Shown: in pieces, positions 1 to 64,000 of the stretch | Position numbering within the stretch: the first letter of the stretch is position 1 | Layout of the letters: each line of letters starts with the position of its first letter | Source of the DNA: an uncultured Sphingomonadaceae bacterium | GTDB lineage: Bacteria > Pseudomonadota > Alphaproteobacteria > Sphingomonadales > Sphingomonadaceae | Assembly (NCBI GenBank): GCA_947493955.1 | Contig: CANLSQ010000001.1 | Coordinates: 868,001 to 932,000, forward strand | Direction: 5' to 3' | DNA: 64,000 nucleotides | Made by a program: the position numbers and the translations under genes | Notes under the pieces: model-generated | What the model was told of the DNA's origin: nothing | The model's input: the letters and a program-made list of their open reading frames with translations, nothing else | Databases searched by the model: none

Positions 1-150
1 GAGGGCAATATCGATCCGTTCGCAGGGAATATTAATCCGTTTCATGGCGAGATCCGGGCACTTTGGGGAACGATCGACCCGTTTGCTGGCAATGTTGATC
101 CCTTCGGTGGCAATATTGATCCATTTGAAGGCGCTATAGATCCAGACTCC
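1..150 (+). repeat. Tandem GNIDPF-type peptide repeats in protease N-terminus
   Basis: About seven units of 7-8 codons encode G-(N/T/E/A)-(I/V)-(D/N/R)-P-F-x, with one divergent unit (EIRALWG). The array enters from the left edge, so its copy number is unknown. Confidence 0.8.
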
Positions 151-2721
151 GGTCATATATTGCCGAGCTATCACCAGATGAACGGCTTTTGGCAGAGTTT
201 TGGTGCGAGCTGGAGACAGACCAATTTGCAGCTGAATGATATCGCCAATAATGGCGATGCTAACTGGAAAACCAGCCGGTTGAACTATCAGATCACGGAT
301 TTGATCAATCAGTCCAGAAATGTTTGGGGATCGGCCATAGAGGCACGCACAGGCCAATCTTTCGAAGCTGCATTTCTGGATCCGCTATTTTCAAAATTCG
401 GTATTACCAGTGACCGGGTCGCCGGTTTCCGTTCCTTGACTGCCGCGAAGCGTGCGCAGCTGGTAACGGAGTGGTTTGACGGGTTGATGGAATATACTGG
501 CAACGACCGCGTTGATCACTGGATGAAAGCCGTCAACTGGACGCCAGAGCTGACAAAAATTCAGGGCAGTGGCGCAGATAGCGTCATCGGCATTTTGGAC
601 TCTTCCATTGTTAATGATCCGGACCTTGAAGGTAATGTCTTCCATTCCGGTGGTTATCAGGCCCATGTTGGTGGGCATGGAACCGGCGTCGCCAGTCTTT
701 TGATTGCTGATCACGACGGTCGCGGTGTCATGGGGATTGCGCCCAATGCTTCGGTCGCAACCTACAACCCGTTTGACCATACCGGCAGCGCATCCTGGGA
801 TGACATTGAGGATGGTATTGTTTCGCTGAAGAGTGCGAATGCCAGCGTTATCAATATGTCTCTTGGCGTGTCAGGCTGGACGCTGCACCCTGAGTGGAAC
901 AATGTGTTTAACGATAGCAAGGTCAAAAAGGTCGCGAATGACACCGTGTTTGTGATTGCCGCTGGCAATGATGGCATGACCCAGACCCAAGATGTCGAAT
1001 TCAAACGCAATGCAGACTTTGGACTGATTGTGGTCGGCGCCATTGATCCGGTTGGGAATATTTCCAGTCTGTCAAACAAGCCGGGATCGGTTTGTCTTTC
1101 GACATCGGGCCACTGTGTCGATGGTAACTATCTCCGGGACATTTTTATTGTCGCGCCCGGCGAACTCATATTGATGGCTGACGGCAACGGCGGTGTAACC
1201 CGACGGTCCGGCACATCATTTGCTGCGCCATTGGTATCGGGTGCGATAACATTGCTGCATGACCGCTGGCCCTGGCTTGCTCAGCATCCGGAAGAAACCG
1301 TCAGCATCATTCTGAAATCTGCCAAGGATTTGGGCGAACCAGGTGTTGATGATGTCTATGGTGTAGGATTGCTTGACGTAGAGGCGTCCCAGTCACCCTT
1401 AGATTTTGGCGCACTTGATTTTTATGAGTATCGGAACAACAAAAAGATCAAGCGAACCGCGTCAGACCTGCAAAGGACAGGCGTGGGGGATACCTGGAAT
1501 GCCGATGGCATTTTCTTGACCATGTTTGAAACCATTGGGAAAACATATCGCGACTTTGTAGTGCCGTTTTCTGACCAGCTAATTGGCCAAAAATCAAGCG
1601 TGACCGGATCCAACGAATATTTTCAGTCCTATATCACCGAGCGGTTCGTTGATTGGTCAACCAACGGTTTTACGGCATCGAACACAGTGGGCGGATTTAC
1701 TGATATTGCCAGCTATGCGAGTCCGAAACGGGAAGGTTGGAACTTTGCGGTATCGGCGGCAAACCCGACGCAGTATCTGAGAAATGGTCGGCAAGGTGAA
1801 ATCCCGCATAGTGCAGTGAAATTTGGCGATGCAGCGGGCAAATTCTCGTTCAATGCAGGCTATGGACAAGGCGCGATCGCATTGCTCGGTCAGCAGTCTT
1901 TTGGTCTGACGTCAGATTATGATTCAAACAACGGTGGTTTGAACCCCATTCTCGGCCTTGCCTCGGGTGGCGGGTTTGTTGATGCCGAATTTGCGATTGC
2001 AAAAAATACCAAAATTGCAGTTGGTATGACCAGTCGCCGTCTTGATCATTCTGAAAATTTCGAACTAACCGAAGCTGAACGGGCGCAATTGCGCGGTGCC
2101 AAGGATTATCAGGCCAGCGCATTCAACCTTAGAATGACACATAAGCCGATAAAGGCTGCGACAGTGAGCGTGAGTTTCGCGACCCTGGACGAAAAAGACG
2201 GCCTGCTCGGTGTCCAATCCGCGCTCGATAACGACCTACGGCACGGTTCGCAGAGCAGAACGATGACACTGGGAGCAAGTTTCGACCTGCCGCACGGCAT
2301 CAATATCGCTGCATCCGCCACCGCCGCGCTTACCAAGTCGAATGGTGGCAGCGACCAGAATCTGCGGACGAACGGCAATGTCAGAAGTTCGGCTTATGCG
2401 TTTTCCATCGGAAAACAGGGGCTGATGCGCAAAAATGACCGTTTGCGCCTGTCGTTCACACAGCCGATGCATATCGAAAACGGTACAGTTGAATATAGTG
2501 CCGTTGAAGTAGTTGACAGATCAACTGGCGAAATTGGAAATGTTACGCGCAGTTTCAGTATTGCCGACGAGAGCCGCCGGTTCACCGGAGAATTTCTCTA
2601 TGCCACCCCGATGAAGGGGGGAGGTGAACTGTCATTCTTTGGCCGTGCTGAATATGGTGGAAATTCAGGTAACAATGTTAACCAAATAATAGCAGGTGGT
2701 CTGCTAAGTATCCCATTCTAA
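1..2721 (+). CDS. S8 (subtilisin-like) serine protease autotransporter, 5' end outside window
   Basis: The reading frame is open from base 1, so the gene begins upstream of the window; TTG 160 and ATG 178 lie inside it and are not its start. The first ~50 residues are tandem G-N-I-D-P-F-A type repeats (GNIDPFAG, GTIDPFAG, GNVDPFGG, GNIDPFEG). A subtilase domain follows with the full catalytic set: Asp in GILDSS (codon ~598), His in GGHGTGVA (~676), oxyanion Asn in IAAGND (~967) and Ser in SGTSFAAP (~1216). The C-terminal ~300 residues alternate short polar and hydrophobic strands and end in Ile-Pro-Phe, as expected for an outer-membrane barrel with a terminal aromatic. I infer a type V secreted surface protease; its substrate is unknown. 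The signal peptide would lie outside the window. Confidence 0.88.
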   Translation, partial: EGNIDPFAGNINPFHGEIRALWGTIDPFAGNVDPFGGNIDPFEGAIDPDSGHILPSYHQMNGFWQSFGASWRQTNLQLNDIANNGDANWKTSRLNYQITDLINQSRNVWGSAIEARTGQSFEAAFLDPLFSKFGITSDRVAGFRSLTAAKRAQLVTEWFDGLMEYTGNDRVDHWMKAVNWTPELTKIQGSGADSVIGILDSSIVNDPDLEGNVFHSGGYQAHVGGHGTGVASLLIADHDGRGVMGIAPNASVATYNPFDHTGSASWDDIEDGIVSLKSANASVINMSLGVSGWTLHPEWNNVFNDSKVKKVANDTVFVIAAGNDGMTQTQDVEFKRNADFGLIVVGAIDPVGNISSLSNKPGSVCLSTSGHCVDGNYLRDIFIVAPGELILMADGNGGVTRRSGTSFAAPLVSGAITLLHDRWPWLAQHPEETVSIILKSAKDLGEPGVDDVYGVGLLDVEASQSPLDFGALDFYEYRNNKKIKRTASDLQRTGVGDTWNADGIFLTMFETIGKTYRDFVVPFSDQLIGQKSSVTGSNEYFQSYITERFVDWSTNGFTASNTVGGFTDIASYASPKREGWNFAVSAANPTQYLRNGRQGEIPHSAVKFGDAAGKFSFNAGYGQGAIALLGQQSFGLTSDYDSNNGGLNPILGLASGGGFVDAEFAIAKNTKIAVGMTSRRLDHSENFELTEAERAQLRGAKDYQASAFNLRMTHKPIKAATVSVSFATLDEKDGLLGVQSALDNDLRHGSQSRTMTLGASFDLPHGINIAASATAALTKSNGGSDQNLRTNGNVRSSAYAFSIGKQGLMRKNDRLRLSFTQPMHIENGTVEYSAVEVVDRSTGEIGNVTRSFSIADESRRFTGEFLYATPMKGGGELSFFGRAEYGGNSGNNVNQIIAGGLLSIPF

Positions 2722-2733
2722 AAGATTTCTTAG

Positions 2734-2760
2734 GGGTGATATGCGTAACCATACTCACCC
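2734..2760. other. Short hairpin between protease and GGDEF/EAL genes
   Basis: GGGTGATATG and CATACTCACCC pair around a 6-nt loop with one bulged base, 12 bases after the protease stop. No T-run follows, so a classical terminator is not supported; it could be an mRNA 3'-end stabiliser or chance. Confidence 0.3.
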
Positions 2761-2796
2761 GTAGTTAGTCGATTTGCTAATCGGGGGGTGGCAAAA

Positions 2797-5415
2797 ATGT
2801 TGGGACGAAAAATAGCAGCGGCACTATTGCTGAGCGCTACCTGGAACATCCCTGCTGCCAACGCGCAAGCAGACGCAGAGCTATCTCCATTTGATGCAAA
2901 GATCACAGAGACAAAATCTTCGATGATGTCTGATCCGGGCCTTGCCCTGAAGTCTGCACGTAAAGCGGCGATCATGGCAGAAGCCATGCCTCAGGCACAG
3001 ATGGCCATTTCGATTGCTACCAGCCAGTGGTTGGAAGGGGAGGCGTTGACCCGTCTCAACAAGCCCAAGCAGGCGGCTCCCGTCATTGCCGAGGCGCTGG
3101 AAAGCGTTAAGCAGGTTGCACCTAACACCAAATTGCATGCGGATCTGCTGAAATCATCCGCCGCCATTGCTGGGCAGACTGGCCGGGTGGAGCAAGCTCT
3201 GGCGACGTTGCATTCTGCCTACCGGATATATGAAAAGCTTGATCAGAAGCGCAGTCAGGCGATCATTCTGCATAATATCGGTTCGATCTATTATGAGGCC
3301 CGCGATTATCCGAGGGTCTTGAGCTATTATGATCAGGCAAAATCGGTTTACGCAGATGATCCTGCTCTCAACCTTTCGTCGCATAATAATCGCGGTAATG
3401 CTTTGCGCGATATGGGTAAGTTTGCTGAGGCTGAGAAGGAATATGGCCTTGCGCTCGAGGTCGCAAAGGAAATGGACAGTGCGCTGTTACAAACCCGTAT
3501 TCTTACCAATCTCGCCTTCGCACAATATGCCCAGGGCGACCTGAAGAGAGCCGAAAAGACAGCGACCTCAGGTCTTGGTCTCGCGGACGGTGCAGCGGCC
3601 GAATGGGAGCCTTTTCTTTGGGGAACAAGAGCCCAGATTGCAGTTGCTGACAACAGGTTGATGCAGGCCAAGAATTTTATCAAGAGGACTTTTGCAGGCG
3701 TCGATCTGGAAAGCTCGACAATGTCCTATCGGGACTACCACGCAACAGCACATGAAGTATTCAGTGCGTTGGGCCGCCATAAAGAGGCTTTGCAGCATCT
3801 CCGCGCATTCAAACGTCTTGACGATAATGGTCGTGACTTGGCTGCATCCACTAACTCGGCACTTTTGGCGGCGCAATTTGACGACGCCAATCGTGAGTTG
3901 GAAATCTCCAAGTTGGAAGCAAAAGAGGCACAGCGGGAATTATTGCTGACGCAATCGCAAACCACACTGCGCTATACCAGCCTGCTACTGGTTGTAGCTT
4001 TCGCGGTTATCGGCGCTCTGTTTTTTGCTGTGGTTTCTGTCCGGCGTCGGCGTAAAGAGGTTAGCGCGGCTAATGCCCGGTTATCGCATGCCGCGAAACA
4101 TGACTTGTTAACAGGTCTCCCAAATCGTGGCTACTTCCGCATGCTCTTGTCAGACGCGCTTGCGCAAACCGGCAAAGCCGGAAGACGTTGTGCTGTGATG
4201 CTGATCGATCTGGACCGCTTCAAAACGGTCAATGATACGCTAGGACATAATATTGGAGACCAGCTGCTCTGTCATGTTGCGGAACATCTGAAGGATGTGG
4301 CCGGCAACAAGGCCCATGCCGTTCGCTTGAGCGGTGATGAATTTGCCTTGGTGGTTCCGGATATCGAAAGCGACGGAGCACTCGAACAGCTCGGTGAAGA
4401 GGTAATTCAACAGCTGAGCGGCACTCATTCCATTGAAGGAACGTCGGTAAATGTCGGGGCTACGGTTGGTATGGCGGTTGGACCGAATGACAGTGATGAT
4501 GTCCAAACGCTGACGCGCAGCGCTGACCTTGCTCTTTACCATGGGAAAGAGTCGGGCAGGGGGCAGTGCGTTCGTTACAAGAAATTCATGCAGATTGAAG
4601 CAGATGAGCGCCATATTCTGGAAAATGATCTGCGTGATGCACTGGAAAATGGTGATCTGTCGATTGCCTATCAATCGATTGTAGATGCGAGCAGTGAAGA
4701 GATTATCGGCTACGAATCTCTGTTGCGTTGGGATCATCCCACCCGCGGAGAGATTTCTCCAGCCATTTTTATTCCGATCGCAGAAGAAGCGCGTTTGATT
4801 GGCCATATTGGCTCTTGGGTTCTGCGCACAGCCTGCGAGCATGCAAAAACCTGGCCGGATCATGTCAGGCTTTCTGTCAATGTTTCGGCCCTGCAGGTTG
4901 AAGGTGGTGGTCTTGCCAGTAACATCATCAGCGCTCTGGCCGCCAGCGGCCTCAGCCCGGAAAGGCTGGAACTGGAGGTTACCGAAAGCGTCTTCCTCGA
5001 CAAACATGAAAAAACGGACGCGATTCTGGAAGGTTTACGTTCGCTGGGGATCAATTTGGTTCTGGATGACTTTGGCACGGGCTATTCATCACTTGGCTAT
5101 CTGCGTCGCGCCAGTTTTTCGACCATCAAGATCGATCGCAGCTTTGTAAAGTCGGCTACACAGGGATCAACTGAAAGCCTCGCGATTATCCGTGCAATTG
5201 TTTCCATGGCCCAGGAACTGGGAATGGAAACAACCGCGGAAGGAATTGAGACCAGGGAAGAACTGGCTATCATGCAGGAATTGGGCTGCACCCAGCTGCA
5301 AGGCTATCTGTTTTCACGTCCGACAAAATCGGTGTCCGGTAAAACAACTACAGATATCTACGAAAACGCAGTTGTTCCATTTTATCACAACGAACTGCAA
5401 CGCAAAGTTGGCTGA
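2797..5415 (+). CDS. Periplasmic TPR sensor with GGDEF and EAL domains (cyclic-di-GMP turnover)
   Basis: The protein has a signal peptide (MLGRKIAAALLLS... ending near NAQA), TPR-like helical repeats to about residue 385, one membrane segment near 393-415 (SLLLVVAFAVIGALFF), then cytoplasmic GGDEF and EAL domains. The GGDEF core is intact in layout (DLLTGLPNR, DLDRFKTVNDTLGH), with the signature read as RLSGDEF; I see no RxxD inhibitory site before it. The EAL domain reads YESLLRW instead of EAL but keeps NVSALQ, the ELEVTES glutamate, LDDFGTGYSSL, IKIDRSF, AEGIET and LQGYLFSRP, so phosphodiesterase activity is plausible. ATG 2797 has a G-run 8 nt upstream; GTG 2788 is possible. It likely links a periplasmic protein-protein cue to c-di-GMP. 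The gene ends 10 nt from the convergent adhesin gene. Confidence 0.88.
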   Translation: MLGRKIAAALLLSATWNIPAANAQADAELSPFDAKITETKSSMMSDPGLALKSARKAAIMAEAMPQAQMAISIATSQWLEGEALTRLNKPKQAAPVIAEALESVKQVAPNTKLHADLLKSSAAIAGQTGRVEQALATLHSAYRIYEKLDQKRSQAIILHNIGSIYYEARDYPRVLSYYDQAKSVYADDPALNLSSHNNRGNALRDMGKFAEAEKEYGLALEVAKEMDSALLQTRILTNLAFAQYAQGDLKRAEKTATSGLGLADGAAAEWEPFLWGTRAQIAVADNRLMQAKNFIKRTFAGVDLESSTMSYRDYHATAHEVFSALGRHKEALQHLRAFKRLDDNGRDLAASTNSALLAAQFDDANRELEISKLEAKEAQRELLLTQSQTTLRYTSLLLVVAFAVIGALFFAVVSVRRRRKEVSAANARLSHAAKHDLLTGLPNRGYFRMLLSDALAQTGKAGRRCAVMLIDLDRFKTVNDTLGHNIGDQLLCHVAEHLKDVAGNKAHAVRLSGDEFALVVPDIESDGALEQLGEEVIQQLSGTHSIEGTSVNVGATVGMAVGPNDSDDVQTLTRSADLALYHGKESGRGQCVRYKKFMQIEADERHILENDLRDALENGDLSIAYQSIVDASSEEIIGYESLLRWDHPTRGEISPAIFIPIAEEARLIGHIGSWVLRTACEHAKTWPDHVRLSVNVSALQVEGGGLASNIISALAASGLSPERLELEVTESVFLDKHEKTDAILEGLRSLGINLVLDDFGTGYSSLGYLRRASFSTIKIDRSFVKSATQGSTESLAIIRAIVSMAQELGMETTAEGIETREELAIMQELGCTQLQGYLFSRPTKSVSGKTTTDIYENAVVPFYHNELQRKVG

Positions 5416-5425
5416 AACGAGTCGT

Positions 5426-8400
5426 CTAAAAGCCAATTGCAAAGCCAACCCGTGCACCGGTTGTGCCCTTGACTGACGATCCTGCAATTCCGCCGGAGAA
5501 ATAGACTTTTTCTGTCAACCGGCCGACAAATGCGGTCGAAAAGCCGCGTTGTCCGCCATAGGTGGAAAGATTGAAAGATAGCGACATGGTGCTGTCTGGC
5601 ACGATCATGGCACCGGACATGGCCATTGCCGCTGCGATTCCGCCATTGGCTTGGCGATCTATAAGCGAGACTCGTTCTGTCAATCGGTCCGCTCGCGTTT
5701 CCAGTGCCGCGATACGTCCATCAAAGTCGATCAGTCTGCTGACATCAATGTTCAATGCACCCAGATTGCCGGCTGCATCCGTGGTGACGAGACTGAGTGC
5801 GCCTTCCTGCGCCGCCTGACTGGCTGAGGACGTCAGTCCTGAAATGCGCACCGTCGCGCCTTCGCCGCCCAGCGCGATTAGGTTATCACGGTCTGCAAAA
5901 GCACCCGGACCGATGGCCACGGCGCCTTCACCTGTGGCACTAGCACCATTGCCCAGAGCGATTGCGCCGTTTCCAATCGCGACATTCAGATTACCGATGG
6001 CGACCGCACCCGTGCCCGTGGCGGTGTTGTCCGCGCCCAGGGCTACCGCGCCCGTGCCAGTTGCAAAATTGGGATCACCGATGGCGACTGCGCCATTGCC
6101 AGAGGCGGTATTATTGGAGCCGATGGAGACGGCTTTGCCATTTATCGCCTGGGCACCAACGCCGATGGCCACAGACTCTTCGCCGCTGGCTTCGCTGCCC
6201 TTGCCTATGGCCAAGGCATCCTGACCGGTGGCGCTGGCGCCGGGGCCGCTGCTGTTGCTGTCAAAATAGGCTAGTTCTTCGCCGTTGGCTTCGGCCTGCG
6301 CCAGCGCGCGATTGGCATCGGTCTGCGCCTGCATTGCCTCCGTGCGAGCGGCATCGGCACTGGCTTGCGCCTTGACGGCATTTTCAAAAGCTTCATCCGC
6401 CTTGGCCTGCGCATCGACCACGCCCGCCCCGGCCTGATCTGCGGCCAGCTGTGCAGCCCTGGCTTCTGCACGAGCGGTGTCGGCAGTCGTCTGGGCGGTT
6501 GCCGCACTGGCAAAGGCTTCATCCGCACGGGTCTGCGCTGCGGCGGCTTCTGTGCGCGCGGTATCTGCGGTGTTTTGCGCTGTCGCCGCATTAGCGAGAG
6601 CAGTATCGGCAGTCGATTGGGCATTAGCGGCCGCATTCGCCACGACATTCACCTGTCCGACATTGGCGGCATCGGTATTCTCGGTGCCGGCCGCAACGTT
6701 GGTTATCTGACGCTCACCGCCGACAAAGCCGACCGATAAACTGTTAGCGCGATTAGCAATGGATCCAGCGCCCAGTGCCACCGAATTAATCGCCGTTGCC
6801 TGCGTTTCATTACCGATTGCGACCGCGCCCCTGGCGGAGGCGGTAGCGGCAAGAGCGCCAATATTGTTGGGATCATCGCCATCTGCACCAATAGCGATAG
6901 ACTGGTCACCGCTGGCCACACTTCTTGAACCGAGGGCGGTGCTGCGGTCACCGCTGGCCTGACTGCGAGAACCGAGTGCGGTGCTATATGCACTGGTTGC
7001 GTCGCTGGAAGTTCCGATGGCGGTGCTGCGTTCACCGCTGGCCACACTAGCCTGCCCGGTGGCAGTGCTGCTGATACCGCTAGATTCACTGAAACTTCCG
7101 GTAGCGGTGCTACCGACCCCGCTGGCCCGACTGTCGCGTCCGATAGCGGTGCTGTTGATACCAATAGCCTCGCTGGAAGCCCCGATGGCGGCGCTGCCCA
7201 AACCGCTGGCCACGCTGCTAAATCCGGCGGCGGTACTGCGTGCAGCACTGGCCTGGCTGGAAGCTCCAATGGCGATGCTGCCGGTCCCGCTCGCCGCACT
7301 TCCGGATCCGAACGCGCTTGCTTGGGCATTGTTGGCCAATGCATCATTGCCGACTGCCGTGCTGTCATCGCCCGTGGCCCGCGCGCCCAGAGCATCGGGG
7401 TCCCGGCCATCTTCGCCTATGGCAACAGAACGCGCACCGGTGCTTCGAGAATCCGTACCGACAGCAACGGAACCCTCGCCAGTGGCCTGGGCTCCCCCGC
7501 CAACCGCAGTGGAGCCGGATGCAATCGCACCAAGACCAAGGGCCACCGCCCGTTCGCTGGTCGCCTGCGCATCATTGCCGATTGCAATTGCACCGCTGGC
7601 AGATGCGGTCGCGCCCTGATCATCTGCATCCTCGCCATCAGCGCCAATAGCAATAGAGCGGTCACCGCTGGCCTGACTGGAGTGGCCCAATGCTGTGCTG
7701 TTGATACCGGTCGCCGCACTAAAGGCGCCCGTTGCAGTAGTGTCTATAGCCGTAGCCATACTCGACCGGCCTAGGGCTGTGCTGTCATTGCCAGTGGCGT
7801 CACTCGATACGCCAATCGCTGTGCTGGCGGTCGCCGTTGCCTCGCTTAAAGCGCCTAATGCTGTGGCATTTAGAGCGGTGGCATCACTTACAACACCAAT
7901 TGCGGTGGTGTTCGTTGCGGTTGCTCTGCTGCCGGTTCCCATGGCGGTTCCATTTAGACCGCTGGCCACACTGGCCTGCCCGATCGCAGTGCCATTTGTA
8001 CCGCTGGCCTCACTTCTGTATCCGATCGCGGTGGTGCGATCACCGACGGCTTCACTTCTATATCCGATCGCGGTACTGGTTTCACCACTGGCCGTACTGC
8101 GGGAGCCATAAGCGGTGCTTCTATCGCCTGTTGCCGTTGCCCCGTTTCCACATTCGAGCCTACCGCTGGAATTGTTGCGACAGCTGCTTGCACTGACCGT
8201 GGCGATGGATGCGGTAAGTTGCCCGAGGTTAACAGCGTGAGTATCTTCCGTGCCCGCTGCGACATTCACAATCTGTCGTTCTGCGCCCACCGAGCCTACC
8301 GACACCGTATTCGCGCGATTGGCTATCGAGCTTGCGCCCAGCGCCACCGAATTGAGCGCGGTCGCCTGTGCATCATTACCAATCGCGGCCGCGTCGTCAC

Positions 8401-9601
8401 CCGATGCAACGGCACCAATGCCGTTCCCGAGCTGGCCATCGGCGCCGATCGCTATGGACCGTTGACCGCTGGCCTGACTGAAACGGCCTATAGCAGTGCT
8501 GTCACTACCGGTCGCCGCACTGGAACTGCCAAGCGACGTAGCACCAAAAGCGGTAGCTCGGCTTTCAGAACCTATTGCAGTGCTTCGGATTGCGGTTGCA
8601 TTGCTATCAACACCGGTGGCGGTACTCAGAAGACCGCTAGCTACACTAACAGTTCCAGTGGCAGTGCTATCGTCGCCGGTCGCCTCACTAAAAGCCCCAC
8701 TCGCGGTACTGTTCGTCCCACTGGCTGTGCTTCTGACCCCGGTGGCAGTGCTTGTAGCGGCGCTAGCTTCACTGGCCGCACCTGTAGCGGTACTATTGAG
8801 ACCACTGGCGTCGCTGTTAGCACCATTTGCGGTACTATTGAGACCGCTGGCCTCGGCGTTAGCACCATTTGCGGTGCTGCCAGTGTTGCTAGCCAAGCTC
8901 AAGTAGCCAATGGCGGTGCTGTTGATACCAGTTGCCCGGCTAGAAACGCCCGTAGCGGTGCTTCGGTCGCCAAGGGCCCGACTTAAAGTTCCGGTCGCAG
9001 TGCTACTTTCTCCTCTAGCCGCACTAGAACTGCCAGTGGCAGTGCTGTTCACACCGGTGGCGTCGCTAGAGGCACCGGTGGCAGTGCTTTGGGAGCCACT
9101 GGCCTCACTGAGGTTGCCGGATGCTGTGCTGTTGGCACCGCTTGCTTCGCTGAGAGCGCCAGTCGCCGTGCTGCTCGCACCGCTAGCCTCGCTATCGCCC
9201 CCGATGGCCGTGCTACGAAAGCCGGATGCCGTGCTTGAAACGCCGACTGCGATTGCGTTTGATTCACTAGCAGTGCTGCCCTCTCCAACAGCCGTAGCTC
9301 CAAATTCAGTCGCCGCGCTACCAGAGCCAATCGCAACGCCTTGATTGCCGCTGGCCGTACTGTTTGCGCCAATCGCAGTGCTATCCCTACCGGCAGCTGA
9401 TGCTCCAACGCCGCAAGCTAGGCGATCATCAGCTCCAGATGTCGTGGCACCGCCATCATTATCGGTGCCTGCATCCACCTCGCCATTATTATTGCGATCG
9501 AGCAGGCAGGTTTCCGCCGAAGCAGGGTTGGCCGCGGTCAGCGCCGCGATGCTGGTTGCGAGTAAAAGACTGCAGCGGATGGTTCTGATTGAAGGGGTCA
9601 T
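5426..9601 (-). CDS. YadA-like trimeric autotransporter adhesin
   Basis: A 1391-residue protein starting with a signal peptide (MTPSIRTIRCSLLLATSIAA, cleavage near PASA-ET). ATG 9601 is chosen because AAGGAA lies ~9 nt upstream; a frame extension to 9739 is unlikely. Most of the protein is left-handed beta-roll head sequence of ~14-residue repeats (xSTATGxxSxASGx). There are three head blocks. The first two each end in a neck motif (ERQIVNVAAGTEDTHAVNLG, ERQITNVAAGTENTDAANVG). An Ala-rich heptad stalk (TADTALANAATAQNTADTA) follows the second, then a shorter third head. The C-terminal ~70 residues form the membrane anchor (GFSTAFVGRLTEKVYFSGGI, ending GFAIGF). Short Cys-containing segments start the first two head blocks (ETCLLDRNNN, SCRNNSSGRLECGNG). 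By family it mediates attachment or autoagglutination; the ligand is unknown. Confidence 0.93.
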   Translation of the reverse strand: MTPSIRTIRCSLLLATSIAALTAANPASAETCLLDRNNNGEVDAGTDNDGGATTSGADDRLACGVGASAAGRDSTAIGANSTASGNQGVAIGSGSAATEFGATAVGEGSTASESNAIAVGVSSTASGFRSTAIGGDSEASGASSTATGALSEASGANSTASGNLSEASGSQSTATGASSDATGVNSTATGSSSAARGESSTATGTLSRALGDRSTATGVSSRATGINSTAIGYLSLASNTGSTANGANAEASGLNSTANGANSDASGLNSTATGAASEASAATSTATGVRSTASGTNSTASGAFSEATGDDSTATGTVSVASGLLSTATGVDSNATAIRSTAIGSESRATAFGATSLGSSSAATGSDSTAIGRFSQASGQRSIAIGADGQLGNGIGAVASGDDAAAIGNDAQATALNSVALGASSIANRANTVSVGSVGAERQIVNVAAGTEDTHAVNLGQLTASIATVSASSCRNNSSGRLECGNGATATGDRSTAYGSRSTASGETSTAIGYRSEAVGDRTTAIGYRSEASGTNGTAIGQASVASGLNGTAMGTGSRATATNTTAIGVVSDATALNATALGALSEATATASTAIGVSSDATGNDSTALGRSSMATAIDTTATGAFSAATGINSTALGHSSQASGDRSIAIGADGEDADDQGATASASGAIAIGNDAQATSERAVALGLGAIASGSTAVGGGAQATGEGSVAVGTDSRSTGARSVAIGEDGRDPDALGARATGDDSTAVGNDALANNAQASAFGSGSAASGTGSIAIGASSQASAARSTAAGFSSVASGLGSAAIGASSEAIGINSTAIGRDSRASGVGSTATGSFSESSGISSTATGQASVASGERSTAIGTSSDATSAYSTALGSRSQASGDRSTALGSRSVASGDQSIAIGADGDDPNNIGALAATASARGAVAIGNETQATAINSVALGAGSIANRANSLSVGFVGGERQITNVAAGTENTDAANVGQVNVVANAAANAQSTADTALANAATAQNTADTARTEAAAAQTRADEAFASAATAQTTADTARAEARAAQLAADQAGAGVVDAQAKADEAFENAVKAQASADAARTEAMQAQTDANRALAQAEANGEELAYFDSNSSGPGASATGQDALAIGKGSEASGEESVAIGVGAQAINGKAVSIGSNNTASGNGAVAIGDPNFATGTGAVALGADNTATGTGAVAIGNLNVAIGNGAIALGNGASATGEGAVAIGPGAFADRDNLIALGGEGATVRISGLTSSASQAAQEGALSLVTTDAAGNLGALNIDVSRLIDFDGRIAALETRADRLTERVSLIDRQANGGIAAAMAMSGAMIVPDSTMSLSFNLSTYGGQRGFSTAFVGRLTEKVYFSGGIAGSSVKGTTGARVGFAIGF

Positions 9602-9771
9602 GATGCAAATTCCTTGATTGGGGTGCGCGCCAGTGCGGCGGCTTGGCGGGCGGGTCGGCTCGATAATGTCGGTTGGATATCTGGAGTGCTTGGTTGGCAC
9701 GCGCGAAACGGACGGGACACCGGGGAGCACCCCGCCCATTCCCGCGGGTGCCTACTCATGCCCCCTCGACA

Positions 9772-9790
9772 TCGAGCCTCGAAGGCTCGA
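9772..9790. promoter_or_regulatory. Perfect palindrome TCGAGCCT-CGA-AGGCTCGA
   Basis: An 8-bp inverted repeat with a 3-nt centre, ~170 bases upstream of the adhesin start. It could be an operator half-site pair for the divergent regulator or a leader hairpin. Function is inferred only from position and symmetry. Confidence 0.4.
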
Positions 9791-9853
9791 ATCTCGGTCG
9801 TGCGACAGCGCGTAAAATAGTGGCTCATATGGTCCTCCCCGGTGCCTTCAAAC

Positions 9854-9879
9854 CGCCGGTCTCTGGTCGAAAACCGGCG
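9854..9879. promoter_or_regulatory. Inverted repeat CGCCGGT / ACCGGCG
   Basis: Seven-bp arms separated by 12 bases, in the adhesin-regulator spacer. A candidate protein-binding site or hairpin; no further support. Confidence 0.25.
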
Positions 9880-10123
9880 TAGAAATGGAGGCGACGACGA
9901 TGACTGGCGCTGGGCCGAGTCCGTCCGTTTGCAATATGCCATTTCCAGCCATTGCACTGCCGATCCGTTTCTGAGATGATGTAAACAGCGGTAAAGGGAG
10001 GAAAAAAGGGGTCGTGGCCAGATTGTCCGAAACGCATCCAATTTTGTCCGAAATACGCTCTTCATGGTCTAACGGCGGTCTCGAAATACCATGCAAGTGG
10101 CTATTTTCCGAAGAATCACCGTG

Positions 10124-11878
10124 ATGAAATTCACGCGAGCAGCGGTATTTTTTTGGATCGCGTTGCTATTGTGCAGTCATGTGGTGCCGCCTGCAGCCTT
10201 CGCGCAGGGTGGTAGTGAGAACTGTGTTGAGAGCGGCGAAGACAGGGCGAGTATCAATATTCTCGCCGATTTGCCGAACGGCCAGTTAAAACCACTTGCC
10301 GCGAGTTACTTTCTAGACAGGGCGGGAACGATCAGTGCGGACAGGATAGCCGCCCAGACCTTCACCTTCATACCTTGCGAAGAGCAGTTTGATATCGCGC
10401 GACCCCCCGGCGCGCTGTGGTTGAAATTCACAGCCCGCAATCCGCATGCGGACGAAAAGGCATGGGGCATATCGTTCATGGAAACCGTGGTGGATGACGT
10501 GACCCTGTTTCACGTGCGCGACGACGCGCTTGTCCAGATAGCGCAAGACGGCCGAACCATCCCGGCGGCGCAAAGCGACAATGACAGGCTGCAAACCGCT
10601 GTCTCTTTCCGCATCGAACCGGGTGGGAAAGAAACCTACTATGCCCGTGTTTCGGGCACCTATGCGCCCGCCGTCACACCGGTCATCGGATCGGTTAATC
10701 TGCTGTCGAGCTGGTCCAGCGGCTTCACCGCCATATCCGCCGTGATGCTGGGCTTTTGCATTATCATGATCCTGTTCAGCCTGATATTGTTTCGGCATAT
10801 CCACCCGCGTTTCTATCAATTTTATGCGGCTTATCTGGTCGGCATGTTCTGCATGACATTCCTGTATGACGGGTGGCCTCGCGTCCTGTTTGGCTCAACC
10901 ATTTCAACGCAGCAGTGGCGACCGTTTATTGAACTGGCATCCGGTCTGGTGATGATCGCCAATATTCAATATTGCCGGATACTCCTCACGATTGATACCG
11001 ATCCGCGCAAAAGAAAGCAGACTATATTTCATTGGTTAACCGGCCTTGGCGTGGTTGGCACAATATGGGCGATGATCGATCCATTGGATTGGGGAACGCC
11101 GGTTTCCATCCTGCTCATCATCAACCCGTTTATTCTGCTCTATGTGTCGGGGCGAAAAATGCTTGATGGCGTAAAGCAAGCTGTCCCGGTTTTTGCGTCT
11201 CTGGTGGCGCTTAGCCTCGGCCTTTTCTCGTCGCTCTATTTTTTCAAGTTCCCGGTCGCAGTTAAGGAAACAAGCTCGGCATTCGATCTCATCATGATGC
11301 GGCCGATCACGCTCAGCTATAGCAGCTCGACAATAGTGGAAGCCATATTCATGATGATCGCGATCTCTATAATGATCAATGCCATGCAAAGACAACGGAA
11401 TGCGGCTGTGACCGAAGCGATAAAGCTTCGGGATCAAATCGACATGGCAGAGGATCAGCAAGAGCAGAATCCGGTATCAAAAAGCAGTACGCTCAATGCC
11501 TTGCGGGCGAGCGGCCTCGATAGCAAACTAACACCGCCATCGGAGCAGGGTTTTCTGGACCGCGCCACCCAATCGGTCATCGAAAATGTGAACCAGAGAG
11601 GTTTTAGTGCCGGCGCGCTCGCTTCCGAATTAGGGGTTACTGAAAAAACGCTCGGCCGCCGGCTGAAAAAATCACAAGGGCTGACACCAGCGGCCTTCAT
11701 CCGATCGATACGGCTGAGCTATGCCCGTGACCTCATCCTGCTTCGTCAAGCCGACACGGTTGCGGAAATTGCCGATGCGTCCGGATTTGCCAGTGTCAGC
11801 CACTTTGCCAAATTATACCGCCGGGAGTTCCGGGAAGCCCCCAGTCAGGCCCTGAAATCACTCAAAGCTGTGACCTAG
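10124..11878 (+). CDS. Membrane-bound 7TMR-DISM sensor fused to AraC-type DNA-binding domain
   Basis: From ATG 10124 the protein begins with a signal peptide (MKFTRAAVFFWIALLLCSH, cleavage near AFA-QG). An extracytoplasmic DISM-type beta domain follows (PPGALWLKFTARNP, ETVVDDVTLFHV), then seven hydrophobic segments from about residue 200 to 415 (the HIHPRFYQFYAAYLVGMF loop is typical), a short linker, and a C-terminal double helix-turn-helix of AraC type (FSAGALASELGVTEKTLGRR; DTVAEIADASGFASVSHFAK). DISM receptors usually feed kinases or cyclases; here the output is a transcription factor tethered to the membrane. It diverges from the adhesin gene, so control of that gene is a reasonable inference. 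An upstream ATG at 10091 is in frame; neither start has a strong ribosome site. Confidence 0.88.
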   Translation: MKFTRAAVFFWIALLLCSHVVPPAAFAQGGSENCVESGEDRASINILADLPNGQLKPLAASYFLDRAGTISADRIAAQTFTFIPCEEQFDIARPPGALWLKFTARNPHADEKAWGISFMETVVDDVTLFHVRDDALVQIAQDGRTIPAAQSDNDRLQTAVSFRIEPGGKETYYARVSGTYAPAVTPVIGSVNLLSSWSSGFTAISAVMLGFCIIMILFSLILFRHIHPRFYQFYAAYLVGMFCMTFLYDGWPRVLFGSTISTQQWRPFIELASGLVMIANIQYCRILLTIDTDPRKRKQTIFHWLTGLGVVGTIWAMIDPLDWGTPVSILLIINPFILLYVSGRKMLDGVKQAVPVFASLVALSLGLFSSLYFFKFPVAVKETSSAFDLIMMRPITLSYSSSTIVEAIFMMIAISIMINAMQRQRNAAVTEAIKLRDQIDMAEDQQEQNPVSKSSTLNALRASGLDSKLTPPSEQGFLDRATQSVIENVNQRGFSAGALASELGVTEKTLGRRLKKSQGLTPAAFIRSIRLSYARDLILLRQADTVAEIADASGFASVSHFAKLYRREFREAPSQALKSLKAVT

Positions 11879-11939
11879 AGCGTTTGGGGAGAATGTGGCT
11901 GAGAACGATATTCTATCAAAGCGAAAAACAGCATCGAAC

Positions 11940-12338
11940 TTATTGTGCGCAAGCAACGACATCGACTTCGACCAACCAGTCGGGTGAGACTAACCCGGCG
12001 ACAAATACCGTCGTGATAGCTGGTCGTACGCCATCAAGGATTTCTTTTCTAACCTCGACAAGCCCGTCCATGTCTTCCCGGCGCACCAGGAAGAATGACA
12101 TTTTTACAATATCTGCAAATTCCATATTGGCTTTTTTCAGAACGGCCTCAACATTTTTCAACGCCTGCCGAAATTGGCCCTGCACAGTGGGAGATAGTGG
12201 ACTGCCGTCCGGGGAATCTCCAATTTGACCCGATATGTACAGCGTGCGCGCACCGGCGGGTGTTTCAACGCCGTGAGCATAAATGCCATGATATGGGGAG
12301 GCTACCGGGAAGGGATCCAGTCGTTTGGAAATTGTCAT
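11940..12338 (-). CDS. RidA-family (YjgF/YER057c/UK114) protein
   Basis: A 132-residue single-domain protein with the family's ALKNVEAVLKKA helix and C-terminal strands (WLVEVDVVACA). ATG 12338 has AAGGAG upstream. In classical RidA the imine-hydrolysing arginine lies in a P-A-R-S motif; here the aligned stretch is V-R-P-A-I-T-T, so that arginine is replaced by isoleucine. This points to a Rid subgroup without canonical 2-aminoacrylate deaminase activity. It lies downstream of LysR and DMT transporter genes on the same strand, 163 bases after the LysR stop, and may act in the same amino-acid or amine response. Confidence 0.85.
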   Translation of the reverse strand: MTISKRLDPFPVASPYHGIYAHGVETPAGARTLYISGQIGDSPDGSPLSPTVQGQFRQALKNVEAVLKKANMEFADIVKMSFFLVRREDMDGLVEVRKEILDGVRPAITTVFVAGLVSPDWLVEVDVVACAQ

Positions 12339-12501
12339 AAATACTCCTTTTGTATCAGCAACGGCCTGTTTGGATTGGTCAATGCATTGCTGTCGAAACA
12401 AATGGTGCAAAAGGGGAAGTTCAAAAAGCGAGTATATGGCAACAGGATCAGGAGAAATTTTCCCGAGTTAACTGATAGTGATCATAGGGTCGTTCTAACC
12501 A

Positions 12502-13380
12502 TCAAGCCGCTTCGGTGAATAACCAGTCAATCACCATCTGAATGGTTGGATTTTTCTCGGCATTGGGCAGGTGGGTAACACTAAAACTATGATGCCAATT
12601 CATTGGTTCGGAAAACTCCACCAATACACCTTTTGTCAGATATTCCTGCACAATAAGCCTTGGTAATAGGGCAAGGCCATGCCCGCCAATGGCTGCTTTC
12701 GCAGCAACCATGAAATGTTCGATGATGAAGGCGTGTTCGACTTTGGGCAGTGCAACTCCTGATTCTGTCTCCCAGAGATTCCACTCATTTTGTGCAAACA
12801 CCTGTATCAGGCGATTGGTAGTAACAAGAGTATCGATGTTATGATCTTTTTCATCAAGCAGTCCTGGCGCGCAGACGGGAATTAGCTCACCTTTCACCAG
12901 TTCCCTCGAAATCAGACCGTCCCATTCTCCGGCGCCATAACGAATGCTTAGATCTACTTCTTCTTTTGTGAGATCAACAACGCGGTCTGATGTTAATAGT
13001 TCCAACTCTATGTCGGGAAACTGTTCAGCAAATGAAGCAAGTCGTGGCACTAAAAACTGGGATGCGAATGACGCCACCGTAGCCAACCGAATTACTTTTG
13101 ACCGAGGAGGTTTTCTCGAAAATCGCTGGAAGGATTCTTCCAAAATCCGAAATGCGGGATAAACAGAATCTCGAAGGGCGCGACCTTCTAGTGTTAATGC
13201 GAGTGCGCCGGGTAAACGATCGAACAACTGGGCTCCGATAAAATCCTCCAGCAAATGAATCTGCTTGCTAACGGCACTTTGGGTGACGCCCAGTTCCTGG
13301 GCAGCGCGGACAAAGCTGAGATGTCGAGCTGCAACTTCAAATGCTCGGATCGCGTTTAGTGGGGGTAACCGTTTATCCAT
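12502..13380 (-). CDS. LysR-family transcriptional regulator, GcvA-like
   Basis: 292 residues. The N-terminal winged helix-turn-helix is typical (PPLNAIRAFEVAARHLSF, ELGVTQSAVSKQIHLLE), followed by a LysR substrate-binding domain (SIRYGAGEWDGL, GHGLALLPRLI). The PPLNAIRAFE opening places it in the GcvA/AmpR-like branch. ATG 13380 (MDKRLPPL) is the natural start; an in-frame codon at 13398 adds six residues. It lies 41 bases downstream of the DMT transporter gene and probably shares its transcript. Likely targets are that transporter and/or the downstream RidA gene; the inducer is unknown. Confidence 0.9.
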   Translation of the reverse strand: MDKRLPPLNAIRAFEVAARHLSFVRAAQELGVTQSAVSKQIHLLEDFIGAQLFDRLPGALALTLEGRALRDSVYPAFRILEESFQRFSRKPPRSKVIRLATVASFASQFLVPRLASFAEQFPDIELELLTSDRVVDLTKEEVDLSIRYGAGEWDGLISRELVKGELIPVCAPGLLDEKDHNIDTLVTTNRLIQVFAQNEWNLWETESGVALPKVEHAFIIEHFMVAAKAAIGGHGLALLPRLIVQEYLTKGVLVEFSEPMNWHHSFSVTHLPNAEKNPTIQMVIDWLFTEAA

Positions 13381-13421
13381 ATACACGCGCTCCAGCACCG
13401 GAATTTGATTCAGCGCATAGT

Positions 13422-14333
13422 TTAGCTCTTGTATCGGAAACGCACAAATCGAATGCGGGCGAGCTTGTAAATCGACAATATTTTCTCATCAACCACACAT
13501 ATTACCAGACCTGTCATGACAAGCAGCATGCCCATCATTTCCCACCGACCAAAAGTCTCATCCAAATATAGGGAGGAGATTGCCACTCCAACTATTGGTA
13601 TCAACAATGCAAATGGAGACACTGTGGCGCTATTATATTGGCTCAACAGCCATCCCCAGATGGCATAAGCAACAACAGTTGCAAGATAACCCATGTAGAT
13701 AATGCTTGCCCATCCTTGGGGAGAAAGGGTCAAAATCAGTGAAACCGGTGTTGAGCTTTCCAAGAAATGAGATGCAACAAGCATCGGAACGATAGGAACA
13801 AGGCTGGCCCAGATCATAAGGTGGAGAAGATTGACGCCAACCATCCCTTTCATGATGATATTGGCGATGGCCCATGCCAACGCAGCTCCCAACAAAAGCA
13901 TCAGACCGAAATTTGATACGTTTCCGCCGATACTCAAGAAGAAGAACAAGAATCCGAAAACAGCAAAGACGATGCCAGTCAATTGTCCCAGTCTGACCTT
14001 CTCATCAAAAACCAGATAACTCAAAAAAATCGTGAAGAATATTTGTGCCTGCAACAGCAGTGATGCCGTCCCCGCACTGGCATCCTGACGCATTGCTACA
14101 AACAACAGACCAAATTTTACAATGCCTAGAAAGGTTCCGATCGCAACAACATTCCATATGGATGTTCTGGGAAAAGGAATGAAAAAGATAGCTGGAACTG
14201 CGGCAACAAAAAATCGGCAAGCGATAAATAAAAGAGGTGGCAGCTCATCTAGGCCAATCTTGACGACAGTGAAACTTGCACCCCAGATGCAGACAACTGC
14301 TAGACATAGCAGTACATCCTTAAAAACTATCAT
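13422..14333 (-). CDS. DMT-superfamily (EamA) transporter
   Basis: 303 residues with about ten hydrophobic segments and two EamA repeats (DVLLCLAVVCIWGASFTVVK in the first; LGAALAWAIANIIMKG starting the second). The family exports or imports amino acids, nucleobases or other small metabolites at the inner membrane; the substrate cannot be told from sequence. ATG 14333 (MIVFKDVLL) fits the family start better than the frame's upstream Met at 14366. First gene of a leftward DMT-LysR-RidA set. Confidence 0.88.
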   Translation of the reverse strand: MIVFKDVLLCLAVVCIWGASFTVVKIGLDELPPLLFIACRFFVAAVPAIFFIPFPRTSIWNVVAIGTFLGIVKFGLLFVAMRQDASAGTASLLLQAQIFFTIFLSYLVFDEKVRLGQLTGIVFAVFGFLFFFLSIGGNVSNFGLMLLLGAALAWAIANIIMKGMVGVNLLHLMIWASLVPIVPMLVASHFLESSTPVSLILTLSPQGWASIIYMGYLATVVAYAIWGWLLSQYNSATVSPFALLIPIVGVAISSLYLDETFGRWEMMGMLLVMTGLVICVVDEKILSIYKLARIRFVRFRYKS

Positions 14334-14623
14334 CGGTCGCTGATACTTAAAACCGTCCGCCAGCAAGCAACGAACCGCTGCAATTGGGTAGAGTCAGAAA
14401 AACTGGGAAAAAGGGTTCGTAAATCCATATTCGATTAACTGGGCCGAAAATGATAATTTGAGAAACGACATTTTGGAAATGGGTTGAGGAGAAAAACTCA
14501 TCTTTGTCGTTGTTATCCTCGATAGTTCTCTTATCTCCGCCAACAGTGATTCTTCTCTTCTCACCTCTTGCCGAGAGCGGCCCTGCATCCTTATGTGGGA
14601 TAAAACGAATCTAGGATGAAAAT

Positions 14624-15589
14624 ATGACCGAAACACATCGTACCAAAATGCTGATCCTGGGCTCTGGCCCTGCCGGGTTGAGTGCCGCTATTTATGGAGC
14701 GCGCGCCGGGTTGGAACCGATTGTTGTGCAGGGGCTTCAACCGGGTGGTCAGCTGACAATCACAACCGATGTGGAGAATTATCCGGGGTTCCGTGATGTC
14801 ATTCAGGGCCCATGGTTGATGGAGGAAATGCAGGCGCAAGCGGAAAAAGTCGGCACACGCACCATGTTTGATACGATTGTAGATGTTGATGTATCGCAAC
14901 GGCCTTTTCGGATGACTGGTGATGGCGGAACGATCTATGAAGGCGACACGCTGGTCATTGCCACCGGTGCGCAAGCCAAATGGCTAGGCGTCGAAGGCGA
15001 ACAAGAACTAGGGGGCAAGGGCGTTTCGGCCTGTGCGACCTGTGACGGCTTTTTCTATCGCGGCAAGAAAGTTGTCGTGATCGGCGGCGGAAATACCGCG
15101 GTGGAAGAAGCGCTCTATATGACCAATCACAGCGATGACGTCACCTTGATCCATCGCCGGGACAGCTTGCGCGCTGAGAAAATTTTGCAGGACCGGCTTC
15201 TTTCCAATCCGAAAATCAGTGTGTTGTGGAACAAGACGGTGGAAAAATTTGTCGGTGGCGGTGATCCGGAGGGTCTGGTCGGTGTTGATCTGATCGATAC
15301 GCAGACGGGTGACAAAAGCCATCTCGCTACGGATGGTGCATTTGTAGCCATCGGTCACGCGCCTGCAACGGAGATATTCAAAGACCATCTCGATCTGATC
15401 GACGGGGGGTATATCGAGGTCGAGCCAGGCACACCGAAGACCAAGATTCCGGGCCTGTTTGCCTGTGGTGATGTGATGGATCATGTCTATCGGCAGGCGG
15501 TGACAGCGGCTGGAACCGGCTGCATGGCGGCGCTCGATGCAGAGCGTTTTCTGGCTGAAGAAGAGTTTGAGTTGCTGGCGGCTGAATGA
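14624..15589 (+). CDS. trxB: Thioredoxin-disulfide reductase
   Basis: 321 residues, the usual length. FAD site GSGPAG at residues 13-18, redox-active CATC at 137-140 (SACATCDGFF), NADPH motif GGGNTAVEEALY just after, and a C-terminal FAD contact (GLFACGDVMD, RQAVTAAGTGCMAALDAE). It reduces thioredoxin with NADPH in the cytoplasm. AGGA lies ~9 nt before ATG 14624. Its stop codon directly abuts the convergent hydrolase 1 gene with no spacer. Confidence 0.97.
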   Translation: MTETHRTKMLILGSGPAGLSAAIYGARAGLEPIVVQGLQPGGQLTITTDVENYPGFRDVIQGPWLMEEMQAQAEKVGTRTMFDTIVDVDVSQRPFRMTGDGGTIYEGDTLVIATGAQAKWLGVEGEQELGGKGVSACATCDGFFYRGKKVVVIGGGNTAVEEALYMTNHSDDVTLIHRRDSLRAEKILQDRLLSNPKISVLWNKTVEKFVGGGDPEGLVGVDLIDTQTGDKSHLATDGAFVAIGHAPATEIFKDHLDLIDGGYIEVEPGTPKTKIPGLFACGDVMDHVYRQAVTAAGTGCMAALDAERFLAEEEFELLAAE

Positions 15590-16411
15590 TCAGGCGTTTT
15601 TAAGGACATCCAAAAGCTGGTTTTCGAGCCAGCGTTTGGACTTGTCATCGGCAAAACTATGAGACGCGCTATCTAGTGCCTCGGTGGTAATGTTCGGCAA
15701 CGCTCTGACAGCTGCAAAGTCTTTGCTGGTCCAAGCTGCCAGAAACGCGCGAGCGGTGGTATCTCTGCTGGCCAGCAATATGCGGCACGGTTTGTCGAGC
15801 CGGATCAATCCGTTTTCAAGACGATTGGCAAGATCGGTATTTTCTTGTTTTTGAGTCGCTTGTTTAAGGCCGCTTGCAAGTTTTCTTAAGTCGATCTTGC
15901 CGGTAAATAGATCGATAATCGACTTGGGATTTTTTAAACGCTCCCAATAACGTGACCGTATGGCAGACGGTGGCGGTTTGGTTGGCGTTTGAGAGGTTGG
16001 ATCAGCTTCTTCAATGACCCACGGGTTGGCTAATATGGTGCGATCAATAGCTGTATTATTGCCAAATAGCGCTAAAGCGGTAGCCGCATCGCAATTGCCG
16101 AAAGCGACTATTTTGGAAAGCTTAGGGCATGTTTCGCGGAAATATTCCGTTGCGGCTTCGATATCGGCTTTTGTCTCCAAAAACCCCTCATTGCTACCAC
16201 TGCTATCGCCAATTCCGCGGCGGTCATAGCGAAAGACCGGAAAGCCATTGCGGGCAATCTCCTCTGCCAGTTTGGCCATGCCGGAGTGAGCGCCAGCCCT
16301 GATCTCATTGCCGCCGCTTACAATCAATAGTCCGGTCGGCCAAGTGCCGCTGTCGAGCGTGCCGGCGAGCATTGTATCCTCGCATATAAATTGATGAAAG
16401 GACCGCGTCAT
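15590..16411 (-). CDS. Exosortase A system-associated hydrolase 1 (alpha/beta hydrolase)
   Basis: 273 residues from ATG 16411, whose ATGA overlaps the stop of hydrolase 2. An alpha/beta hydrolase with an oxyanion region (LLIVSGGNEIRAGAHSG), YDRRGIGDSSG, and a nucleophile elbow reading FGNCDAATAL, so the nucleophile position is Cys rather than Ser. A late His (SASHSF) can complete the triad. It matches the hydrolase 1 family found only beside exosortase A loci (TIGR03100-like). The substrate is unknown; a thioester made by the neighbouring ligase/ACP pair is a possible target. Last gene of the leftward arm of the XrtA locus. Confidence 0.88.
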   Translation of the reverse strand: MTRSFHQFICEDTMLAGTLDSGTWPTGLLIVSGGNEIRAGAHSGMAKLAEEIARNGFPVFRYDRRGIGDSSGSNEGFLETKADIEAATEYFRETCPKLSKIVAFGNCDAATALALFGNNTAIDRTILANPWVIEEADPTSQTPTKPPPSAIRSRYWERLKNPKSIIDLFTGKIDLRKLASGLKQATQKQENTDLANRLENGLIRLDKPCRILLASRDTTARAFLAAWTSKDFAAVRALPNITTEALDSASHSFADDKSKRWLENQLLDVLKNA

Positions 16412-17118
16412 GCCGATACCCATGCTGCCAAGTCGGTCGCTATCGCGCCTGAAAGAAGCATGTCGTCACCAGGTTCAGCACGTAACCAAAGCGCCGAGCC
16501 GGCGATCCGCACATCGGCTTGTTTTGTGTTGTTTTCTAGCTGTACCGTGCGAACGCTATCGGACTGAGCGGGCAAGGCGTCTTCGAGTTCGGCAAACAGG
16601 GTATGACCAATGCTGTTGCCCGCAAGATCGACCTGACCTTGCTTTGCCTCTGCGACCAATTGCGCCATATCCGTGGATAGCCCCGCTTCCTTGTCAGAGG
16701 CCATGCGCGTACGCATCATTGTTCGCAACAAAGTTAAGCCTTTTGCAGGAGATAGCCGCCATTTTTTAGCATCATCATTAAAATCATCGATCAGGCACCC
16801 GCCGCGAAACGAAGCGATATGATGCGGCTCGGACAGTGTTTCGGAACAAGTCGCCAGCGCCTGCCGCCAAATTTTTAAACTGGCCTGCTCCTGAGGGAAA
16901 AGGCTTTCATTGGTGCCGGGCAGGTCGGGCAGGATGCTACCGATACCATGTTCGGCAAGCAGGCGCATCATGTCGACCAGCATCCGCCGCATGCGGTTCA
17001 TTTCATCGAAAAGCGGCGGGATAATCAGGATGGTTTTTGCGTGGATAGCGCCAACCTGCAGGCAAAGTTCATCATGTCCTTGAAACTGATAACTCGAATA
17101 GTCGAGCCTTGCCGTCAC
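16408..17118 (-). CDS. Exosortase A system-associated hydrolase 2
   Basis: 236 residues, GTG start overlapping the ACP stop (GTGA). It opens with an alpha/beta hydrolase-like segment (TILIIPPLFDEMNRMRRM, GIGSILPDLPGTNES) but the expected nucleophile elbow is degenerate (ASFRGGCLIDD), so catalysis is doubtful or unusual. The family (TIGR03101-like) occurs with hydrolase 1 in XrtA loci. I infer a paired role with hydrolase 1, perhaps as a non-catalytic partner. The C-terminal half is less conserved. Confidence 0.82.
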   Translation of the reverse strand: MTARLDYSSYQFQGHDELCLQVGAIHAKTILIIPPLFDEMNRMRRMLVDMMRLLAEHGIGSILPDLPGTNESLFPQEQASLKIWRQALATCSETLSEPHHIASFRGGCLIDDFNDDAKKWRLSPAKGLTLLRTMMRTRMASDKEAGLSTDMAQLVAEAKQGQVDLAGNSIGHTLFAELEDALPAQSDSVRTVQLENNTKQADVRIAGSALWLRAEPGDDMLLSGAIATDLAAWVSA

Positions 17119-17390
17119 TCGGCTGCTTTCATCTCAGCAAAGGCAACGAGATTTCCGAATGTTTCGAAAAGCTCGCCATCGACTTCATCATCCTCGATCA
17201 TGATATCGAGACGGTCTTCCAACTCGGTCAAAAGCCCTGCAACCGCCATGCTGTCCAGTTCAGGTAGCGCACCAAAAAGCTCAGTTTCCGCGGTAAACGC
17301 AGCCACCTGTGCTTCGTCCAGTCCCAATATGTCCTGCATGACCGCACGAACAGCGGCTTCTGGCGTCAATTCCGTATTTTCCGACATCAA
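17115..17390 (-). CDS. Acyl carrier protein, XrtA locus
   Basis: 91 residues with the carrier-protein four-helix pattern and the phosphopantetheine site in LPELDSMAVAGLL (Ser of DSM). Acidic throughout, as usual. GGGGG lies ~9 nt upstream of ATG 17390. In family context it carries an acyl group as a thioester made by the divergently encoded acyl-CoA ligase; the downstream hydrolases overlap it in a translationally coupled string. A second housekeeping ACP is expected elsewhere, so this one is pathway-specific. Confidence 0.92.
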   Translation of the reverse strand: MMSENTELTPEAAVRAVMQDILGLDEAQVAAFTAETELFGALPELDSMAVAGLLTELEDRLDIMIEDDEVDGELFETFGNLVAFAEMKAAE

Positions 17391-17430
17391 TAAACCCCCG
17401 AATCCGGATAACCGCGCTTCCCTAAAGCGA

Positions 17431-18471
17431 TCAACGCTTTCCTACAAGGGCTGACATCCGGTGACGCAGGATAGACAACCAGGAAAGAGGGTTATTGGGC
17501 CAAAACATCTCCAAACGATACCGTGTACGGACGTCTTCCATCCATTCGCGCTTGTAAGGATCATTACCTGTGCCGAAATCGATCAGTTCCACCCGATCAA
17601 CATCAATGGCATGCTGAAACATGGCAACGGATAGCAAAGTGCCGGGCGATGATTTCGTGGCATCAGCGACATGAGCAAGCTTGTGGATAAGCGCTTCACC
17701 ATTTTCCGCAGTCCAAAATTGCGCTGCAACGGGCTTGCCGTCAATATAGGCGAGGCCAAGGCGCAAGCATCCCGCTGCGGCCTCCTGCTGGGCAATATTT
17801 TTCAGGAAATCCGGACTGCCTTCCTCTGGTTTCCAGCTTTTGGCGTAAACATCGCAATAATCCGCCCAATGCTCTTCGGAAAATTCGGTCTCGATCCGGA
17901 TGGAAACGATGTTTTTCTTCGCTTTGCGGCGAACTGTGTTGCGTAGTTGGCCAGGCCGCTCAGCCCAATATTGGTCGAATGTGCGACCGTTTACGACAAG
18001 GATATGGTTGTCATCCGCTTTTGATTTGAATACCACCCAACCGGCTTGCTCAAACGCGCGTTCGGTCAGACTGGCGGCGTAATCTTCCTCTGGAACAGGA
18101 GCAATTTCAATATGATGTGAAAGGGATTTAAGCTTCTTTGCGACTCCCGCAAGTAAAGCCAACTTGGTGACTTCATCAAATTTCCCGGTAAAAATTGGTC
18201 GATAGGTAAAATTATACCAGTTGGCGAGCGCGGTATAGTTTCCGAATCTTTTTTTCGTCAGGAACATCCACGCTTGCGCGTCGTTTTCGGCGCTATGAAC
18301 GATCAGTGGTTGAGTATCGGGCAGACACTGCTCATGCAGTTGTTTCAGCCATTCCATACGATCGAACAGTGACTTTTGAACGCTACGGTCAAGCTTCTCG
18401 CCAGCTTCGGCTTGCGCCGACTGGAAATTATCGTGATATTCACTGTTCATCGCTACCGTCATGTCTGTCAC
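17431..18471 (-). CDS. GNAT/FemAB-like N-acyltransferase, XrtA locus
   Basis: 346 residues from GTG 18471; ATG 18462 or 18450 are equally possible because no start has a clear ribosome site. The C-terminal half matches the Acetyltransf_6 fold (RNTVRRKAKKN; GLAYIDGKPVAAQFW; HKLAHVADATKSSPGTLL; IDFGTGNDPYKREW). The family transfers an acyl or aminoacyl group to an amine, often in cell-surface polymers. As first gene of the arm with ACP and hydrolases it is a good candidate for using an ACP-bound acyl group. A second FemAB-like enzyme is encoded at 28.4 kb. Confidence 0.82.
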   Translation of the reverse strand: MTDMTVAMNSEYHDNFQSAQAEAGEKLDRSVQKSLFDRMEWLKQLHEQCLPDTQPLIVHSAENDAQAWMFLTKKRFGNYTALANWYNFTYRPIFTGKFDEVTKLALLAGVAKKLKSLSHHIEIAPVPEEDYAASLTERAFEQAGWVVFKSKADDNHILVVNGRTFDQYWAERPGQLRNTVRRKAKKNIVSIRIETEFSEEHWADYCDVYAKSWKPEEGSPDFLKNIAQQEAAAGCLRLGLAYIDGKPVAAQFWTAENGEALIHKLAHVADATKSSPGTLLSVAMFQHAIDVDRVELIDFGTGNDPYKREWMEDVRTRYRLEMFWPNNPLSWLSILRHRMSALVGKR

Positions 18472-18503
18472 AAATTTCTACTTTTTCCCATAGGCTCAAG
18501 CAT

Positions 18504-20045
18504 TTGACTACTGAACACATAAAATACGCGTTCCCTTTGGACCGTCTTGCCGTTGGAAAAGATCCCGACGCCACGGCCTTGGTCACACGCTCAGGCTCTC
18601 TTAGCTACAAGATGTTAAATCATCGTGTGGGTTTATTGGCGCGTTGGTTATTGGACCAAGGTTTCGGCAAAGGCGACAGGGTAGCGACATGGCTGCCGAA
18701 GACGGAATTGGCCTGTATCATGCCGCTCGCAGCGGTTCGTGCGGGATTGGTGCATGTGCCGATCAATCCCATTCTGAAGCCTGCCCAGGTAAAGCATATC
18801 GTGACAGACAGTGGCTCAAAACTGCTGATTACCAATACCGGGCGCATAAAGTCTCTTGAAGATATGCCGGTCGATAAGGGATGTGCAGTTTGGAACGATG
18901 CAGCGGTTTCGACCGATATGGACAACGTAGCGGATCCGCTAGAACCCAATGAAACTGCCAAGAATGTCAACGCTCTGGCAGCGATATTATACACTAGTGG
19001 ATCAACTGGACGGCCAAAGGGTGTGATGCTCACCAACGCTAATCTCAGCCTTGGTGCTGTCAGTGTCGCGCAATATTTGAAGATGAAGCGCGATGACCGA
19101 ACGCTATGTGTGCTGCCCCTAAGTTTTGATTATGGTCAGAATCAGTTGCTTTCAACTTGGTTTGCGGGAGGTTGCGCCTACCCACTGGATTATCTGACAC
19201 CGCGCGATGTCATAAAGGCCTGCTCGCGTGAAGCCATTACCACATTGGCGGCCGTCCCACCGCTTTGGGTGCAATTGGTGGACCAGAGCTGGTCAGAGGA
19301 GGGGATATTGTCCATGCGCCGACTCACCAATAGCGGCGGTGCCTTGACGCCATCTCTGGTGAAGCAGTTACGGGCTATTTTTGGCTCTAAGACAGATATT
19401 TACGCCATGTATGGATTGACCGAGGCTTTTCGATCCACTTATCTGGAACCGGCGTTGATCGATGACAATCCGACCAGCATGGGAACCGCTATTCCTTTTG
19501 CAGAAATCATGGTGGTTGGCTCAGATGGCGATATTGCAGCAGTTGGGCAAGAGGGGGAGCTCGTTCATGCCGGACCGCTTGTGGCACAGGGATATTGGCA
19601 GGATGATGACCGCACAGCCGAACGCTTTAAATCGGCACCCGCGGCATCCGAATATGGCGGAATAGCAGTCTGGTCGGGCGATACAGTCAGGCGAGAAAGC
19701 GATGGCTTGCTTTATTTCGTTGGACGAACCGATAATATGATCAAAAGCTCCGGAAACCGGATCAGTCCATCAGAGATTGAAGAGGTTGCGGTTGAGTCCG
19801 GGTTTATCGCGGAAGCCGTGGCTATTGGCGTTCCGGATGAGCGGTTGGGGCATGCGATTTGCCTTTATGTTCGGCCTGCTACAGGTGAGGAAACAGAAGA
19901 TATTGGGCAGGCGTTGAATAAATATCTTAAACGCAATTTACCGAATTTTATGCACCCGCGGGATATTGTTGTGATGAAAGAATTTCCAAAAAACCCTAAC
20001 GGGAAACTGGATCGTAACGCATTGGCAAAGGCCCGGAATATATGA
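18504..20045 (+). CDS. Acyl-CoA ligase (AMP-forming), exosortase A system-associated
   Basis: 513 residues from TTG 18504 (LTTEHIKYAFPLD). The frame is open further upstream, but that part lies inside the divergent acyltransferase gene and has no ligase similarity. ANL-superfamily motifs are present: ILYTSGSTGRPKGVMLT (P-loop), YGLTEAFRSTYLEP (A5), and FVGRTDNMIKSSGNRISPSE with NGKLDRN near the end (C-terminal hinge and lysine). It should activate a carboxylic acid as acyl-AMP and load CoA or the locus ACP. It matches the TIGR03098-like family tied to XrtA. The stop overlaps the decarboxylase start (ATGA). Confidence 0.9.
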   Translation: MTTEHIKYAFPLDRLAVGKDPDATALVTRSGSLSYKMLNHRVGLLARWLLDQGFGKGDRVATWLPKTELACIMPLAAVRAGLVHVPINPILKPAQVKHIVTDSGSKLLITNTGRIKSLEDMPVDKGCAVWNDAAVSTDMDNVADPLEPNETAKNVNALAAILYTSGSTGRPKGVMLTNANLSLGAVSVAQYLKMKRDDRTLCVLPLSFDYGQNQLLSTWFAGGCAYPLDYLTPRDVIKACSREAITTLAAVPPLWVQLVDQSWSEEGILSMRRLTNSGGALTPSLVKQLRAIFGSKTDIYAMYGLTEAFRSTYLEPALIDDNPTSMGTAIPFAEIMVVGSDGDIAAVGQEGELVHAGPLVAQGYWQDDDRTAERFKSAPAASEYGGIAVWSGDTVRRESDGLLYFVGRTDNMIKSSGNRISPSEIEEVAVESGFIAEAVAIGVPDERLGHAICLYVRPATGEETEDIGQALNKYLKRNLPNFMHPRDIVVMKEFPKNPNGKLDRNALAKARNI

Positions 20046-21277
20046 ACAAGGTCAAGCCTATCGGCCCGATACCTGACGGCTATGAAAGTGTAAGCGGAGA
20101 GCTCGCTATCGGCGGTGCATCTGCCACTGACTTGGTGGGCGAGCATGGCTCACCGCTTTTTGTCTATTCAGAGAACCTGCTTAGTCGGCGGATTGAAGCT
20201 TTGCGTGCAACTATGCCGGAACAATTACACATTCATTATGCGATGAAGGCCAATCCCTTTACACCTGTGCTTTCGCACATGATTACCCTTGTTGACGGTA
20301 TCGATATTGCCTCTGGCGGTGAGCTGGCCATGGCTTTGGGGGCTGGGGCTACTGCGGGCCACATCAGCTTCGCCGGTCCGGGCAAGCGCGATGACGAGCT
20401 GCTGCAGGCCATTAAAGCCGGGGTTACGATCAACATCGAATCACCAAACGAATGTGACCGGGCTCTATCCATTGGTGCCCGGGAAGGGATTAAACCGCGC
20501 CTTGCGGTCCGCGTTAACCCGGATTTCGATTTGAAGGGCTCCGGTATGAAAATGGGCGGTGGTGCCAAGCCATTTGGTATGGACACTGACCTCGTTGCTC
20601 CAACCGTGCGCAAGATAATGGCATCAGACGCCCACTGGCGCGGATTCCATATTTTTGCCGGGTCGCAGGCTTTGAAGGCCGATGCCATTATAGAAACTCA
20701 GGCGCAGACCATTGCCCTGGCGGCGCGACTGGCTGATGAAATCGGCCATAGTCCGGAACATGTTAATCTGGGTGGGGGGTTCGGTATACCCTATTTTCCT
20801 GGTGACGAGGCCTTGGATATCACGGAAATCGGGATTGCCTTGAAGCAACAGTTTTCTGATCTGCCTGCTATATTGTCAAATACGCAATTTGCGCTTGAGC
20901 TAGGGCGCTATCTTGTTGGTGAAGCCGGGGTTTATCTGACTCGGATAGTGGACCGGAAAGAGAGTCAGGGCGAGACATTTTTGGTAACAGATGGCGGCCT
21001 GCATCATCAGCTCGCCGCAAGCGGTAATTTCGGAACGGTGATCCGCCGGAACTATCCAGCGGCGATCGCAAACCGTTATGATCAACCATCGGAAGAGACT
21101 GTTTCCATTGTGGGTTGTCTGTGTACCCCGCTTGATCTTTTGAGCGACCGTGCGGAAATGCCTGTCGCCCAGGTTGGCGATGTGGTGGCGATATTCTGTG
21201 CCGGGGCTTATGGTGCGACAGCCAGTCCTGCAAATTTTCTGGGGCAGGGGGCAGCCAAGGAAGTAATGGTTGGTTGA
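20042..21277 (+). CDS. PLP-dependent decarboxylase, exosortase A system-associated
   Basis: 411 residues of fold-type III (alanine racemase-like barrel), related to ornithine and diaminopimelate decarboxylases. PLP lysine K69 in HYAMKAN; phosphate-binding HVNLGGGFGIPY; LELGRYLVGEAG; active-site Cys in VGCLCTPLDLL. It belongs to the TIGR03099-like family found with XrtA. The substrate is unknown, likely an amino acid or an aminoacyl product of the upstream ligase with which it is translationally coupled. A biosynthetic diaminopimelate decarboxylase is less likely given the locus. Confidence 0.9.
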   Translation: MNKVKPIGPIPDGYESVSGELAIGGASATDLVGEHGSPLFVYSENLLSRRIEALRATMPEQLHIHYAMKANPFTPVLSHMITLVDGIDIASGGELAMALGAGATAGHISFAGPGKRDDELLQAIKAGVTINIESPNECDRALSIGAREGIKPRLAVRVNPDFDLKGSGMKMGGGAKPFGMDTDLVAPTVRKIMASDAHWRGFHIFAGSQALKADAIIETQAQTIALAARLADEIGHSPEHVNLGGGFGIPYFPGDEALDITEIGIALKQQFSDLPAILSNTQFALELGRYLVGEAGVYLTRIVDRKESQGETFLVTDGGLHHQLAASGNFGTVIRRNYPAAIANRYDQPSEETVSIVGCLCTPLDLLSDRAEMPVAQVGDVVAIFCAGAYGATASPANFLGQGAAKEVMVG

Positions 21278-21449
21278 GGTCGCAAGACTCCACAATCCCA
21301 ATAAAACTGGGAAATATTAACCCTAATTTCTATCAATCCTAACGCTATCTTCACTATTTTCACCGATAGCCTTCGCAAGACTATGTGTGATCGGCCGATT
21401 TCTCCGTGGAATCGACCGTTCGCCAACGGTTGTTTGCGAGGATTTAAGA

Positions 21450-22106
21450 ATGACTATTGCTTCGAAAAAGAAAAACCTGCCGAGATATCTTCTCGGCGCT
21501 GGATTGGTATCCCTTTCGGTTGCCGGATGCTCCAGCACATCTTCAGGGCCTCAATTGCCACCCGCTTCATTTGTTTCAATGCAGGAAGGTCCGGGTGAAG
21601 AATATGTTATCGGACCGCTTGACGAACTCACCATCTTTGTCTGGCGCAATCCGGAATTGGGCGCGAAGGTTCAAGTTCGTCCCGATGGCCGGATAACCAC
21701 ACCGCTGATTACCGACATGCCTGCTGTGGGGAAAACCCCCGCAATGCTTGCAGAAGATCTAAAGTTGCAGCTGTCGGAATATATCAACGAGCCCTTGGTG
21801 TCGGTTATCGTCAATAATTTCTCGGGTACATTTTCACAGCAAATCCGGGTTGTCGGAGCGACCGAAAAACCGGCTTCGATACCATATCGCGCCAATATGA
21901 CTTTGCTCGATGCAATGATCGCTGTTGGTGGTTTGTCGGAATTTGCATCCGGCAATAAAGCACGCCTCGTCCGTTATGATCGCGGGACTGGCAAGCAACA
22001 GGAATATGCACTGCGCATCGCCGATCTGCTGGATCGCGGCCAGACAAAAGCCAACGTGATGCTGCGTCCCGGTGATGTGATCATCATTCCAAAGAGCATG
22101 TTTTAA
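21450..22106 (+). CDS. XrtA-system exopolysaccharide export lipoprotein (Wza/GfcE-like)
   Basis: 218 residues from ATG 21450, with GAGGA upstream; the frame's earlier Met at 21387 is not supported. Signal peptide with lipobox SVAGC, so an outer-membrane or periplasmic lipoprotein. The poly-export domain (EEYVIGPLDELTIFVWRNPE, VQVRPDGRITTPLI) is followed by a SLBB-like segment (IRVVGATEKPASIPY, LLDAMIAVGGLSEFA). Wza-type proteins form the outer-membrane channel for polysaccharide. A 172-base gap before it may hold an internal promoter, but the gene order still suggests co-regulation with the cluster. Confidence 0.92.
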   Translation: MTIASKKKNLPRYLLGAGLVSLSVAGCSSTSSGPQLPPASFVSMQEGPGEEYVIGPLDELTIFVWRNPELGAKVQVRPDGRITTPLITDMPAVGKTPAMLAEDLKLQLSEYINEPLVSVIVNNFSGTFSQQIRVVGATEKPASIPYRANMTLLDAMIAVGGLSEFASGNKARLVRYDRGTGKQQEYALRIADLLDRGQTKANVMLRPGDVIIIPKSMF

Positions 22107-22160
22107 CCGCCGCTACCCGAAACAGAGGGGCGCAAAGCTTAAAAGGGATCGAAAAGATCA

Positions 22161-23705
22161 ATGAACGGCCTTTATGATGAATTTAGAATAGCAGTGCACA
22201 GCGTCTGGAACAGGCGCTGGCTGGCATTGGCTGTCGCCTGGGGCATCTGTTTGCTGGGATGGCTGGTCGTTGCGCTGATTCCGAATAGCTATGAATCCAA
22301 AGCACGCGTCTTTGTCGAAATGCAGTCCATCCTGTCTGACAAGGTGGGTATCGAATCCCGCGACCGTAAAAAGAATATGGACCGGGTCCAGGAAACGCTG
22401 GCTTCTACCATCAACCTCGAAAAAGTGGTTCGTGGGACTGATCTGAATCTGTCGGTTGCGAGCGACCGGGAATTGGCTGGCAAAGTTGAGATGTTGCGCA
22501 AAAACATCGAGATCAAATCGGAAAAAGATAATCTTTTCGAGATTACGGCGAAATCATCTGCGAGCAATTTCTCAGATGCAGAAAATGCTGTTTTGTCGCG
22601 CGCTATTGTCCAAAAGATGATCGATATTTTCGTTGAAGAGAACCTGTCCGGTGACCGTGATGAAACAACGCAGACACTGAAATTTCTGGATGGCCAGCTT
22701 GCGACCCGTGAAAAGGCCTTGCAGGAAGCAGAACAGAAGCGCGTACAGTTTGAAACTGAAAATCTTGGTCTTTTGCCCGGTGTCGGCTCAATCAGCCAGC
22801 GCATAGAAGCATCACGGGCAGAGCTTCGACAGATTGAGTCGCAATTGGCCTCTGCATCCAGCTCACTGGCAGCCTTGAACGGTCAGTTGTCGGGAACACC
22901 GCCAACAATTGCCACTCCGGGATTTGGAGGTGCCAGTTCAGGCGGCGGCGCACGTGGTCAGTTGGCGCAGGCGCAAGGCAAATTGGCATCGGCCAGAGCG
23001 CGAGGATGGACGGATAGCCATCCGGATATCATTGCGATGAAAAGCGAAATTGCCGCTTTGCGTGCGCAGGTTGCGGCAGAGCCCAAAGGTTCACGCGCCT
23101 ATGGAACGCCAAATCCCGCTTATAGCTCACTGCAAAGCATGCGCGCTGAGCGCCAAGCCTCGGTTGCCGCTTTGCAAGCCCGAAAAAACGCGATTCAGGC
23201 GGATATGACGCAGCTGATGTCCAAGCAGTCTCTGGAGCCCGGAGTTGCTGCTGAAATGGCGCGCATCAACCGCGACTATGACGTGCTGAAAAGCCAGTAT
23301 GACAAATTGCTACAAGACCGAGAGCAGATCAAACTGCGCGGACAGGTGGAATCGGAAACAGATTCGGTAAAGTTCAAGGTGATCGATCCTCCCTCCAGCC
23401 CAAGGTCTCCCGCTGCACCTAACCGGCCGCTGTTGCTGGCGATGGTTCTGTTTGTCGGTGTTGGGGGCGGTGTTGGTGCGGCTTTTGCCATGGGGCAATT
23501 GCAGACCAGCTATCCGACGTCGGCACGGCTTGAAAAGGCTAGTGGACTGCCGGTTATAGGCTCGGTTTCGCAGATCCTGACGAGCAGCCAAAGGGCCATA
23601 AGACAAAAGAAAATGCGCCTGTTCTACAGCGCGGGTGGTGCCCTTGTTGGTGTCTTTGCGTTGCTGATGGTCGTCGAATTTATTCAGCGCGGCATGGTGG
23701 CTTGA
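22161..23705 (+). CDS. XrtA-system polysaccharide chain-length determinant (Wzz-like)
   Basis: 514 residues with an N-terminal membrane segment (WLALAVAWGICLLGWLVVAL), a large periplasmic coiled-coil region rich in Glu/Gln/Ala/Lys, and a C-terminal proline motif plus membrane helix (PPSSPRSPAAPNRPLLLAMV). This is a Wzz/PCP topology, with a further hydrophobic segment near the C-terminus. It sets polymer length together with the autokinase encoded 9 bases downstream. The ribosome site is weak (GAAAAGA). Confidence 0.92.
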   Translation: MNGLYDEFRIAVHSVWNRRWLALAVAWGICLLGWLVVALIPNSYESKARVFVEMQSILSDKVGIESRDRKKNMDRVQETLASTINLEKVVRGTDLNLSVASDRELAGKVEMLRKNIEIKSEKDNLFEITAKSSASNFSDAENAVLSRAIVQKMIDIFVEENLSGDRDETTQTLKFLDGQLATREKALQEAEQKRVQFETENLGLLPGVGSISQRIEASRAELRQIESQLASASSSLAALNGQLSGTPPTIATPGFGGASSGGGARGQLAQAQGKLASARARGWTDSHPDIIAMKSEIAALRAQVAAEPKGSRAYGTPNPAYSSLQSMRAERQASVAALQARKNAIQADMTQLMSKQSLEPGVAAEMARINRDYDVLKSQYDKLLQDREQIKLRGQVESETDSVKFKVIDPPSSPRSPAAPNRPLLLAMVLFVGVGGGVGAAFAMGQLQTSYPTSARLEKASGLPVIGSVSQILTSSQRAIRQKKMRLFYSAGGALVGVFALLMVVEFIQRGMVA

Positions 23706-23714
23706 GGAAAGAAG

Positions 23715-24632
23715 ATGAACAAATATAATCCTCTCAGTAAATCAGGGTCTCTGCTTGAACGCGCAGGGCAGGTCTATGACTATGTCCCATCGAAAAAGGG
23801 TGGTCCGATAGAAAACTATGGGCCGGAAATTTTGCCGCCCGAAATAACGAAACGGCCGATGGTGCCAGCCGCATCAAATCGCGCTCCTGCTTACGATGGC
23901 CCGCGTGTCATCGTTGATCGCGAGAAACTGCGCGAAGCGGGCTTTGTTGTGCCTGATGGTCCCGTCACCGGTATTTCCGAAGAGTTTCGTATCATAAAGC
24001 GACAGCTTTTGCTGGCAGCGAAAGGAACGACCAAGCAGGCGCGACTGCCACATGGTGAACGCATTCTCATCTGTTCGGCACATCCGAATGAAGGCAAGAC
24101 ATTTTGCGCCCTTAACCTGGCTCTGTCCATTGCGGCAGAAAAAGACAATGAGGTGCTGCTCGTCGACGCTGATTTCGCAAAGCCCAGCATTTTGTCCAGT
24201 CTTGGCCTGGAAGGCAGCAAGGGCCTGATGGATGCGCTGGCGGATCCGCAATTGCCGGTCGAGGACTGTATTATTCATACCGATATTGCCGGTCTGGCGA
24301 TCTTGCCGGCGGGCGAGCAGACTAATGCGGACACTGAATATCTTGCCTCTTCGCGGACACAAGAGGTGCTCAACCGGTTAACCCAGAACAATCCCAACCG
24401 AATTGTTATTTTTGATTCACCGCCCGCCTTGTCGGCCTCGCCAGCGTCCGTGCTCGCGACCCATGTCGGACAGGTGGTGATGGTCGTCAAAGCGGATGAA
24501 ACAACCGAAACAGCCCTGCGTGACGCGCTTAGTTTGATGGCTGGCTGTGACAATATCCAATTGCTTCTCAACGGTACGAAATTCTCGCCGACCGGGCGGA
24601 GCTTTGGATCCTATTATGGATATGGAGAATAA
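23715..24632 (+). CDS. XrtA-associated tyrosine autokinase (BY-kinase)
   Basis: 305 residues with a good ribosome site (GAGGAAAGAAG). Walker A in SAHPNEGKTFCALNLA, Walker A' in VLLVDADFAKPS, Walker B-like IVIFDSPPALSAS. The C-terminus has a short Tyr cluster (SYYGYGE), the expected autophosphorylation site. In the family the kinase pairs with the Wzz-like protein to cycle polymer assembly at the inner membrane. The N-terminal ~85 residues are a Pro-rich linker. TIGR03018-like. Confidence 0.92.
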   Translation: MNKYNPLSKSGSLLERAGQVYDYVPSKKGGPIENYGPEILPPEITKRPMVPAASNRAPAYDGPRVIVDREKLREAGFVVPDGPVTGISEEFRIIKRQLLLAAKGTTKQARLPHGERILICSAHPNEGKTFCALNLALSIAAEKDNEVLLVDADFAKPSILSSLGLEGSKGLMDALADPQLPVEDCIIHTDIAGLAILPAGEQTNADTEYLASSRTQEVLNRLTQNNPNRIVIFDSPPALSASPASVLATHVGQVVMVVKADETTETALRDALSLMAGCDNIQLLLNGTKFSPTGRSFGSYYGYGE

Positions 24633-24634
24633 TC

Positions 24635-26257
24635 GTGAGCAAGAGTAAGTTCATGAACTTAATCAGGCAGGGAGCAGTTTTGGTTCCCCTGGCCATGGTT
24701 GCCGTGCAGCCTGCACAGGCGCAAAGCCGCAATGTTGAGGTTACACCCTATCTCGAAGTACAACAGGTATTGGTCGCCGACCTGAAAAACGGTTCGGAGG
24801 TCTTGACCTACACGACAGTTGCCGCGGGCCTCGAAACATCGATCCAGACCCGTCAGGCAGAAGCGCAAGTGAATGTGCGCTATGAGCGCCGTTTTTTCTA
24901 TGAAGATGATATCGGCGATGATGATATTTTGAGCGGCTTGGCTCGCGGCAGTGTGCAAGTCGTGCCTAACGTTCTCGCACTGGAAGCAGGCGGTATTGCG
25001 ACACGTAGCCGCATCGATCTGCGTGGGGAATCGCCAACCAATACTGTCGGAAATATCGACAATGTCACGCAGGTTTACTCAATTTATGCTGGACCATCAT
25101 TGTCCACCAATATTGGTGCGCTGGATGTGAACGCCAATTACCGCGTTGGCTATACAAAGGTCGAAAGCGAAGATACTGGCATATTGCCTCCGGGGCAGTT
25201 GCCGATTGATATTTTCGACGACAGCGTTAGCCACTCAGCCAGTGCCAGCGTCGGAATGCAGCCACGCGACCTTCCCTTCGGTTGGTCTGTTAGTGCGGGT
25301 TATGAGCGTGAAGATGCTGGTCAGCTGGATCAGCGTTTTGAGGGCAAATACGCGCGCGCCGATGTAACGGTTCCGGTTACGCCTACCGTCGCACTGGTAG
25401 GTGGTGTCGGTTATGAGGACATCGAAATTTCCGAACGTGACGCCCTGCGGGACGTTAACGGTGATCCGGTTGTCGATAGCGATGGTCGGTTGGTAACCGA
25501 TGAAGCATCTCCGCGTTTGCTGTCTTACGATCAGGATGGCCTGATCTGGGATGCCGGTGTGCTGTGGCGTCCTAGCCGAAGGACTTCGCTGGAAGCACGT
25601 ATCGGCCGACGTTATGGCAGCACGACTTATGCCGGTAGCCTTGGGTATCAGCCTAATGAGAACACATCGCTCAACGTCTCGGTTTATGACACGGTATCCG
25701 GCTTCGGTAACTTGCTGAATGATAATCTCGATTCTCTGGGAACCAGTTTCACCAGCAATCGCAACCCGTTGAGCGGTGAACTGAATGGATGTGCCTTTGG
25801 ACAAACCAGTAGCCTTTGCATCAACGATGCATTGCAGTCTGCTGCCTCGTCATCATTCCGGGCGCGCGGCGTAAACGCACAATTGGCTTATAGCTATAAT
25901 GGTTGGAACACGTCTTTGGCCACTGGCTATTCGCGCCGCCGGTTCATTGCATCACAACTGGGCGGTCTCGCCAATGTCGATGGTCTGGTTGATCAGAACT
26001 ATTATGCCAACCTGTCGATCGGACGCCAGATTGATGCCCGATCCAGCTTCGATACCAATGTTTACGCAAATCTGCTGGATAGTGGCTTTGCCGGAGCGCC
26101 TAACGTGCTCGCACTGGGTGCCAACGCGGCCTATTATCGCCAGATTATTCCAGGATTGAATGGGACCGCCGCTGTTGGTCTCGACAGCTTTCAGCAAGAC
26201 GGCTTTGACAGTGAGCTTACGGCATCTGCATTGCTTGGGCTGCAATATGAATTTTAG
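24635..26257 (+). CDS. XrtA-system outer-membrane beta-barrel protein (TIGR03016-like)
   Basis: 540 residues from GTG 24635, with GGAG 9 nt upstream. Signal peptide ending at PAQAQ, then repeated amphipathic strands with high Gly, Asn, Ser and Tyr content, and a C-terminal strand ending in Tyr-Glu-Phe (ALLGLQYEF), a barrel signature. The family is restricted to exosortase loci; its role is not established. By position it may help polymer pass or anchor at the outer membrane. It sits between the autokinase and the ATPase genes. Confidence 0.85.
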   Translation: MSKSKFMNLIRQGAVLVPLAMVAVQPAQAQSRNVEVTPYLEVQQVLVADLKNGSEVLTYTTVAAGLETSIQTRQAEAQVNVRYERRFFYEDDIGDDDILSGLARGSVQVVPNVLALEAGGIATRSRIDLRGESPTNTVGNIDNVTQVYSIYAGPSLSTNIGALDVNANYRVGYTKVESEDTGILPPGQLPIDIFDDSVSHSASASVGMQPRDLPFGWSVSAGYEREDAGQLDQRFEGKYARADVTVPVTPTVALVGGVGYEDIEISERDALRDVNGDPVVDSDGRLVTDEASPRLLSYDQDGLIWDAGVLWRPSRRTSLEARIGRRYGSTTYAGSLGYQPNENTSLNVSVYDTVSGFGNLLNDNLDSLGTSFTSNRNPLSGELNGCAFGQTSSLCINDALQSAASSSFRARGVNAQLAYSYNGWNTSLATGYSRRRFIASQLGGLANVDGLVDQNYYANLSIGRQIDARSSFDTNVYANLLDSGFAGAPNVLALGANAAYYRQIIPGLNGTAAVGLDSFQQDGFDSELTASALLGLQYEF

Positions 26258-26292
26258 CAATATCACCGCGAGTGTGGGTGGGAGATACCAGT

Positions 26293-27546
26293 ATGTATGA
26301 AACTTTTTATGGACTGAAAAGCCGGCCATTCCAGCTGACGCCGGATCCGCATTATTATTTTGAAAGCCTGACGCACCGCAAGGCATTGTCCTATCTCGGC
26401 TATGGTTTGGCGCAGGGAGAGGGGTTCATTGTTATTACAGGCGACGTAGGCGCTGGTAAAACCACTTTGGTCAGCCACCTGATGGCGACTATCGACCGTG
26501 AACGTCTGACTGCTGCCAGCATTGTGACGACCGCGCTGGATAGCAAAGACATTGTCCGGGTTGCCGCAAACAACTTTGATATTGATACCGAGGATATGGA
26601 CAAGGCGCAGCTGCTCAGCGCCTTTGAAGAATTTCTTCATGCTGAAGCGCGTGCCGGACGCCGGTGCCTGCTGGTTGTCGATGAATCGCAAAATCTACCT
26701 GCAGGTGCCTTGGAAGAGCTCCGTATGCTCTCCAACTTTCAACTTGGTGGTCAGGCGCTGTTGCAGATATTCCTGCTTGGACAGCCTGAATTTCGGGATA
26801 TGCTGCAACAATCCGACCGTCTTGAACAACTGCGTCAACGGGTGATCGCGCATCACCATCTTGAACCGATGGAAGCGCATGAAATCGAGCCCTATATCAC
26901 CCACCGACTATCCAAAAGCGGGTGGTCAGGGCGTCCGAAGATTACCTCTGATGTATTTGCCCTACTGTTCAGTGAAACAGGCGGGGTCCCGAGGAAGATC
27001 AACACATTGATGAGCCGTGTCCTGCTCATGGGTGCGGTGGAGCACGCTGAACTGATTGATCAACCATTGGTCGGCCGTGTGCTGGCTGATTTGAACGGTG
27101 AGGAAGTCGACATTGCTGAACCGGAAACAGACATTGATCTGACTAAGGTGAAAAGCCCGTTATGGGAAAAGCCGGCAAAAGTTTCCCAGGCGCAACCTGA
27201 GCCCGAGCCGGCCGCGGATCCCGTGGTGCCTGAGCCTGTTGTAGCGGTTTCCGAGGAAACAGTTCCGACAGACCATGAGGTGTTGCCGTTTAGAAGCGCA
27301 GATGCTGTACCTGAGCAGACATCTGTTGAACCAGAAGATGCAGAGGCGCCGGAAGCTGTTGAACCTGCAGTGGATAGTGCTTTATTGAATCAGCTGGATA
27401 GCATTTCCAGGCAATTGTCGGCACTTGAGTCTCGTATGGATGGCCAGGAAGAAAGTCTGCACCGTGTCTTGACGATGCTGGTGGATTGGGTCGAAAGCGA
27501 TGTCCGGAGCAAGGAAAGCTATGTCAATGCAGGGCGCGCGGCTTGA
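26293..27546 (+). CDS. XrtA-associated ExeA-like AAA ATPase
   Basis: 417 residues from ATG 26293 (MYETFYGLKSRPFQLTPD), with GGGAG upstream. AAA_22-type ATPase: Walker A GDVGAGKTTLV, Walker B LLVVDESQNL, sensor region LLGQPEFRDML. After about residue 275 comes an acidic, Pro/Glu-rich low-complexity tail (QPEPEPAADPVVPEPVV) and a short predicted coiled coil (LDSISRQLSALESRMDGQEE). Its role in the system is unknown; ExeA relatives act in envelope assembly. The 3' end overlaps the deacetylase start. Confidence 0.88.
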   Translation: MYETFYGLKSRPFQLTPDPHYYFESLTHRKALSYLGYGLAQGEGFIVITGDVGAGKTTLVSHLMATIDRERLTAASIVTTALDSKDIVRVAANNFDIDTEDMDKAQLLSAFEEFLHAEARAGRRCLLVVDESQNLPAGALEELRMLSNFQLGGQALLQIFLLGQPEFRDMLQQSDRLEQLRQRVIAHHHLEPMEAHEIEPYITHRLSKSGWSGRPKITSDVFALLFSETGGVPRKINTLMSRVLLMGAVEHAELIDQPLVGRVLADLNGEEVDIAEPETDIDLTKVKSPLWEKPAKVSQAQPEPEPAADPVVPEPVVAVSEETVPTDHEVLPFRSADAVPEQTSVEPEDAEAPEAVEPAVDSALLNQLDSISRQLSALESRMDGQEESLHRVLTMLVDWVESDVRSKESYVNAGRAA

Positions 27547-28423
27547 ACCCATCGATAAGGCGAGAAAAGCCAATGCTTTGCTCAACGCCATGTCTGTGGA
27601 TATCGAAGACTGGTTTCAGGTTGGTGCCTTTGAAACGGTAATCGATCGTGCCGATTGGGATGGCCTGGAGCATCGTGTCGAACACAATAGCGATGCCGTG
27701 CTGGACCTTTTCGATGAGATGGGAGTTAAAGCCACTTTCTTCACACTCGGATGGGTGGCGGAACGTTATCCAAAATTGATGCAGCGCATTAGCGCGGCAG
27801 AGCATGAGATTGCCAGCCATGGCTATGATCACGCGCGCGTATTCACGTTGACACCGGACCAGTTTCGCTATGATCTGGATCGCACACGCAAGATTTTGGA
27901 AGACGCTTCGGGGCAAGCCGTTACTGGTTATCGCGCGCCCAGCTTTTCCATCGATCAGCGCACGCCTTGGGCGCATGAGATATTGGCAGAGCAAGGCTAT
28001 CGCTATTCATCCAGTGTGGCTCCTATCAGGCACGACCATTATGGTTGGTCCGGATCGCCGCGCTTTGCGTGGAAGCCAGTTGCCGGATCGGATTTGATTG
28101 AACTGCCGGTGACCACGGTACAGGTTGGGGGGCGGGTGTTAGCTTCTGGCGGAGGCGGTTTTTTCCGCCTGCTCCCATATATGCTTTATGATCGTGCCAT
28201 CCGCAAAATGCAGAAGGATGACGGCCGCGGCGCGATATTCTATTTTCATCCTTGGGAAATTGATCCTGAGCAACCTCGAGTGAATAATGCGCCGCTAAAG
28301 TCAAAGTTGCGTCACTACACAAAACTCAGTGCAATGCGGTCCAAGCTTATCCGTGTTGGTCAGGATCATATGTGGGGCAGAATGGATGAACTGGCTGCGC
28401 TGGAAGCCGAGTTGGTAAAATGA
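27521..28423 (+). CDS. XrtA-system polysaccharide deacetylase
   Basis: NodB-type deacetylase with conserved NAMSVDIEDWFQVGAFE (metal/catalytic Asp), HGYDHARV (metal His pair), RAPSFSI and FHPWEID. The family (TIGR03006-like) removes N-acetyl groups from the polymer and has no signal peptide. ATG 27521 has AAGGAAAGC upstream and overlaps the ATPase gene by 26 bases; ATG 27500 and 27527 are alternatives. A free amine made by this enzyme would suit the FemAB-like acyltransferase encoded next. Confidence 0.9.
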   Translation: MSMQGARLEPIDKARKANALLNAMSVDIEDWFQVGAFETVIDRADWDGLEHRVEHNSDAVLDLFDEMGVKATFFTLGWVAERYPKLMQRISAAEHEIASHGYDHARVFTLTPDQFRYDLDRTRKILEDASGQAVTGYRAPSFSIDQRTPWAHEILAEQGYRYSSSVAPIRHDHYGWSGSPRFAWKPVAGSDLIELPVTTVQVGGRVLASGGGGFFRLLPYMLYDRAIRKMQKDDGRGAIFYFHPWEIDPEQPRVNNAPLKSKLRHYTKLSAMRSKLIRVGQDHMWGRMDELAALEAELVK

Positions 28424-29493
28424 ACATGGCCTTTGCACCGCAGGCGATCATGGTCCGCATCTTGGATCAGGAAGACCGGAACGAGCTGGCGCGGATTGAC
28501 CAGTTCATCAACGATCATCCACAGGGTACAACCTTTCACAGGCCAGCATGGGTGCTTGCGGTTTCAAATGCATGTGGTCACAGCTGGCGTTACATGCTGG
28601 CAGAGAATACCGCTGGCGAATTGCAGGCCATATTGCCGTTAAATCTTATCCATTCGGCTTTATTCGGTCGCGCATTGGTATCCTCAGGCTTTGCTGTCGG
28701 CGGCGGTATTTTGAGTGTTGATAGTCAAGCCACAGAAACACTTGCGGATGTCGTTTGGGATTTTGCAGAAACGCATAGCTTTCCAACCGTTGAGCTAAGA
28801 GGCGGTCCAGCACCGCGTGGCAAGTGGCAGAACAAGAACGATGTCTACGCAGGTTTCGTGACCAATCTGGCGGACAATGAAGATAGCCAGTTGTTGGCCA
28901 TTCCGCGCAAACAAAGAGCCGAGGTTCGCAAGGGAATGAAAAACGATCTGACCATTCGGATCGGATCGGACGAAGAGGATCGGGCAGATCACTATGCTGT
29001 CTATGCGGAAAGTGTTCGGAACCTCGGTACGCCGGTATTTCCCAAGGCATTATTTGATGCGGTCATGGATGCTTTCGAGGCCGATGCGGACATACTGACT
29101 GTCTTAAGCGATGGTCGAGCTGTTGCCAGTGTATTGAGCCTTTATCATCGGGACACGGTCATGCCTTATTGGGGCGGCGGTACATATGATGCGCGCCGTT
29201 TACGGGCCAATGACATCATGTACTACGCGCTGATGAATCACGCGCGGCAAAGGGGCTGCACGCGTTTCGATTTTGGGCGGTCAAAGATCGGAACGGGTGC
29301 CTATTCGTTCAAGAAAAACTGGGGTTTTGAACCGGAGCCTTTATCCTATGCTGTTCGCACAGCAGACGGAGAAGAAGCCCGTGATGTTAATCCGATGAGT
29401 CCAAAGTACCGGCTGCAAGTGGCGCTTTGGCAAAAACTGCCGCTGTCTGTTGCAAACCGTCTGGGACCAATGATCGCCAAAGGTTTGGGCTGA
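28420..29493 (+). CDS. XrtA-system FemAB-like acyltransferase
   Basis: 357 residues with the FemAB pattern (TFHRPAWVLAVSNACGHSWR; IPRKQRAEVRKGM; YWGGGTYDARRLRANDIMYY; FDFGRSKIGTGAYSFKKNWG). TIGR03019-like, found only beside exosortase A. Relatives move aminoacyl or acyl groups to amino acceptors. Its start overlaps the deacetylase stop (ATGA), and its own stop overlaps the next start (TGATG), so deacetylation, acyl transfer and glycosyl transfer are translationally linked. Confidence 0.9.
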   Translation: MNMAFAPQAIMVRILDQEDRNELARIDQFINDHPQGTTFHRPAWVLAVSNACGHSWRYMLAENTAGELQAILPLNLIHSALFGRALVSSGFAVGGGILSVDSQATETLADVVWDFAETHSFPTVELRGGPAPRGKWQNKNDVYAGFVTNLADNEDSQLLAIPRKQRAEVRKGMKNDLTIRIGSDEEDRADHYAVYAESVRNLGTPVFPKALFDAVMDAFEADADILTVLSDGRAVASVLSLYHRDTVMPYWGGGTYDARRLRANDIMYYALMNHARQRGCTRFDFGRSKIGTGAYSFKKNWGFEPEPLSYAVRTADGEEARDVNPMSPKYRLQVALWQKLPLSVANRLGPMIAKGLG

Positions 29494-30716
29494 TGGACGA
29501 GATATTGTTCCTGACCCATCGTGTGCCATGGCCGCCGAACCGTGGAGACAAAATTCGTGCGCATCATATCTTGCGCAGGCTGATGGAATATCGACCGGTA
29601 CACTTGGCTTGTTTTGCCGATGACGAAGCCGAGGCCAACGAAGATAGCGATATCAGAACACTCCTGGCATCATCGAAAATTGTCAGGCGGAATAAGCCCA
29701 ACTGGCAGGCCGGGATTGAGGCGCTTGCATCTGGCAAACCGGTTTCGCTGACGTCCTTTCAGAGTCGTGAAATTCAGACATATGTTCGGGACACACTGAA
29801 GACCCGGTCGATTGATTGCATTTTCGTATTTTCAGGACAGATGGCGCAATTTGTTCCAGCCGATTTCCCCGGTCGGGTGATCATGGATTTTGTGGACGTC
29901 GATAGCGCCAAGTTTGAAAGCTATGCGGACGACGGGGTTGGTCCAATGGCATGGATCAACCGGCGCGAAGGCAGGTTGCTGAGAGCATTTGAAAAACGGG
30001 TTGCGACCTTTGCCGACCATTCGCTTTTTGTGAGTGACGCTGAAGCAGGATTATTTCGGCAGCGCTCGGGGCTTGATGATCAGAAAGTCAAAGCCGTCGG
30101 CAACGGGATTGATCTTGATTTTTATGATCCGGCAAAGGTGAGCGCAGTCGATCTTCCTCATGAAGGGTCGCTGATCATCTTTACCGGACAGATGGATTAT
30201 CGTCCGAATGTCGAAGCTGTTGTCAGTTTTGCAAAAGAGGCAATGCCGGAAATTCTGAACCACCACCCTGACGCACAATTCGCCATTGTCGGACGCGCGC
30301 CGACGACCGACGTTATCAGGCTGGATGGATCAAACAACACGATGGTGATGGGGAGTGTTGACGATATTCGCAGCTGGTTACAGGCAGCGGATATCGTTGT
30401 CGCACCATTGCGTATTGCACGGGGCATACAGAACAAGGTGCTTGAGGCCATGGCCATGGGCAAACCGGTTGTTGCTTCCGCCGCCGCAGCTCAGGGCATT
30501 GAAGCTGCAAATGGCGAGCATTTTTGTGTCGCTGACGATGTGCAGCAGGAAGCAATGCTGGTGTGTGATCTGTTGTCAGATCCCCAAAAGGCGCAAGCGC
30601 TGGGTGAGAGAGCCAGCGCTTTGATCCGTTCAAATTACAGCTGGAAAACACAGCTCGCTGGCATCGCCGAGCTGTGTGGTTTTGATGAAAACATCATGGC
30701 CGAGGCTGCGGAATGA
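29493..30716 (+). CDS. XrtA-system glycosyltransferase family 4 (TIGR03087-like)
   Basis: 407 residues from ATG 29493 (MDEILFLTHRVPWPPNRGDK). GT-B fold: N-terminal Rossmann segment, then the GT4 C-domain with IIFTGQMDYRPNVEAV and the donor-binding E-x7-E region in RGIQNKVLEAMAMGKPVVAS. It adds a sugar to the repeat unit on the cytoplasmic face; donor and acceptor are unknown. Overlaps the FemAB and exosortase genes by a few bases at each end. Confidence 0.93.
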   Translation: MDEILFLTHRVPWPPNRGDKIRAHHILRRLMEYRPVHLACFADDEAEANEDSDIRTLLASSKIVRRNKPNWQAGIEALASGKPVSLTSFQSREIQTYVRDTLKTRSIDCIFVFSGQMAQFVPADFPGRVIMDFVDVDSAKFESYADDGVGPMAWINRREGRLLRAFEKRVATFADHSLFVSDAEAGLFRQRSGLDDQKVKAVGNGIDLDFYDPAKVSAVDLPHEGSLIIFTGQMDYRPNVEAVVSFAKEAMPEILNHHPDAQFAIVGRAPTTDVIRLDGSNNTMVMGSVDDIRSWLQAADIVVAPLRIARGIQNKVLEAMAMGKPVVASAAAAQGIEAANGEHFCVADDVQQEAMLVCDLLSDPQKAQALGERASALIRSNYSWKTQLAGIAELCGFDENIMAEAAE

Positions 30717-32263
30717 GCAGTGCAGCTATCGAACGGTCCATGGACGCACCAGCGAGCGTTCTTGCCGCAACCCTCTGGTCAAAGCATCTGCGACTGCTGG
30801 GTTTTGCAGTTGCTGCGATATTGGTCCTGTTCTGGCGGGACGGTCTGGCGATGCTGGATGCCTGGTGGAATGTTTCAACCTATAATCACTGTCTGTTGAT
30901 AGCACCAATTATCGTCTGGCTGGTGCAGCAGCGCTTGGAGGAACTGGCCAAAATCACTCCGGCCATTTGGGCACCGGGATTGCTTTGGATGGTTGCTGCT
31001 GCCGGCGGTTGGTTGTTGGGTGAAGCAGCGGGTGTTTCCTTCGCGCGCCAGCTGGGACTGGTAATGATGTTGCAAGGTGCAGTCATCACATTGCTTGGTC
31101 CAAAGGTCATGCGGGGGCTTATTTTCCCGCTATTTTACAGCTTTTTCCTCGTACCTTTTGGAGAGGAATTTGTCCCGTTTCTGCAAACCATCACAGCGAA
31201 AATGTCGATGGTTTTTCTTGGCTGGGCCGATATTCCTGCCTTTATCGATGGTGTCTTTATCTCAACGCCAACGGGTTATTTTGAAGTTGCCGAAGCCTGT
31301 TCCGGGGTCAAATTTCTGATTGCAATGATTGCCTATGGCGCATTGGTTACCAACCTCTGTTTCCAAAGCTGGCAGCGCCGAACATTGTTCATGATTGCTG
31401 CTGTGGCCGTACCAATTGTCGCCAACGGGATACGCGCCTTTGGAACCATCTATATTGCGCATCACACCACTACCGATTTCGCCACCGGCTTTGACCATAT
31501 CTTCTATGGCTGGTTTTTCTTTGCGTTTGTTCTGGCATTGGTGATGGCTATCGGCTGGCCGTTTTTTGATCGCAAGCTGGATGAGCCGATGGTTGACGGA
31601 GACGCGATTGAGCGAACTGTCTCCAAGCCATCGAGGCTAGTACCTAAATCTGCGATGATTGCGATGGCAGTCATTGTTGCCGCACCGGTTCTATGGACAT
31701 CGGCACTGGCCGCGCAAAGCTCTCCGGTGCCCGACAAGATCGCTCTGCCTACAGTCGCTGGTTGGGAGCGCGTGGACTATCGCCCGCAATTTGACTGGCA
31801 GCCGCGATTTGATGGCGCCAATCATCAGTTGCTCGGCCGCTATCGCCATGTCTCCAGTGGTGCAGAGGTTGATCTCGCCATTGCCGTATATGACCGGCAG
31901 GAAGATGGTCGCGAGATTGTTGGCTATGGGCAGGGCGCTTTTGATCCCGGCACGGACTGGTCCTGGAGCCGAAACCTGCCAGCGCCCGCATCAGGCAAGG
32001 CAATACAGATAACGGCGCCCGGTCCGGTGGTACGCGACGTCCAGTCCTTCTACCGCGTCGGAAACATACTGACCGGCAGCGGCTCGGCCGTGAAGCTTGA
32101 AACTCTGAAAAGCAAATTGCTTGGTGGCAACCAGCAGGCCGTTGCAATCCTGATATCCGCTGAAAAAACCGATGAAGGTGGACCAGCGGCGGCCATGGAT
32201 GATTTTCGCAAGGCGCTGGGCCCCCTCGATAAAGTGGCTGACGAAATGGCAGGTCTGCGCTAG
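30713..32263 (+). CDS. xrtA: Exosortase A fused to EpsI domain
   Basis: 516 residues. The first ~300 form the eight-helix exosortase with its catalytic triad: C196 in ACSGVKF, R241 in NGIRAFG, H262 in FDHIFYGW. The C-terminal ~180 residues after a further membrane helix (MIAMAVIVAAPVLWTSALA) form an EpsI-type domain (PTVAGWERVDY; LAIAVYDRQEDGREIVGYG). Exosortase is the inner-membrane transpeptidase that recognises PEP-CTERM tails and works with exopolysaccharide. EpsI is a separate gene in some lineages; here it is fused. No PEP-CTERM substrate gene lies in this window. Confidence 0.95.
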   Translation: MSSAAIERSMDAPASVLAATLWSKHLRLLGFAVAAILVLFWRDGLAMLDAWWNVSTYNHCLLIAPIIVWLVQQRLEELAKITPAIWAPGLLWMVAAAGGWLLGEAAGVSFARQLGLVMMLQGAVITLLGPKVMRGLIFPLFYSFFLVPFGEEFVPFLQTITAKMSMVFLGWADIPAFIDGVFISTPTGYFEVAEACSGVKFLIAMIAYGALVTNLCFQSWQRRTLFMIAAVAVPIVANGIRAFGTIYIAHHTTTDFATGFDHIFYGWFFFAFVLALVMAIGWPFFDRKLDEPMVDGDAIERTVSKPSRLVPKSAMIAMAVIVAAPVLWTSALAAQSSPVPDKIALPTVAGWERVDYRPQFDWQPRFDGANHQLLGRYRHVSSGAEVDLAIAVYDRQEDGREIVGYGQGAFDPGTDWSWSRNLPAPASGKAIQITAPGPVVRDVQSFYRVGNILTGSGSAVKLETLKSKLLGGNQQAVAILISAEKTDEGGPAAAMDDFRKALGPLDKVADEMAGLR

Positions 32264-32273
32264 GGCGCACATC

Positions 32274-34169
32274 ATGTGCGGTATTGCGGGAATATTTCAT
32301 CTGGAAACGGCCAAGCCGGTTGATCCTGTTCGCCTGCGCAAAATGACGGACAGCCTGACTCATCGCGGACCTGACGGGTCCGGGATCTGGACCGCGCCGG
32401 GGGTCGGGCTGGGACATCGCCGCCTCTCGATCATTGATCTGGAGGGCGGGGCACAGCCGATGCTGACTGCCGACGAAGCGCAAGTGATCAGCTATAATGG
32501 TGAGATCTACAATTTTCAGGACGTTCGTGTGGAGCTCGAATCGCTTGGTCATCAATTCACCTCCAGCAGTGATACCGAAGTCATTCTTTACGCCTGGCAC
32601 CAATGGGGCGCCGATTGTCTGAAGCGGCTTAATGGCATGTTCGCTTTTGCGATATTTGATCAGCGGACCAAACAGCTTTTTCTGGCGCGGGATCGGCTGG
32701 GCGTGAAGCCGCTTTTCTATGCACCGGTATCGGATGGCAGCATCTTGTTCGGGTCGGAGCTCAAGGCATTGCTTGCCAACCCGTTGTTGCGGCGGGAGCC
32801 GGAAATGCGCGCTGTCGATGACTATCTTGCGTTCGGATATGTGCCGGATCACCGATCGCTGTTGAAGGGCGTCAAGAAACTGCCTGCAGGTCACTATCTG
32901 CTGCTCGAACAGGGCAAGCCAGAACCGGCACCAATTCAATATTGGGATATGGATTTCAGCCAGCGCAGCAAGGCCTCGGCGGCAGAACTTGAAGAAGAGC
33001 TGATTGCGCTGATGAAAGATGCGGTCGGATCCCGGATGATTGCTGACGTTCCCTTGGGCGCGTTCCTGTCCGGCGGTGTGGATAGCAGTGCGGTGGTTGC
33101 ATTGATGTCTGAGAAGAGCCGGCAACCGGTTAAAACCTGTTCCATCGGCTTTGACCAGGCATCGCTGGACGAGACAAGCTATGCCGAACGGGTGGCGGAA
33201 CGGTTCAAAACCGATCACCGCGCACGAACCGTGGCGGCGGATGATTTCGGCCTGATTGATAGGCTGGCCGACCATTTTGATGAACCTTTTGCCGATGGCT
33301 CTGCTTTGCCGACCTATCGTGTAGCCGAGCTGGCCCGGGAGAATGTGACCGTCGCATTGTCGGGTGACGGTGCGGATGAAGCGCTGGCCGGTTATCGCCG
33401 CCATGTGTTTCATCATGCCGAAGAACGAATGCGGGATTTGATCCCGCAATCCCTTCGCGGTCCGGCTCTGGGCTGGCTCGGCAAGGTCTATCCCAAGGCG
33501 GATTGGGCGCCGCGGCCACTGCGCGCCAAGTCTACCTTGCTGTCGCTCGCCCGCTCCGGACCGGAAGGTCACGCGGAAGCGGTTGGGGTGACTACGCCAG
33601 CAGGCCGTCATGCGATCTATTCCGATACGATGTCCAAGCAGTTGGATGGCTATCAGGGCGAGGCCCGGATGATCGACCTGATGGAGAGTGCACCGGCGCG
33701 AAATGGTCTCGATCAGGCGCAATATGCCGACATGAAAATGTGGTTGCCCGGCGATATTCTGACCAAGGTCGATCGGACCAGCATGGCGGTAAGCCTTGAG
33801 GCGCGGGAGCCTTTGTTGGATTATAAGCTGATGGAGTTTGCTGCCCGGCTGCCGACCAATTTGCGGGTGCGTCGCGGGACCGGCAAATATCTGCTGAAAA
33901 AGTCTATGGAACGCTATCTGCCGCAAGATATCCTCTATCGCCCAAAAATGGGCTTTGTGACGCCGATTGCCGCTTGGTTTCGCGGGCCGCTGGCTGATGA
34001 AGCGCGAGATATCTCCAGTGCCGGAGCACTGGTCCGGATGGGCTGGTTTGATCAACAGGCCCTAGGCAAAGTGGCCGATGATCACATCGCCGGAAAGGCG
34101 GATAACAGCCGCTTGCTCTGGCAATTGCTGATGCTCGATAAGTCCTTGCAGCGCCTATTCGGTCTCTGA
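32274..34169 (+). CDS. XrtA-system amidotransferase, asparagine synthase-like
   Basis: 631 residues from ATG 32274, which exposes the catalytic Cys2 of MCGIAGIF. Class II glutamine amidotransferase domain, then an ATP-PPi synthetase domain with [12 protein letters not shown] and [18 protein letters not shown]03108-like, typical of exosortase loci. It should transfer ammonia from Gln to a carboxylate, perhaps on a sugar acid of the polymer, rather than make free asparagine; this is inference. Its last 15 bases overlap the 3' end of convergent truA. Confidence 0.92.
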
Positions 34170-34922
34170 CCGCTCTTCCGTCTTCGGATAAATCGCATCG
34201 ACAAAATAGAGCCCGTCCGGCGGCGCGTTGAACCCCAGCGCATCGCGGTCTTTTGCCTCTAGTGCCTTCAGTAAATCATCACGCGCCCATTTCCCATCGC
34301 CAACCAGTTTCAGACAACCCACCATCGAGCGCACCTGATGATGCAGGAACGATCGCGCCGCGACCTCCACCTCAATCTCTTCGCCAAAGCGCGTGACGGA
34401 AATGCTGTCCAAGGTCTTCACCGGGCTCTGCGCCTGACATTGGGTGGAGCGGAATGTCGTGAAATCATGCTGCCCGACCAGCAATTGCGCGGCATCATGC
34501 ATCACCCCGGCATCCAGCGGTCTGGCAACCTGCCAGCTCTGCCCCCTATCCAGTGTCAGCGGCGCGCGGCGGTTGGTGATCTTGTAGACATAGCGCCGTC
34601 CGATGCAGCTGAAGCGGGCATGCCAGTCATCATCGACAATGTCACAAGCCAGCACTGCAACCGGATGCGGACGCAGTCCGGCGTTCAAGCCCTCCATCAA
34701 CCGGAAGGGCGTCAACCTTGTCTCGAGATCAAAATGTGCCCGCATGCCCAGTGCGTGCACACCCGCGTCCGTACGGCCAGCGGCGAACACGCGAATCTCT
34801 TGCTGGGTGATAGTTTTAATAGCATTTTCAACAGCCTGCTGGACACTGGGGCCGTGATCCTGATGCTGCCAGCCCATGAATGGGCGACCATCATATTCCA
34901 GAGTGATTGCGAAACGGGTCAT
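34155..34922 (-). CDS. truA: tRNA pseudouridine38-40 synthase
   Basis: 255 residues, usual length. Conserved catalytic Asp motif [15 protein letters not shown]-terminal [12 protein letters not shown], and [13 protein letters not shown]. It modifies the anticodon arm of many tRNAs. Overlaps the fmt stop by 4 bases (same strand) and the amidotransferase stop by 15 bases (opposite strand). Confidence 0.96.
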
Positions 34923-35929
34923 CGGAGCGATGTGCCTACGGGAATTTGGGTGCCGTTGAGGAAATCAGCTAAAGCCATTTTTGGCTTTCCGGCTTTCTGG
35001 ATAGTGGTTGGTTGAATCGCGCCAGAACCGCATTTTATCAATAGTTTATCTGCTATCACCGTCCCTGGTGCAATATTCTCGTCATTCCAGCTTAGGCTGG
35101 ATTCTTCTGCCTCTGGTTCGGTAGTATCCTCAGGGAGATCCCAGCTTTCGCTGGGATGACGGGGAAAGGATCTGGCTTGGTGGATCCTGTATCGCTCACC
35201 ACCATATTCAAAAAATGCGCCCGGAACGGGATTAAATGCGCGGATCTGCTGCAGCACCGCTCTGGCGGGCTGATCAAAGTTCACACGGGCTTCCTGCTTT
35301 TCGATCTTCTTGGCATAGGTGGCAAGTGCATCATCCTGGATCTCAGGCAGATAGTCTTCCGGATTTGCGAGATATTGCACCATCAGATCAGCACCTGTTT
35401 GCGCTAGCTCTTCGGTCAGTTCGCCTGCGGTTTTTTCCGCAATCGGCGTGCTGGATTTCAGCAGCATCGGGCCGGTATCCAATCCGGCTTCCATCTGCAT
35501 GATGGTAATGCCTGTTTCCGTATCACACGCCAAAATGGCACGCTGTACCGGAGCTGCACCGCGCCAACGCGGCAACAGCGATCCGTGGATATTCAGGCAC
35601 CCCATTTTGGGTGCATTCAATATCGCTTGCGGCAAGATCAAGCCATATGCCGCCACCACAGCGGCATCGAGATCAAGCGCGGCAAATTCCGCCTGGGCTT
35701 CCTCGCTCTTCAAGGAAACCGGCACGCGGACTTCTAATCCCAGTTCCTCTGCGACTTTTTGCACGGGGGATGGGGTTAGTTTCTTTCCTCGCCCGGCACG
35801 GCGCGGCGGCTGTGAATAGACAGCAGCAATCTCGTGTCCCGCCGTATGCAAAGCGCGCAGGGCCGGTACAGCAAATTCCGGTGTGCCCATGAATGCCAGG
35901 CGCAGTTTTGTAGGCGTTTCGGTGGTCAT
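34919..35929 (-). CDS. fmt: Methionyl-tRNA formyltransferase with palindromic-element insertion
   Basis: 336 residues from ATG 35929 ([20 protein letters not shown]). The catalytic formyltransferase core is intact ([36 protein letters not shown]). The C-terminal OB-fold domain carries ~30 extra residues (starting [13 protein letters not shown], ending SLSWNDEN) encoded by a dispersed palindromic DNA element, so the protein is longer than the usual 305-315. The frame is kept, and the domain resumes with [16 protein letters not shown], so the enzyme is presumably active. It formylates initiator Met-tRNA. The gene pairs with truA here, while def lies 1.1 kb away on the other strand. Confidence 0.95.
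35081..35160. repeat. Palindromic repeat element inserted in fmt coding sequence
   Basis: Outer arms GTCATTCCAG and CTGGGATGAC match 9 of 10 as an inverted repeat. Inside are two small hairpins, CCAGC-TTAG-GCTGG and CCCAGC-TTTC-GCTGGG, about 40 bases apart. The layout (two palindromes head-to-head, GTCATyCC ends) is that of dispersed REP-like or RPE-like elements, usually intergenic in alphaproteobacteria. Here it is translated as part of Fmt. Confidence 0.8.
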
Positions 35930-35960
35930 AATTGCACCTGGTGCATAATATCGCCGGTTC

Positions 35961-36189
35961 CAAAGTTCACACAGTTCACAGAGTGCTTTTCGCCAGCTTC
36001 CAGTTTTTGTGCTCCGCACTTGATGCGGAGCCCAGAGCAGACGGGCGCGGCAGCCACCCTAGGCTCCGCATCAAGTGCGGAGCACCAGCCGGCATCTTTT
36101 GTTTCGCAATTATACCGTTCAAAGTTCACACAAATCACAGGGGTAATCCTGCGACCGTGCGAGCTCTTGGTCACTCCAAAGTTCACACA
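35961..36189. repeat. Three direct copies of CAAAGTTCACACA
   Basis: Exact 13-base copies at 35961-35973, 36120-36132 and 36177-36189, all in the same orientation, each followed by a related TCAC tract. Spacing is irregular (159 and 57 bases). They may be remnants of a dispersed repeat or binding sites of one protein. Confidence 0.75.
36009..36085. repeat. Perfect 24-bp inverted repeat with internally palindromic arms
   Basis: The arm at 36009-36032 is exactly the reverse complement of 36062-36085. Each arm alone also folds as GCTCCGCA-CTTGA-TGCGGAGC. The 29-base spacer is GC-rich. It resembles two opposed copies of a REP-type palindrome (a REPIN-like pair). Confidence 0.8.
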
Positions 36190-36364
36190 ATTCTCACCCC
36201 GTCCATCCGGTGGGGGTGACAATACGGATTCGTTTCGTAACGCCTTGAATGTCGCGAATTTAATGGGTTTGTGAGTCATGCAGTCTCCCTAACCAAACTC
36301 GTCCGTGTAGGACAGCATGATTTTATATTGGCAGCACGCACATCATGGCCCTAAAGGTCAAATC

Positions 36365-36967
36365 ATGGCATCGCAGGAAATCGAAAATCTGGTTCAGGCT
36401 CTGTCCAAACTTCCGGGCTTGGGTCCGCGCTCGGCTAGGCGGGCGGTGCTTCATCTGCTGAAGCGCCCCGAAACAACCATGAAGCCGATATTGGCGGCGA
36501 TGGAAAAGGTTGATGCCAATCTTGTCACCTGCGCCATTTGCGGCAATGTCGATACACAGGACCCCTGCCAGATTTGCAGCGATCCGCGGCGGGATCCGAA
36601 ATCACTATGTGTGGTCGAGGAAGTGTCGGATCTGTGGGCGCTCGATAAATCGCGTCTCTTTCCCGGCAAATTCCACGTTCTGGGCGGGCGGCTGTCCGCA
36701 TTAGACGGCGTGAGACCCGAAGATATTGCCATCGATAAGCTGATCAAGCGCGTGGAGCAGGGCGGCATTGACGAGGTCGTTCTGGCCATGAATGCCACAT
36801 TGGAGGGCCAGACCACCGCCCATTATATTGCCGAGCGGCTCGAAAATTATCCATTGCGTCTCAGCCAGTTGTCCCATGGCATACCGGTGGGCGGCGAACT
36901 TGACTATCTTGATGAAGGGACATTGGCGCAGGCGCTGCGTTCGCGCAGACCCATTAGTGGTGATTGA
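36365..36967 (+). CDS. recR: Recombination mediator protein RecR
   Basis: 200 residues from ATG 36365, with AAAGG upstream. Helix-hairpin-helix ([20 protein letters not shown]), zinc finger with four Cys ([16 protein letters not shown]), Toprim domain ([13 protein letters not shown]), and a C-terminal [16 protein letters not shown]. It acts with RecF/RecO to load RecA at gaps. In many bacteria recR follows dnaX-ybaB; here that pair is 16-18 kb away. Confidence 0.97.
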
Positions 36968-37018
36968 GCGTGGTCACCAGTCCTTGACGAATCCCAGTAG
37001 AATCCCTAAATTTCGCGC

Positions 37019-37576
37019 ATGGCCATATTACCTATTCTTGAAGTTCCCGACCCGCGTCTGAAAACTGTTTCAGAGCCGGTTACCGTATTTGATGACGAGC
37101 TGAAAACGTTGATCGCGGACATGTTTGAAACCATGTATGATGCGCCGGGCATTGGCCTTGCCGCTATTCAGGTGGGTGTTCCCAAACGGATATTGGTCAT
37201 CGATCTGCAAGATCCCGTGGAACATGACCATGAACATGGCGAGCATTGCGATCATGACCATGAGGTTGTTCGCGATCCCAAAGTGTTCATTAACCCCGAG
37301 ATTCTCAATCCATCAGAGGATTTGAATGTCTATAGCGAAGGCTGCCTTTCGGTGCCTGAACAATATGCCGACGTAGAGAGGCCTGCGACCATAACTGCAC
37401 GCTGGCAGGATGAGACCGGGAAACAATATGAAGAACAGATGGACGGCCTGCTCGCGACCTGTTTGCAGCATGAGATGGACCATCTTGAGGGCATATTGTT
37501 CATCGACCATCTGTCCCGCCTGAAGCGGCAAATGGTACTCAAAAAACTGGCAAAGCACCGCAAGGAAGCGGCCTAG
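37019..37576 (+). CDS. def: Peptide deformylase with His-rich insertion
   Basis: 185 residues with the three metal-site motifs: GIGLAAIQVG (44-53), EGCLSVP with Cys109, and HEMDH (151-155). It removes formyl from new proteins. Residues 69-83 form a His/Asp/Glu-rich loop (EHDHEHGEHCDHDHE) between the strand RILVIDLQ and VFINPEIL, a place where many homologues have only a few residues. The loop could bind metal. The start lies just after recR, with a 51-base gap. Confidence 0.96.
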   Translation: MAILPILEVPDPRLKTVSEPVTVFDDELKTLIADMFETMYDAPGIGLAAIQVGVPKRILVIDLQDPVEHDHEHGEHCDHDHEVVRDPKVFINPEILNPSEDLNVYSEGCLSVPEQYADVERPATITARWQDETGKQYEEQMDGLLATCLQHEMDHLEGILFIDHLSRLKRQMVLKKLAKHRKEAA

Positions 37577-37681
37577 TCTGGTTGTTCAGCCATCCTGAAG
37601 CAATTTCAGGACAAAAGCCCTGTTGCATGTAAGCGCCCCACAGTCTAGGTTCTCCTTTCGTTCCAATTGAAAGGGCTTGTC

Positions 37682-39073
37682 TTGGACGCTGTTGTCGCTC
37701 TCCTGATAGCTATTGTTACTCTCGTTATTGGCCTAGTTGCAGGCTGGTTTATGGGCGGCCGAGCGGCTTCGGCTTCGAGCAAGGCTGCCGAAGAAACAGC
37801 CACATCACTCAGATCCATGCTGGATGGCGTACAGGCGGAGCGGGATGAAGCGCGATCCGAGCGTGATTCCATTCGCGATGATCGCGATCAGGCGCGGCAA
37901 TCTCTCGCTTCTCTAGAAGCAGATGCGCGTAACCATGAAAAACAGCTGCAGCAATTGACCGAAGCGAAAGAAACGCTGTCTGCACAATTTTCCGAAGTTG
38001 GTGCGAAGATGCTCGAAACCGCCCAGCGCCAGTTTCTGGAACGCGCCGATCAACGGTTTGACCAGGCCAATGAAAAAGGCGGCGAGAAAATCGCCAAGTT
38101 GCTGCAACCGGTTAATGAACGGCTTTCTGCATATGAAGAAAGTATCCGTAAAATCGAGAAAGAACGCACCGAATCCTATGCCGGAATTACGGCAACTATC
38201 GAGCAAGTGCGCCAAGGACAGGACCGCGTGCAGCAGGAGGCGGCACGGCTTGTTAACAGCCTGCGCAACGCGCCAAAGTCGCGCGGACGCTGGGGCGAGC
38301 AGCAGTTAAAAAATGTGCTCGAAACTTGCGGCCTGTCGGAACATACCGATTTTGTGACAGAGCAGAGCATTGACACCGATGAAGGGCGTCTGCGTCCCGA
38401 TGCAGTAATCAGCGTACCGGGTGGCCGAAAGCTGGTCATCGATGCCAAAGTCTCGCTCAATGACTATCAGGACGCGTTTGAGGCGGAGGATGATGATGCG
38501 CGCAGTTTTGCAATGGCGCGGCATTGCAATTCGATGAAAGCTCATATCGATGGCCTGTCCAAAAAAGCCTATTGGGACCAGTTTGAAGATGCGCCCGACT
38601 ATGTGATCATGTTTGTGCCTGGCGAGCATTTCCTTTCCGCTGCGCTGGAGCATGAACCAAATTTATGGGATCATGCTTTCGAGAAAAAGGTACTGCTCGC
38701 GACGCCCACCAATCTGGTGGCGATAGCGCGCACCGTTGCTGGTGTATGGCGGCAGGAGAAAATGGCGGCAGAGGCCAAGCAGATCGGGCAGTTGGGCAAG
38801 GAAATGTATGACCGGCTAGCCGTGGCTGGCGAACATCTCAAACGCATGGGGTCGGGCCTTGGCAGCGCAGTCGGTAATTACAACAAATTTGTCGGCAGTT
38901 TTGAGCGCAACGTCATGGCGACGGGACGGAAGTTTGCGGAACTCAACATCGAGACCGGAAAAAAGGAACTTGAGCCGGTGGCGGAGGTTGAGGCCTTGCC
39001 GCGTTATTCCAACGATGTGGAAGCCGCGCTCATCGAGGACGACCGGGACGTCAAAGACGAAGCTGCAGAATAA
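37682..39073 (+). CDS. rmuC: DNA recombination protein RmuC
   Basis: 463 residues from TTG 37682, which has AAAGGG 7 nt upstream; TTG 37667 is in frame but lacks a site. An N-terminal membrane anchor (VVALLIAIVTLVIGLVAGWF), a long coiled coil (about residues 30-150), then the PD-(D/E)XK-like RmuC domain (SRGRWGEQQLKNVLETCGL; RLRPDAVISVPGGRKLVIDA). RmuC limits recombination between short inverted repeats; its biochemical activity is not settled. Convergent with the lipoprotein gene 31 bases away. Confidence 0.93.
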   Translation: MDAVVALLIAIVTLVIGLVAGWFMGGRAASASSKAAEETATSLRSMLDGVQAERDEARSERDSIRDDRDQARQSLASLEADARNHEKQLQQLTEAKETLSAQFSEVGAKMLETAQRQFLERADQRFDQANEKGGEKIAKLLQPVNERLSAYEESIRKIEKERTESYAGITATIEQVRQGQDRVQQEAARLVNSLRNAPKSRGRWGEQQLKNVLETCGLSEHTDFVTEQSIDTDEGRLRPDAVISVPGGRKLVIDAKVSLNDYQDAFEAEDDDARSFAMARHCNSMKAHIDGLSKKAYWDQFEDAPDYVIMFVPGEHFLSAALEHEPNLWDHAFEKKVLLATPTNLVAIARTVAGVWRQEKMAAEAKQIGQLGKEMYDRLAVAGEHLKRMGSGLGSAVGNYNKFVGSFERNVMATGRKFAELNIETGKKELEPVAEVEALPRYSNDVEAALIEDDRDVKDEAAE

Positions 39074-39104
39074 GCGCCGTCCTAGGACCTGTCTGCAGGG
39101 CAGC

Positions 39105-39515
39105 TTATGGCGTGTCGGGACCGGATAATATCTCGCCGCCGCAACCATCTAGATAACCGGTGCCGCTGACGGCTGTTCTGACCGTATCCGCATATACGCG
39201 GTCACTCATACCATCACTGCATTCTGTGCCGGATGTTATGGTGAGGGTGATGTTATGCTGATCGCTAAAGCCCTTAACTTCCCAGCCTGTTGCAGTTTTT
39301 GTCATCCTTTGCACGGGCAGGGTGAAATCATTGGTTGCTTCCATCGAGCTATAGATGATTTCATCGCCATTGACCTCTACGGCCCAACCTGGCTCTGTGC
39401 CGATGGCTTTATATTCGGACAGTTTTTCTTCGGTTACCGGTGCGTCCTGCGCTTTGTCGCCACAAGCCACCAACAATAACGACAGAACTGGTGTGAGTAA
39501 TATTGCTTTTTTCAT
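39105..39515 (-). CDS. Small lipoprotein, COG3650-like
   Basis: 136 residues with signal peptide and lipobox (LLTPVLSLLLVACGD). The mature part (YKAIGTEPGWAVEVNGDEII, VQRMTKTATGWEVKGF, ITLTITSGTECSDGMSDRVY) matches a small-molecule-stress or envelope lipoprotein family (COG3650-like) of unknown role. Two more Cys (ECSDGM, DGCGG) may form a disulfide. It stands alone between rmuC and the methyltransferase gene. Confidence 0.78.
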   Translation of the reverse strand: MKKAILLTPVLSLLLVACGDKAQDAPVTEEKLSEYKAIGTEPGWAVEVNGDEIIYSSMEATNDFTLPVQRMTKTATGWEVKGFSDQHNITLTITSGTECSDGMSDRVYADTVRTAVSGTGYLDGCGGEILSGPDTP

Positions 39516-39569
39516 GCTTCTCTCTCCCAGAATTGAGATAGCATATTGATCACTATTGATGAACAGCGA

Positions 39570-40382
39570 TTATTTACGCCGTTGGTTTAGCACTTCGTAG
39601 GCCATCACAGCGCTGGCAACCGCCGCGTTGAGGCTGTCGGCCTTGCCCATCATCGGCATTTTTACAAGCGTATCGCAAGCGCCTTCATATTCGTTTGGCA
39701 AACCCTGTGCTTCGTTGCCAATCAGCAGAAATGTAGGGGCTTTATACTTCACCGATTGATAGTCTTTGTCGGTATTCAGACTGGTTCCGACCAGCTGACC
39801 TTCACCGGCGCGCAGCCATCCGATAAATTCGTCCCACGGAGCCTGTGATATATTCTGGGTGAATATTGCACCCATGCTGGCCCGCACCGCTTCAACCGAG
39901 AAGGGATCGACACAGTCATCGATCAGTATCAATCCGCCAGCGCCCACTGCATCGCCGGTGCGTAAAATGGTCCCCAGATTGCCAGGATCGCGGAGTGCCT
40001 GGGCGACGAGCCAGATTCCGGAATCGCCGCGATCAAGCTCATTCAGCGGCGTAGGATGATCTTCGTAAATGCCGATAATCGATTGCGGATTGGATTTGCC
40101 GGACAGCTTGGCAATAATCGCCTCGCTGGTTTCAATCACTTCGCCACCAGCGTCGAAAGTTGCCTGTTCGATTTTCTGAGCTAGCGGGTGAAGGTCTGTA
40201 TCCTCAACAACTACCAGTAATTTCGGGGTTTTGCCCGCTTCCAGCGCCTCGGTCAGGATGCGCAGGCCTTCGGCAAGAAAATGGCCTTCGCGCTTGCGAT
40301 GTTTCTTCTCGCGCAGGCTTTTGAGACGCTTGATCGTCGGATTGGAAAAGCCGGTAATCTGGCGACGTTCAGAGGCAGACAT
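39570..40382 (-). CDS. SpoU/TrmH-family RNA 2'-O-methyltransferase
   Basis: 270 residues: an N-terminal RNA-binding substrate domain (NPTIKRLKSLREKKHRKREG, HFLAEGLRILTEAL), then the SPOUT knot with LVAQALRDPGNLGTILRTGD, FSVEAVRASMGAIF and LLIGNEAQGLP, MMGKADSLNAAVA. It methylates rRNA or tRNA ribose; the exact target cannot be told. Last gene of the chvI-chvG-hprK-rapZ-EIIA-HPr string, 5 bases after HPr. Confidence 0.93.
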   Translation of the reverse strand: MSASERRQITGFSNPTIKRLKSLREKKHRKREGHFLAEGLRILTEALEAGKTPKLLVVVEDTDLHPLAQKIEQATFDAGGEVIETSEAIIAKLSGKSNPQSIIGIYEDHPTPLNELDRGDSGIWLVAQALRDPGNLGTILRTGDAVGAGGLILIDDCVDPFSVEAVRASMGAIFTQNISQAPWDEFIGWLRAGEGQLVGTSLNTDKDYQSVKYKAPTFLLIGNEAQGLPNEYEGACDTLVKMPMMGKADSLNAAVASAVMAYEVLNQRRK

Positions 40383-40387
40383 GGGCC

Positions 40388-40666
40388 TTAATCCTCGCCA
40401 AAGCCGTCAACGACTAACCCGGCCAGTTTATCCAGAGCGCTTTCGGCCTGATCACCGGCGACGATAATTTCGACGCTGTCTCCTTTGGCGGCACCCAGCA
40501 TCATCAAACCCATGATCGATGTTCCGGTTACTTCAGTACCGTCCTTGCCAACCTTGACCGTCAGGCCTTCCGGCAATTTGCTGACATAAGTTACAAATTT
40601 TGCACTGGCTCTGGCATGAAGCCCGCGATTATTGGTGATGGCGACGGTCCGGCGATATTCGCTCAC
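40388..40666 (-). CDS. ptsH: Phosphocarrier protein HPr
   Basis: 92 residues with the EI-dependent phosphorylation His in NRGLHARASAKFV and the HPr kinase target Ser in GTSIMGLMMLGAAKG. Part of a regulatory PTS with EIIA(Man) and HprK rather than sugar transport; no permease is present. Its start overlaps the EIIA stop by 4 bases. Confidence 0.95.
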   Translation of the reverse strand: MSEYRRTVAITNNRGLHARASAKFVTYVSKLPEGLTVKVGKDGTEVTGTSIMGLMMLGAAKGDSVEIIVAGDQAESALDKLAGLVVDGFGED

Positions 40667-41067
40667 GCGTCACTTCCAAGAATTTCAGAAGCAACACTAA
40701 TATATTTTTGACCGGCTTCCCTGGCGGCCGTAACGGCGTCACTCACATCCATGCATTTGCGCGCGCCATCCAGGCGGATAAGCATTGGCAGATTGACGCC
40801 GGCGATCACCTCGACCTTGCCCTTGTCCATCAGTGAAATGGCGAGATTGGAAGGTGTTCCGCCAAATAAATCGGTGAGAATGATAACGCCTTTTCCATTC
40901 TGGACCTTTTCGATGGAGTCGGCAATTTCCTGACGCCGCTCTTCCATGTCATCATGCGGGCCGATGCAAACGGGCAGAATCGCTTTTTGCGGGCCAACCA
41001 CATGTTCCATTGCGGTGATAAATTCGTCAGCCAAACGGCCATGGGTAACAAGAACCAAACCGATCAT
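40663..41067 (-). CDS. PTS mannose-family EIIA component
   Basis: 134 residues with the phosphorylated His in LVLVTHGRLADEF and the family segment GVIILTDLFGGTPSNLA. It accepts phosphate from HPr. In alphaproteobacteria this protein works in regulation, without IIB/IIC partners. Located between rapZ (5-base gap) and ptsH (overlap). Confidence 0.94.
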   Translation of the reverse strand: MIGLVLVTHGRLADEFITAMEHVVGPQKAILPVCIGPHDDMEERRQEIADSIEKVQNGKGVIILTDLFGGTPSNLAISLMDKGKVEVIAGVNLPMLIRLDGARKCMDVSDAVTAAREAGQKYISVASEILGSDA

Positions 41068-41072
41068 TGCGA

Positions 41073-42008
41073 TTAAATACCCTTATTTCCGTTCAGATCC
41101 TGCATGGCTTCGAGCGCTTCCATTGGCCGTGATGCCAGATTGCGATGGAGGACAGTGGGCGAAAATCCGGCGGCATGCAAGTTTTTGCTGAGCACTTCGG
41201 CAATATGTACCGATCTGTGACGACCACCGGTGCAGCCTATTCCGATATTGACATAGGCTTTGCCCGCCTTGACATATTTGGGAAGCAGAAACTTGAGCAT
41301 TTCTTCAAATTTTTCCAATGCTTCGGCATAGGCGGGGTCTTTGGCAATATAGTCTGCGACTGGCGCGTCGAGCCCGGTCATCAACTTCAAATCCGCATCC
41401 CAAAAGGGATTGGATAGAAAACGTACATCGAACAACAGGTCGATATTATTGGGCAGGCCGCGTGAAAAGCCAAAGCTGGTGATCGTCACGGTTGTGATAT
41501 CGGTGTCCTGCAAACTGAATTCTTCGCGAATCCGGCCCTGCAGGTCATTGGCGGACAAATCACTGCTGTCGATGATATGATCTGCCCAGCGCCTGATCGG
41601 TTCAAACTGACTGCGTTCCAGTGCAATTCCATCTTTCGCAGGGCGGTCCAGGGCGAGGGGGTGTCGCCGCCGGGTTTCTCCATAGCGGCGCTCCAGTTCG
41701 CTGCCGGCACAATCCAGATAGAGCGTGGAGATATGATAATCTTCATTCTCTTGCAGGCTTTTAATACGCTTGATCAGATTTTCTGGGTCAAAGCCGCGGG
41801 TCCGACTGTCAAAACCCAGTGCCAGTGGTGGATCCTTGTCGCCGCGCGAGCTGGATGGCGGCGTCTTTAGCAAGCCTTCGAGCAACCGGATCGGGAAATT
41901 ATCAACGGTTTCCCAGCCGATATCCTCCAGTGTTTTGAGCGCTGTGGTCTTGCCGGCGCCAGACAGGCCCGTGATCAGCAGGACATGCTTGGTATCTGCC
42001 GTTTTCAT
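41073..42008 (-). CDS. rapZ: RNase adapter / nucleotide-binding protein RapZ
   Basis: 311 residues. Walker A GLSGAGKTTALKTLEDIGW, the DNFP motif (VDNFPIRLLEGLL), and the C-terminal domain with VNIGIGCTGGRHRSVHIAE. In enterobacteria RapZ adapts RNase E to an sRNA; in alphaproteobacteria its role is less clear. It overlaps hprK by 4 bases and is followed by the EIIA gene, a standard alphaproteobacterial order. Confidence 0.95.
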   Translation of the reverse strand: MKTADTKHVLLITGLSGAGKTTALKTLEDIGWETVDNFPIRLLEGLLKTPPSSSRGDKDPPLALGFDSRTRGFDPENLIKRIKSLQENEDYHISTLYLDCAGSELERRYGETRRRHPLALDRPAKDGIALERSQFEPIRRWADHIIDSSDLSANDLQGRIREEFSLQDTDITTVTITSFGFSRGLPNNIDLLFDVRFLSNPFWDADLKLMTGLDAPVADYIAKDPAYAEALEKFEEMLKFLLPKYVKAGKAYVNIGIGCTGGRHRSVHIAEVLSKNLHAAGFSPTVLHRNLASRPMEALEAMQDLNGNKGI

Positions 42009-42439
42009 GTGCCGCTGGCCCCTTGCAGCAGCCGCTTGAGAGCGATTTCCACCTTGATCGGCGCACTTGCCTCCAAAGGATTTATGCTGATTGTGGGAAT
42101 AGCGATGGTCATGATTGTCTCTGTCTGGCTATCCAGGGGAAAGCGATCGGGTTGTGGTTTTAGATGTACTTGCAGCATTAGCGGAATGCCCGACACATGG
42201 GCATAGTCAAAAATACCCAATGACCGGATTTCAATTTTTCCGGCTATCTTGGCAGGCGCAGTCAATAATATCTGGTCATGGTCCAGCGAAAGGTCAACAT
42301 AGTCGTCGCTGATCAGGAGAGCACCACGATCAATCAATCGCAAGGCAAGGTCCGATTTTCCTGATCCGGAAGTGCCGGTGATCATCACACCCGCGCCGTC
42401 GATGGCGATACAACTGGCGTGATGCGTTTCCTTTGTCAT
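42005..42439 (-). CDS. hprK: Short HPr kinase/phosphorylase
   Basis: 144 residues, less than half of the Gram-positive enzyme because the N-terminal domain is absent, as is normal in alphaproteobacteria. P-loop MITGTSGSGKSDLAL, LLISDDYVDL, and the C-terminal signature (SLGIFDYAHVSGIPL, VHLKPQPDRFP). It phosphorylates HPr on Ser. Placed directly after the sensor kinase chvG (4-base overlap), which couples PTS state and envelope signalling in one transcript. Confidence 0.93.
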   Translation of the reverse strand: MTKETHHASCIAIDGAGVMITGTSGSGKSDLALRLIDRGALLISDDYVDLSLDHDQILLTAPAKIAGKIEIRSLGIFDYAHVSGIPLMLQVHLKPQPDRFPLDSQTETIMTIAIPTISINPLEASAPIKVEIALKRLLQGASGT

Positions 42440-44025
42440 TCCTCTGCCTTGGGCAATCGGATTTCAAAGCAGGCACCTTGTTGACCATCTGGTCGATCAA
42501 TGGCCCGGACAGTACCTTCATGTCCTTCAATTATCGTTTTGGCGATGGCGAGACCGAGTCCGCTATGCTTGCCAAATGCTTCCTCTGCCGGTCGGTCAGA
42601 ATGAAAGCGGTTGAAGATATTCTGCCGCAGCTCCACAGCTATACCAGGGCCCTGGTCCGATACTTGAATCACGACTTCGTCTGCGTCCGGCGTAGCGAGA
42701 ATCTCGATTAGCCCGTCTGCCGGCGAAAAGGACACGGCATTGTCAAGAATATTGCTGAAAACACGCTCCAGCCGATCGTCATCTCCCATAACCGTGGCAA
42801 CACCGCGACCCGGACGGGCAAAGGCAATCTTGATGTTTTTATTGGTATCGCGCTGCTCACGGGCGGCGAGCAGCTGGTCAAGCATTTTGCCGATATCGAC
42901 CCGCTCAAATTTTGCGCGGGCCAGTTGAGCATCGACGCGGGATGCTTCGGAAATATCGTTGATCAACCGGTCAATCCTGCGCACATCGTCATTGGCGACA
43001 TCCAGAAGCTGACGCCTGAGATCGGGGTCATCGACTCGGTCCAGTCCTTCCAATGCAGAGCGCAGAGAGGCGAGTGGATTTTTTATTTCATGGCTGACAT
43101 CTGCTGCGAACGCTTCGGTCGCGTCGATGCGATAGCGCAGGGCGCCGCTCATGTCGGCAAGTGCACGAGCCAACTGACCAATTTCATCGCGTCTGCCAGG
43201 CATACGGGGAACTGTGATTTCAGGCTCTCGGCCCAGCCGGACACGAATGGCGGCGCGGGCGAGTTTCCTAATTGGTCGGACGATTGTCCGGGCAAGGAAA
43301 AGCGACAATAATACTGAAACAATCGCGGTCAGGAAAATCACCAGCACGACATTGGCTCGTTCTGCCCGCACGATCCGGGTGATGTCCCGTGCGTTACTGG
43401 TCAGCAGAAGAACTTCATTGCTGCTTGGCAAGCGGGCTGCTGCGATGATCACAGGAGTGCGATCAGGTGCGTAGCGAACGGCGCTATTGGGTTGCTGTTC
43501 CTCCGACAGAAGCTCAATCTCCGGCCAGGACGATCCGATATCATCATCGGGCTCTATGAATGCAGTGATCGGTTTGCTGAGAACAATCAACTCTATCGAT
43601 TGATCCAACGCCCGGGCTACATCTTTCTGCCAGGGCTCTGTTTCCGGATCCCTGAATTGGTAGGTGGGGTCCGCCAACTCGAAACTGTCGACTATTTTTG
43701 CGCCGCTTTCGTCATACAGGCGCAAGCGGCTCTCCAGATGTGTCGCAAATTCGGTGATAAGGTCTTGCCGGTTTTCAGGTGTTTGGAGGTTCAGGGCATC
43801 ACTGATGATCTGGGTCTGAAGGCGAGCCTGGCTGAGCCGCTCGTCGGTTAGTTCATCGCGATAGTTATCAAGATAGAAAAGGCTGCCGGCGAGCAAAGCG
43901 ATAGCGAGGATATTGACCGCCAATATACGAGTGGTCAGCGACAGCCGCGCAGACCATCGCAGGGAAAGCTCAGGGTCATCGACACCGGCTGCAGACTTAT
44001 TCGTTGTAGCGATAACCGGCTCCAT
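42436..44025 (-). CDS. chvG: Sensor histidine kinase ChvG
   Basis: 529 residues from ATG 44025, which overlaps the chvI 3' end by 29 bases; an earlier Met at 44064 is possible. Two membrane helices ([16 protein letters not shown] and [20 protein letters not shown]) flank a periplasmic sensor; then HAMP, the H-box [20 protein letters not shown], and the ATPase domain ([38 protein letters not shown]). ChvG/ExoS-type kinases respond to acid and envelope stress and control polysaccharide synthesis in relatives. Confidence 0.93.
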
Positions 44026-44701
44026 AGAGCGTGTCGATGGCATCAAATTCCGAGTCAACTTCACGGAATTTGCGGCGCAGTCGTTTTATGTGGCTGTCGA
44101 TAGTTCGGTCGTCCACATAGACATCATCCTGATAAGCGGCGTCCATCAACTGATTGCGACTTTTTACGACGCCGGGCCGGTTGGCCAGCGTTTCCAATAT
44201 CATGAATTCTGTTACAGTGAGTGTAACGTTGTTGCCATTCCATTTGACGAGGTGTCGAGCCGGGTCCATTTCCAGACCGCCGCGGACAAGGGGTTCCAAT
44301 CCCTCCGTATCGGCTTCTTCATCCGATAATTTAACCAGTTCAGCCCGGCGCAAAATTGATTTCACCCGGGCAATCAGCAGCCGTTGTGAAAATGGTTTCT
44401 TGATATAATCATCAGCCCCCATGGCGAGACCAAGGGCTTCATCCAGTTCCTCGTCCTTTGAGGTCAGGAAAATGACCGGCAGATTGCTTTTTTCACGAAC
44501 CCGGCGGAGCAGCTCCAGACCGTCCATTTTTGGCATCTTGATATCAAAAATGCCCAGATCCGGCGGGTTATCCAATATCGCCTGCAGGGCTGCCTCACTG
44601 TCGGAATAGACCCGTGTTACAAAGCCTTCCGCCTGCATCGCTATGGATACAGAGGTCAATATATTCCGATCATCATCAACAAGGGCGATATTGGCGGCCA
44701 T
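43997..44701 (-). CDS. chvI: Response regulator ChvI
   Basis: 234 residues from ATG 44701 ([19 protein letters not shown]). OmpR/PhoB type: receiver with DDD pocket, phospho-Asp in [13 protein letters not shown] and FLTSKD, then a winged helix ([33 protein letters not shown]). First gene of the leftward operon and divergent from pckA. ChvI is known in related bacteria to regulate exopolysaccharide, motility and pckA. Confidence 0.95.
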
Positions 44702-44732
44702 CAAATGGGTTATCCTGTGACTATCTCTAAAC

Positions 44733-44860
44733 TTCAACTTTATGTTGATATTCGACCTAGTTGAAGCGCTCCGCCTGTACAAGCATGCATCTGCTGGAAT
44801 GGCGGCCAGCCAGGAGCGAACATATTTATCTTTCGGCATGGTTTCAACTTATGCTGATAT
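44733..44860. promoter_or_regulatory. Two copies of TTCAACTT(T)ATGyTGATAT in chvI-pckA spacer
   Basis: Copies at 44733-44751 and 44843-44860 lie in the same orientation, 110 bases apart, within the 278-base divergent region. The first holds a perfect inverted repeat TCAAC-TTTAT-GTTGA; the second differs at one arm base and lacks one T in the centre. This is the pattern of an operator bound by a dimeric regulator, with ChvI itself the obvious candidate. Confidence 0.5.
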
Positions 44861-44979
44861 GATGGTATTGATTATCACTTAGGTAATTTGACCGACTCGT
44901 TTTGGTGAGTTAAGCGCCTCACCAAACCTGCCGAATCCGGCAACCGCCCATTCCTAGTTCAAGCCATAGGGGAATAACC

Positions 44980-46587
44980 GTGCCAAAAGTGTCGTCCGTA
45001 ACTTTAAATGATCAAGGCTTTGCCACAGCCGCAGAGCAGCACTGGAATCTCGGCGCGCCCGCTTTGGTGGAAGCTGCGGTTTCTCGCGGTGAAGGGCATT
45101 TGGCAAAAGATGGTCCTCTGGTTGTTGAAACCGGGAAACATACCGGTCGCTCGGCCAACGATAAATTCATCGTTCGCGATGGCGAGACGGAAGATAGTGT
45201 TTGGTGGGGCAAGACCAATGTCAGCATGACACCGGAGCATTTTGCAGCACTTAAGGAAGATTTCCTCAAAGCCGTTGCAGATAAAGAGACGCTGTTTGTG
45301 CAGGATCTTTTTGGCGGCTCGCAACCGGAGCACCGGGTCAATGTTCGGGTGATCAACGAGCTTGCCTGGCATAATCTGTTTATCCGTACGATGCTGGTTC
45401 GGCCGACGGCTGATGAGCTACCCGGTTTCGCTCCGGAATATACGATTATCGATTTACCGAGTTTCAAGGCTGATCCAGAACGGCATGGCACACGCAGCGA
45501 GACAGTCATCGCGGTGAACCTCACCGAAAAACTGATTCTGATCGGTGGCACGGCATATGCCGGCGAAATGAAAAAATCAGTATTCGGTTTGCTCAACTAT
45601 CTGCTGCCGCTCGATTCGGTAATGCCGATGCACTGTTCGGCGAATATGGGGCCGGAAGGCGATACAGCAATTTTCTTTGGCTTGTCCGGTACCGGCAAGA
45701 CGACCCTGTCCGCTGATGCGAGCCGTACCCTGATAGGCGATGACGAGCATGGCTGGTCTGATACCGCGGTCTTCAACTTTGAAGGCGGTTGCTATGCCAA
45801 GATGATCCGCTTGTCGGAAGAAGCCGAACCTGAAATTTACGCAACCACCCGCCGTTTTGGCACGGTGCTGGAAAATGTCGTGATGGATCCGGAGACCCGG
45901 GAACTTGATTTTGATGACAATAGCAAAGCTGAAAATACCCGCGGAGCCTATCCGATCGATTATATTCCCAACACTTCCGAAAAGAACATGGGACCGGTTC
46001 CAAAGAATATCATCATGCTGACCGCTGACGCATTTGGTGTTCTGCCTCCGATTTCGCGATTGACGCCAGAGCAGGCCATGTATCACTTCCTGTCCGGCTA
46101 TACTGCCAAGGTGGCGGGCACGGAAATCGGCGTGACCGAGCCTGAAGCGACTTTCTCGACCTGCTTCGGTGCACCGTTCATGCCGCGTCATCCGTCTGTC
46201 TACGGCAATCTATTGAAGGAACGCATTGCCAAAGGCGGTGTGCGGTGCTGGCTGGTGAATACCGGTTGGACCGGCGGTAAATATGGCGAGGGCAACCGGA
46301 TGCCGATCAAGGCCACGCGTGCCTTGTTGAACGCAGCTCTAGACGGCAGCCTGAATGATGGCGATTTCCGGAGTGACGATAATTTCGGTTTTGAAGTACC
46401 GGTATCGGTTCCCGGTGTTGATAGCGCGATCCTTGATCCGCGTTCGACCTGGTCAGACAAGGCGGCTTATGATGAAACGGCCCAGAAGCTGGTGAACTTG
46501 TTCATCGACAATTTTGAGCAATTTGCGGAACATGTTGACCAGAATGTTCGGGAAGCCGCTCCAATCGCGGCTACAGAAGCCGCTTAA
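44980..46587 (+). CDS. pckA: Phosphoenolpyruvate carboxykinase (ATP)
   Basis: 535 residues from GTG 44980 with AGGGGA upstream. ATP-type PckA: kinase-1a loop [14 protein letters not shown], metal site [10 protein letters not shown], and [14 protein letters not shown]. It makes PEP from oxaloacetate for gluconeogenesis, which also supplies sugar precursors for polysaccharide. The divergent chvI neighbour is conserved across alphaproteobacteria. Confidence 0.97.
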
Positions 46588-46603
46588 GTCATAGTATGTT
46601 TGA

Positions 46604-47329
46604 TTAATGCAATTGTTGCGGTTTGTCCGCGACAATTGCAACTTCAACCATTGAGCCGTCGGTTTGGGGTGTTATCAGGAGTTTCTCTCCCCGAACAAAG
46701 CCGTCTGTCTCGATTTTTTTTTCGATTTTGCCGTTCGTGGCAATATCGTGGGCGATCCTGACCAGTCGTTTGACCACTTCATTCGGTTCATAGCCGTCCG
46801 GACTGGTGATCCTTATTTCTTGTCCGGAAAAATAGGACAGGCCGGATGTCTCGAATTCGCCCTTTGCGGTTTCCGATATGGCGATTTGAGAGAGCACCGG
46901 AAATGGACCGCCGGAGATGTAATGATCGGTCGACCCAACAAAATACTCAAATCCGACATGCAATCCAGCCGGCCGCCAGACAATGGTGCGCGCGTTGACT
47001 GATTGGCCAACATATCGAGCCAGTTTCAACAAGGCGCGATTAACAGTATCGCTATGCTTTGCCGCTCCGATGTGTTTGCCTGGTTTAATGCCGATGCCTG
47101 CCAGTTTTTTTTCCGAAGCTTCACAGAAAATATGATCCAGATCGGCAATTGACAGGTTTTGACTAATCTCTTCGGCACTGTAGTGGATCAGCTCAAAACC
47201 CATGCCGCCAGTCATTACTTCCAACCGGTCGCGACTTTGATATTGCGAGGGTGTAAGGCTGATACCCTCTGACATCTTACCGGAAACCGAGAGGTCCGCC
47301 AGACGGAATGTCGGGGGAATATCCGCCAT
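46604..47329 (-). CDS. Conserved hypothetical protein (DUF4261-like?)
   Basis: 241 residues from ATG 47329 (MADIPPTFRLADL); an earlier Met at 47356 is less natural. No signal peptide or membrane helix. Segments such as RTIVWRPAGLHVGFEYFVG, GGPFPVLSQIAISE and FETSGLSYFSGQEIRI resemble DUF4261 proteins, a family of unknown function, but I hold this loosely. Charged, mixed alpha/beta composition suggests a cytoplasmic globular protein. It is convergent with pckA; a hairpin covers both 3' ends. Confidence 0.6.
   Translation of the reverse strand: MADIPPTFRLADLSVSGKMSEGISLTPSQYQSRDRLEVMTGGMGFELIHYSAEEISQNLSIADLDHIFCEASEKKLAGIGIKPGKHIGAAKHSDTVNRALLKLARYVGQSVNARTIVWRPAGLHVGFEYFVGSTDHYISGGPFPVLSQIAISETAKGEFETSGLSYFSGQEIRITSPDGYEPNEVVKRLVRIAHDIATNGKIEKKIETDGFVRGEKLLITPQTDGSMVEVAIVADKPQQLH
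46609..46639. terminator. Hairpin at convergent pckA / hypothetical 3' ends
   Basis: GCAATTGTTGCG pairs with CGCGACAATTGC (12 bp, one G-U) around a 7-nt loop. No clear T-run follows on either strand, so terminator activity is uncertain. It overlaps the final codons of the leftward gene. Confidence 0.4.
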
Positions 47330-47527
47330 AATCAATAGTGGGAGATCGCTTTGCACCCTTGGTCCTTGTCTGTTGTAATCCCAGATATGTTCTTTTTATG
47401 TTCTTTGTTAAACTTGTCCATAGCATAATCATCCATCTTGTCGAACTTCATCCATATCGGATGGGTTGTGATCATGGCTTGAAATCAGTTCATTATAACT
47501 GCAGTATTTTTGAAAAGGAGCGGACTA

Positions 47528-47740
47528 TTGGCTGATTGGATATTGTCTGTCTTGATGCTGGCGGGCGCCGGATTGCTGGCTGGCGGTGTGTATTTGATAC
47601 GCACCGGCAAGAACAGGAAACAGGGCATTTTGATGCTGATTGCATCTGCGGTCATGTTTGCCAACGTGGCAATCTGGACGGTACCGACCCCAGGTTCGGA
47701 TAGCCAAAGCGGCAGTGCGATACCGGATCGCCCCAACTAA
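47528..47740 (+). CDS. Small two-helix membrane protein, hypothetical
   Basis: 70 residues from TTG 47528, with AAGGAG 8 nt upstream; the frame start at 47510 contains that site and is not used. Two hydrophobic helices (WILSVLMLAGAGLLAGGVYL and GILMLIASAVMFANVAIW) flank a basic loop (RTGKNRKQG), placing that loop in the cytoplasm. The tail is short and polar. I do not recognise a family. It is convergent with the alpha/beta hydrolase, 4 bases apart. Confidence 0.6.
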   Translation: MADWILSVLMLAGAGLLAGGVYLIRTGKNRKQGILMLIASAVMFANVAIWTVPTPGSDSQSGSAIPDRPN

Positions 47741-47744
47741 CAGC

Positions 47745-48401
47745 TTATTTGATCGGCGAATCTGGCGCCAGACGCATGTCGAGATAGTTGTCGACTGAAC
47801 CCATAAGCAATTCCATTTCATTTTCATAAAAATGGTTTGCACGCGGAATTTCATCGTGATGGATGGTGATATGTTTTTGCGTGCGAAGTTTATCGACCAG
47901 CTTTTGCACTGCGCTTGGCGTAACAACTTCGTCGTTCACGCCCTGAATGATGATCCCGGAAGATGGGCAGGGGGCGAGGAAGTTGAAATCATACATATTG
48001 GCCGGCGGAGATACGGAGATGAAGCCGCGGACTTCCGGGCGCCGCATCAAAAGCTGCATGCCAATCCAGGCACCGAAGCTGTAGCCGGCAATCCAGGTCG
48101 TTTGCGCTTCAGGATGGATGCTCTGGACCCAGTCCAATGCCGAAGCGGCATCGGAAAGCTCGCCGATGCCATTGTCAAATGTGCCCTGTGACCGGCCAAC
48201 CCCGCGGAAATTGAAACGCAATGTAGCAAAACCGCGGTTCACAAATGTCTTGTACATGGCCTGCGTGATCCGATCATTCATCGTGCCGCCCGCCTGCGGG
48301 TGGGGGTGAAGGATCATCGCGACCGGTGCGCGGTCGCGCGGTCCTGGGCTAAAACGGCCTTCGAGGCGACCTTCGGGTCCGGTAAAAATTACGTCAGGCA
48401 T
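47745..48401 (-). CDS. Alpha/beta hydrolase (COG2945-like)
   Basis: 218 residues. ILHPHPQAGGTMNDRI is the family's N-terminal mark, RFNFRGVGRSQG the oxyanion region, nucleophile elbow IAGYSFGAWIGMQLL (Ser), catalytic Asp near GVNDEVVTP and His in PRANHFYENE. Substrate unknown. It is divergent from the cysteine desulfurase pair across 146 bases; hydrolases of this type often adjoin desulfurases in alphaproteobacteria. Confidence 0.88.
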   Translation of the reverse strand: MPDVIFTGPEGRLEGRFSPGPRDRAPVAMILHPHPQAGGTMNDRITQAMYKTFVNRGFATLRFNFRGVGRSQGTFDNGIGELSDAASALDWVQSIHPEAQTTWIAGYSFGAWIGMQLLMRRPEVRGFISVSPPANMYDFNFLAPCPSSGIIIQGVNDEVVTPSAVQKLVDKLRTQKHITIHHDEIPRANHFYENEMELLMGSVDNYLDMRLAPDSPIK

Positions 48402-48547
48402 GGCTTTTTCAATTCTTTGGTCAAGATTAAATTTTGAATGGCGTCAAAAGGCAGATTAGCTTTTGCGCTGAATGAAGCGTCTATATAGAGAGAGTGAAAT
48501 AATCCGCAACTCAATCCCGTAATTGTCAAAGGGTTTAGCCTAGCAAA

Positions 48548-49621
48548 ATGTCTGAGCAGAAACGCATCTATCTGGATTATGCCGCGACAACGCCCATGCT
48601 GGACGTCGCCCGGCAGGCCTGTCTGGAAGGATTTGCGCATTGGGCCAATCCGTCCTCGCCCCATGCAGATGGGCGCGCCGCGGGGGCGATGCTTGAAGAT
48701 GCACGAAAGCGATTCAAGGCTGCGCTGGACTGGGATGGAGAGGTCATCTTCACCAGCGGCGCCAGCGAAGCGATTGCCATGGCATTGAAACAGACCAAAC
48801 CCGTGCGGCAATTGGTATCGCCGATTGAACATGATGTGGTTTTGCGTTTTGCCGAAGGTGCGGACAGTATACCGGTTGATCTCAACGGTCTCATGGTGCC
48901 GATGCGGCTTAATCATCTGCTGAAGGCGGAGAAAGAGCAGGCGCTGGTTGTTGTGCAGTCAGTGAACAACGAAACCGGCGTGATGCAGGATATGGAAGCG
49001 CTAGCGAAGGTAACGCGGGACCGCGATGCGATTCTGCTGGCGGACTGCTCGCAATCAGCCGGCAAAATGCCGCTTCCTGATGCTGACATGATTATCATTG
49101 CCGGTCACAAATTTGGCGGCCCTCCCGGTGTCGGGGCGCTGCTGATCAAGGATCTGAAATTGCTCCATGCTTATGGCGGTCAGGAACAGGGCTATCGTTC
49201 CGGTACCCAGAACCTGCCGTATATCATGGCAATGGTCGCTGCTTTGGAAGCACCAGCCAATTGGGCAGGGCGAGCTACTGAATTGCGCGCGCATCTCGAC
49301 AATGCCATCAAAACGGAGGGCGGGGCCGTTATAGCAGAGAACGCCCCAAGAATTGCGACGATTGGCAGCTATCATATGCCCGGCGTGGCGGCAAATACGC
49401 AGCTGATCAAGTTTGATATGGCCGGTTTTTCGGTATCCGCCGGCAGTGCCTGTTCTTCCGGCACCCTGAAGCCGAGCCATGTGCTCGAAGCGATGGGTAT
49501 TGATGCAGGAACGGCGCGGGAAGTGATCAGGGTCAGCATCGGCCGCGATACCACCCGCGCAGAAATTTACGACTTTATCGAACAGTGGAAATCCATCTTC
49601 AGCGCGGCACCCAAGAGCTGA
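48548..49621 (+). CDS. Cysteine desulfurase family protein (first of tandem pair)
   Basis: 357 residues, class V aminotransferase fold. PLP contacts SGASEAIAMAL and DCSQSAGKMP, PLP lysine in IIAGHKFGGPPGVGALL, phosphate-binding YRSGTQNLP, and a mobile catalytic Cys in SAGSACSSGTLKPSHVL. It should convert cysteine to alanine and enzyme-bound sulfur. It may have a role distinct from its neighbour; the two are only moderately alike. Four bases separate it from the next gene. Confidence 0.9.
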   Translation: MSEQKRIYLDYAATTPMLDVARQACLEGFAHWANPSSPHADGRAAGAMLEDARKRFKAALDWDGEVIFTSGASEAIAMALKQTKPVRQLVSPIEHDVVLRFAEGADSIPVDLNGLMVPMRLNHLLKAEKEQALVVVQSVNNETGVMQDMEALAKVTRDRDAILLADCSQSAGKMPLPDADMIIIAGHKFGGPPGVGALLIKDLKLLHAYGGQEQGYRSGTQNLPYIMAMVAALEAPANWAGRATELRAHLDNAIKTEGGAVIAENAPRIATIGSYHMPGVAANTQLIKFDMAGFSVSAGSACSSGTLKPSHVLEAMGIDAGTAREVIRVSIGRDTTRAEIYDFIEQWKSIFSAAPKS

Positions 49622-49625
49622 TCCG

Positions 49626-50741
49626 ATGGCCAAAGAACCGATCTATCTCGATAATCAGGCGACAACGCCGCTCGCACCGGAAGTGTTTGATGCCATGGTT
49701 CCCTGGCTGCGCGACAATTTCGGTAATCCGCACAGCGCGCATATGCTGGGCCGCAAAGCCGCTGCCGCTGTCGAGGTTGCGCGAGACCAGGTGGCCAGCC
49801 TTTTACCGAGTAACGGGAATCTATTTTTCGCTGGCAGTGCGACGGAAGCCATCAACCTGGGTTTTGGGGCTGCTAATGCCCTGAAAGCCGCCGGACGCGA
49901 CAAAATCATCGTTCTCGACAGCGAGCATGCAGCGGTTCGTGATACTGCGCTGTCCTACAAAGAGCATGGCTTCATGGTCGAAAGGCATCCGATAGGCCCT
50001 GACGGCATTGTGTCATTGGAACAGTTGGGCGGGTCGATTGACGAAAAGACCGCACTTGTCGCCGCGATGCTGGTGAATAACGAGATTGGCGTCATTCAAC
50101 CCGTCGAAGCCATTGCCAATCTGGCGCACGAGCATGGAGCGCTGATGTTGTGTGATGTTGTCCAGGGCTATGGGCGGGTTACCATCCCTGACAATATCGA
50201 TATGGCAGCGATATCGGCGCACAAGATATACGGTCCCAAGGGAATTGGCGCCTTGTGGGTCCGTGAGGGAATTGATCCGCAGCCAATGATTCACGGCGGC
50301 GGGCAAGAGAGGGGTGTCCGATCAGGCACTTTGTCACCGGCCTTATGTGCCGGGTTCGGCCAAGCGGCAGCGCTTTGTTCCGACCGGCATAATGTCGATG
50401 CAGCCCATATTCAGGCTCTGGCCGATAAAGCCCGATCCTGTTTTGCAGACTGGACAGTTAACGGCGCTATGGATCAACGCTATCAGGGTAATATCAATAT
50501 CCGCCGGAATGGCGTTGATGTGGCCCGCCTGATGTCGGATGTCCGGGGTGTCGCTTTTTCAGCGGGATCGGCCTGCGCCAGCGGTTCCGGTCGCCCGAGC
50601 CATGTGCTGGCAGCATTGGGGCTTGGGCCAGCGCAAATCAAATCCTCCATTCGTCTGGGTTTTGGCCGGTATAACAGTCTAGACGATATCGAAATGGCGG
50701 CAGAATTAATCAACGAAGCGGTCGAGGCGCAACTTGCATGA
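49626..50741 (+). CDS. Cysteine desulfurase, IscS/NifS-like (second of tandem pair)
   Basis: 371 residues: DNQATTPLAPEV at the N-terminus, MLVNNEIGVIQPVEAI, PLP lysine in ISAHKIYGPKGIGALWV, VRSGTLSPAL, and catalytic Cys in SAGSACASGSGRPSHVLAAL. Likely the main sulfur donor of this set. Its stop overlaps the ferredoxin start (ATGA), which ties sulfur mobilisation to an electron carrier. Confidence 0.93.
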   Translation: MAKEPIYLDNQATTPLAPEVFDAMVPWLRDNFGNPHSAHMLGRKAAAAVEVARDQVASLLPSNGNLFFAGSATEAINLGFGAANALKAAGRDKIIVLDSEHAAVRDTALSYKEHGFMVERHPIGPDGIVSLEQLGGSIDEKTALVAAMLVNNEIGVIQPVEAIANLAHEHGALMLCDVVQGYGRVTIPDNIDMAAISAHKIYGPKGIGALWVREGIDPQPMIHGGGQERGVRSGTLSPALCAGFGQAAALCSDRHNVDAAHIQALADKARSCFADWTVNGAMDQRYQGNINIRRNGVDVARLMSDVRGVAFSAGSACASGSGRPSHVLAALGLGPAQIKSSIRLGFGRYNSLDDIEMAAELINEAVEAQLA

Positions 50742-51079
50742 GCGATATTAAAGTGAATTTCATCAGTGCTGATGGTGAGCAGACGGTAACAGCAACCGCA
50801 TCCGATGGTGATGATCTGTTGACTATTGCGCAGGTTAATGACCAGCCTTTGGAAGGCACATGCGAAGGCCAGATGGCCTGTTCCACTTGCCATGTGATTG
50901 TTGATGCCCAAGATTTCGACAAATTACCGGAAGCCACGGAGATGGAAGAGGATATGCTCGACCTTGCCGCTGGCGCCCGGCGGACAAGCCGTCTGGCCTG
51001 TCAAATCACGCTGACGCCAGATCTCGATGGCTTGACGGTGCATATCCCCGCGGAGAGCCGCAACATGCAGGGAGTGTGA
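50738..51079 (+). CDS. Adrenodoxin-type 2Fe-2S ferredoxin
   Basis: 113 residues with cluster ligands C-x5-C-x2-C in TCEGQMACSTCHVIV and a fourth Cys in RLACQITL. LPEATEMEEDMLDLA is a partner-binding helix. Family members give electrons to Fe-S assembly or to cytochrome P450; the operon favours Fe-S assembly. Confidence 0.95.
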   Translation: MSDIKVNFISADGEQTVTATASDGDDLLTIAQVNDQPLEGTCEGQMACSTCHVIVDAQDFDKLPEATEMEEDMLDLAAGARRTSRLACQITLTPDLDGLTVHIPAESRNMQGV

Positions 51080-51084
51080 CTGTG

Positions 51085-52014
51085 ATGAATCGCCGAAACT
51101 TTGTCACAGGCTCTTCGCTGTTAACTGTCAGCGCGGCTTCGCCATTTGCATTGTCTGCACAAGAGCCGACAGTGCTCAAATATCAAGATGCAGCCGCAAG
51201 ACGAGAGCTGGCAAAGCTCGAAAAACGTATCGGTGGCCGTCTCGGTGTGGCCTTGACCGACGCGAAGGGCGGCATTGCTCTGGCTCATCGGGGTGATGAA
51301 CGCTTTGCGATGTGTTCGACCTTCAAAGCGCCTCTTGCATTTGCCCTGTTTGACGCTGCTGATAAAGGTCAGGTTGATGTGAAGAAAAGCTTCGCGGTGA
51401 CGGAGGAGGATCTGGTCCCTTATGCGCCGTTTGTCGAAGAACAGATAGCGGCAAAGAAAATGGTAACGCTGGAACAACTAGCCAAAGCGACGGTCAAATT
51501 GAGTGATAACGCTGCGGCCAACTTGATATTGAAAGCCATTGGCGGTCCGGAAGCCTTTACGAATTTTGTCCGTCGCCGTGGAGATACGGTCACCCGTCTG
51601 GATCGCATTGAACCGTTTCTTAATGAAAACAAAGTTGGCGATCCACGCGATACGACCAGCCCTATTGCTTTTGCGCAATTAATGCACGGTATGATGAGCG
51701 GAAAGTCACGATTGGCAAACTGGAGCATCGTATATGACGCGATGGCTTCGAGTAAAACCGGCCTTGGTCGAATTCGCCTGGGTCTGCCCTATGGCTGGCC
51801 GGTAGGTAACAAGACGGGAACGGCGGGAGATGGTCTGGCCTATAATGATGTCGCAATATTCTGGCCATCATTTGCGGGCTACGGAGGTGATCAGCCTCTA
51901 TTTTTAACGGTTTATACTGATCGACCGACCGCGTCGGCCGCTTTAGTCGACCGTACGATTGCTGAAGTTGCAAAAATTGCAGCCTGGATAGCACCACGTC
52001 TGAATCGGTCATAA
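51085..52014 (+). CDS. Class A beta-lactamase with Tat signal
   Basis: 309 residues from ATG 51085; GTG 51076 would overlap the ferredoxin stop. All class A signatures are present: STFK (Ser nucleophile, residue ~78), SDN (~140), RIEPFLNE (general-base Glu ~176 with the Asn of the Ambler 170 position), and KTGTAG (~243). The N-terminus NRRNFVTGSSLLTVSAASP carries a twin-arginine motif, so it is likely exported folded. It hydrolyses beta-lactams in the periplasm. It sits on the same strand directly behind the Fe-S genes, with no regulator of ampR type adjacent, so expression is probably constitutive or operon-linked. Confidence 0.94.
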   Translation: MNRRNFVTGSSLLTVSAASPFALSAQEPTVLKYQDAAARRELAKLEKRIGGRLGVALTDAKGGIALAHRGDERFAMCSTFKAPLAFALFDAADKGQVDVKKSFAVTEEDLVPYAPFVEEQIAAKKMVTLEQLAKATVKLSDNAAANLILKAIGGPEAFTNFVRRRGDTVTRLDRIEPFLNENKVGDPRDTTSPIAFAQLMHGMMSGKSRLANWSIVYDAMASSKTGLGRIRLGLPYGWPVGNKTGTAGDGLAYNDVAIFWPSFAGYGGDQPLFLTVYTDRPTASAALVDRTIAEVAKIAAWIAPRLNRS

Positions 52015-52027
52015 ACGCAAAACTGAC

Positions 52028-52056
52028 TTGAATCCGCTGACAAAGCTCGCCATATG
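52028..52056 (+). promoter_or_regulatory. Candidate sigma-70 promoter for SRP RNA
   Basis: TTGAAT, 17-base spacer, CATATG, ending about 7 bases before the predicted SRP RNA 5' end. Spacing and position are right; hexamers match only in part. Confidence 0.45.
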
Positions 52057-52059
52057 CGC

Positions 52060-52153
52060 AGCGGGAGTCGGGTGGACGTAGTGTTCGCCAACCCGGTCAG
52101 ATCCGGAAGGAAGCAGCCGTAACGATTTTTCTGCGGGTCGCCCGGCTCCTACT
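52060..52153 (+). ncRNA. ffs: Signal recognition particle RNA, small bacterial type (4.5S)
   Basis: The conserved apical region is present (GGTCAGATCCGGAAGGAAG followed by CAGCCG), and the outer stem GGAGTCGGG at 52064-52072 pairs with CCCGGCTCC at 52141-52149. It scaffolds Ffh to deliver membrane and secreted proteins. Upstream of dnaX, the usual alphaproteobacterial place. Exact ends are approximate. Confidence 0.93.
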
Positions 52154-52232
52154 CACAAAATTTACACAGGCTTTTATGGCCAATCGCTGTTTAAGCTTCG
52201 ACAAGCTGGCGGCTAGCGCCTAAACTCTCCCG

Positions 52233-54032
52233 ATGTCCGATTCACCCGACATATTTGCTGCTGGCGGCGTGGAAGCGCCCATCGATCCGGCTCCTGCCGC
52301 TGCACAGCCTTACCGCGTGCTGGCGCGTAAATACCGGCCATCCAGCTTTGCCGAGCTTATCGGACAGGATGCCATGGTCCAGACGCTGGGCAATGCCATC
52401 AAGCGCGATCGCCTGGCCCATGCGTTTTTGATGACCGGTGTGCGTGGGGTGGGCAAAACATCGACCGCCCGGCTGATTGCAAAGGCGCTGAACTGCGTTG
52501 GTGAAGACGGGCAGGGCGGTCCGACCATTGATCCTTGCGGAAAATGCGAGCCATGCCGGTCGATTGCCGAGGGCAGCTTCATTGACGTCATCGAAATGGA
52601 TGCGGCCAGCCATACCGGCGTCGATGATGTCCGCGAGATTATCGAAGCTGTGCGCTATTCGTCGGTTTCTGCGCGCTACAAGATTTACATTATCGACGAA
52701 GTTCACATGCTGTCGAAAAACGCGTTTAATGCGCTTTTGAAAACGCTGGAAGAGCCGCCAGCCCATGTGAAATTCATCTTCGCGACGACGGAAGTGAATA
52801 AAGTGCCAATTACGGTGCTTTCTCGGTGCCAACGCTTTGATCTGAAGCGGATCAAGGCGGCACAACTGTCGACCCATTTTGCGCATATCGTCGAAAAAGA
52901 AAACGTACAGGCAGAGCAGGAAGCGCTCGACCTGATTGCCCAAGCGGCCGAGGGATCGGTTCGCGATGGTCTTTCCATCCTCGATCAGGCGATTGCCCAT
53001 GCCGATATGGAAGAAGGCGGTGACGTCAAAGCGTCGCAGATTCGGGAAATGCTGGGACTGTCTGATCGCAGCGCCGTGCGCCGGTTGTTCGGACTGCTTC
53101 TGGAGGCGGACTCTCAGGCTCTGCTTGATGCGATTGATGCACAATATCGCGTAGGCGTAGAGCCTCTTTCGCTGATGAATGGGCTGTTGTCACTTTGCCA
53201 TCAGGTGACTTTGTACAAAGTCGGGCGCGCCAACGATCCGACTTTGTCAGACGAAGCCAAAGCGCAACTTGGCGCTTGGTCTGAACAACTATCTTTTCCA
53301 GTTCTCCATAGGTTATGGCAACTTCTTCTAAAAGGTTATGAAGAAGTACAGCAAGCACATATGCCCCGTGAAGCTTGTGATATGGCGCTTTTGCGAGTGC
53401 TTTGCGCAGCCGATATGCCCGACCCGGGTGAGCTGGCAAAAATGTTGTCGCAAGGTGCTACTCCTGCGGCTCCATCTGCCGGTGAAGTCGATCCGGAACG
53501 CAGTGCTGCACCTGTTCACGAGGCACCACCCACAACGGTGGCTGATGTTCCTGCCCAGATCACGGAACCGGAACATGTCGAGCGTCAATCGCCGGAAAAT
53601 CCCCAAACTGAACAGCAGGTCCCTGAAAGTAACCTGCCACAGGATTTTCAGGGTGTGATCAATATTATCGGCGGCGTGTCACCGATATTGGAAAGCATAT
53701 TAATAGCTGATATGCGGATCATCAGCTTTTCGGCGCCGGTCATTGAGTATCAATCTGCGCGGCCGATTGCAGTATCTGACGTTAAAAAGATCACGGACGC
53801 GCTGAAAGAGGCAACAGGTAGCGTGTGGACCATAAAAGAAGGACAGGGCGAAGCAAAGCCCAGCATTTCCGAACAAGTGCAGCTTGATCAGGATGCCGCG
53901 ACACAGGCTATATTGGATACACCGCTGGTAAAAGCTGCCTTTGAGGCTTTTCCTGACGCGGAATTACTGGAAAATGAAACAGAGCAGGCCCCGGCTGAGT
54001 CCCGGCCTGAATCAAGGAGTTCACAAGCATGA
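52233..54032 (+). CDS. dnaX: DNA polymerase III subunits gamma and tau
   Basis: 599 residues. AAA+ clamp-loader core: Walker A MTGVRGVGKTSTARLIAKAL, zinc-binding Cys set (NCVGEDGQ, DPCGKCEPC), Walker B IIDEVHMLS, sensor FIFATTEVNKVPITVLSRCQ. The C-terminal tau-like part follows a Pro/Glu-rich linker (residues ~410-470). It assembles the polymerase III holoenzyme. I see no obvious slippery A-run for a programmed gamma frameshift. Its stop overlaps ybaB by 4 bases. Confidence 0.97.
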   Translation: MSDSPDIFAAGGVEAPIDPAPAAAQPYRVLARKYRPSSFAELIGQDAMVQTLGNAIKRDRLAHAFLMTGVRGVGKTSTARLIAKALNCVGEDGQGGPTIDPCGKCEPCRSIAEGSFIDVIEMDAASHTGVDDVREIIEAVRYSSVSARYKIYIIDEVHMLSKNAFNALLKTLEEPPAHVKFIFATTEVNKVPITVLSRCQRFDLKRIKAAQLSTHFAHIVEKENVQAEQEALDLIAQAAEGSVRDGLSILDQAIAHADMEEGGDVKASQIREMLGLSDRSAVRRLFGLLLEADSQALLDAIDAQYRVGVEPLSLMNGLLSLCHQVTLYKVGRANDPTLSDEAKAQLGAWSEQLSFPVLHRLWQLLLKGYEEVQQAHMPREACDMALLRVLCAADMPDPGELAKMLSQGATPAAPSAGEVDPERSAAPVHEAPPTTVADVPAQITEPEHVERQSPENPQTEQQVPESNLPQDFQGVINIIGGVSPILESILIADMRIISFSAPVIEYQSARPIAVSDVKKITDALKEATGSVWTIKEGQGEAKPSISEQVQLDQDAATQAILDTPLVKAAFEAFPDAELLENETEQAPAESRPESRSSQA

Positions 54033-54364
54033 AATCTATGGAAGAAATGATCAAAGCGGCACAGGAGGCCGCGCAAACCGTGCAAACACAGATGGAGGAA
54101 GCCCAGTCCAAGCTCGACAGTATCGAGGTAGAGGGGAAATCCGGTGGCGGATTGGTATCCGTCAAAGCAACTGCCAAAGGCCGGATACTTGGGGTCAGCA
54201 TCGATGAAAGCCTTATGAAGGCAGAAGAAAAAGGTATTTTGGAAGACTTGGTCGCTGCCGCGTTTAACGATGCACGTGACAAAGCAGATGCTGTCAGCAA
54301 CGAGGAAATGGGCAAAATGACAGGCGGTATGGGCCTGCCGGCGGGCTTTAAGCTTCCCTTTTAG
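54029..54364 (+). CDS. YbaB/EbfC nucleoid-associated protein
   Basis: 111 residues of the YbaB family (MEEMIKAAQEAAQTVQTQME; VSVKATAKGRILGVSIDESL; AFNDARDKADAVSNEEMGKM; ending GLPAGFKLPF). Binds DNA as a dimer. Coupled to dnaX (ATGA). A small hairpin AGCGG-TATTG-CCGCT begins at its stop codon and may end the transcript. Confidence 0.95.
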   Translation: MKSMEEMIKAAQEAAQTVQTQMEEAQSKLDSIEVEGKSGGGLVSVKATAKGRILGVSIDESLMKAEEKGILEDLVAAAFNDARDKADAVSNEEMGKMTGGMGLPAGFKLPF

Positions 54365-54484
54365 CGGTATTGCCGCTTTCCTGCTCTGATGGTTTTATAG
54401 TGGTTGAAGTCATCTGAGTGCGCCCCATATAGACTGACAGGCGCGCAGTCAGCACCGAATCTCGCGCCATAGTTTGGAGTATAA

Positions 54485-56920
54485 ATGTCCCAGTCCGAAT
54501 CCACATCTGCCAATAATCCCGAAGCCAAGGCACTGCCTTTGTTACCGCTGCGCGATATTGTGGTGTTCCCCAATATGATCGTCCCGCTTTTTGTGGGTCG
54601 TGACAAATCGGTCGTGGCTCTGGAAAAGGCCATGGATAGCGACAAGGAAATTTTCCTGGTGGCGCAGTTGGATCCGGCGGAAGATGATCCCGCACGCGAT
54701 CAGCTCTATGATCTTGGTGTTGTGGCGACGGTGCTTCAGCTTTTGAAATTGCCGGACGGGACGGTTCGCGTGCTGGTTGAAGGCAAGCAGCGCGCGAAGC
54801 ATGTTTCGCTGGAAGAGAAAGATGACGGCTTCGTGCTGGCGCAAGTAGATTTGATCGACGAGCAGTCCGTGGAAGGACCGGAATCAGCGGCGTTGATGCG
54901 CTCTGTCATTGAACAATTTGAGAATTATTCCAAGCTTAACAAAAAAATGCCAGCCGAAACCGTGGTTCAGCTTGGCGAGATTGACGAAGCATCGCGTCTG
55001 GCCGATGCGGTCGCCGCCAATATAAACGTCAAAGTGGCCGACAAACAAAGCCTGCTCATCGAGAGTGATCCGGTCAAGCGCCTTGAAATGGCTTTTGCAT
55101 TCATGGAAGGCGAACTTGGGGTTCTTCAGGTCGAAAAGAAAATTCGCGGCCGCGTGAAACGCCAGATGGAGAAAACCCAGCGCGAATATTATCTCAATGA
55201 ACAGATGAAGGCTATCCAGCGCGAGCTGGGTGATGGCGAAGACGGCGAAGGCGATGAAATGTCGGCGCTGGGCAAGAAAATTGAGGAGATGAAACTCTCC
55301 AAGGAAGCCAAGACCAAGGCCAACGCGGAATATAAAAAGCTCAAAGGCATGCAGCCCATGTCTGCGGAAGCGACGGTTGTCCGCAATTATCTGGATGTGT
55401 TGCTGGGACTGCCATGGGGCAAGAAGTCCCGTCTGAAGAAAGATATCAAGCAGGCCGAAAAAATTCTCGATGACGATCATTTTGCACTTGAAAAAGTGAA
55501 AGAGCGGATCGTGGAATATCTCGCCGTGCAGGCGCGGACCAACAAACTTAAGGGGCCCATTCTTTGCCTCGTTGGTCCTCCAGGCGTCGGTAAAACATCG
55601 CTTGGCCGCTCCATTGCCCGGGCTACGGGTCGTGAATTTGTTCGCCAGTCCCTCGGCGGCGTGCGTGATGAAGCTGAAATTCGTGGGCACCGCCGGACCT
55701 ATATCGGTTCGCTGCCTGGCAAGATTGTATCCAATCTGAAAAAAGCGGGTACGTCCAATCCGCTGTTCCTGCTTGATGAGATAGACAAGCTTGGTCAGGA
55801 TTTCCGCGGCGACCCTGCCTCCGCACTACTCGAAGTTTTGGATCCTGAGCAAAATGACAAGTTCCAGGATCATTATCTGGAGATCGACATTGATCTGTCG
55901 GACATCATGTTCGTCACAACCGCTAATTCCCTGAACCTGCCGCAGCCATTGCTGGACCGGATGGAGATCATCCGTCTTGAAGGTTATACCGAGGACGAAA
56001 AGGTCGAGATTGCCAAGCGTCACCTGATCGAAAAGCAGGTCGATGCACATGGTCTGAAAAAGGGCGAGTTTTCGCTGCAGGACGACGCGCTGCGTGACCT
56101 CATCCGCTATTATACCCGGGAAGCCGGTGTACGGACCCTGGAACGCGAGATTGCAAAACTGGCACGAAAGGCTCTTCGACGGATACTCGAGGGTGAGTAT
56201 AAGAGCGTTGAGATTACGCCGGAAACGCTGTCTGAATATGCCGGTGTTCGCAAATATCGCCACGGCGTCGGCGAGGAAGAAAACCAGGTGGGTGCCGTAA
56301 CCGGTCTTGCATGGACAGAGGTCGGCGGCGAGCTGCTGACAATCGAATCCGTAACCGTCTCTGGCAAGGGCCAGATCAAGACGACCGGCAAGCTCGGAGA
56401 GGTGATGACGGAGTCCGTTCAGGCCGCCTTGTCCTTCGTAAAGGCCCGCGCGCCATCTTATGGCATCAAGCCCAGTATTTTCAGCCGCAAGGACATTCAT
56501 ATCCACTTGCCCGAAGGGGCCGTGCCAAAAGATGGTCCGTCAGCCGGTGTTGGCATTGTGACTGCAATTGTTTCCACGCTGACCGGTATTCCGGTGCGCC
56601 GTGATGTAGCCATGACGGGCGAAGTTACCTTGCGCGGCCGTGTATTGCCAATCGGTGGTTTGAAAGAAAAACTGCTTGCGGCATTGCGGGGCGGCATAAC
56701 GACGGTTTTGATACCGGCGGAAAATGAGAAAGATCTGGTCGAGATTCCAGATAATATCACGTCTTCGCTTAAGATTATTCCGGTCAAGCATGCCGATGAA
56801 GTTCTCGCCCAGGCTCTGGCCGAAAAAGTAGAACCGATCGAGTGGAGTGATGCGGATGAGCTGGCGAGCCATGCAACGGCTCCAGTCACCGATGATGCCG
56901 GGTCAACGGCACGCCACTAA
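54485..56920 (+). CDS. lon: ATP-dependent protease Lon
   Basis: 811 residues from ATG 54485, GGAG upstream. N-terminal substrate domain (LPLLPLRDIVVFPNMIVPLF), AAA+ module with Walker A CLVGPPGVGKTSLGRSIA and FLLDEIDKLGQDFRGDPA, and a protease domain with catalytic Ser in PKDGPSAGVGIVTA and Lys in GGLKEKLLAALR. Degrades damaged and regulatory proteins. Followed by hup, as in many proteobacteria. The C-terminal ~20 residues are variable. Confidence 0.98.
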   Translation: MSQSESTSANNPEAKALPLLPLRDIVVFPNMIVPLFVGRDKSVVALEKAMDSDKEIFLVAQLDPAEDDPARDQLYDLGVVATVLQLLKLPDGTVRVLVEGKQRAKHVSLEEKDDGFVLAQVDLIDEQSVEGPESAALMRSVIEQFENYSKLNKKMPAETVVQLGEIDEASRLADAVAANINVKVADKQSLLIESDPVKRLEMAFAFMEGELGVLQVEKKIRGRVKRQMEKTQREYYLNEQMKAIQRELGDGEDGEGDEMSALGKKIEEMKLSKEAKTKANAEYKKLKGMQPMSAEATVVRNYLDVLLGLPWGKKSRLKKDIKQAEKILDDDHFALEKVKERIVEYLAVQARTNKLKGPILCLVGPPGVGKTSLGRSIARATGREFVRQSLGGVRDEAEIRGHRRTYIGSLPGKIVSNLKKAGTSNPLFLLDEIDKLGQDFRGDPASALLEVLDPEQNDKFQDHYLEIDIDLSDIMFVTTANSLNLPQPLLDRMEIIRLEGYTEDEKVEIAKRHLIEKQVDAHGLKKGEFSLQDDALRDLIRYYTREAGVRTLEREIAKLARKALRRILEGEYKSVEITPETLSEYAGVRKYRHGVGEEENQVGAVTGLAWTEVGGELLTIESVTVSGKGQIKTTGKLGEVMTESVQAALSFVKARAPSYGIKPSIFSRKDIHIHLPEGAVPKDGPSAGVGIVTAIVSTLTGIPVRRDVAMTGEVTLRGRVLPIGGLKEKLLAALRGGITTVLIPAENEKDLVEIPDNITSSLKIIPVKHADEVLAQALAEKVEPIEWSDADELASHATAPVTDDAGSTARH

Positions 56921-57170
56921 CGGTAGCTTTACGCGAGTCGCTATGGGTGATTGCTGCCAGCTTTGCGGCTGTTTGCCTGCGGTTCGCGCCAGAAACTGGC
57001 CGAAAATGTCCGAAATTGGACCAATTTTAACGATTTGACATAAATATTACATCTTTGACCCAAAAATCGGCGGTTTTCCTTTGACTCAAGGGGGCTTCTT
57101 GTTGTTACTGACCCCAGACAAAGTCGCGATTCAATCAAGAATTGCTTTTAGAGAAGGGGGGATACCCATT

Positions 57171-57446
57171 ATGAATAAACAGGATCTTATCAGTAGCGTA
57201 GCAGATCACAGTGGTCTCAGCAAAAGCGATGCCGGCAAAGCCGTTGACGCAGTTTTCGATTCTATCACAGGTTCACTGAAGAGCGGCAATGAAGTCCGTC
57301 TCGTCGGTTTTGGAACATTTTCTACATCAAAGCGTAAAGCTTCTACAGGCCGTAACCCACGCACGGGTGAGCCAATGCAGATTCCTGCATCTACACAAGC
57401 AAAATTCAAAGCCGGCAAGGGCTTGAAGGACGCCGTTAACAAATAA
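57171..57446 (+). CDS. hup: HU-family DNA-binding protein
   Basis: 91 residues from ATG 57171 (MNKQDLISSVADHSGLSKSD), with GAAGGGGGG upstream; the frame's earlier start at 57081 adds non-HU residues. Beta-arm signature VRLVGFGTFSTSKRKASTGR then NPRTGEPMQIPAS. Bends and compacts DNA as a dimer. Lies downstream of lon, with its own 250-base leader region and two strong terminators behind it. Confidence 0.97.
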   Translation: MNKQDLISSVADHSGLSKSDAGKAVDAVFDSITGSLKSGNEVRLVGFGTFSTSKRKASTGRNPRTGEPMQIPASTQAKFKAGKGLKDAVNK

Positions 57447-57453
57447 ATAAATT

Positions 57454-57483
57454 GGGGAAGTGCCTGGGCACTTCCCCTTTTTT
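57454..57483 (+). terminator. Rho-independent terminator of hup, first
   Basis: GGGGAAGTGCC and GGCACTTCCCC form an 11-bp perfect stem with a very short loop, directly followed by six T. It begins 8 bases after the hup stop. A textbook intrinsic terminator. Confidence 0.93.
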
Positions 57484-57505
57484 CGCGCTTTGTTTGAAAA
57501 ATTCA

Positions 57506-57534
57506 GGCGGGTTCCAATGGAGCCCGCCTTTTTT
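57506..57534 (+). terminator. Rho-independent terminator of hup, second
   Basis: GGCGGGTTCC and GGAGCCCGCC pair (10 bp, one G-U) around AAT, followed by six T. Lies 23 bases after the first terminator and would catch read-through from the highly expressed HU gene. Confidence 0.9.
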
Positions 57535-57748
57535 CATTTTTATCTGGATAGAAATTCGCACAGGCGAAGTGGCAAGTCAGGATAATGGCCGCGAAAATCC
57601 GGCAAAATGGATTATCTTTCACGTACGAAAATAGCAATCGGCCGATAAATGTTCCATCGATGCCAGATTTCCGATACTAGCTGTCTTGTCAGTAAAGGCT
57701 GCGAGCTCGAGAAAGCGAAGTTTTGTTGGTATGGAAGGATATTGGCCG

Positions 57749-58090
57749 ATGAAGAGAGCATTGATTTCTGCCACATTGTTTGCATTGCTTGCCAGTTCTA
57801 CAGCTGCTTTTGCTTCCGGTACGAGCCCCCGTGGCGGTGCAGGAGACGATTGGGGCACGAATATCGTGCGAGGTAACAATAGCCGTTTCTCAAATAAGGA
57901 TCGTCTGATCTCCCAGGGGCGCGCGCAAGTGCGCAAATACATCACCTGCAAAAGCTGCAAGTATCATGACAAGCTCAATCGTGAAACAGCGCCCGAAGTC
58001 GCTCAGGCTGTGCGCGCTGGTCGTTTCAAGATCAGAGACGCTCGACGTAACGCTGTGCTCGCCTATTTGAACGAACGTTACGGCCTCTGA
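57749..58090 (+). CDS. Small secreted protein with CxxC motif, hypothetical
   Basis: 113 residues from ATG 57749 (MKRALISATLFALLASSTAA, cleavage near AFA-SG); GGAAGGA lies upstream. The mature protein starts with a Gly/Ser-rich stretch (SGTSPRGGAGDDWG), then a basic helical part with a single CxxC in ITCKSCKYHDKL and many Arg/Lys. I do not recognise a family. CxxC after export suggests a metal site or redox function, but the lack of a thioredoxin fold leaves this open. Confidence 0.65.
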   Translation: MKRALISATLFALLASSTAAFASGTSPRGGAGDDWGTNIVRGNNSRFSNKDRLISQGRAQVRKYITCKSCKYHDKLNRETAPEVAQAVRAGRFKIRDARRNAVLAYLNERYGL

Positions 58091-58330
58091 CTATAATCAC
58101 TAGATGAACCCGCAATAGGGATTGCTAGACCACTCATCGTAGCAGGGCATTATCTCGCGAGAAAAGCGTGTGGCTGCGGAAGGCGTGAAAATAAAGGGTC
58201 TGCTTTCGGGATAAAGCGGACCATGTTCGTGAACAGGGCGAGTGTGCTTGCATCATTCGGGATGATCGCAATTAGAACTATTTCAGGTTGCTGAAAACAA
58301 TCCGCCGGATTGTTTTTGGATCCGCGAAAA

Positions 58331-58406
<76 letters not shown>

Positions 58407-58425
58407 CTACTTTCGATATGCATGT

Positions 58426-58453
58426 CATATAGGTCTCATCTTGCACAGAACAA
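58426..58453 (-). promoter_or_regulatory. Candidate sigma-70 promoter for tRNA-Lys
   Basis: Reading leftward: TTGTTC, 16-base spacer, TATATG, ending 20 bases before the tRNA 5' end. Plausible position; hexamer match is moderate. Confidence 0.35.
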
Positions 58454-58476
58454 CCGTCTGATGGACTATCTTGACT

Positions 58477-59589
58477 TTATCCAAATGTCCCGCTGCGGCG
58501 GCCCGGATGACGGTCTATTGCCATTAATATCCCGATACAGATCATGATCGTCATCATCGATGACCCACCGTGACTGAGAAAGGGCAGGGGAATACCCACC
58601 ACGGGGGCCAGTCCCATGACCATCATCAGGTTGATTGCAACGTAGAAGAATATTGTCGTCGATAGGCCGGCAGCCAAAAGCTGGGAGAAACGGGTCTTGG
58701 CCTTCATTGCAACACCCAAGCCCCACCGGAATAGCAGGAAAAAACCGGTCAGGACCGCAACGCCGCCCATCAGACCCCATTCCTCCGCCATTGTTGCAAA
58801 GACAAAGTCCGTGTGCCCTTCGGGGAGGTAATCGAGGTGGCTTTGTGTGCCATTGAGGAAGCCTTTGCCAAAAATTCCGCCGGACCCGATGGCGATTTTG
58901 GATTGGCTGATATGGTACCCCGCGCCCAAAGGATCATTTTCGGGGTTGAGGAATGTAGTCACCCGGCGCTGTTGATATTCTTCAAGCGCGAAGAAATAGG
59001 CAAGGGGGGCGATGACGGCAACCGCTGCCGCTCCACCGACAAACAGCCGCATCGGCAATCCGGCAAGGAAGGCGACGGTCATGGCTCCGGCCACAACAGT
59101 GATTGTTGTACCAAGATCGGGTTGCAGCAGGATCAACGCGCACGGAAATGCGAGCAACACCAATAGCGGCCAAATGGCTGCCCATGTTCTGATCTGGCCC
59201 GCCGGCAATAAATCATAAAAACGGGCGACCGCGAGAATGATTGCGGGTTTCATGAGTTCCGAAGGTTGAATGCGGATGAAACCAAGGCTCAGCCATCTTT
59301 GGCTACCACCGCGAACCGCGCCCATCAGTTCCACGCCGAGAAGCATGATGACAACGGTAATATAAACAGGGAATGCAATTGTTTTCCAGAAATTCTCCTT
59401 CAGCCGGGAGAAGACTATCGCCATGCCGAGAAACACCAGAAATCGTGCCATATGCAGACCGGCCCAAGGTGTCAGGCTACCTCCTGCCGCTGAATAGAGC
59501 ACAACAAAGCCGAAGCTCGCCATGACAAGCAACAGTAATATTGTTTTCCAGGGAAGTTGCGCAATGGGCGCAGGAATGAAATCGTTCAA
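58477..59589 (-). CDS. rodA: Rod-shape SEDS glycosyltransferase RodA
   Basis: 370 residues with ten or so membrane helices of the SEDS family; conserved QPDLGTTITVVAGAMTVAFL, GSGGIFGKGFLNGTQSHLDY, PEGHTDFVFATMAEEWGL and the C-terminal GIPLPFLSHGGSSMM. Polymerises lipid II with PBP2 during elongation. TTG start, 3 bases after the mrdA stop, in the last position of the mre operon. Confidence 0.96.
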   Translation of the reverse strand: MNDFIPAPIAQLPWKTILLLLVMASFGFVVLYSAAGGSLTPWAGLHMARFLVFLGMAIVFSRLKENFWKTIAFPVYITVVIMLLGVELMGAVRGGSQRWLSLGFIRIQPSELMKPAIILAVARFYDLLPAGQIRTWAAIWPLLVLLAFPCALILLQPDLGTTITVVAGAMTVAFLAGLPMRLFVGGAAAVAVIAPLAYFFALEEYQQRRVTTFLNPENDPLGAGYHISQSKIAIGSGGIFGKGFLNGTQSHLDYLPEGHTDFVFATMAEEWGLMGGVAVLTGFFLLFRWGLGVAMKAKTRFSQLLAAGLSTTIFFYVAINLMMVMGLAPVVGIPLPFLSHGGSSMMTIMICIGILMAIDRHPGRRSGTFG

Positions 59590-59592
59590 TGC

Positions 59593-61563
59593 CTATTGCC
59601 CCACTTCGGCAGCAGGACCCTCGCCATCTGTCTCGGCTTGAGGTGGTGGGACGCGCCCTTCGGCTATTGCTTTTTCCAGCTCCTTTTGCGCGCGATAAGC
59701 GGCGAGCTGGCGATCCATGCGTTCGGATATTGTTCCGCCCCAGCTTTCCTCCATGGCCAGCAGTTTTTCCATGGCCTGCTCGCGATCATAGAGAAACGTC
59801 AGGACATCCCGCGCAACCGGATAAGCGGATGACGACCCGCCGCCATGCTGAATCACGACAGACGCGGCATAGCGCGGGTTATCGACGGGTGCGAAGCAAA
59901 CAAACAGTCCATGGTCGCGAAATTTCCAGGGCACATCGCGCCCTCCACGTCCATATTTGAGACTGACGACCTGTGCCGTACCGGTTTTACCACCCAGTTT
60001 GACATCTTCGACTGGCAGCCGCGCGCGTCTTGCCGTCCCCACACCATTCACCACTTCGCTCATTGCTTCGCGTACATAGGACAGATGCTCAGGTGAAATA
60101 TCTAGCGGTGGAGCGGAGGTCCGTTTTTCCTCAGACAGCAGTCTGGCTTCCAGTTTCCTTCCCGATGCCATGCGAGCGGTCATCACACAAAGTTGCAGCG
60201 GATTGGACAAGAAAAAACCCTGTCCGATGGCGCTATTAACCGTATCAAAATTGGCCCATTCGCGTTCGTGGCGCTTCTTGATCCATTGTGTGTCTGGAAC
60301 CGTACCATAGCTTTGCGAGGCGACCGGCAGATCATATTTGGCGCCCAATCCAAGCTCCCGCGCCATCAGCGCGATCGCGTCATATCCGATGCGCAAGGCC
60401 ATTTTGTAGAAATAGGTATCACAGCTTTGAGCGTTCGCCCGCTTCATGTTCACGCTGCCATGGGTGCTGTGGCAATTGAAGAAGCGGTTGCCTACCCGCA
60501 ATCCACCGGGGCAGCTCACGGTTTCTTCAGGATCAATACCGGCCCGCAGTAAAGCAAGCGACACCATCGGCTTGATTGTCGAACCAGGCGGAAACAGACC
60601 CTTTAACGATTTGTCACGCAGGGGAACATGATCGTCGTCGCGTAACATGCCATATTCGGTTTGCCCGATCCCGTCCGAGAAGCTGTTCGGATCGAAAGAC
60701 GGCATGGACGTCATCGTCAAAATATCACCGGTCTCGCAATCCATAACCACCACCGAACCGGATTCAGGGCCCAGTCGGCGAGCAGCATATTCCTGTAAAT
60801 CAATGTCGAGGGTCAGTTGTAAGGCTTTGCCCGGTGTATCGGGTCGACTATCGAGTTCACGTACTATTTTGCCGCGCGCTGTCACCTCAACGCGCTTCGC
60901 TCCAGGTTTGCCTTGCAGGCGGTCCTCAAAGGTTTTTTCCAGGCCGTCCTTGCCGATTTTATATCCTGGCGTGACCAGTATCGGGTCGGGGTTTTCCTTA
61001 TACTCTTCGGCAGAAGCAATACCGACATAACCCACGAGATGGCCAACAGCTGCCCCGGTTGGATAAAAGCGGGAAAAGCCCTGTCGCGGGGATACGCCGG
61101 GCAAATCGGGCAGGCGGACGCTGACAGCAGCAAAATTTTCCCAATCCAAGCCAGTTGCAACCTGAACAGGCTGGAAACTGCTGGCCTGTGTCAATTCCTT
61201 GTTGATCCGGTCGATTTCCTCCTGATCCAGCGACAGGAGTTGGGCCAGTGTCGCAACAGTTTTGTCTTTGTCGCGCATCCGGTCAGGAATGAGGTCAACG
61301 CGGAAATCCGTCTTGTTGTTGGCAATTGGTTTGCCGTTGCGATCAATCAGCCATCCGCGCCGCGGTGGTACCAGTGTCAGATTGACGCGATTGCTTTCAG
61401 ACAGGAGTTGATAGCGTTCATTTTCCGCCACCGAAATATAGGCCATGCGTCCGGCGAGCAGGACGCCGATGCCGGCTTGCAATCCACCGATCACCGTTGC
61501 GCGGCGGGAAAAAGTCAGCGCCTGAACCGCGCCGCTAATGGTTTTGCCCCCGCCAATACTCAT
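59593..61563 (-). CDS. mrdA: Penicillin-binding protein 2 (elongation transpeptidase)
   Basis: 656 residues from ATG 61563, whose ATGA overlaps the mreD stop; Met at 61578 is an alternative. One N-terminal membrane helix (ATVIGGLQAGIGVLLAGRMA), a pedestal domain, then the transpeptidase with SxxK in PPGSTIKPMVSLALL, SxN-equivalent AQSCDTYFY, and KTG in LGGKTGTAQVV. Cross-links peptidoglycan along the side wall with RodA. The tail is Glu/Ala-rich. Confidence 0.96.
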   Translation of the reverse strand: MSIGGGKTISGAVQALTFSRRATVIGGLQAGIGVLLAGRMAYISVAENERYQLLSESNRVNLTLVPPRRGWLIDRNGKPIANNKTDFRVDLIPDRMRDKDKTVATLAQLLSLDQEEIDRINKELTQASSFQPVQVATGLDWENFAAVSVRLPDLPGVSPRQGFSRFYPTGAAVGHLVGYVGIASAEEYKENPDPILVTPGYKIGKDGLEKTFEDRLQGKPGAKRVEVTARGKIVRELDSRPDTPGKALQLTLDIDLQEYAARRLGPESGSVVVMDCETGDILTMTSMPSFDPNSFSDGIGQTEYGMLRDDDHVPLRDKSLKGLFPPGSTIKPMVSLALLRAGIDPEETVSCPGGLRVGNRFFNCHSTHGSVNMKRANAQSCDTYFYKMALRIGYDAIALMARELGLGAKYDLPVASQSYGTVPDTQWIKKRHEREWANFDTVNSAIGQGFFLSNPLQLCVMTARMASGRKLEARLLSEEKRTSAPPLDISPEHLSYVREAMSEVVNGVGTARRARLPVEDVKLGGKTGTAQVVSLKYGRGGRDVPWKFRDHGLFVCFAPVDNPRYAASVVIQHGGGSSSAYPVARDVLTFLYDREQAMEKLLAMEESWGGTISERMDRQLAAYRAQKELEKAIAEGRVPPPQAETDGEGPAAEVGQ

Positions 61564-62075
61564 ATCGATACCCGCCAATTGTCAATTGTTCCGATCAAGC
61601 GGGTTACAAAGGGGTAGAGCAGGATCGACAACAGAATCTGTGGCACCAATATCTCAAGGCGCAGCAGGTTGCTCTGAAAGTCGATGATCAGCATGCCGCA
61701 TATTAGCACAAAAATGATCGAAAGGGAGGCTATAAGCCAATCCTGCCAATAATCCCTGCCAACGCCGCGCCGGTCGAGCGTTTCCAGGGCCAGAAAAACC
61801 AGTGACCATAAAAAGGCCGCGCTGCCAAAGGGTTGTCCGCTGAACATGTCATCAACCATGCCGAGAGGGAAACCAGCCCATACTGGCCAGTAGCCCGGGC
61901 GGATCAAACGCCACGAGAGCAGCACCAGAAGACCCATTGGCGGAAGGATCGGATAGTCGGTGATCAGCGGCAGGGCCGTGATCATTGAACCGATTATGAC
62001 GGTGATCGACGGAATGAATTTGATACGAAACTGCGATGGTTGCCGATTGATGCGGGAGCGATAGGGTCTTGCCAC
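61560..62075 (-). CDS. mreD: Rod-shape protein MreD
   Basis: 171 residues, GTG start overlapping the mreC stop by one base (TAGTG). Five hydrophobic helices; WAGFPLGMVDDMFSGQPFGS is the family's typical segment. Inner-membrane member of the elongasome. Confidence 0.92.
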   Translation of the reverse strand: MARPYRSRINRQPSQFRIKFIPSITVIIGSMITALPLITDYPILPPMGLLVLLSWRLIRPGYWPVWAGFPLGMVDDMFSGQPFGSAAFLWSLVFLALETLDRRGVGRDYWQDWLIASLSIIFVLICGMLIIDFQSNLLRLEILVPQILLSILLYPFVTRLIGTIDNWRVSI

Positions 62076-62983
62076 TATTCGCCGCCTTCCGCTTCGGCAT
62101 CATCCCTGTCGATTTCTTCCTGTTTGATCGCGGCAACGGTTTCTGCCTGAAACATGGGTTGGACGATGACATGGCTGACCTTTGCGGCGTTTGCCAATAT
62201 CCGTGCAATCGCGCCGGTATCGGTTTTGCGGATTACCACAGCGACAGGAATGCCTGGCGCATACAGGCCGCCGCTGCCCGATGTAATCAGCAAATCGCCG
62301 CCCTTGAACGGATTGGTACCCAGGTTAATCGGACGCACGTCAACTGTGCCATCTGCGCGGCCCGTCGCAAAGGCGGGCAGTTCGTCACTGGCGCGTTTGA
62401 CGGGCGTCACGTTCTGGCTGTCGGAGACCAGCAATATCCGAGCGGTTGTCGGGCCAGCTTCCAAAACCCGTCCGACGAGGCCCTCAGGTGCGCGGACTGG
62501 TTGTCCGATCAAAATACCATCGGTGGTGCCCAATCCAAGTGTCGCCATGCGCCGGGAGCTTGATGATGTCGAACTGATCAGCCGCGCCATACCGATTGCA
62601 TCGGGCACTTCCTTGTCGAGATCGAGCAGCCGCTTCAACCGTTCATTCTCTTGTTTCAGCGCGCGCGCTTCCAGTATCTCGATGCGGTTGCTTCTCAACT
62701 CACGTTCCATGGCGGCATTTTTGGAAGCCGCGTTGAAATAGGCGGAAATATTGTCACCGGCGTTGCCAGTCGCCCCGCCAACTTCAGCCAGGGTTTTGCT
62801 GACCGGGGCCGTTGCTTCCGCGCCAATAGTGCGAAGGACAGCAAATCCTTGAGGATCGAAAATGGAGATAAGCAGCAGCAGGAGACCGACGACAGCTCCC
62901 AATATGCCCAGTAAGTAGCTGGCGAATATGCTATATTGCGCCCGCTTGGAAAATCCTGGGCGCCGGTTTCGTGGCGGCGCCAT
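62075..62983 (-). CDS. mreC: Rod-shape protein MreC
   Basis: 302 residues: one N-terminal membrane helix (IFASYLLGILGAVVGLLLLL), coiled coil (ILEARALKQENERLKRLLDL), then the double beta-barrel with VLEAGPTTARILLVSDSQNV and GDLLITSGSGGLYAPGIPVA. Periplasmic scaffold of the elongasome. The short tail after VIVQPMFQ is acidic (DRDDAEAEGGE). Confidence 0.95.
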   Translation of the reverse strand: MAPPRNRRPGFSKRAQYSIFASYLLGILGAVVGLLLLLISIFDPQGFAVLRTIGAEATAPVSKTLAEVGGATGNAGDNISAYFNAASKNAAMERELRSNRIEILEARALKQENERLKRLLDLDKEVPDAIGMARLISSTSSSSRRMATLGLGTTDGILIGQPVRAPEGLVGRVLEAGPTTARILLVSDSQNVTPVKRASDELPAFATGRADGTVDVRPINLGTNPFKGGDLLITSGSGGLYAPGIPVAVVIRKTDTGAIARILANAAKVSHVIVQPMFQAETVAAIKQEEIDRDDAEAEGGE

Positions 62984-63027
62984 GCTTGCTTATCCTCCCG
63001 CTTTCTTCATTCTGGTCAAATCATTTA

Positions 63028-64000
<973 letters not shown>

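Follow-up and report, generated by a model that had tools for sequence, protein, structure and literature searches.

What chemistry is encoded by the ligase, carrier protein, PLP decarboxylase, two hydrolase relatives, and N-acyltransferase that lie together in an exosortase A (XrtA) locus of an uncultured Sphingomonadaceae bacterium? We addressed this question in a 64,000-nt stretch of contig CANLSQ010000001.1 (hereafter, the window). Exosortase A is part of an exopolysaccharide-linked sorting system whose partner genes carry placeholder names; TIGR03098, TIGR03099, and TIGR03100 are exosortase A associated hypothetical equivalogs, names to which no reaction is attached. In the portions of the literature that were covered, with most subscription journals outside their scope, no reaction was stated for these three families, and a term search of the available text of the 2006 PEP-CTERM paper (PMC1569441) returned no ligase, decarboxylase, or acyl carrier. 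We consider it probable that the ligase, carrier, and decarboxylase constitute an ω-amino-acid cassette of the VinN/VinL/VinO and BtrK/BtrI types, which would serve to decorate the exosortase-A polysaccharide.

The six genes described in an earlier note on this DNA, and their places, were all confirmed by profile searches and the sequence (Table 1), as was the four-base overlap of the ligase and decarboxylase genes. The sequences themselves show the gene identities and their coupling, the family placement, the signature residues, and the co-occurrence. The longest ORF of the ligase opens at 18306; because an ORF from that position enters the divergent gene, TTG at 18504 was taken as the probable start. 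On the opposite strand, the likely start of hydrolase 1 is at 16411, with an ATGA overlap with the hydrolase 2 stop, and the carrier and hydrolase 2 genes overlap by GTGA. The description of the genes as six exosortase subfamilies held for the three models matched over their cut-offs (TIGR03098, TIGR03099, and TIGR03100), but not for the other three genes: the carrier and the GNAT matched no exosortase-specific NCBIfam model, and hydrolase 2 is so named by position only, its place and coupling being as in relatives and its TIGR03101 score being below the cut-off. Beyond the cassette, the locus encodes an export protein, a chain-length protein, a kinase, an outer-membrane protein, and an ATPase, followed further on by the deacetylase, FemAB, a glycosyltransferase, XrtA, and the amidotransferase.

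Table 1. Features of the exosortase A locus, in window coordinates
Feature	Model	Position	Strand	Score or basis
AMP-forming ligase	TIGR03098	18504..20045	+	614.7 bits (cut-off 592.35)
Fold-III PLP decarboxylase	TIGR03099	20042..21277	+	569.8 bits (cut-off 478.45)
ATGA overlap, ligase stop/decarboxylase start		20042..20045	+	sequence
Hydrolase 1	TIGR03100	15590..16423	-	223.6 bits (cut-off 168.45)
Hydrolase 2, alpha/beta-hydrolase relative	TIGR03101	16408..17118	-	41.4 bits (below cut-off 202.75)
Carrier protein	PF00550	17115..17390	-	over cut-off
GNAT-type N-acyltransferase	PF13480	17431..18471	-	
XrtA-system polysaccharide deacetylase	TIGR03006	27500..28423	+	
FemAB-family protein	TIGR03019	28420..29493	+	
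Exosortase A (XrtA), with EpsI domain	TIGR03109	30713..32263	+	
Asparagine-synthase-like amidotransferase	TIGR03108	32172..34169	+	

When the PDB was searched with the ligase, the top-scoring stand-alone adenylation enzyme was VinN (3wvn, 186 bits); a ligase fragment query meant to bring up VinN gave no match. An excerpt of PMC11253843 gives D230 as the amine-binding Asp of VinN, F231 and S299 as bulky residues, and K330/R331 as its carboxylate-binding pair. The signature residues of the window ligase are D209, Y210, S277, R310, and K501, and when positions were placed by printed alignments, D209, Y210, and S277 corresponded to D230, F231, and S299, with VinN-like residues, an aromatic one and Ser, at GrsA positions 236 and 301. 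Arg310 falls in the segment that in VinN holds K330/R331 on a β13–β14 loop shortened by one residue; in the window ligase, the corresponding gap is not placeable by sequence. The amine-binding Asp and Arg310 were each present in 77 of 78 ligase rows (the window and 77 ORFs of named loci) and in none of seven acyl-CoA ligases that the window genome encodes, and these seven have an FH-type motif in contrast to the FD motif (amino-acid type) of the ligase. The idea that Arg310 marks only decarboxylase-linked ligases was rejected, its distribution being wider: it also occurs in ligases of loci without the decarboxylase, and because two of these (L169 and L170) have lost the amine-binding Asp and keep Arg310, this residue is not specific to amino substrates. 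With its Asp and conserved Arg, the ligase looks like a VinN/FlvN-like loader of an amino-dicarboxylic acid onto the carrier, which supports and narrows the earlier proposal that it loads an amino or carboxylic acid. The carrier has an LDSMAV phosphopantetheine site, with Ser47 in 73/73 rows and in 19/19 diverse rows; its nearest solved relative (2lki) is called only a putative uncharacterized protein.

The best PDB relatives of the decarboxylase were two BtrK structures (7ru7 and 2j66, 230 bits), with 153 bits for the best DAP decarboxylase. The family has the motif CT[PST]xD, as in BtrK, in contrast to CE[ST] and RP[AST] in LysA rows, and a HHxLAASG..RRNYP-like segment found in BtrK was also present in most family rows. 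Phylogenetic analysis placed BtrK with the decarboxylase family, with a support of 82 rather than 100 (VinO was not among the rows), and the identity to BtrK (34%) was equal to that to L157, from another branch, and close to that to Aquifex LysA (31%). By its nearest relation and its active-site segments, the enzyme looks like a BtrK-type decarboxylase and is predicted to act on a carrier-bound amino acid, consistent with the earlier claim; the substrate of BtrK itself is glutamyl-BtrI, which is decarboxylated while carrier-bound, as stated in an excerpt of PMC7857480. That the gene encodes a misnamed lysine-pathway enzyme is extremely unlikely. Its 246.1 bits to TIGR01048 (lysA) speak for such an identity but are under the cut-off of 297.9, and the genome has a separate true LysA elsewhere (443 bits, over the cut-off). 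Moreover, the enzyme has CTP instead of CE[ST], and the LysA clade (22 rows, support 100) leaves it out.

A clue to the substrate, pointing to 3-methylaspartate (3-MeAsp), comes from relatives, because no glutamate mutase was found in the window genome. The mutase (TIGR01503) was detected in 4 of 398 genomes, over its cut-off in three. In three of the four (L036, L165, and L182, the last with a mutase below the cut-off), it adjoins a TIGR03098-like ligase of 421–505 bits, under the cut-off of 592; the fourth (L183) adjoins a methylaspartate ammonia-lyase. Only L036 among the mutase-bearing ligase loci has a decarboxylase nearby, and there the mutase lies between the ligase and the decarboxylase, as in vicenistatin biosynthesis. 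According to an excerpt of PMC11284099, VinN places 3-MeAsp on VinL, where VinO decarboxylates it, and FlvN activates Asp, the fluvirucin B2 starter being β-Ala. The window ligase probably uses an amino-dicarboxylic acid, and the cassette probably yields an ω-aminoacyl carrier, with the conversion of Asp to a β-alanyl-carrier being the most likely case in this locus.

We infer the substrate, the order of steps, the acceptor, and the product as follows. The ligase would adenylate an amino-dicarboxylic acid (most likely L-aspartate here and 3-methylaspartate in the mutase-bearing relatives) on its side-chain carboxylate and load the acid onto the carrier. The PLP enzyme would then remove the α-carboxylate from the carrier-bound substrate, leaving an ω-aminoacyl thioester (β-alanyl from Asp, or GABA if the substrate were Glu). 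This group would then be handed to the exosortase-A polysaccharide by an acyltransferase, for which the GNAT encoded next to the carrier is the favored candidate and hydrolase 1, with its Cys nucleophile and hydrolase 2 as partner, a less likely one. The acceptor would probably be amines freed by the deacetylase (TIGR03006), which is a possible source of them. The outcome would be new positive charges on the polymer.

Two other accounts of the ligase and decarboxylase were weighed against this scheme, and we judge both improbable. The ligase might be a fatty-acid activator that charges the carrier with a long-chain acyl group, in which case N-acylated amino acids or sugars would be the products of the GNAT and FemAB, and the decarboxylase would supply a free diamine as the acceptor. 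The NCBIfam name of the ligase is indeed that of an acyl-CoA ligase. Exosortase-linked N-acyl amino acid synthases are also described (2011 work, as cited in excerpts of PMC7293339 and PMC4897644), and such enzymes use acyl carriers. However, the FD motif of the ligase and the lack of any match to the exosortase-linked acyltransferase TIGR03694 in the window genome (at E 0.001) make fatty-acid activation unlikely; in addition, three glutamate mutases adjoin ligases of the wider family, and BtrK, the solved structure most similar to the decarboxylase, works on a substrate held by its carrier. The same kinship with BtrK argues against the other account, in which the decarboxylase first converts a free amino acid, for example to a diamine, and loading by the ligase follows. 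Free-substrate decarboxylation occurs in a sister pathway, incednine biosynthesis (IdnL3; excerpt of PMC11284099), and several alanine-racemase-fold decarboxylases use free amino acids (excerpt of PMC7857480), but the conserved Arg of the ligase would presumably meet no carboxylate on a substrate that had already been decarboxylated.

The proposed cassette resembles several known systems. As in vicenistatin biosynthesis (VinN/VinL/VinO with the mutase VinI/VinH), it combines an adenylation enzyme, a free-standing carrier, and a PLP decarboxylase with a predicted carrier-bound substrate; in L036 the likeness extends to the mutase position. Unlike the vicenistatin genes, the window cassette lies in a proteobacterial polysaccharide locus, with no polyketide synthase and no VinM or VinK counterpart among the annotated genes. 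Fluvirucin FlvN, an Asp-activating adenylation enzyme that serves a β-Ala starter unit, has the same substrate and product as those predicted here. The butirosin system shares a carrier-bound amino acid (on BtrI) and the nearest solved decarboxylase (BtrK); there, BtrJ, of the ATP-grasp type, loads the carrier and BtrH transfers the product to the aminoglycoside, whereas the window has an AMP-forming ligase, and Pfam scans of the six genes named no BtrJ- or BtrH-type domains. DltA and DltC, a stand-alone amino-acid ligase and its carrier, likewise supply a cell-surface polymer, but DltA models gave only 165–170 bits on the ligase, far under their cut-offs, and the Dlt system is not known to include a decarboxylase. 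The proposed route from Asp to a β-alanyl-carrier gives a concrete reaction to families named without one. If it is correct, antibiotic-type amino-acid chemistry would serve to decorate a structural polysaccharide, and the cassette would be a portable one, recognizable in other surface-sugar loci. A text search for β-alanyl amino sugars gave, among the matches listed, none with that word, and no structure of the polymer was found.

The gene arrangement is not due to chance. We compared 80 named loci, which were picked by similarity to the window decarboxylase and so are mostly from Sphingomonadales. In the 59 with full flanks, the ligase and carrier were always present (59/59 each), each hydrolase was found in 52, and the GNAT was found in 51; XrtA was visible in 29, although the 10-kb flank stops near the XrtA position. 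In a separate sample of 200 genomes, of which 10 had XrtA (TIGR03109) over the cut-off, the ligase was found in 21 of the 24 genomes with the decarboxylase (p = 4e-20, overstated since the genomes are related) and was absent at the threshold used in the other three; the carrier was not nearby in 3 of the 23 decarboxylase loci read, and in one genome (G102) the ligase and decarboxylase lay far apart. XrtA over its cut-off was missing from 16 of the 24. Six named loci contain hydrolases, carrier, ligase, and decarboxylase and lack XrtA, FemAB, the deacetylase, and the export gene across the 10-kb flanks. The co-occurrence check proposed in the earlier note upheld the pairing of ligase and decarboxylase but did not support, as worded, the statement that these subfamilies travel with exosortase A. 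The strict families are closer to it: only 10 of the 24 sampled decarboxylases passed the TIGR03099 cut-off, and XrtA was present in 8 of these 10 genomes. The wider ligase/carrier/decarboxylase cassette is separable from exosortase A. A search for further loci with the gene order of one genome (G014) yielded no new decarboxylase genome (6/48, all already known).

The hydrolases had been proposed to proofread thioesters, but this claim did not survive for the two together. Hydrolase 1 has a predicted Cys111-Asp221-His255 set, with Cys111 in 61/61 rows, Asp221 and His255 in 60/61 (one gap), and each residue in 7/7 diverse rows; a PDB search with it gave no match. At the nucleophile elbow of hydrolase 2, by contrast, Arg105 was present in 61/61 named and window rows with a residue there (four further rows have a gap) and in 7/7 diverse rows, which speaks against simple proofreading. 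An editing role for both proteins, as thioesterases acting on the carrier, is unlikely, although their genes are coupled to the carrier gene, hydrolase 1 keeps its complete putative catalytic set, and the six loci with hydrolases but no XrtA within the flanks fit a role close to the carrier. Besides the Arg of hydrolase 2, the distribution of hydrolase 1 argues against editing: it was found in 8/8 sampled genomes with both XrtA and the decarboxylase, in 0/2 with XrtA alone, and in 1/16 with the decarboxylase but no XrtA (G028, a weak 79.6 bits, far from the decarboxylase), and in 7/59 full-flank loci the ligase, carrier, and decarboxylase are retained with neither hydrolase close by. The pair might instead be a new paired transferase for polymers bearing ω-amino acids, in which the Cys nucleophile of hydrolase 1 would take the aminoacyl group from the carrier while the nucleophile-less hydrolase 2 would hold the polymer, the product being a β-alanyl decoration, or a 3-aminoisobutyryl one in mutase-bearing relatives. 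This possibility fits the tracking of XrtA plus cassette by hydrolase 1 in the 200 genomes and the occurrence of both hydrolases within one frame in L040; however, we lowered it from unlikely to quite unlikely because the Sphingobium-type loci without nearby hydrolases favor the GNAT. Four such loci (L103, L111, L115, and L126) have XrtA genes, the GNAT, and the cassette with no hydrolase in the locus DNA examined, and the notion that hydrolases occur wherever XrtA and the cassette do was rejected, despite the 8/8 in the sample. The proposed polymer decoration by the ω-amino-acid cassette does not depend on the hydrolase pair.

The earlier note had assigned transfer of the amine-bearing group to both acyltransferases, at 17.4 and 28.4 kb, and only the former assignment gained ground. 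FemAB (TIGR03019) was present in L176 and not seen in L177, two XrtA loci without the ligase and decarboxylase; because L176 has it without these partners, it is not specific to the pathway and belongs to the XrtA core rather than to the cassette, which weakens it as the cassette's own transferase. The GNAT, which gave no match in a PDB search and is retained in the Sphingobium-type loci, is the better candidate for moving the aminoacyl group to an amine. In favor of the proposed acceptor, AAC(3)-like acyltransferases (PF02522) adjoin the ligase or the carrier in L044, L165, and L175, and sugar deacetylases occur in the L033 and L036 loci.

All six genes described in the earlier note were located in the window, arranged as claimed. 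On the plus strand, the ligase (TIGR03098) and decarboxylase (TIGR03099) genes share an ATGA where they meet; on the minus strand, the carrier, hydrolase 2, and hydrolase 1 genes are linked in series by four-base overlaps, with the PF13480 (GNAT-type) acyltransferase gene upstream of the carrier gene. Exosortase A (XrtA), a deacetylase, FemAB, and an amidotransferase are encoded further along the locus. The ligase, decarboxylase, and hydrolase 1 (three of the six) scored above the cut-offs of exosortase-associated NCBIfam models; hydrolase 2 fell under the cut-off of its model, and the carrier and acyltransferase matched none of these models. On the best reading of these sequences, the set would perform the carrier-bound decarboxylation of an amino-dicarboxylic acid. 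This agrees with the first half of the earlier interpretation, in which an acid is loaded on the carrier and decarboxylated to an amine; the second half calls for revision, with simple proofreading by both hydrolases being unlikely and the wider cassette also occurring far outside the exosortase A setting.

Features of the window and of related loci (L numbers)
Sequence	Position	Feature
Window	15590-21277	Six-gene set
Window	15590-16423	Hydrolase 1; matches the type IV pili motility protein SglT weakly (30 bits, cut-off 300)
Window	5426-9739 (minus)	1437-residue protein near the exosortase locus; partial trimeric autotransporter adhesin matches far under cut-off
L036	7801-13995	Glutamate mutase joined to TIGR03098-like ligase; mutase S and E parts in one frame
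L165	7705-12945	Glutamate mutase with TIGR03098-like ligase; AAC(3)-like acyltransferase also there
L182	6844-11400	Mutase (370 bits, cut-off 390) with TIGR03098-like ligase
L040	5384-7243	Hydrolases 2 and 1 within a single 620-residue open frame
L044	11350-14060	B12-dependent radical SAM protein between decarboxylase and carrier, then AAC(3)-like acyltransferase

The top PDB match of the window decarboxylase (phmmer) was BtrK, the L-glutamyl-[BtrI] decarboxylase of butirosin biosynthesis, at 230 bits, against 153 bits for the best DAP decarboxylase. In a 52-row tree, the LysA rows (n = 22; 21 from genomes and one typed) formed a clade with a support of 100, the window decarboxylase family lay outside it, and BtrK grouped with the 19 family rows at a support of 82. 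The motif CT[PST]xD occurred in all 19 family rows, and BtrK reads CTPED, whereas the LysA rows read CE[ST]; these readings do not cover row L153 in its corrected frame. Sequence identity with the window decarboxylase was 34% for both BtrK and L157 (from another branch), 31% for the typed LysA, and 28% for the window genome's own LysA, which is encoded elsewhere and scores above its cut-off. PMC7857480 describes the BtrK substrate as an amino acid still attached to the carrier. A distinct decarboxylase branch near the BtrK-like family (L156–L163) has PLCT[GS]AD and RRPA segments.

The ligase also carries features of amino acid activation. Among 78 rows (the window and 77 ORFs from named loci, which were picked by similarity to the window decarboxylase), the amine-binding Asp of adenylation domains, the adjoining Tyr, and Arg310 were each present in 77, and none of seven acyl-CoA ligases of the window genome (seven other loci drawn from 19 matching places) had either the Asp or the Arg at those positions. 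In the vicenistatin enzyme VinN, as PMC11253843 describes it, the amine is recognized via D230, F231 and S299 are bulky, and K330/R331 lie on a short loop; the window ligase has D, Y, and S at the equivalent positions, plus an Arg within the K330/R331 segment. VinN (3wvn, 186 bits) was the best lone adenylation enzyme among the PDB matches, with multi-domain synthetases scoring higher or about equally. The Arg310 equivalent also occurs in the ligases of L166–L170, which counts against its specificity, since these loci, where an amidotransferase, a carrier, and a ligase are grouped, have no decarboxylase. Two of these ligases (L169 and L170) have Gly for the amine-binding Asp and so may take a non-amino substrate.

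Further indications of the substrate come from L036, where a glutamate (methylaspartate) mutase gene (TIGR01503, 450 bits, above cut-off) lies between the ligase and the decarboxylase, the same parts as in the vicenistatin system (glutamate mutase, VinN, VinL, and VinO; PMC11284099). The mutase was found in four of 398 genomes of the phylum at E 1e-40, three of them above cut-off, and in three genomes of different families (L036, L165, and L182) it adjoins a ligase of the wider TIGR03098-like family (505, 453, and 421 bits, all under cut-off). A random site would fall ≤5 kb from the ligase with a probability of about 0.002 in each of these genomes. The gene order in L182 is a short MutS-sized ORF, MutE, a 402-aa protein taken to be a MutL-like reactivator, and the ligase. 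No decarboxylase was found near the pair in L165 or L182, and the fourth mutase (L183) is accompanied instead by its catabolic partner, methylaspartate ammonia-lyase (543 bits). Because no glutamate mutase was found in the window genome, Asp is our first guess for the substrate there. According to PMC11284099, the fluvirucin enzyme FlvN takes Asp, and the fluvirucin B2 starter is beta-Ala. The ligase pocket segment is TNSGG in the window and TTAGG, TTAGG, and TSSGG in L036, L165, and L182, a change that, in only three cases, is possibly a 3-methyl switch.

The earlier claim that the set travels with exosortase A is too simple. Among 200 genomes of the phylum, the decarboxylase (E 1e-90) occurred in 24, the ligase (E 1e-100) in 27, and both in 21; XrtA was above cut-off in 10, eight of which had the decarboxylase. 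This association is real (P = 5e-7, a value that kinship makes too small), but 16 of the 24 decarboxylase genomes lacked XrtA above cut-off, two of them (G010 and G185) having weaker matches. The association tightens when strict cut-offs are applied: eight of the 10 genomes with TIGR03099 above cut-off had XrtA, the exceptions being G107 and G155. In flanks of up to 20 kb around 22 sampled decarboxylases and that of the window (23 of 24; G151 left out), the ligase was found near 19, the carrier near 20, and hydrolase 1 near eight, exactly the XrtA genomes. As counter-examples, the ligase lies far from the decarboxylase in G102, and G001, G022, and G081 had no ligase at E 1e-100, a weaker one adjoining the G081 decarboxylase (L173). 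All 59 named loci with full flanks had the ligase and carrier. The wider cassette of ligase, carrier, and decarboxylase is found well beyond the exosortase A setting.

Hydrolase 1 occurred in nine of the 200 genomes, namely all eight with XrtA and the decarboxylase plus G028 (a weak match distant from its decarboxylase), and in neither of the two XrtA-only genomes. A strict hydrolase–XrtA rule is contradicted from both sides by some of the named loci. Seven of the 59 full-flank loci had no hydrolases nearby: six (L071, L079, L095, L097, L123, and L127) showed no GNAT or XrtA in the flanks read, and their genomes had no XrtA above cut-off (three had a weaker match), while the seventh, L126 of Sphingobium, contains export, deacetylase, FemAB, carrier, GNAT, ligase, and decarboxylase genes. 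The shorter loci L103, L111, and L115 contain the same genes, L103 additionally with XrtA, and no hydrolase was found in the flanking DNA read of these four Sphingobium-type loci. Conversely, six full-flank loci (L058, L061, L062, L082, L089, and L092) have the hydrolases and cassette, and their 10-kb flanks contain no gene for XrtA, FemAB, a deacetylase, or export. Two consecutive FemAB-like ORFs occur in L111, L115, and L126.

Hydrolase 1 keeps Cys-Asp-His, with the Cys in 61/61 rows and 7/7 diverse rows. Simple proofreading by both hydrolases, as proposed earlier, is unlikely, given that the elbow position of hydrolase 2 is occupied by Arg (61 of 65 rows, with a gap in the other four, and 7/7 diverse rows). 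Cys nucleophiles serve transfer besides hydrolysis, as in PHA synthases and some thioesterases. The pair may either edit the carrier or form the link between cassette and polymer. The GNAT protein, present in 51 of the 59 named loci and in L040, is the likelier transferase because Sphingobium-type loci keep it without the hydrolases. Together with the AAC(3)-like PF02522 acyltransferases of L044, L165, and L175, each adjoining a ligase or carrier, and the sugar deacetylases in L033 and L036, it suggests that the acceptor would be the amine of a sugar. In L044, the AAC(3)-like acyltransferase scored far under resistance-gene cut-offs, and the radical SAM protein matched the KedN5 C-methyltransferases at 151 bits (cut-off 700).
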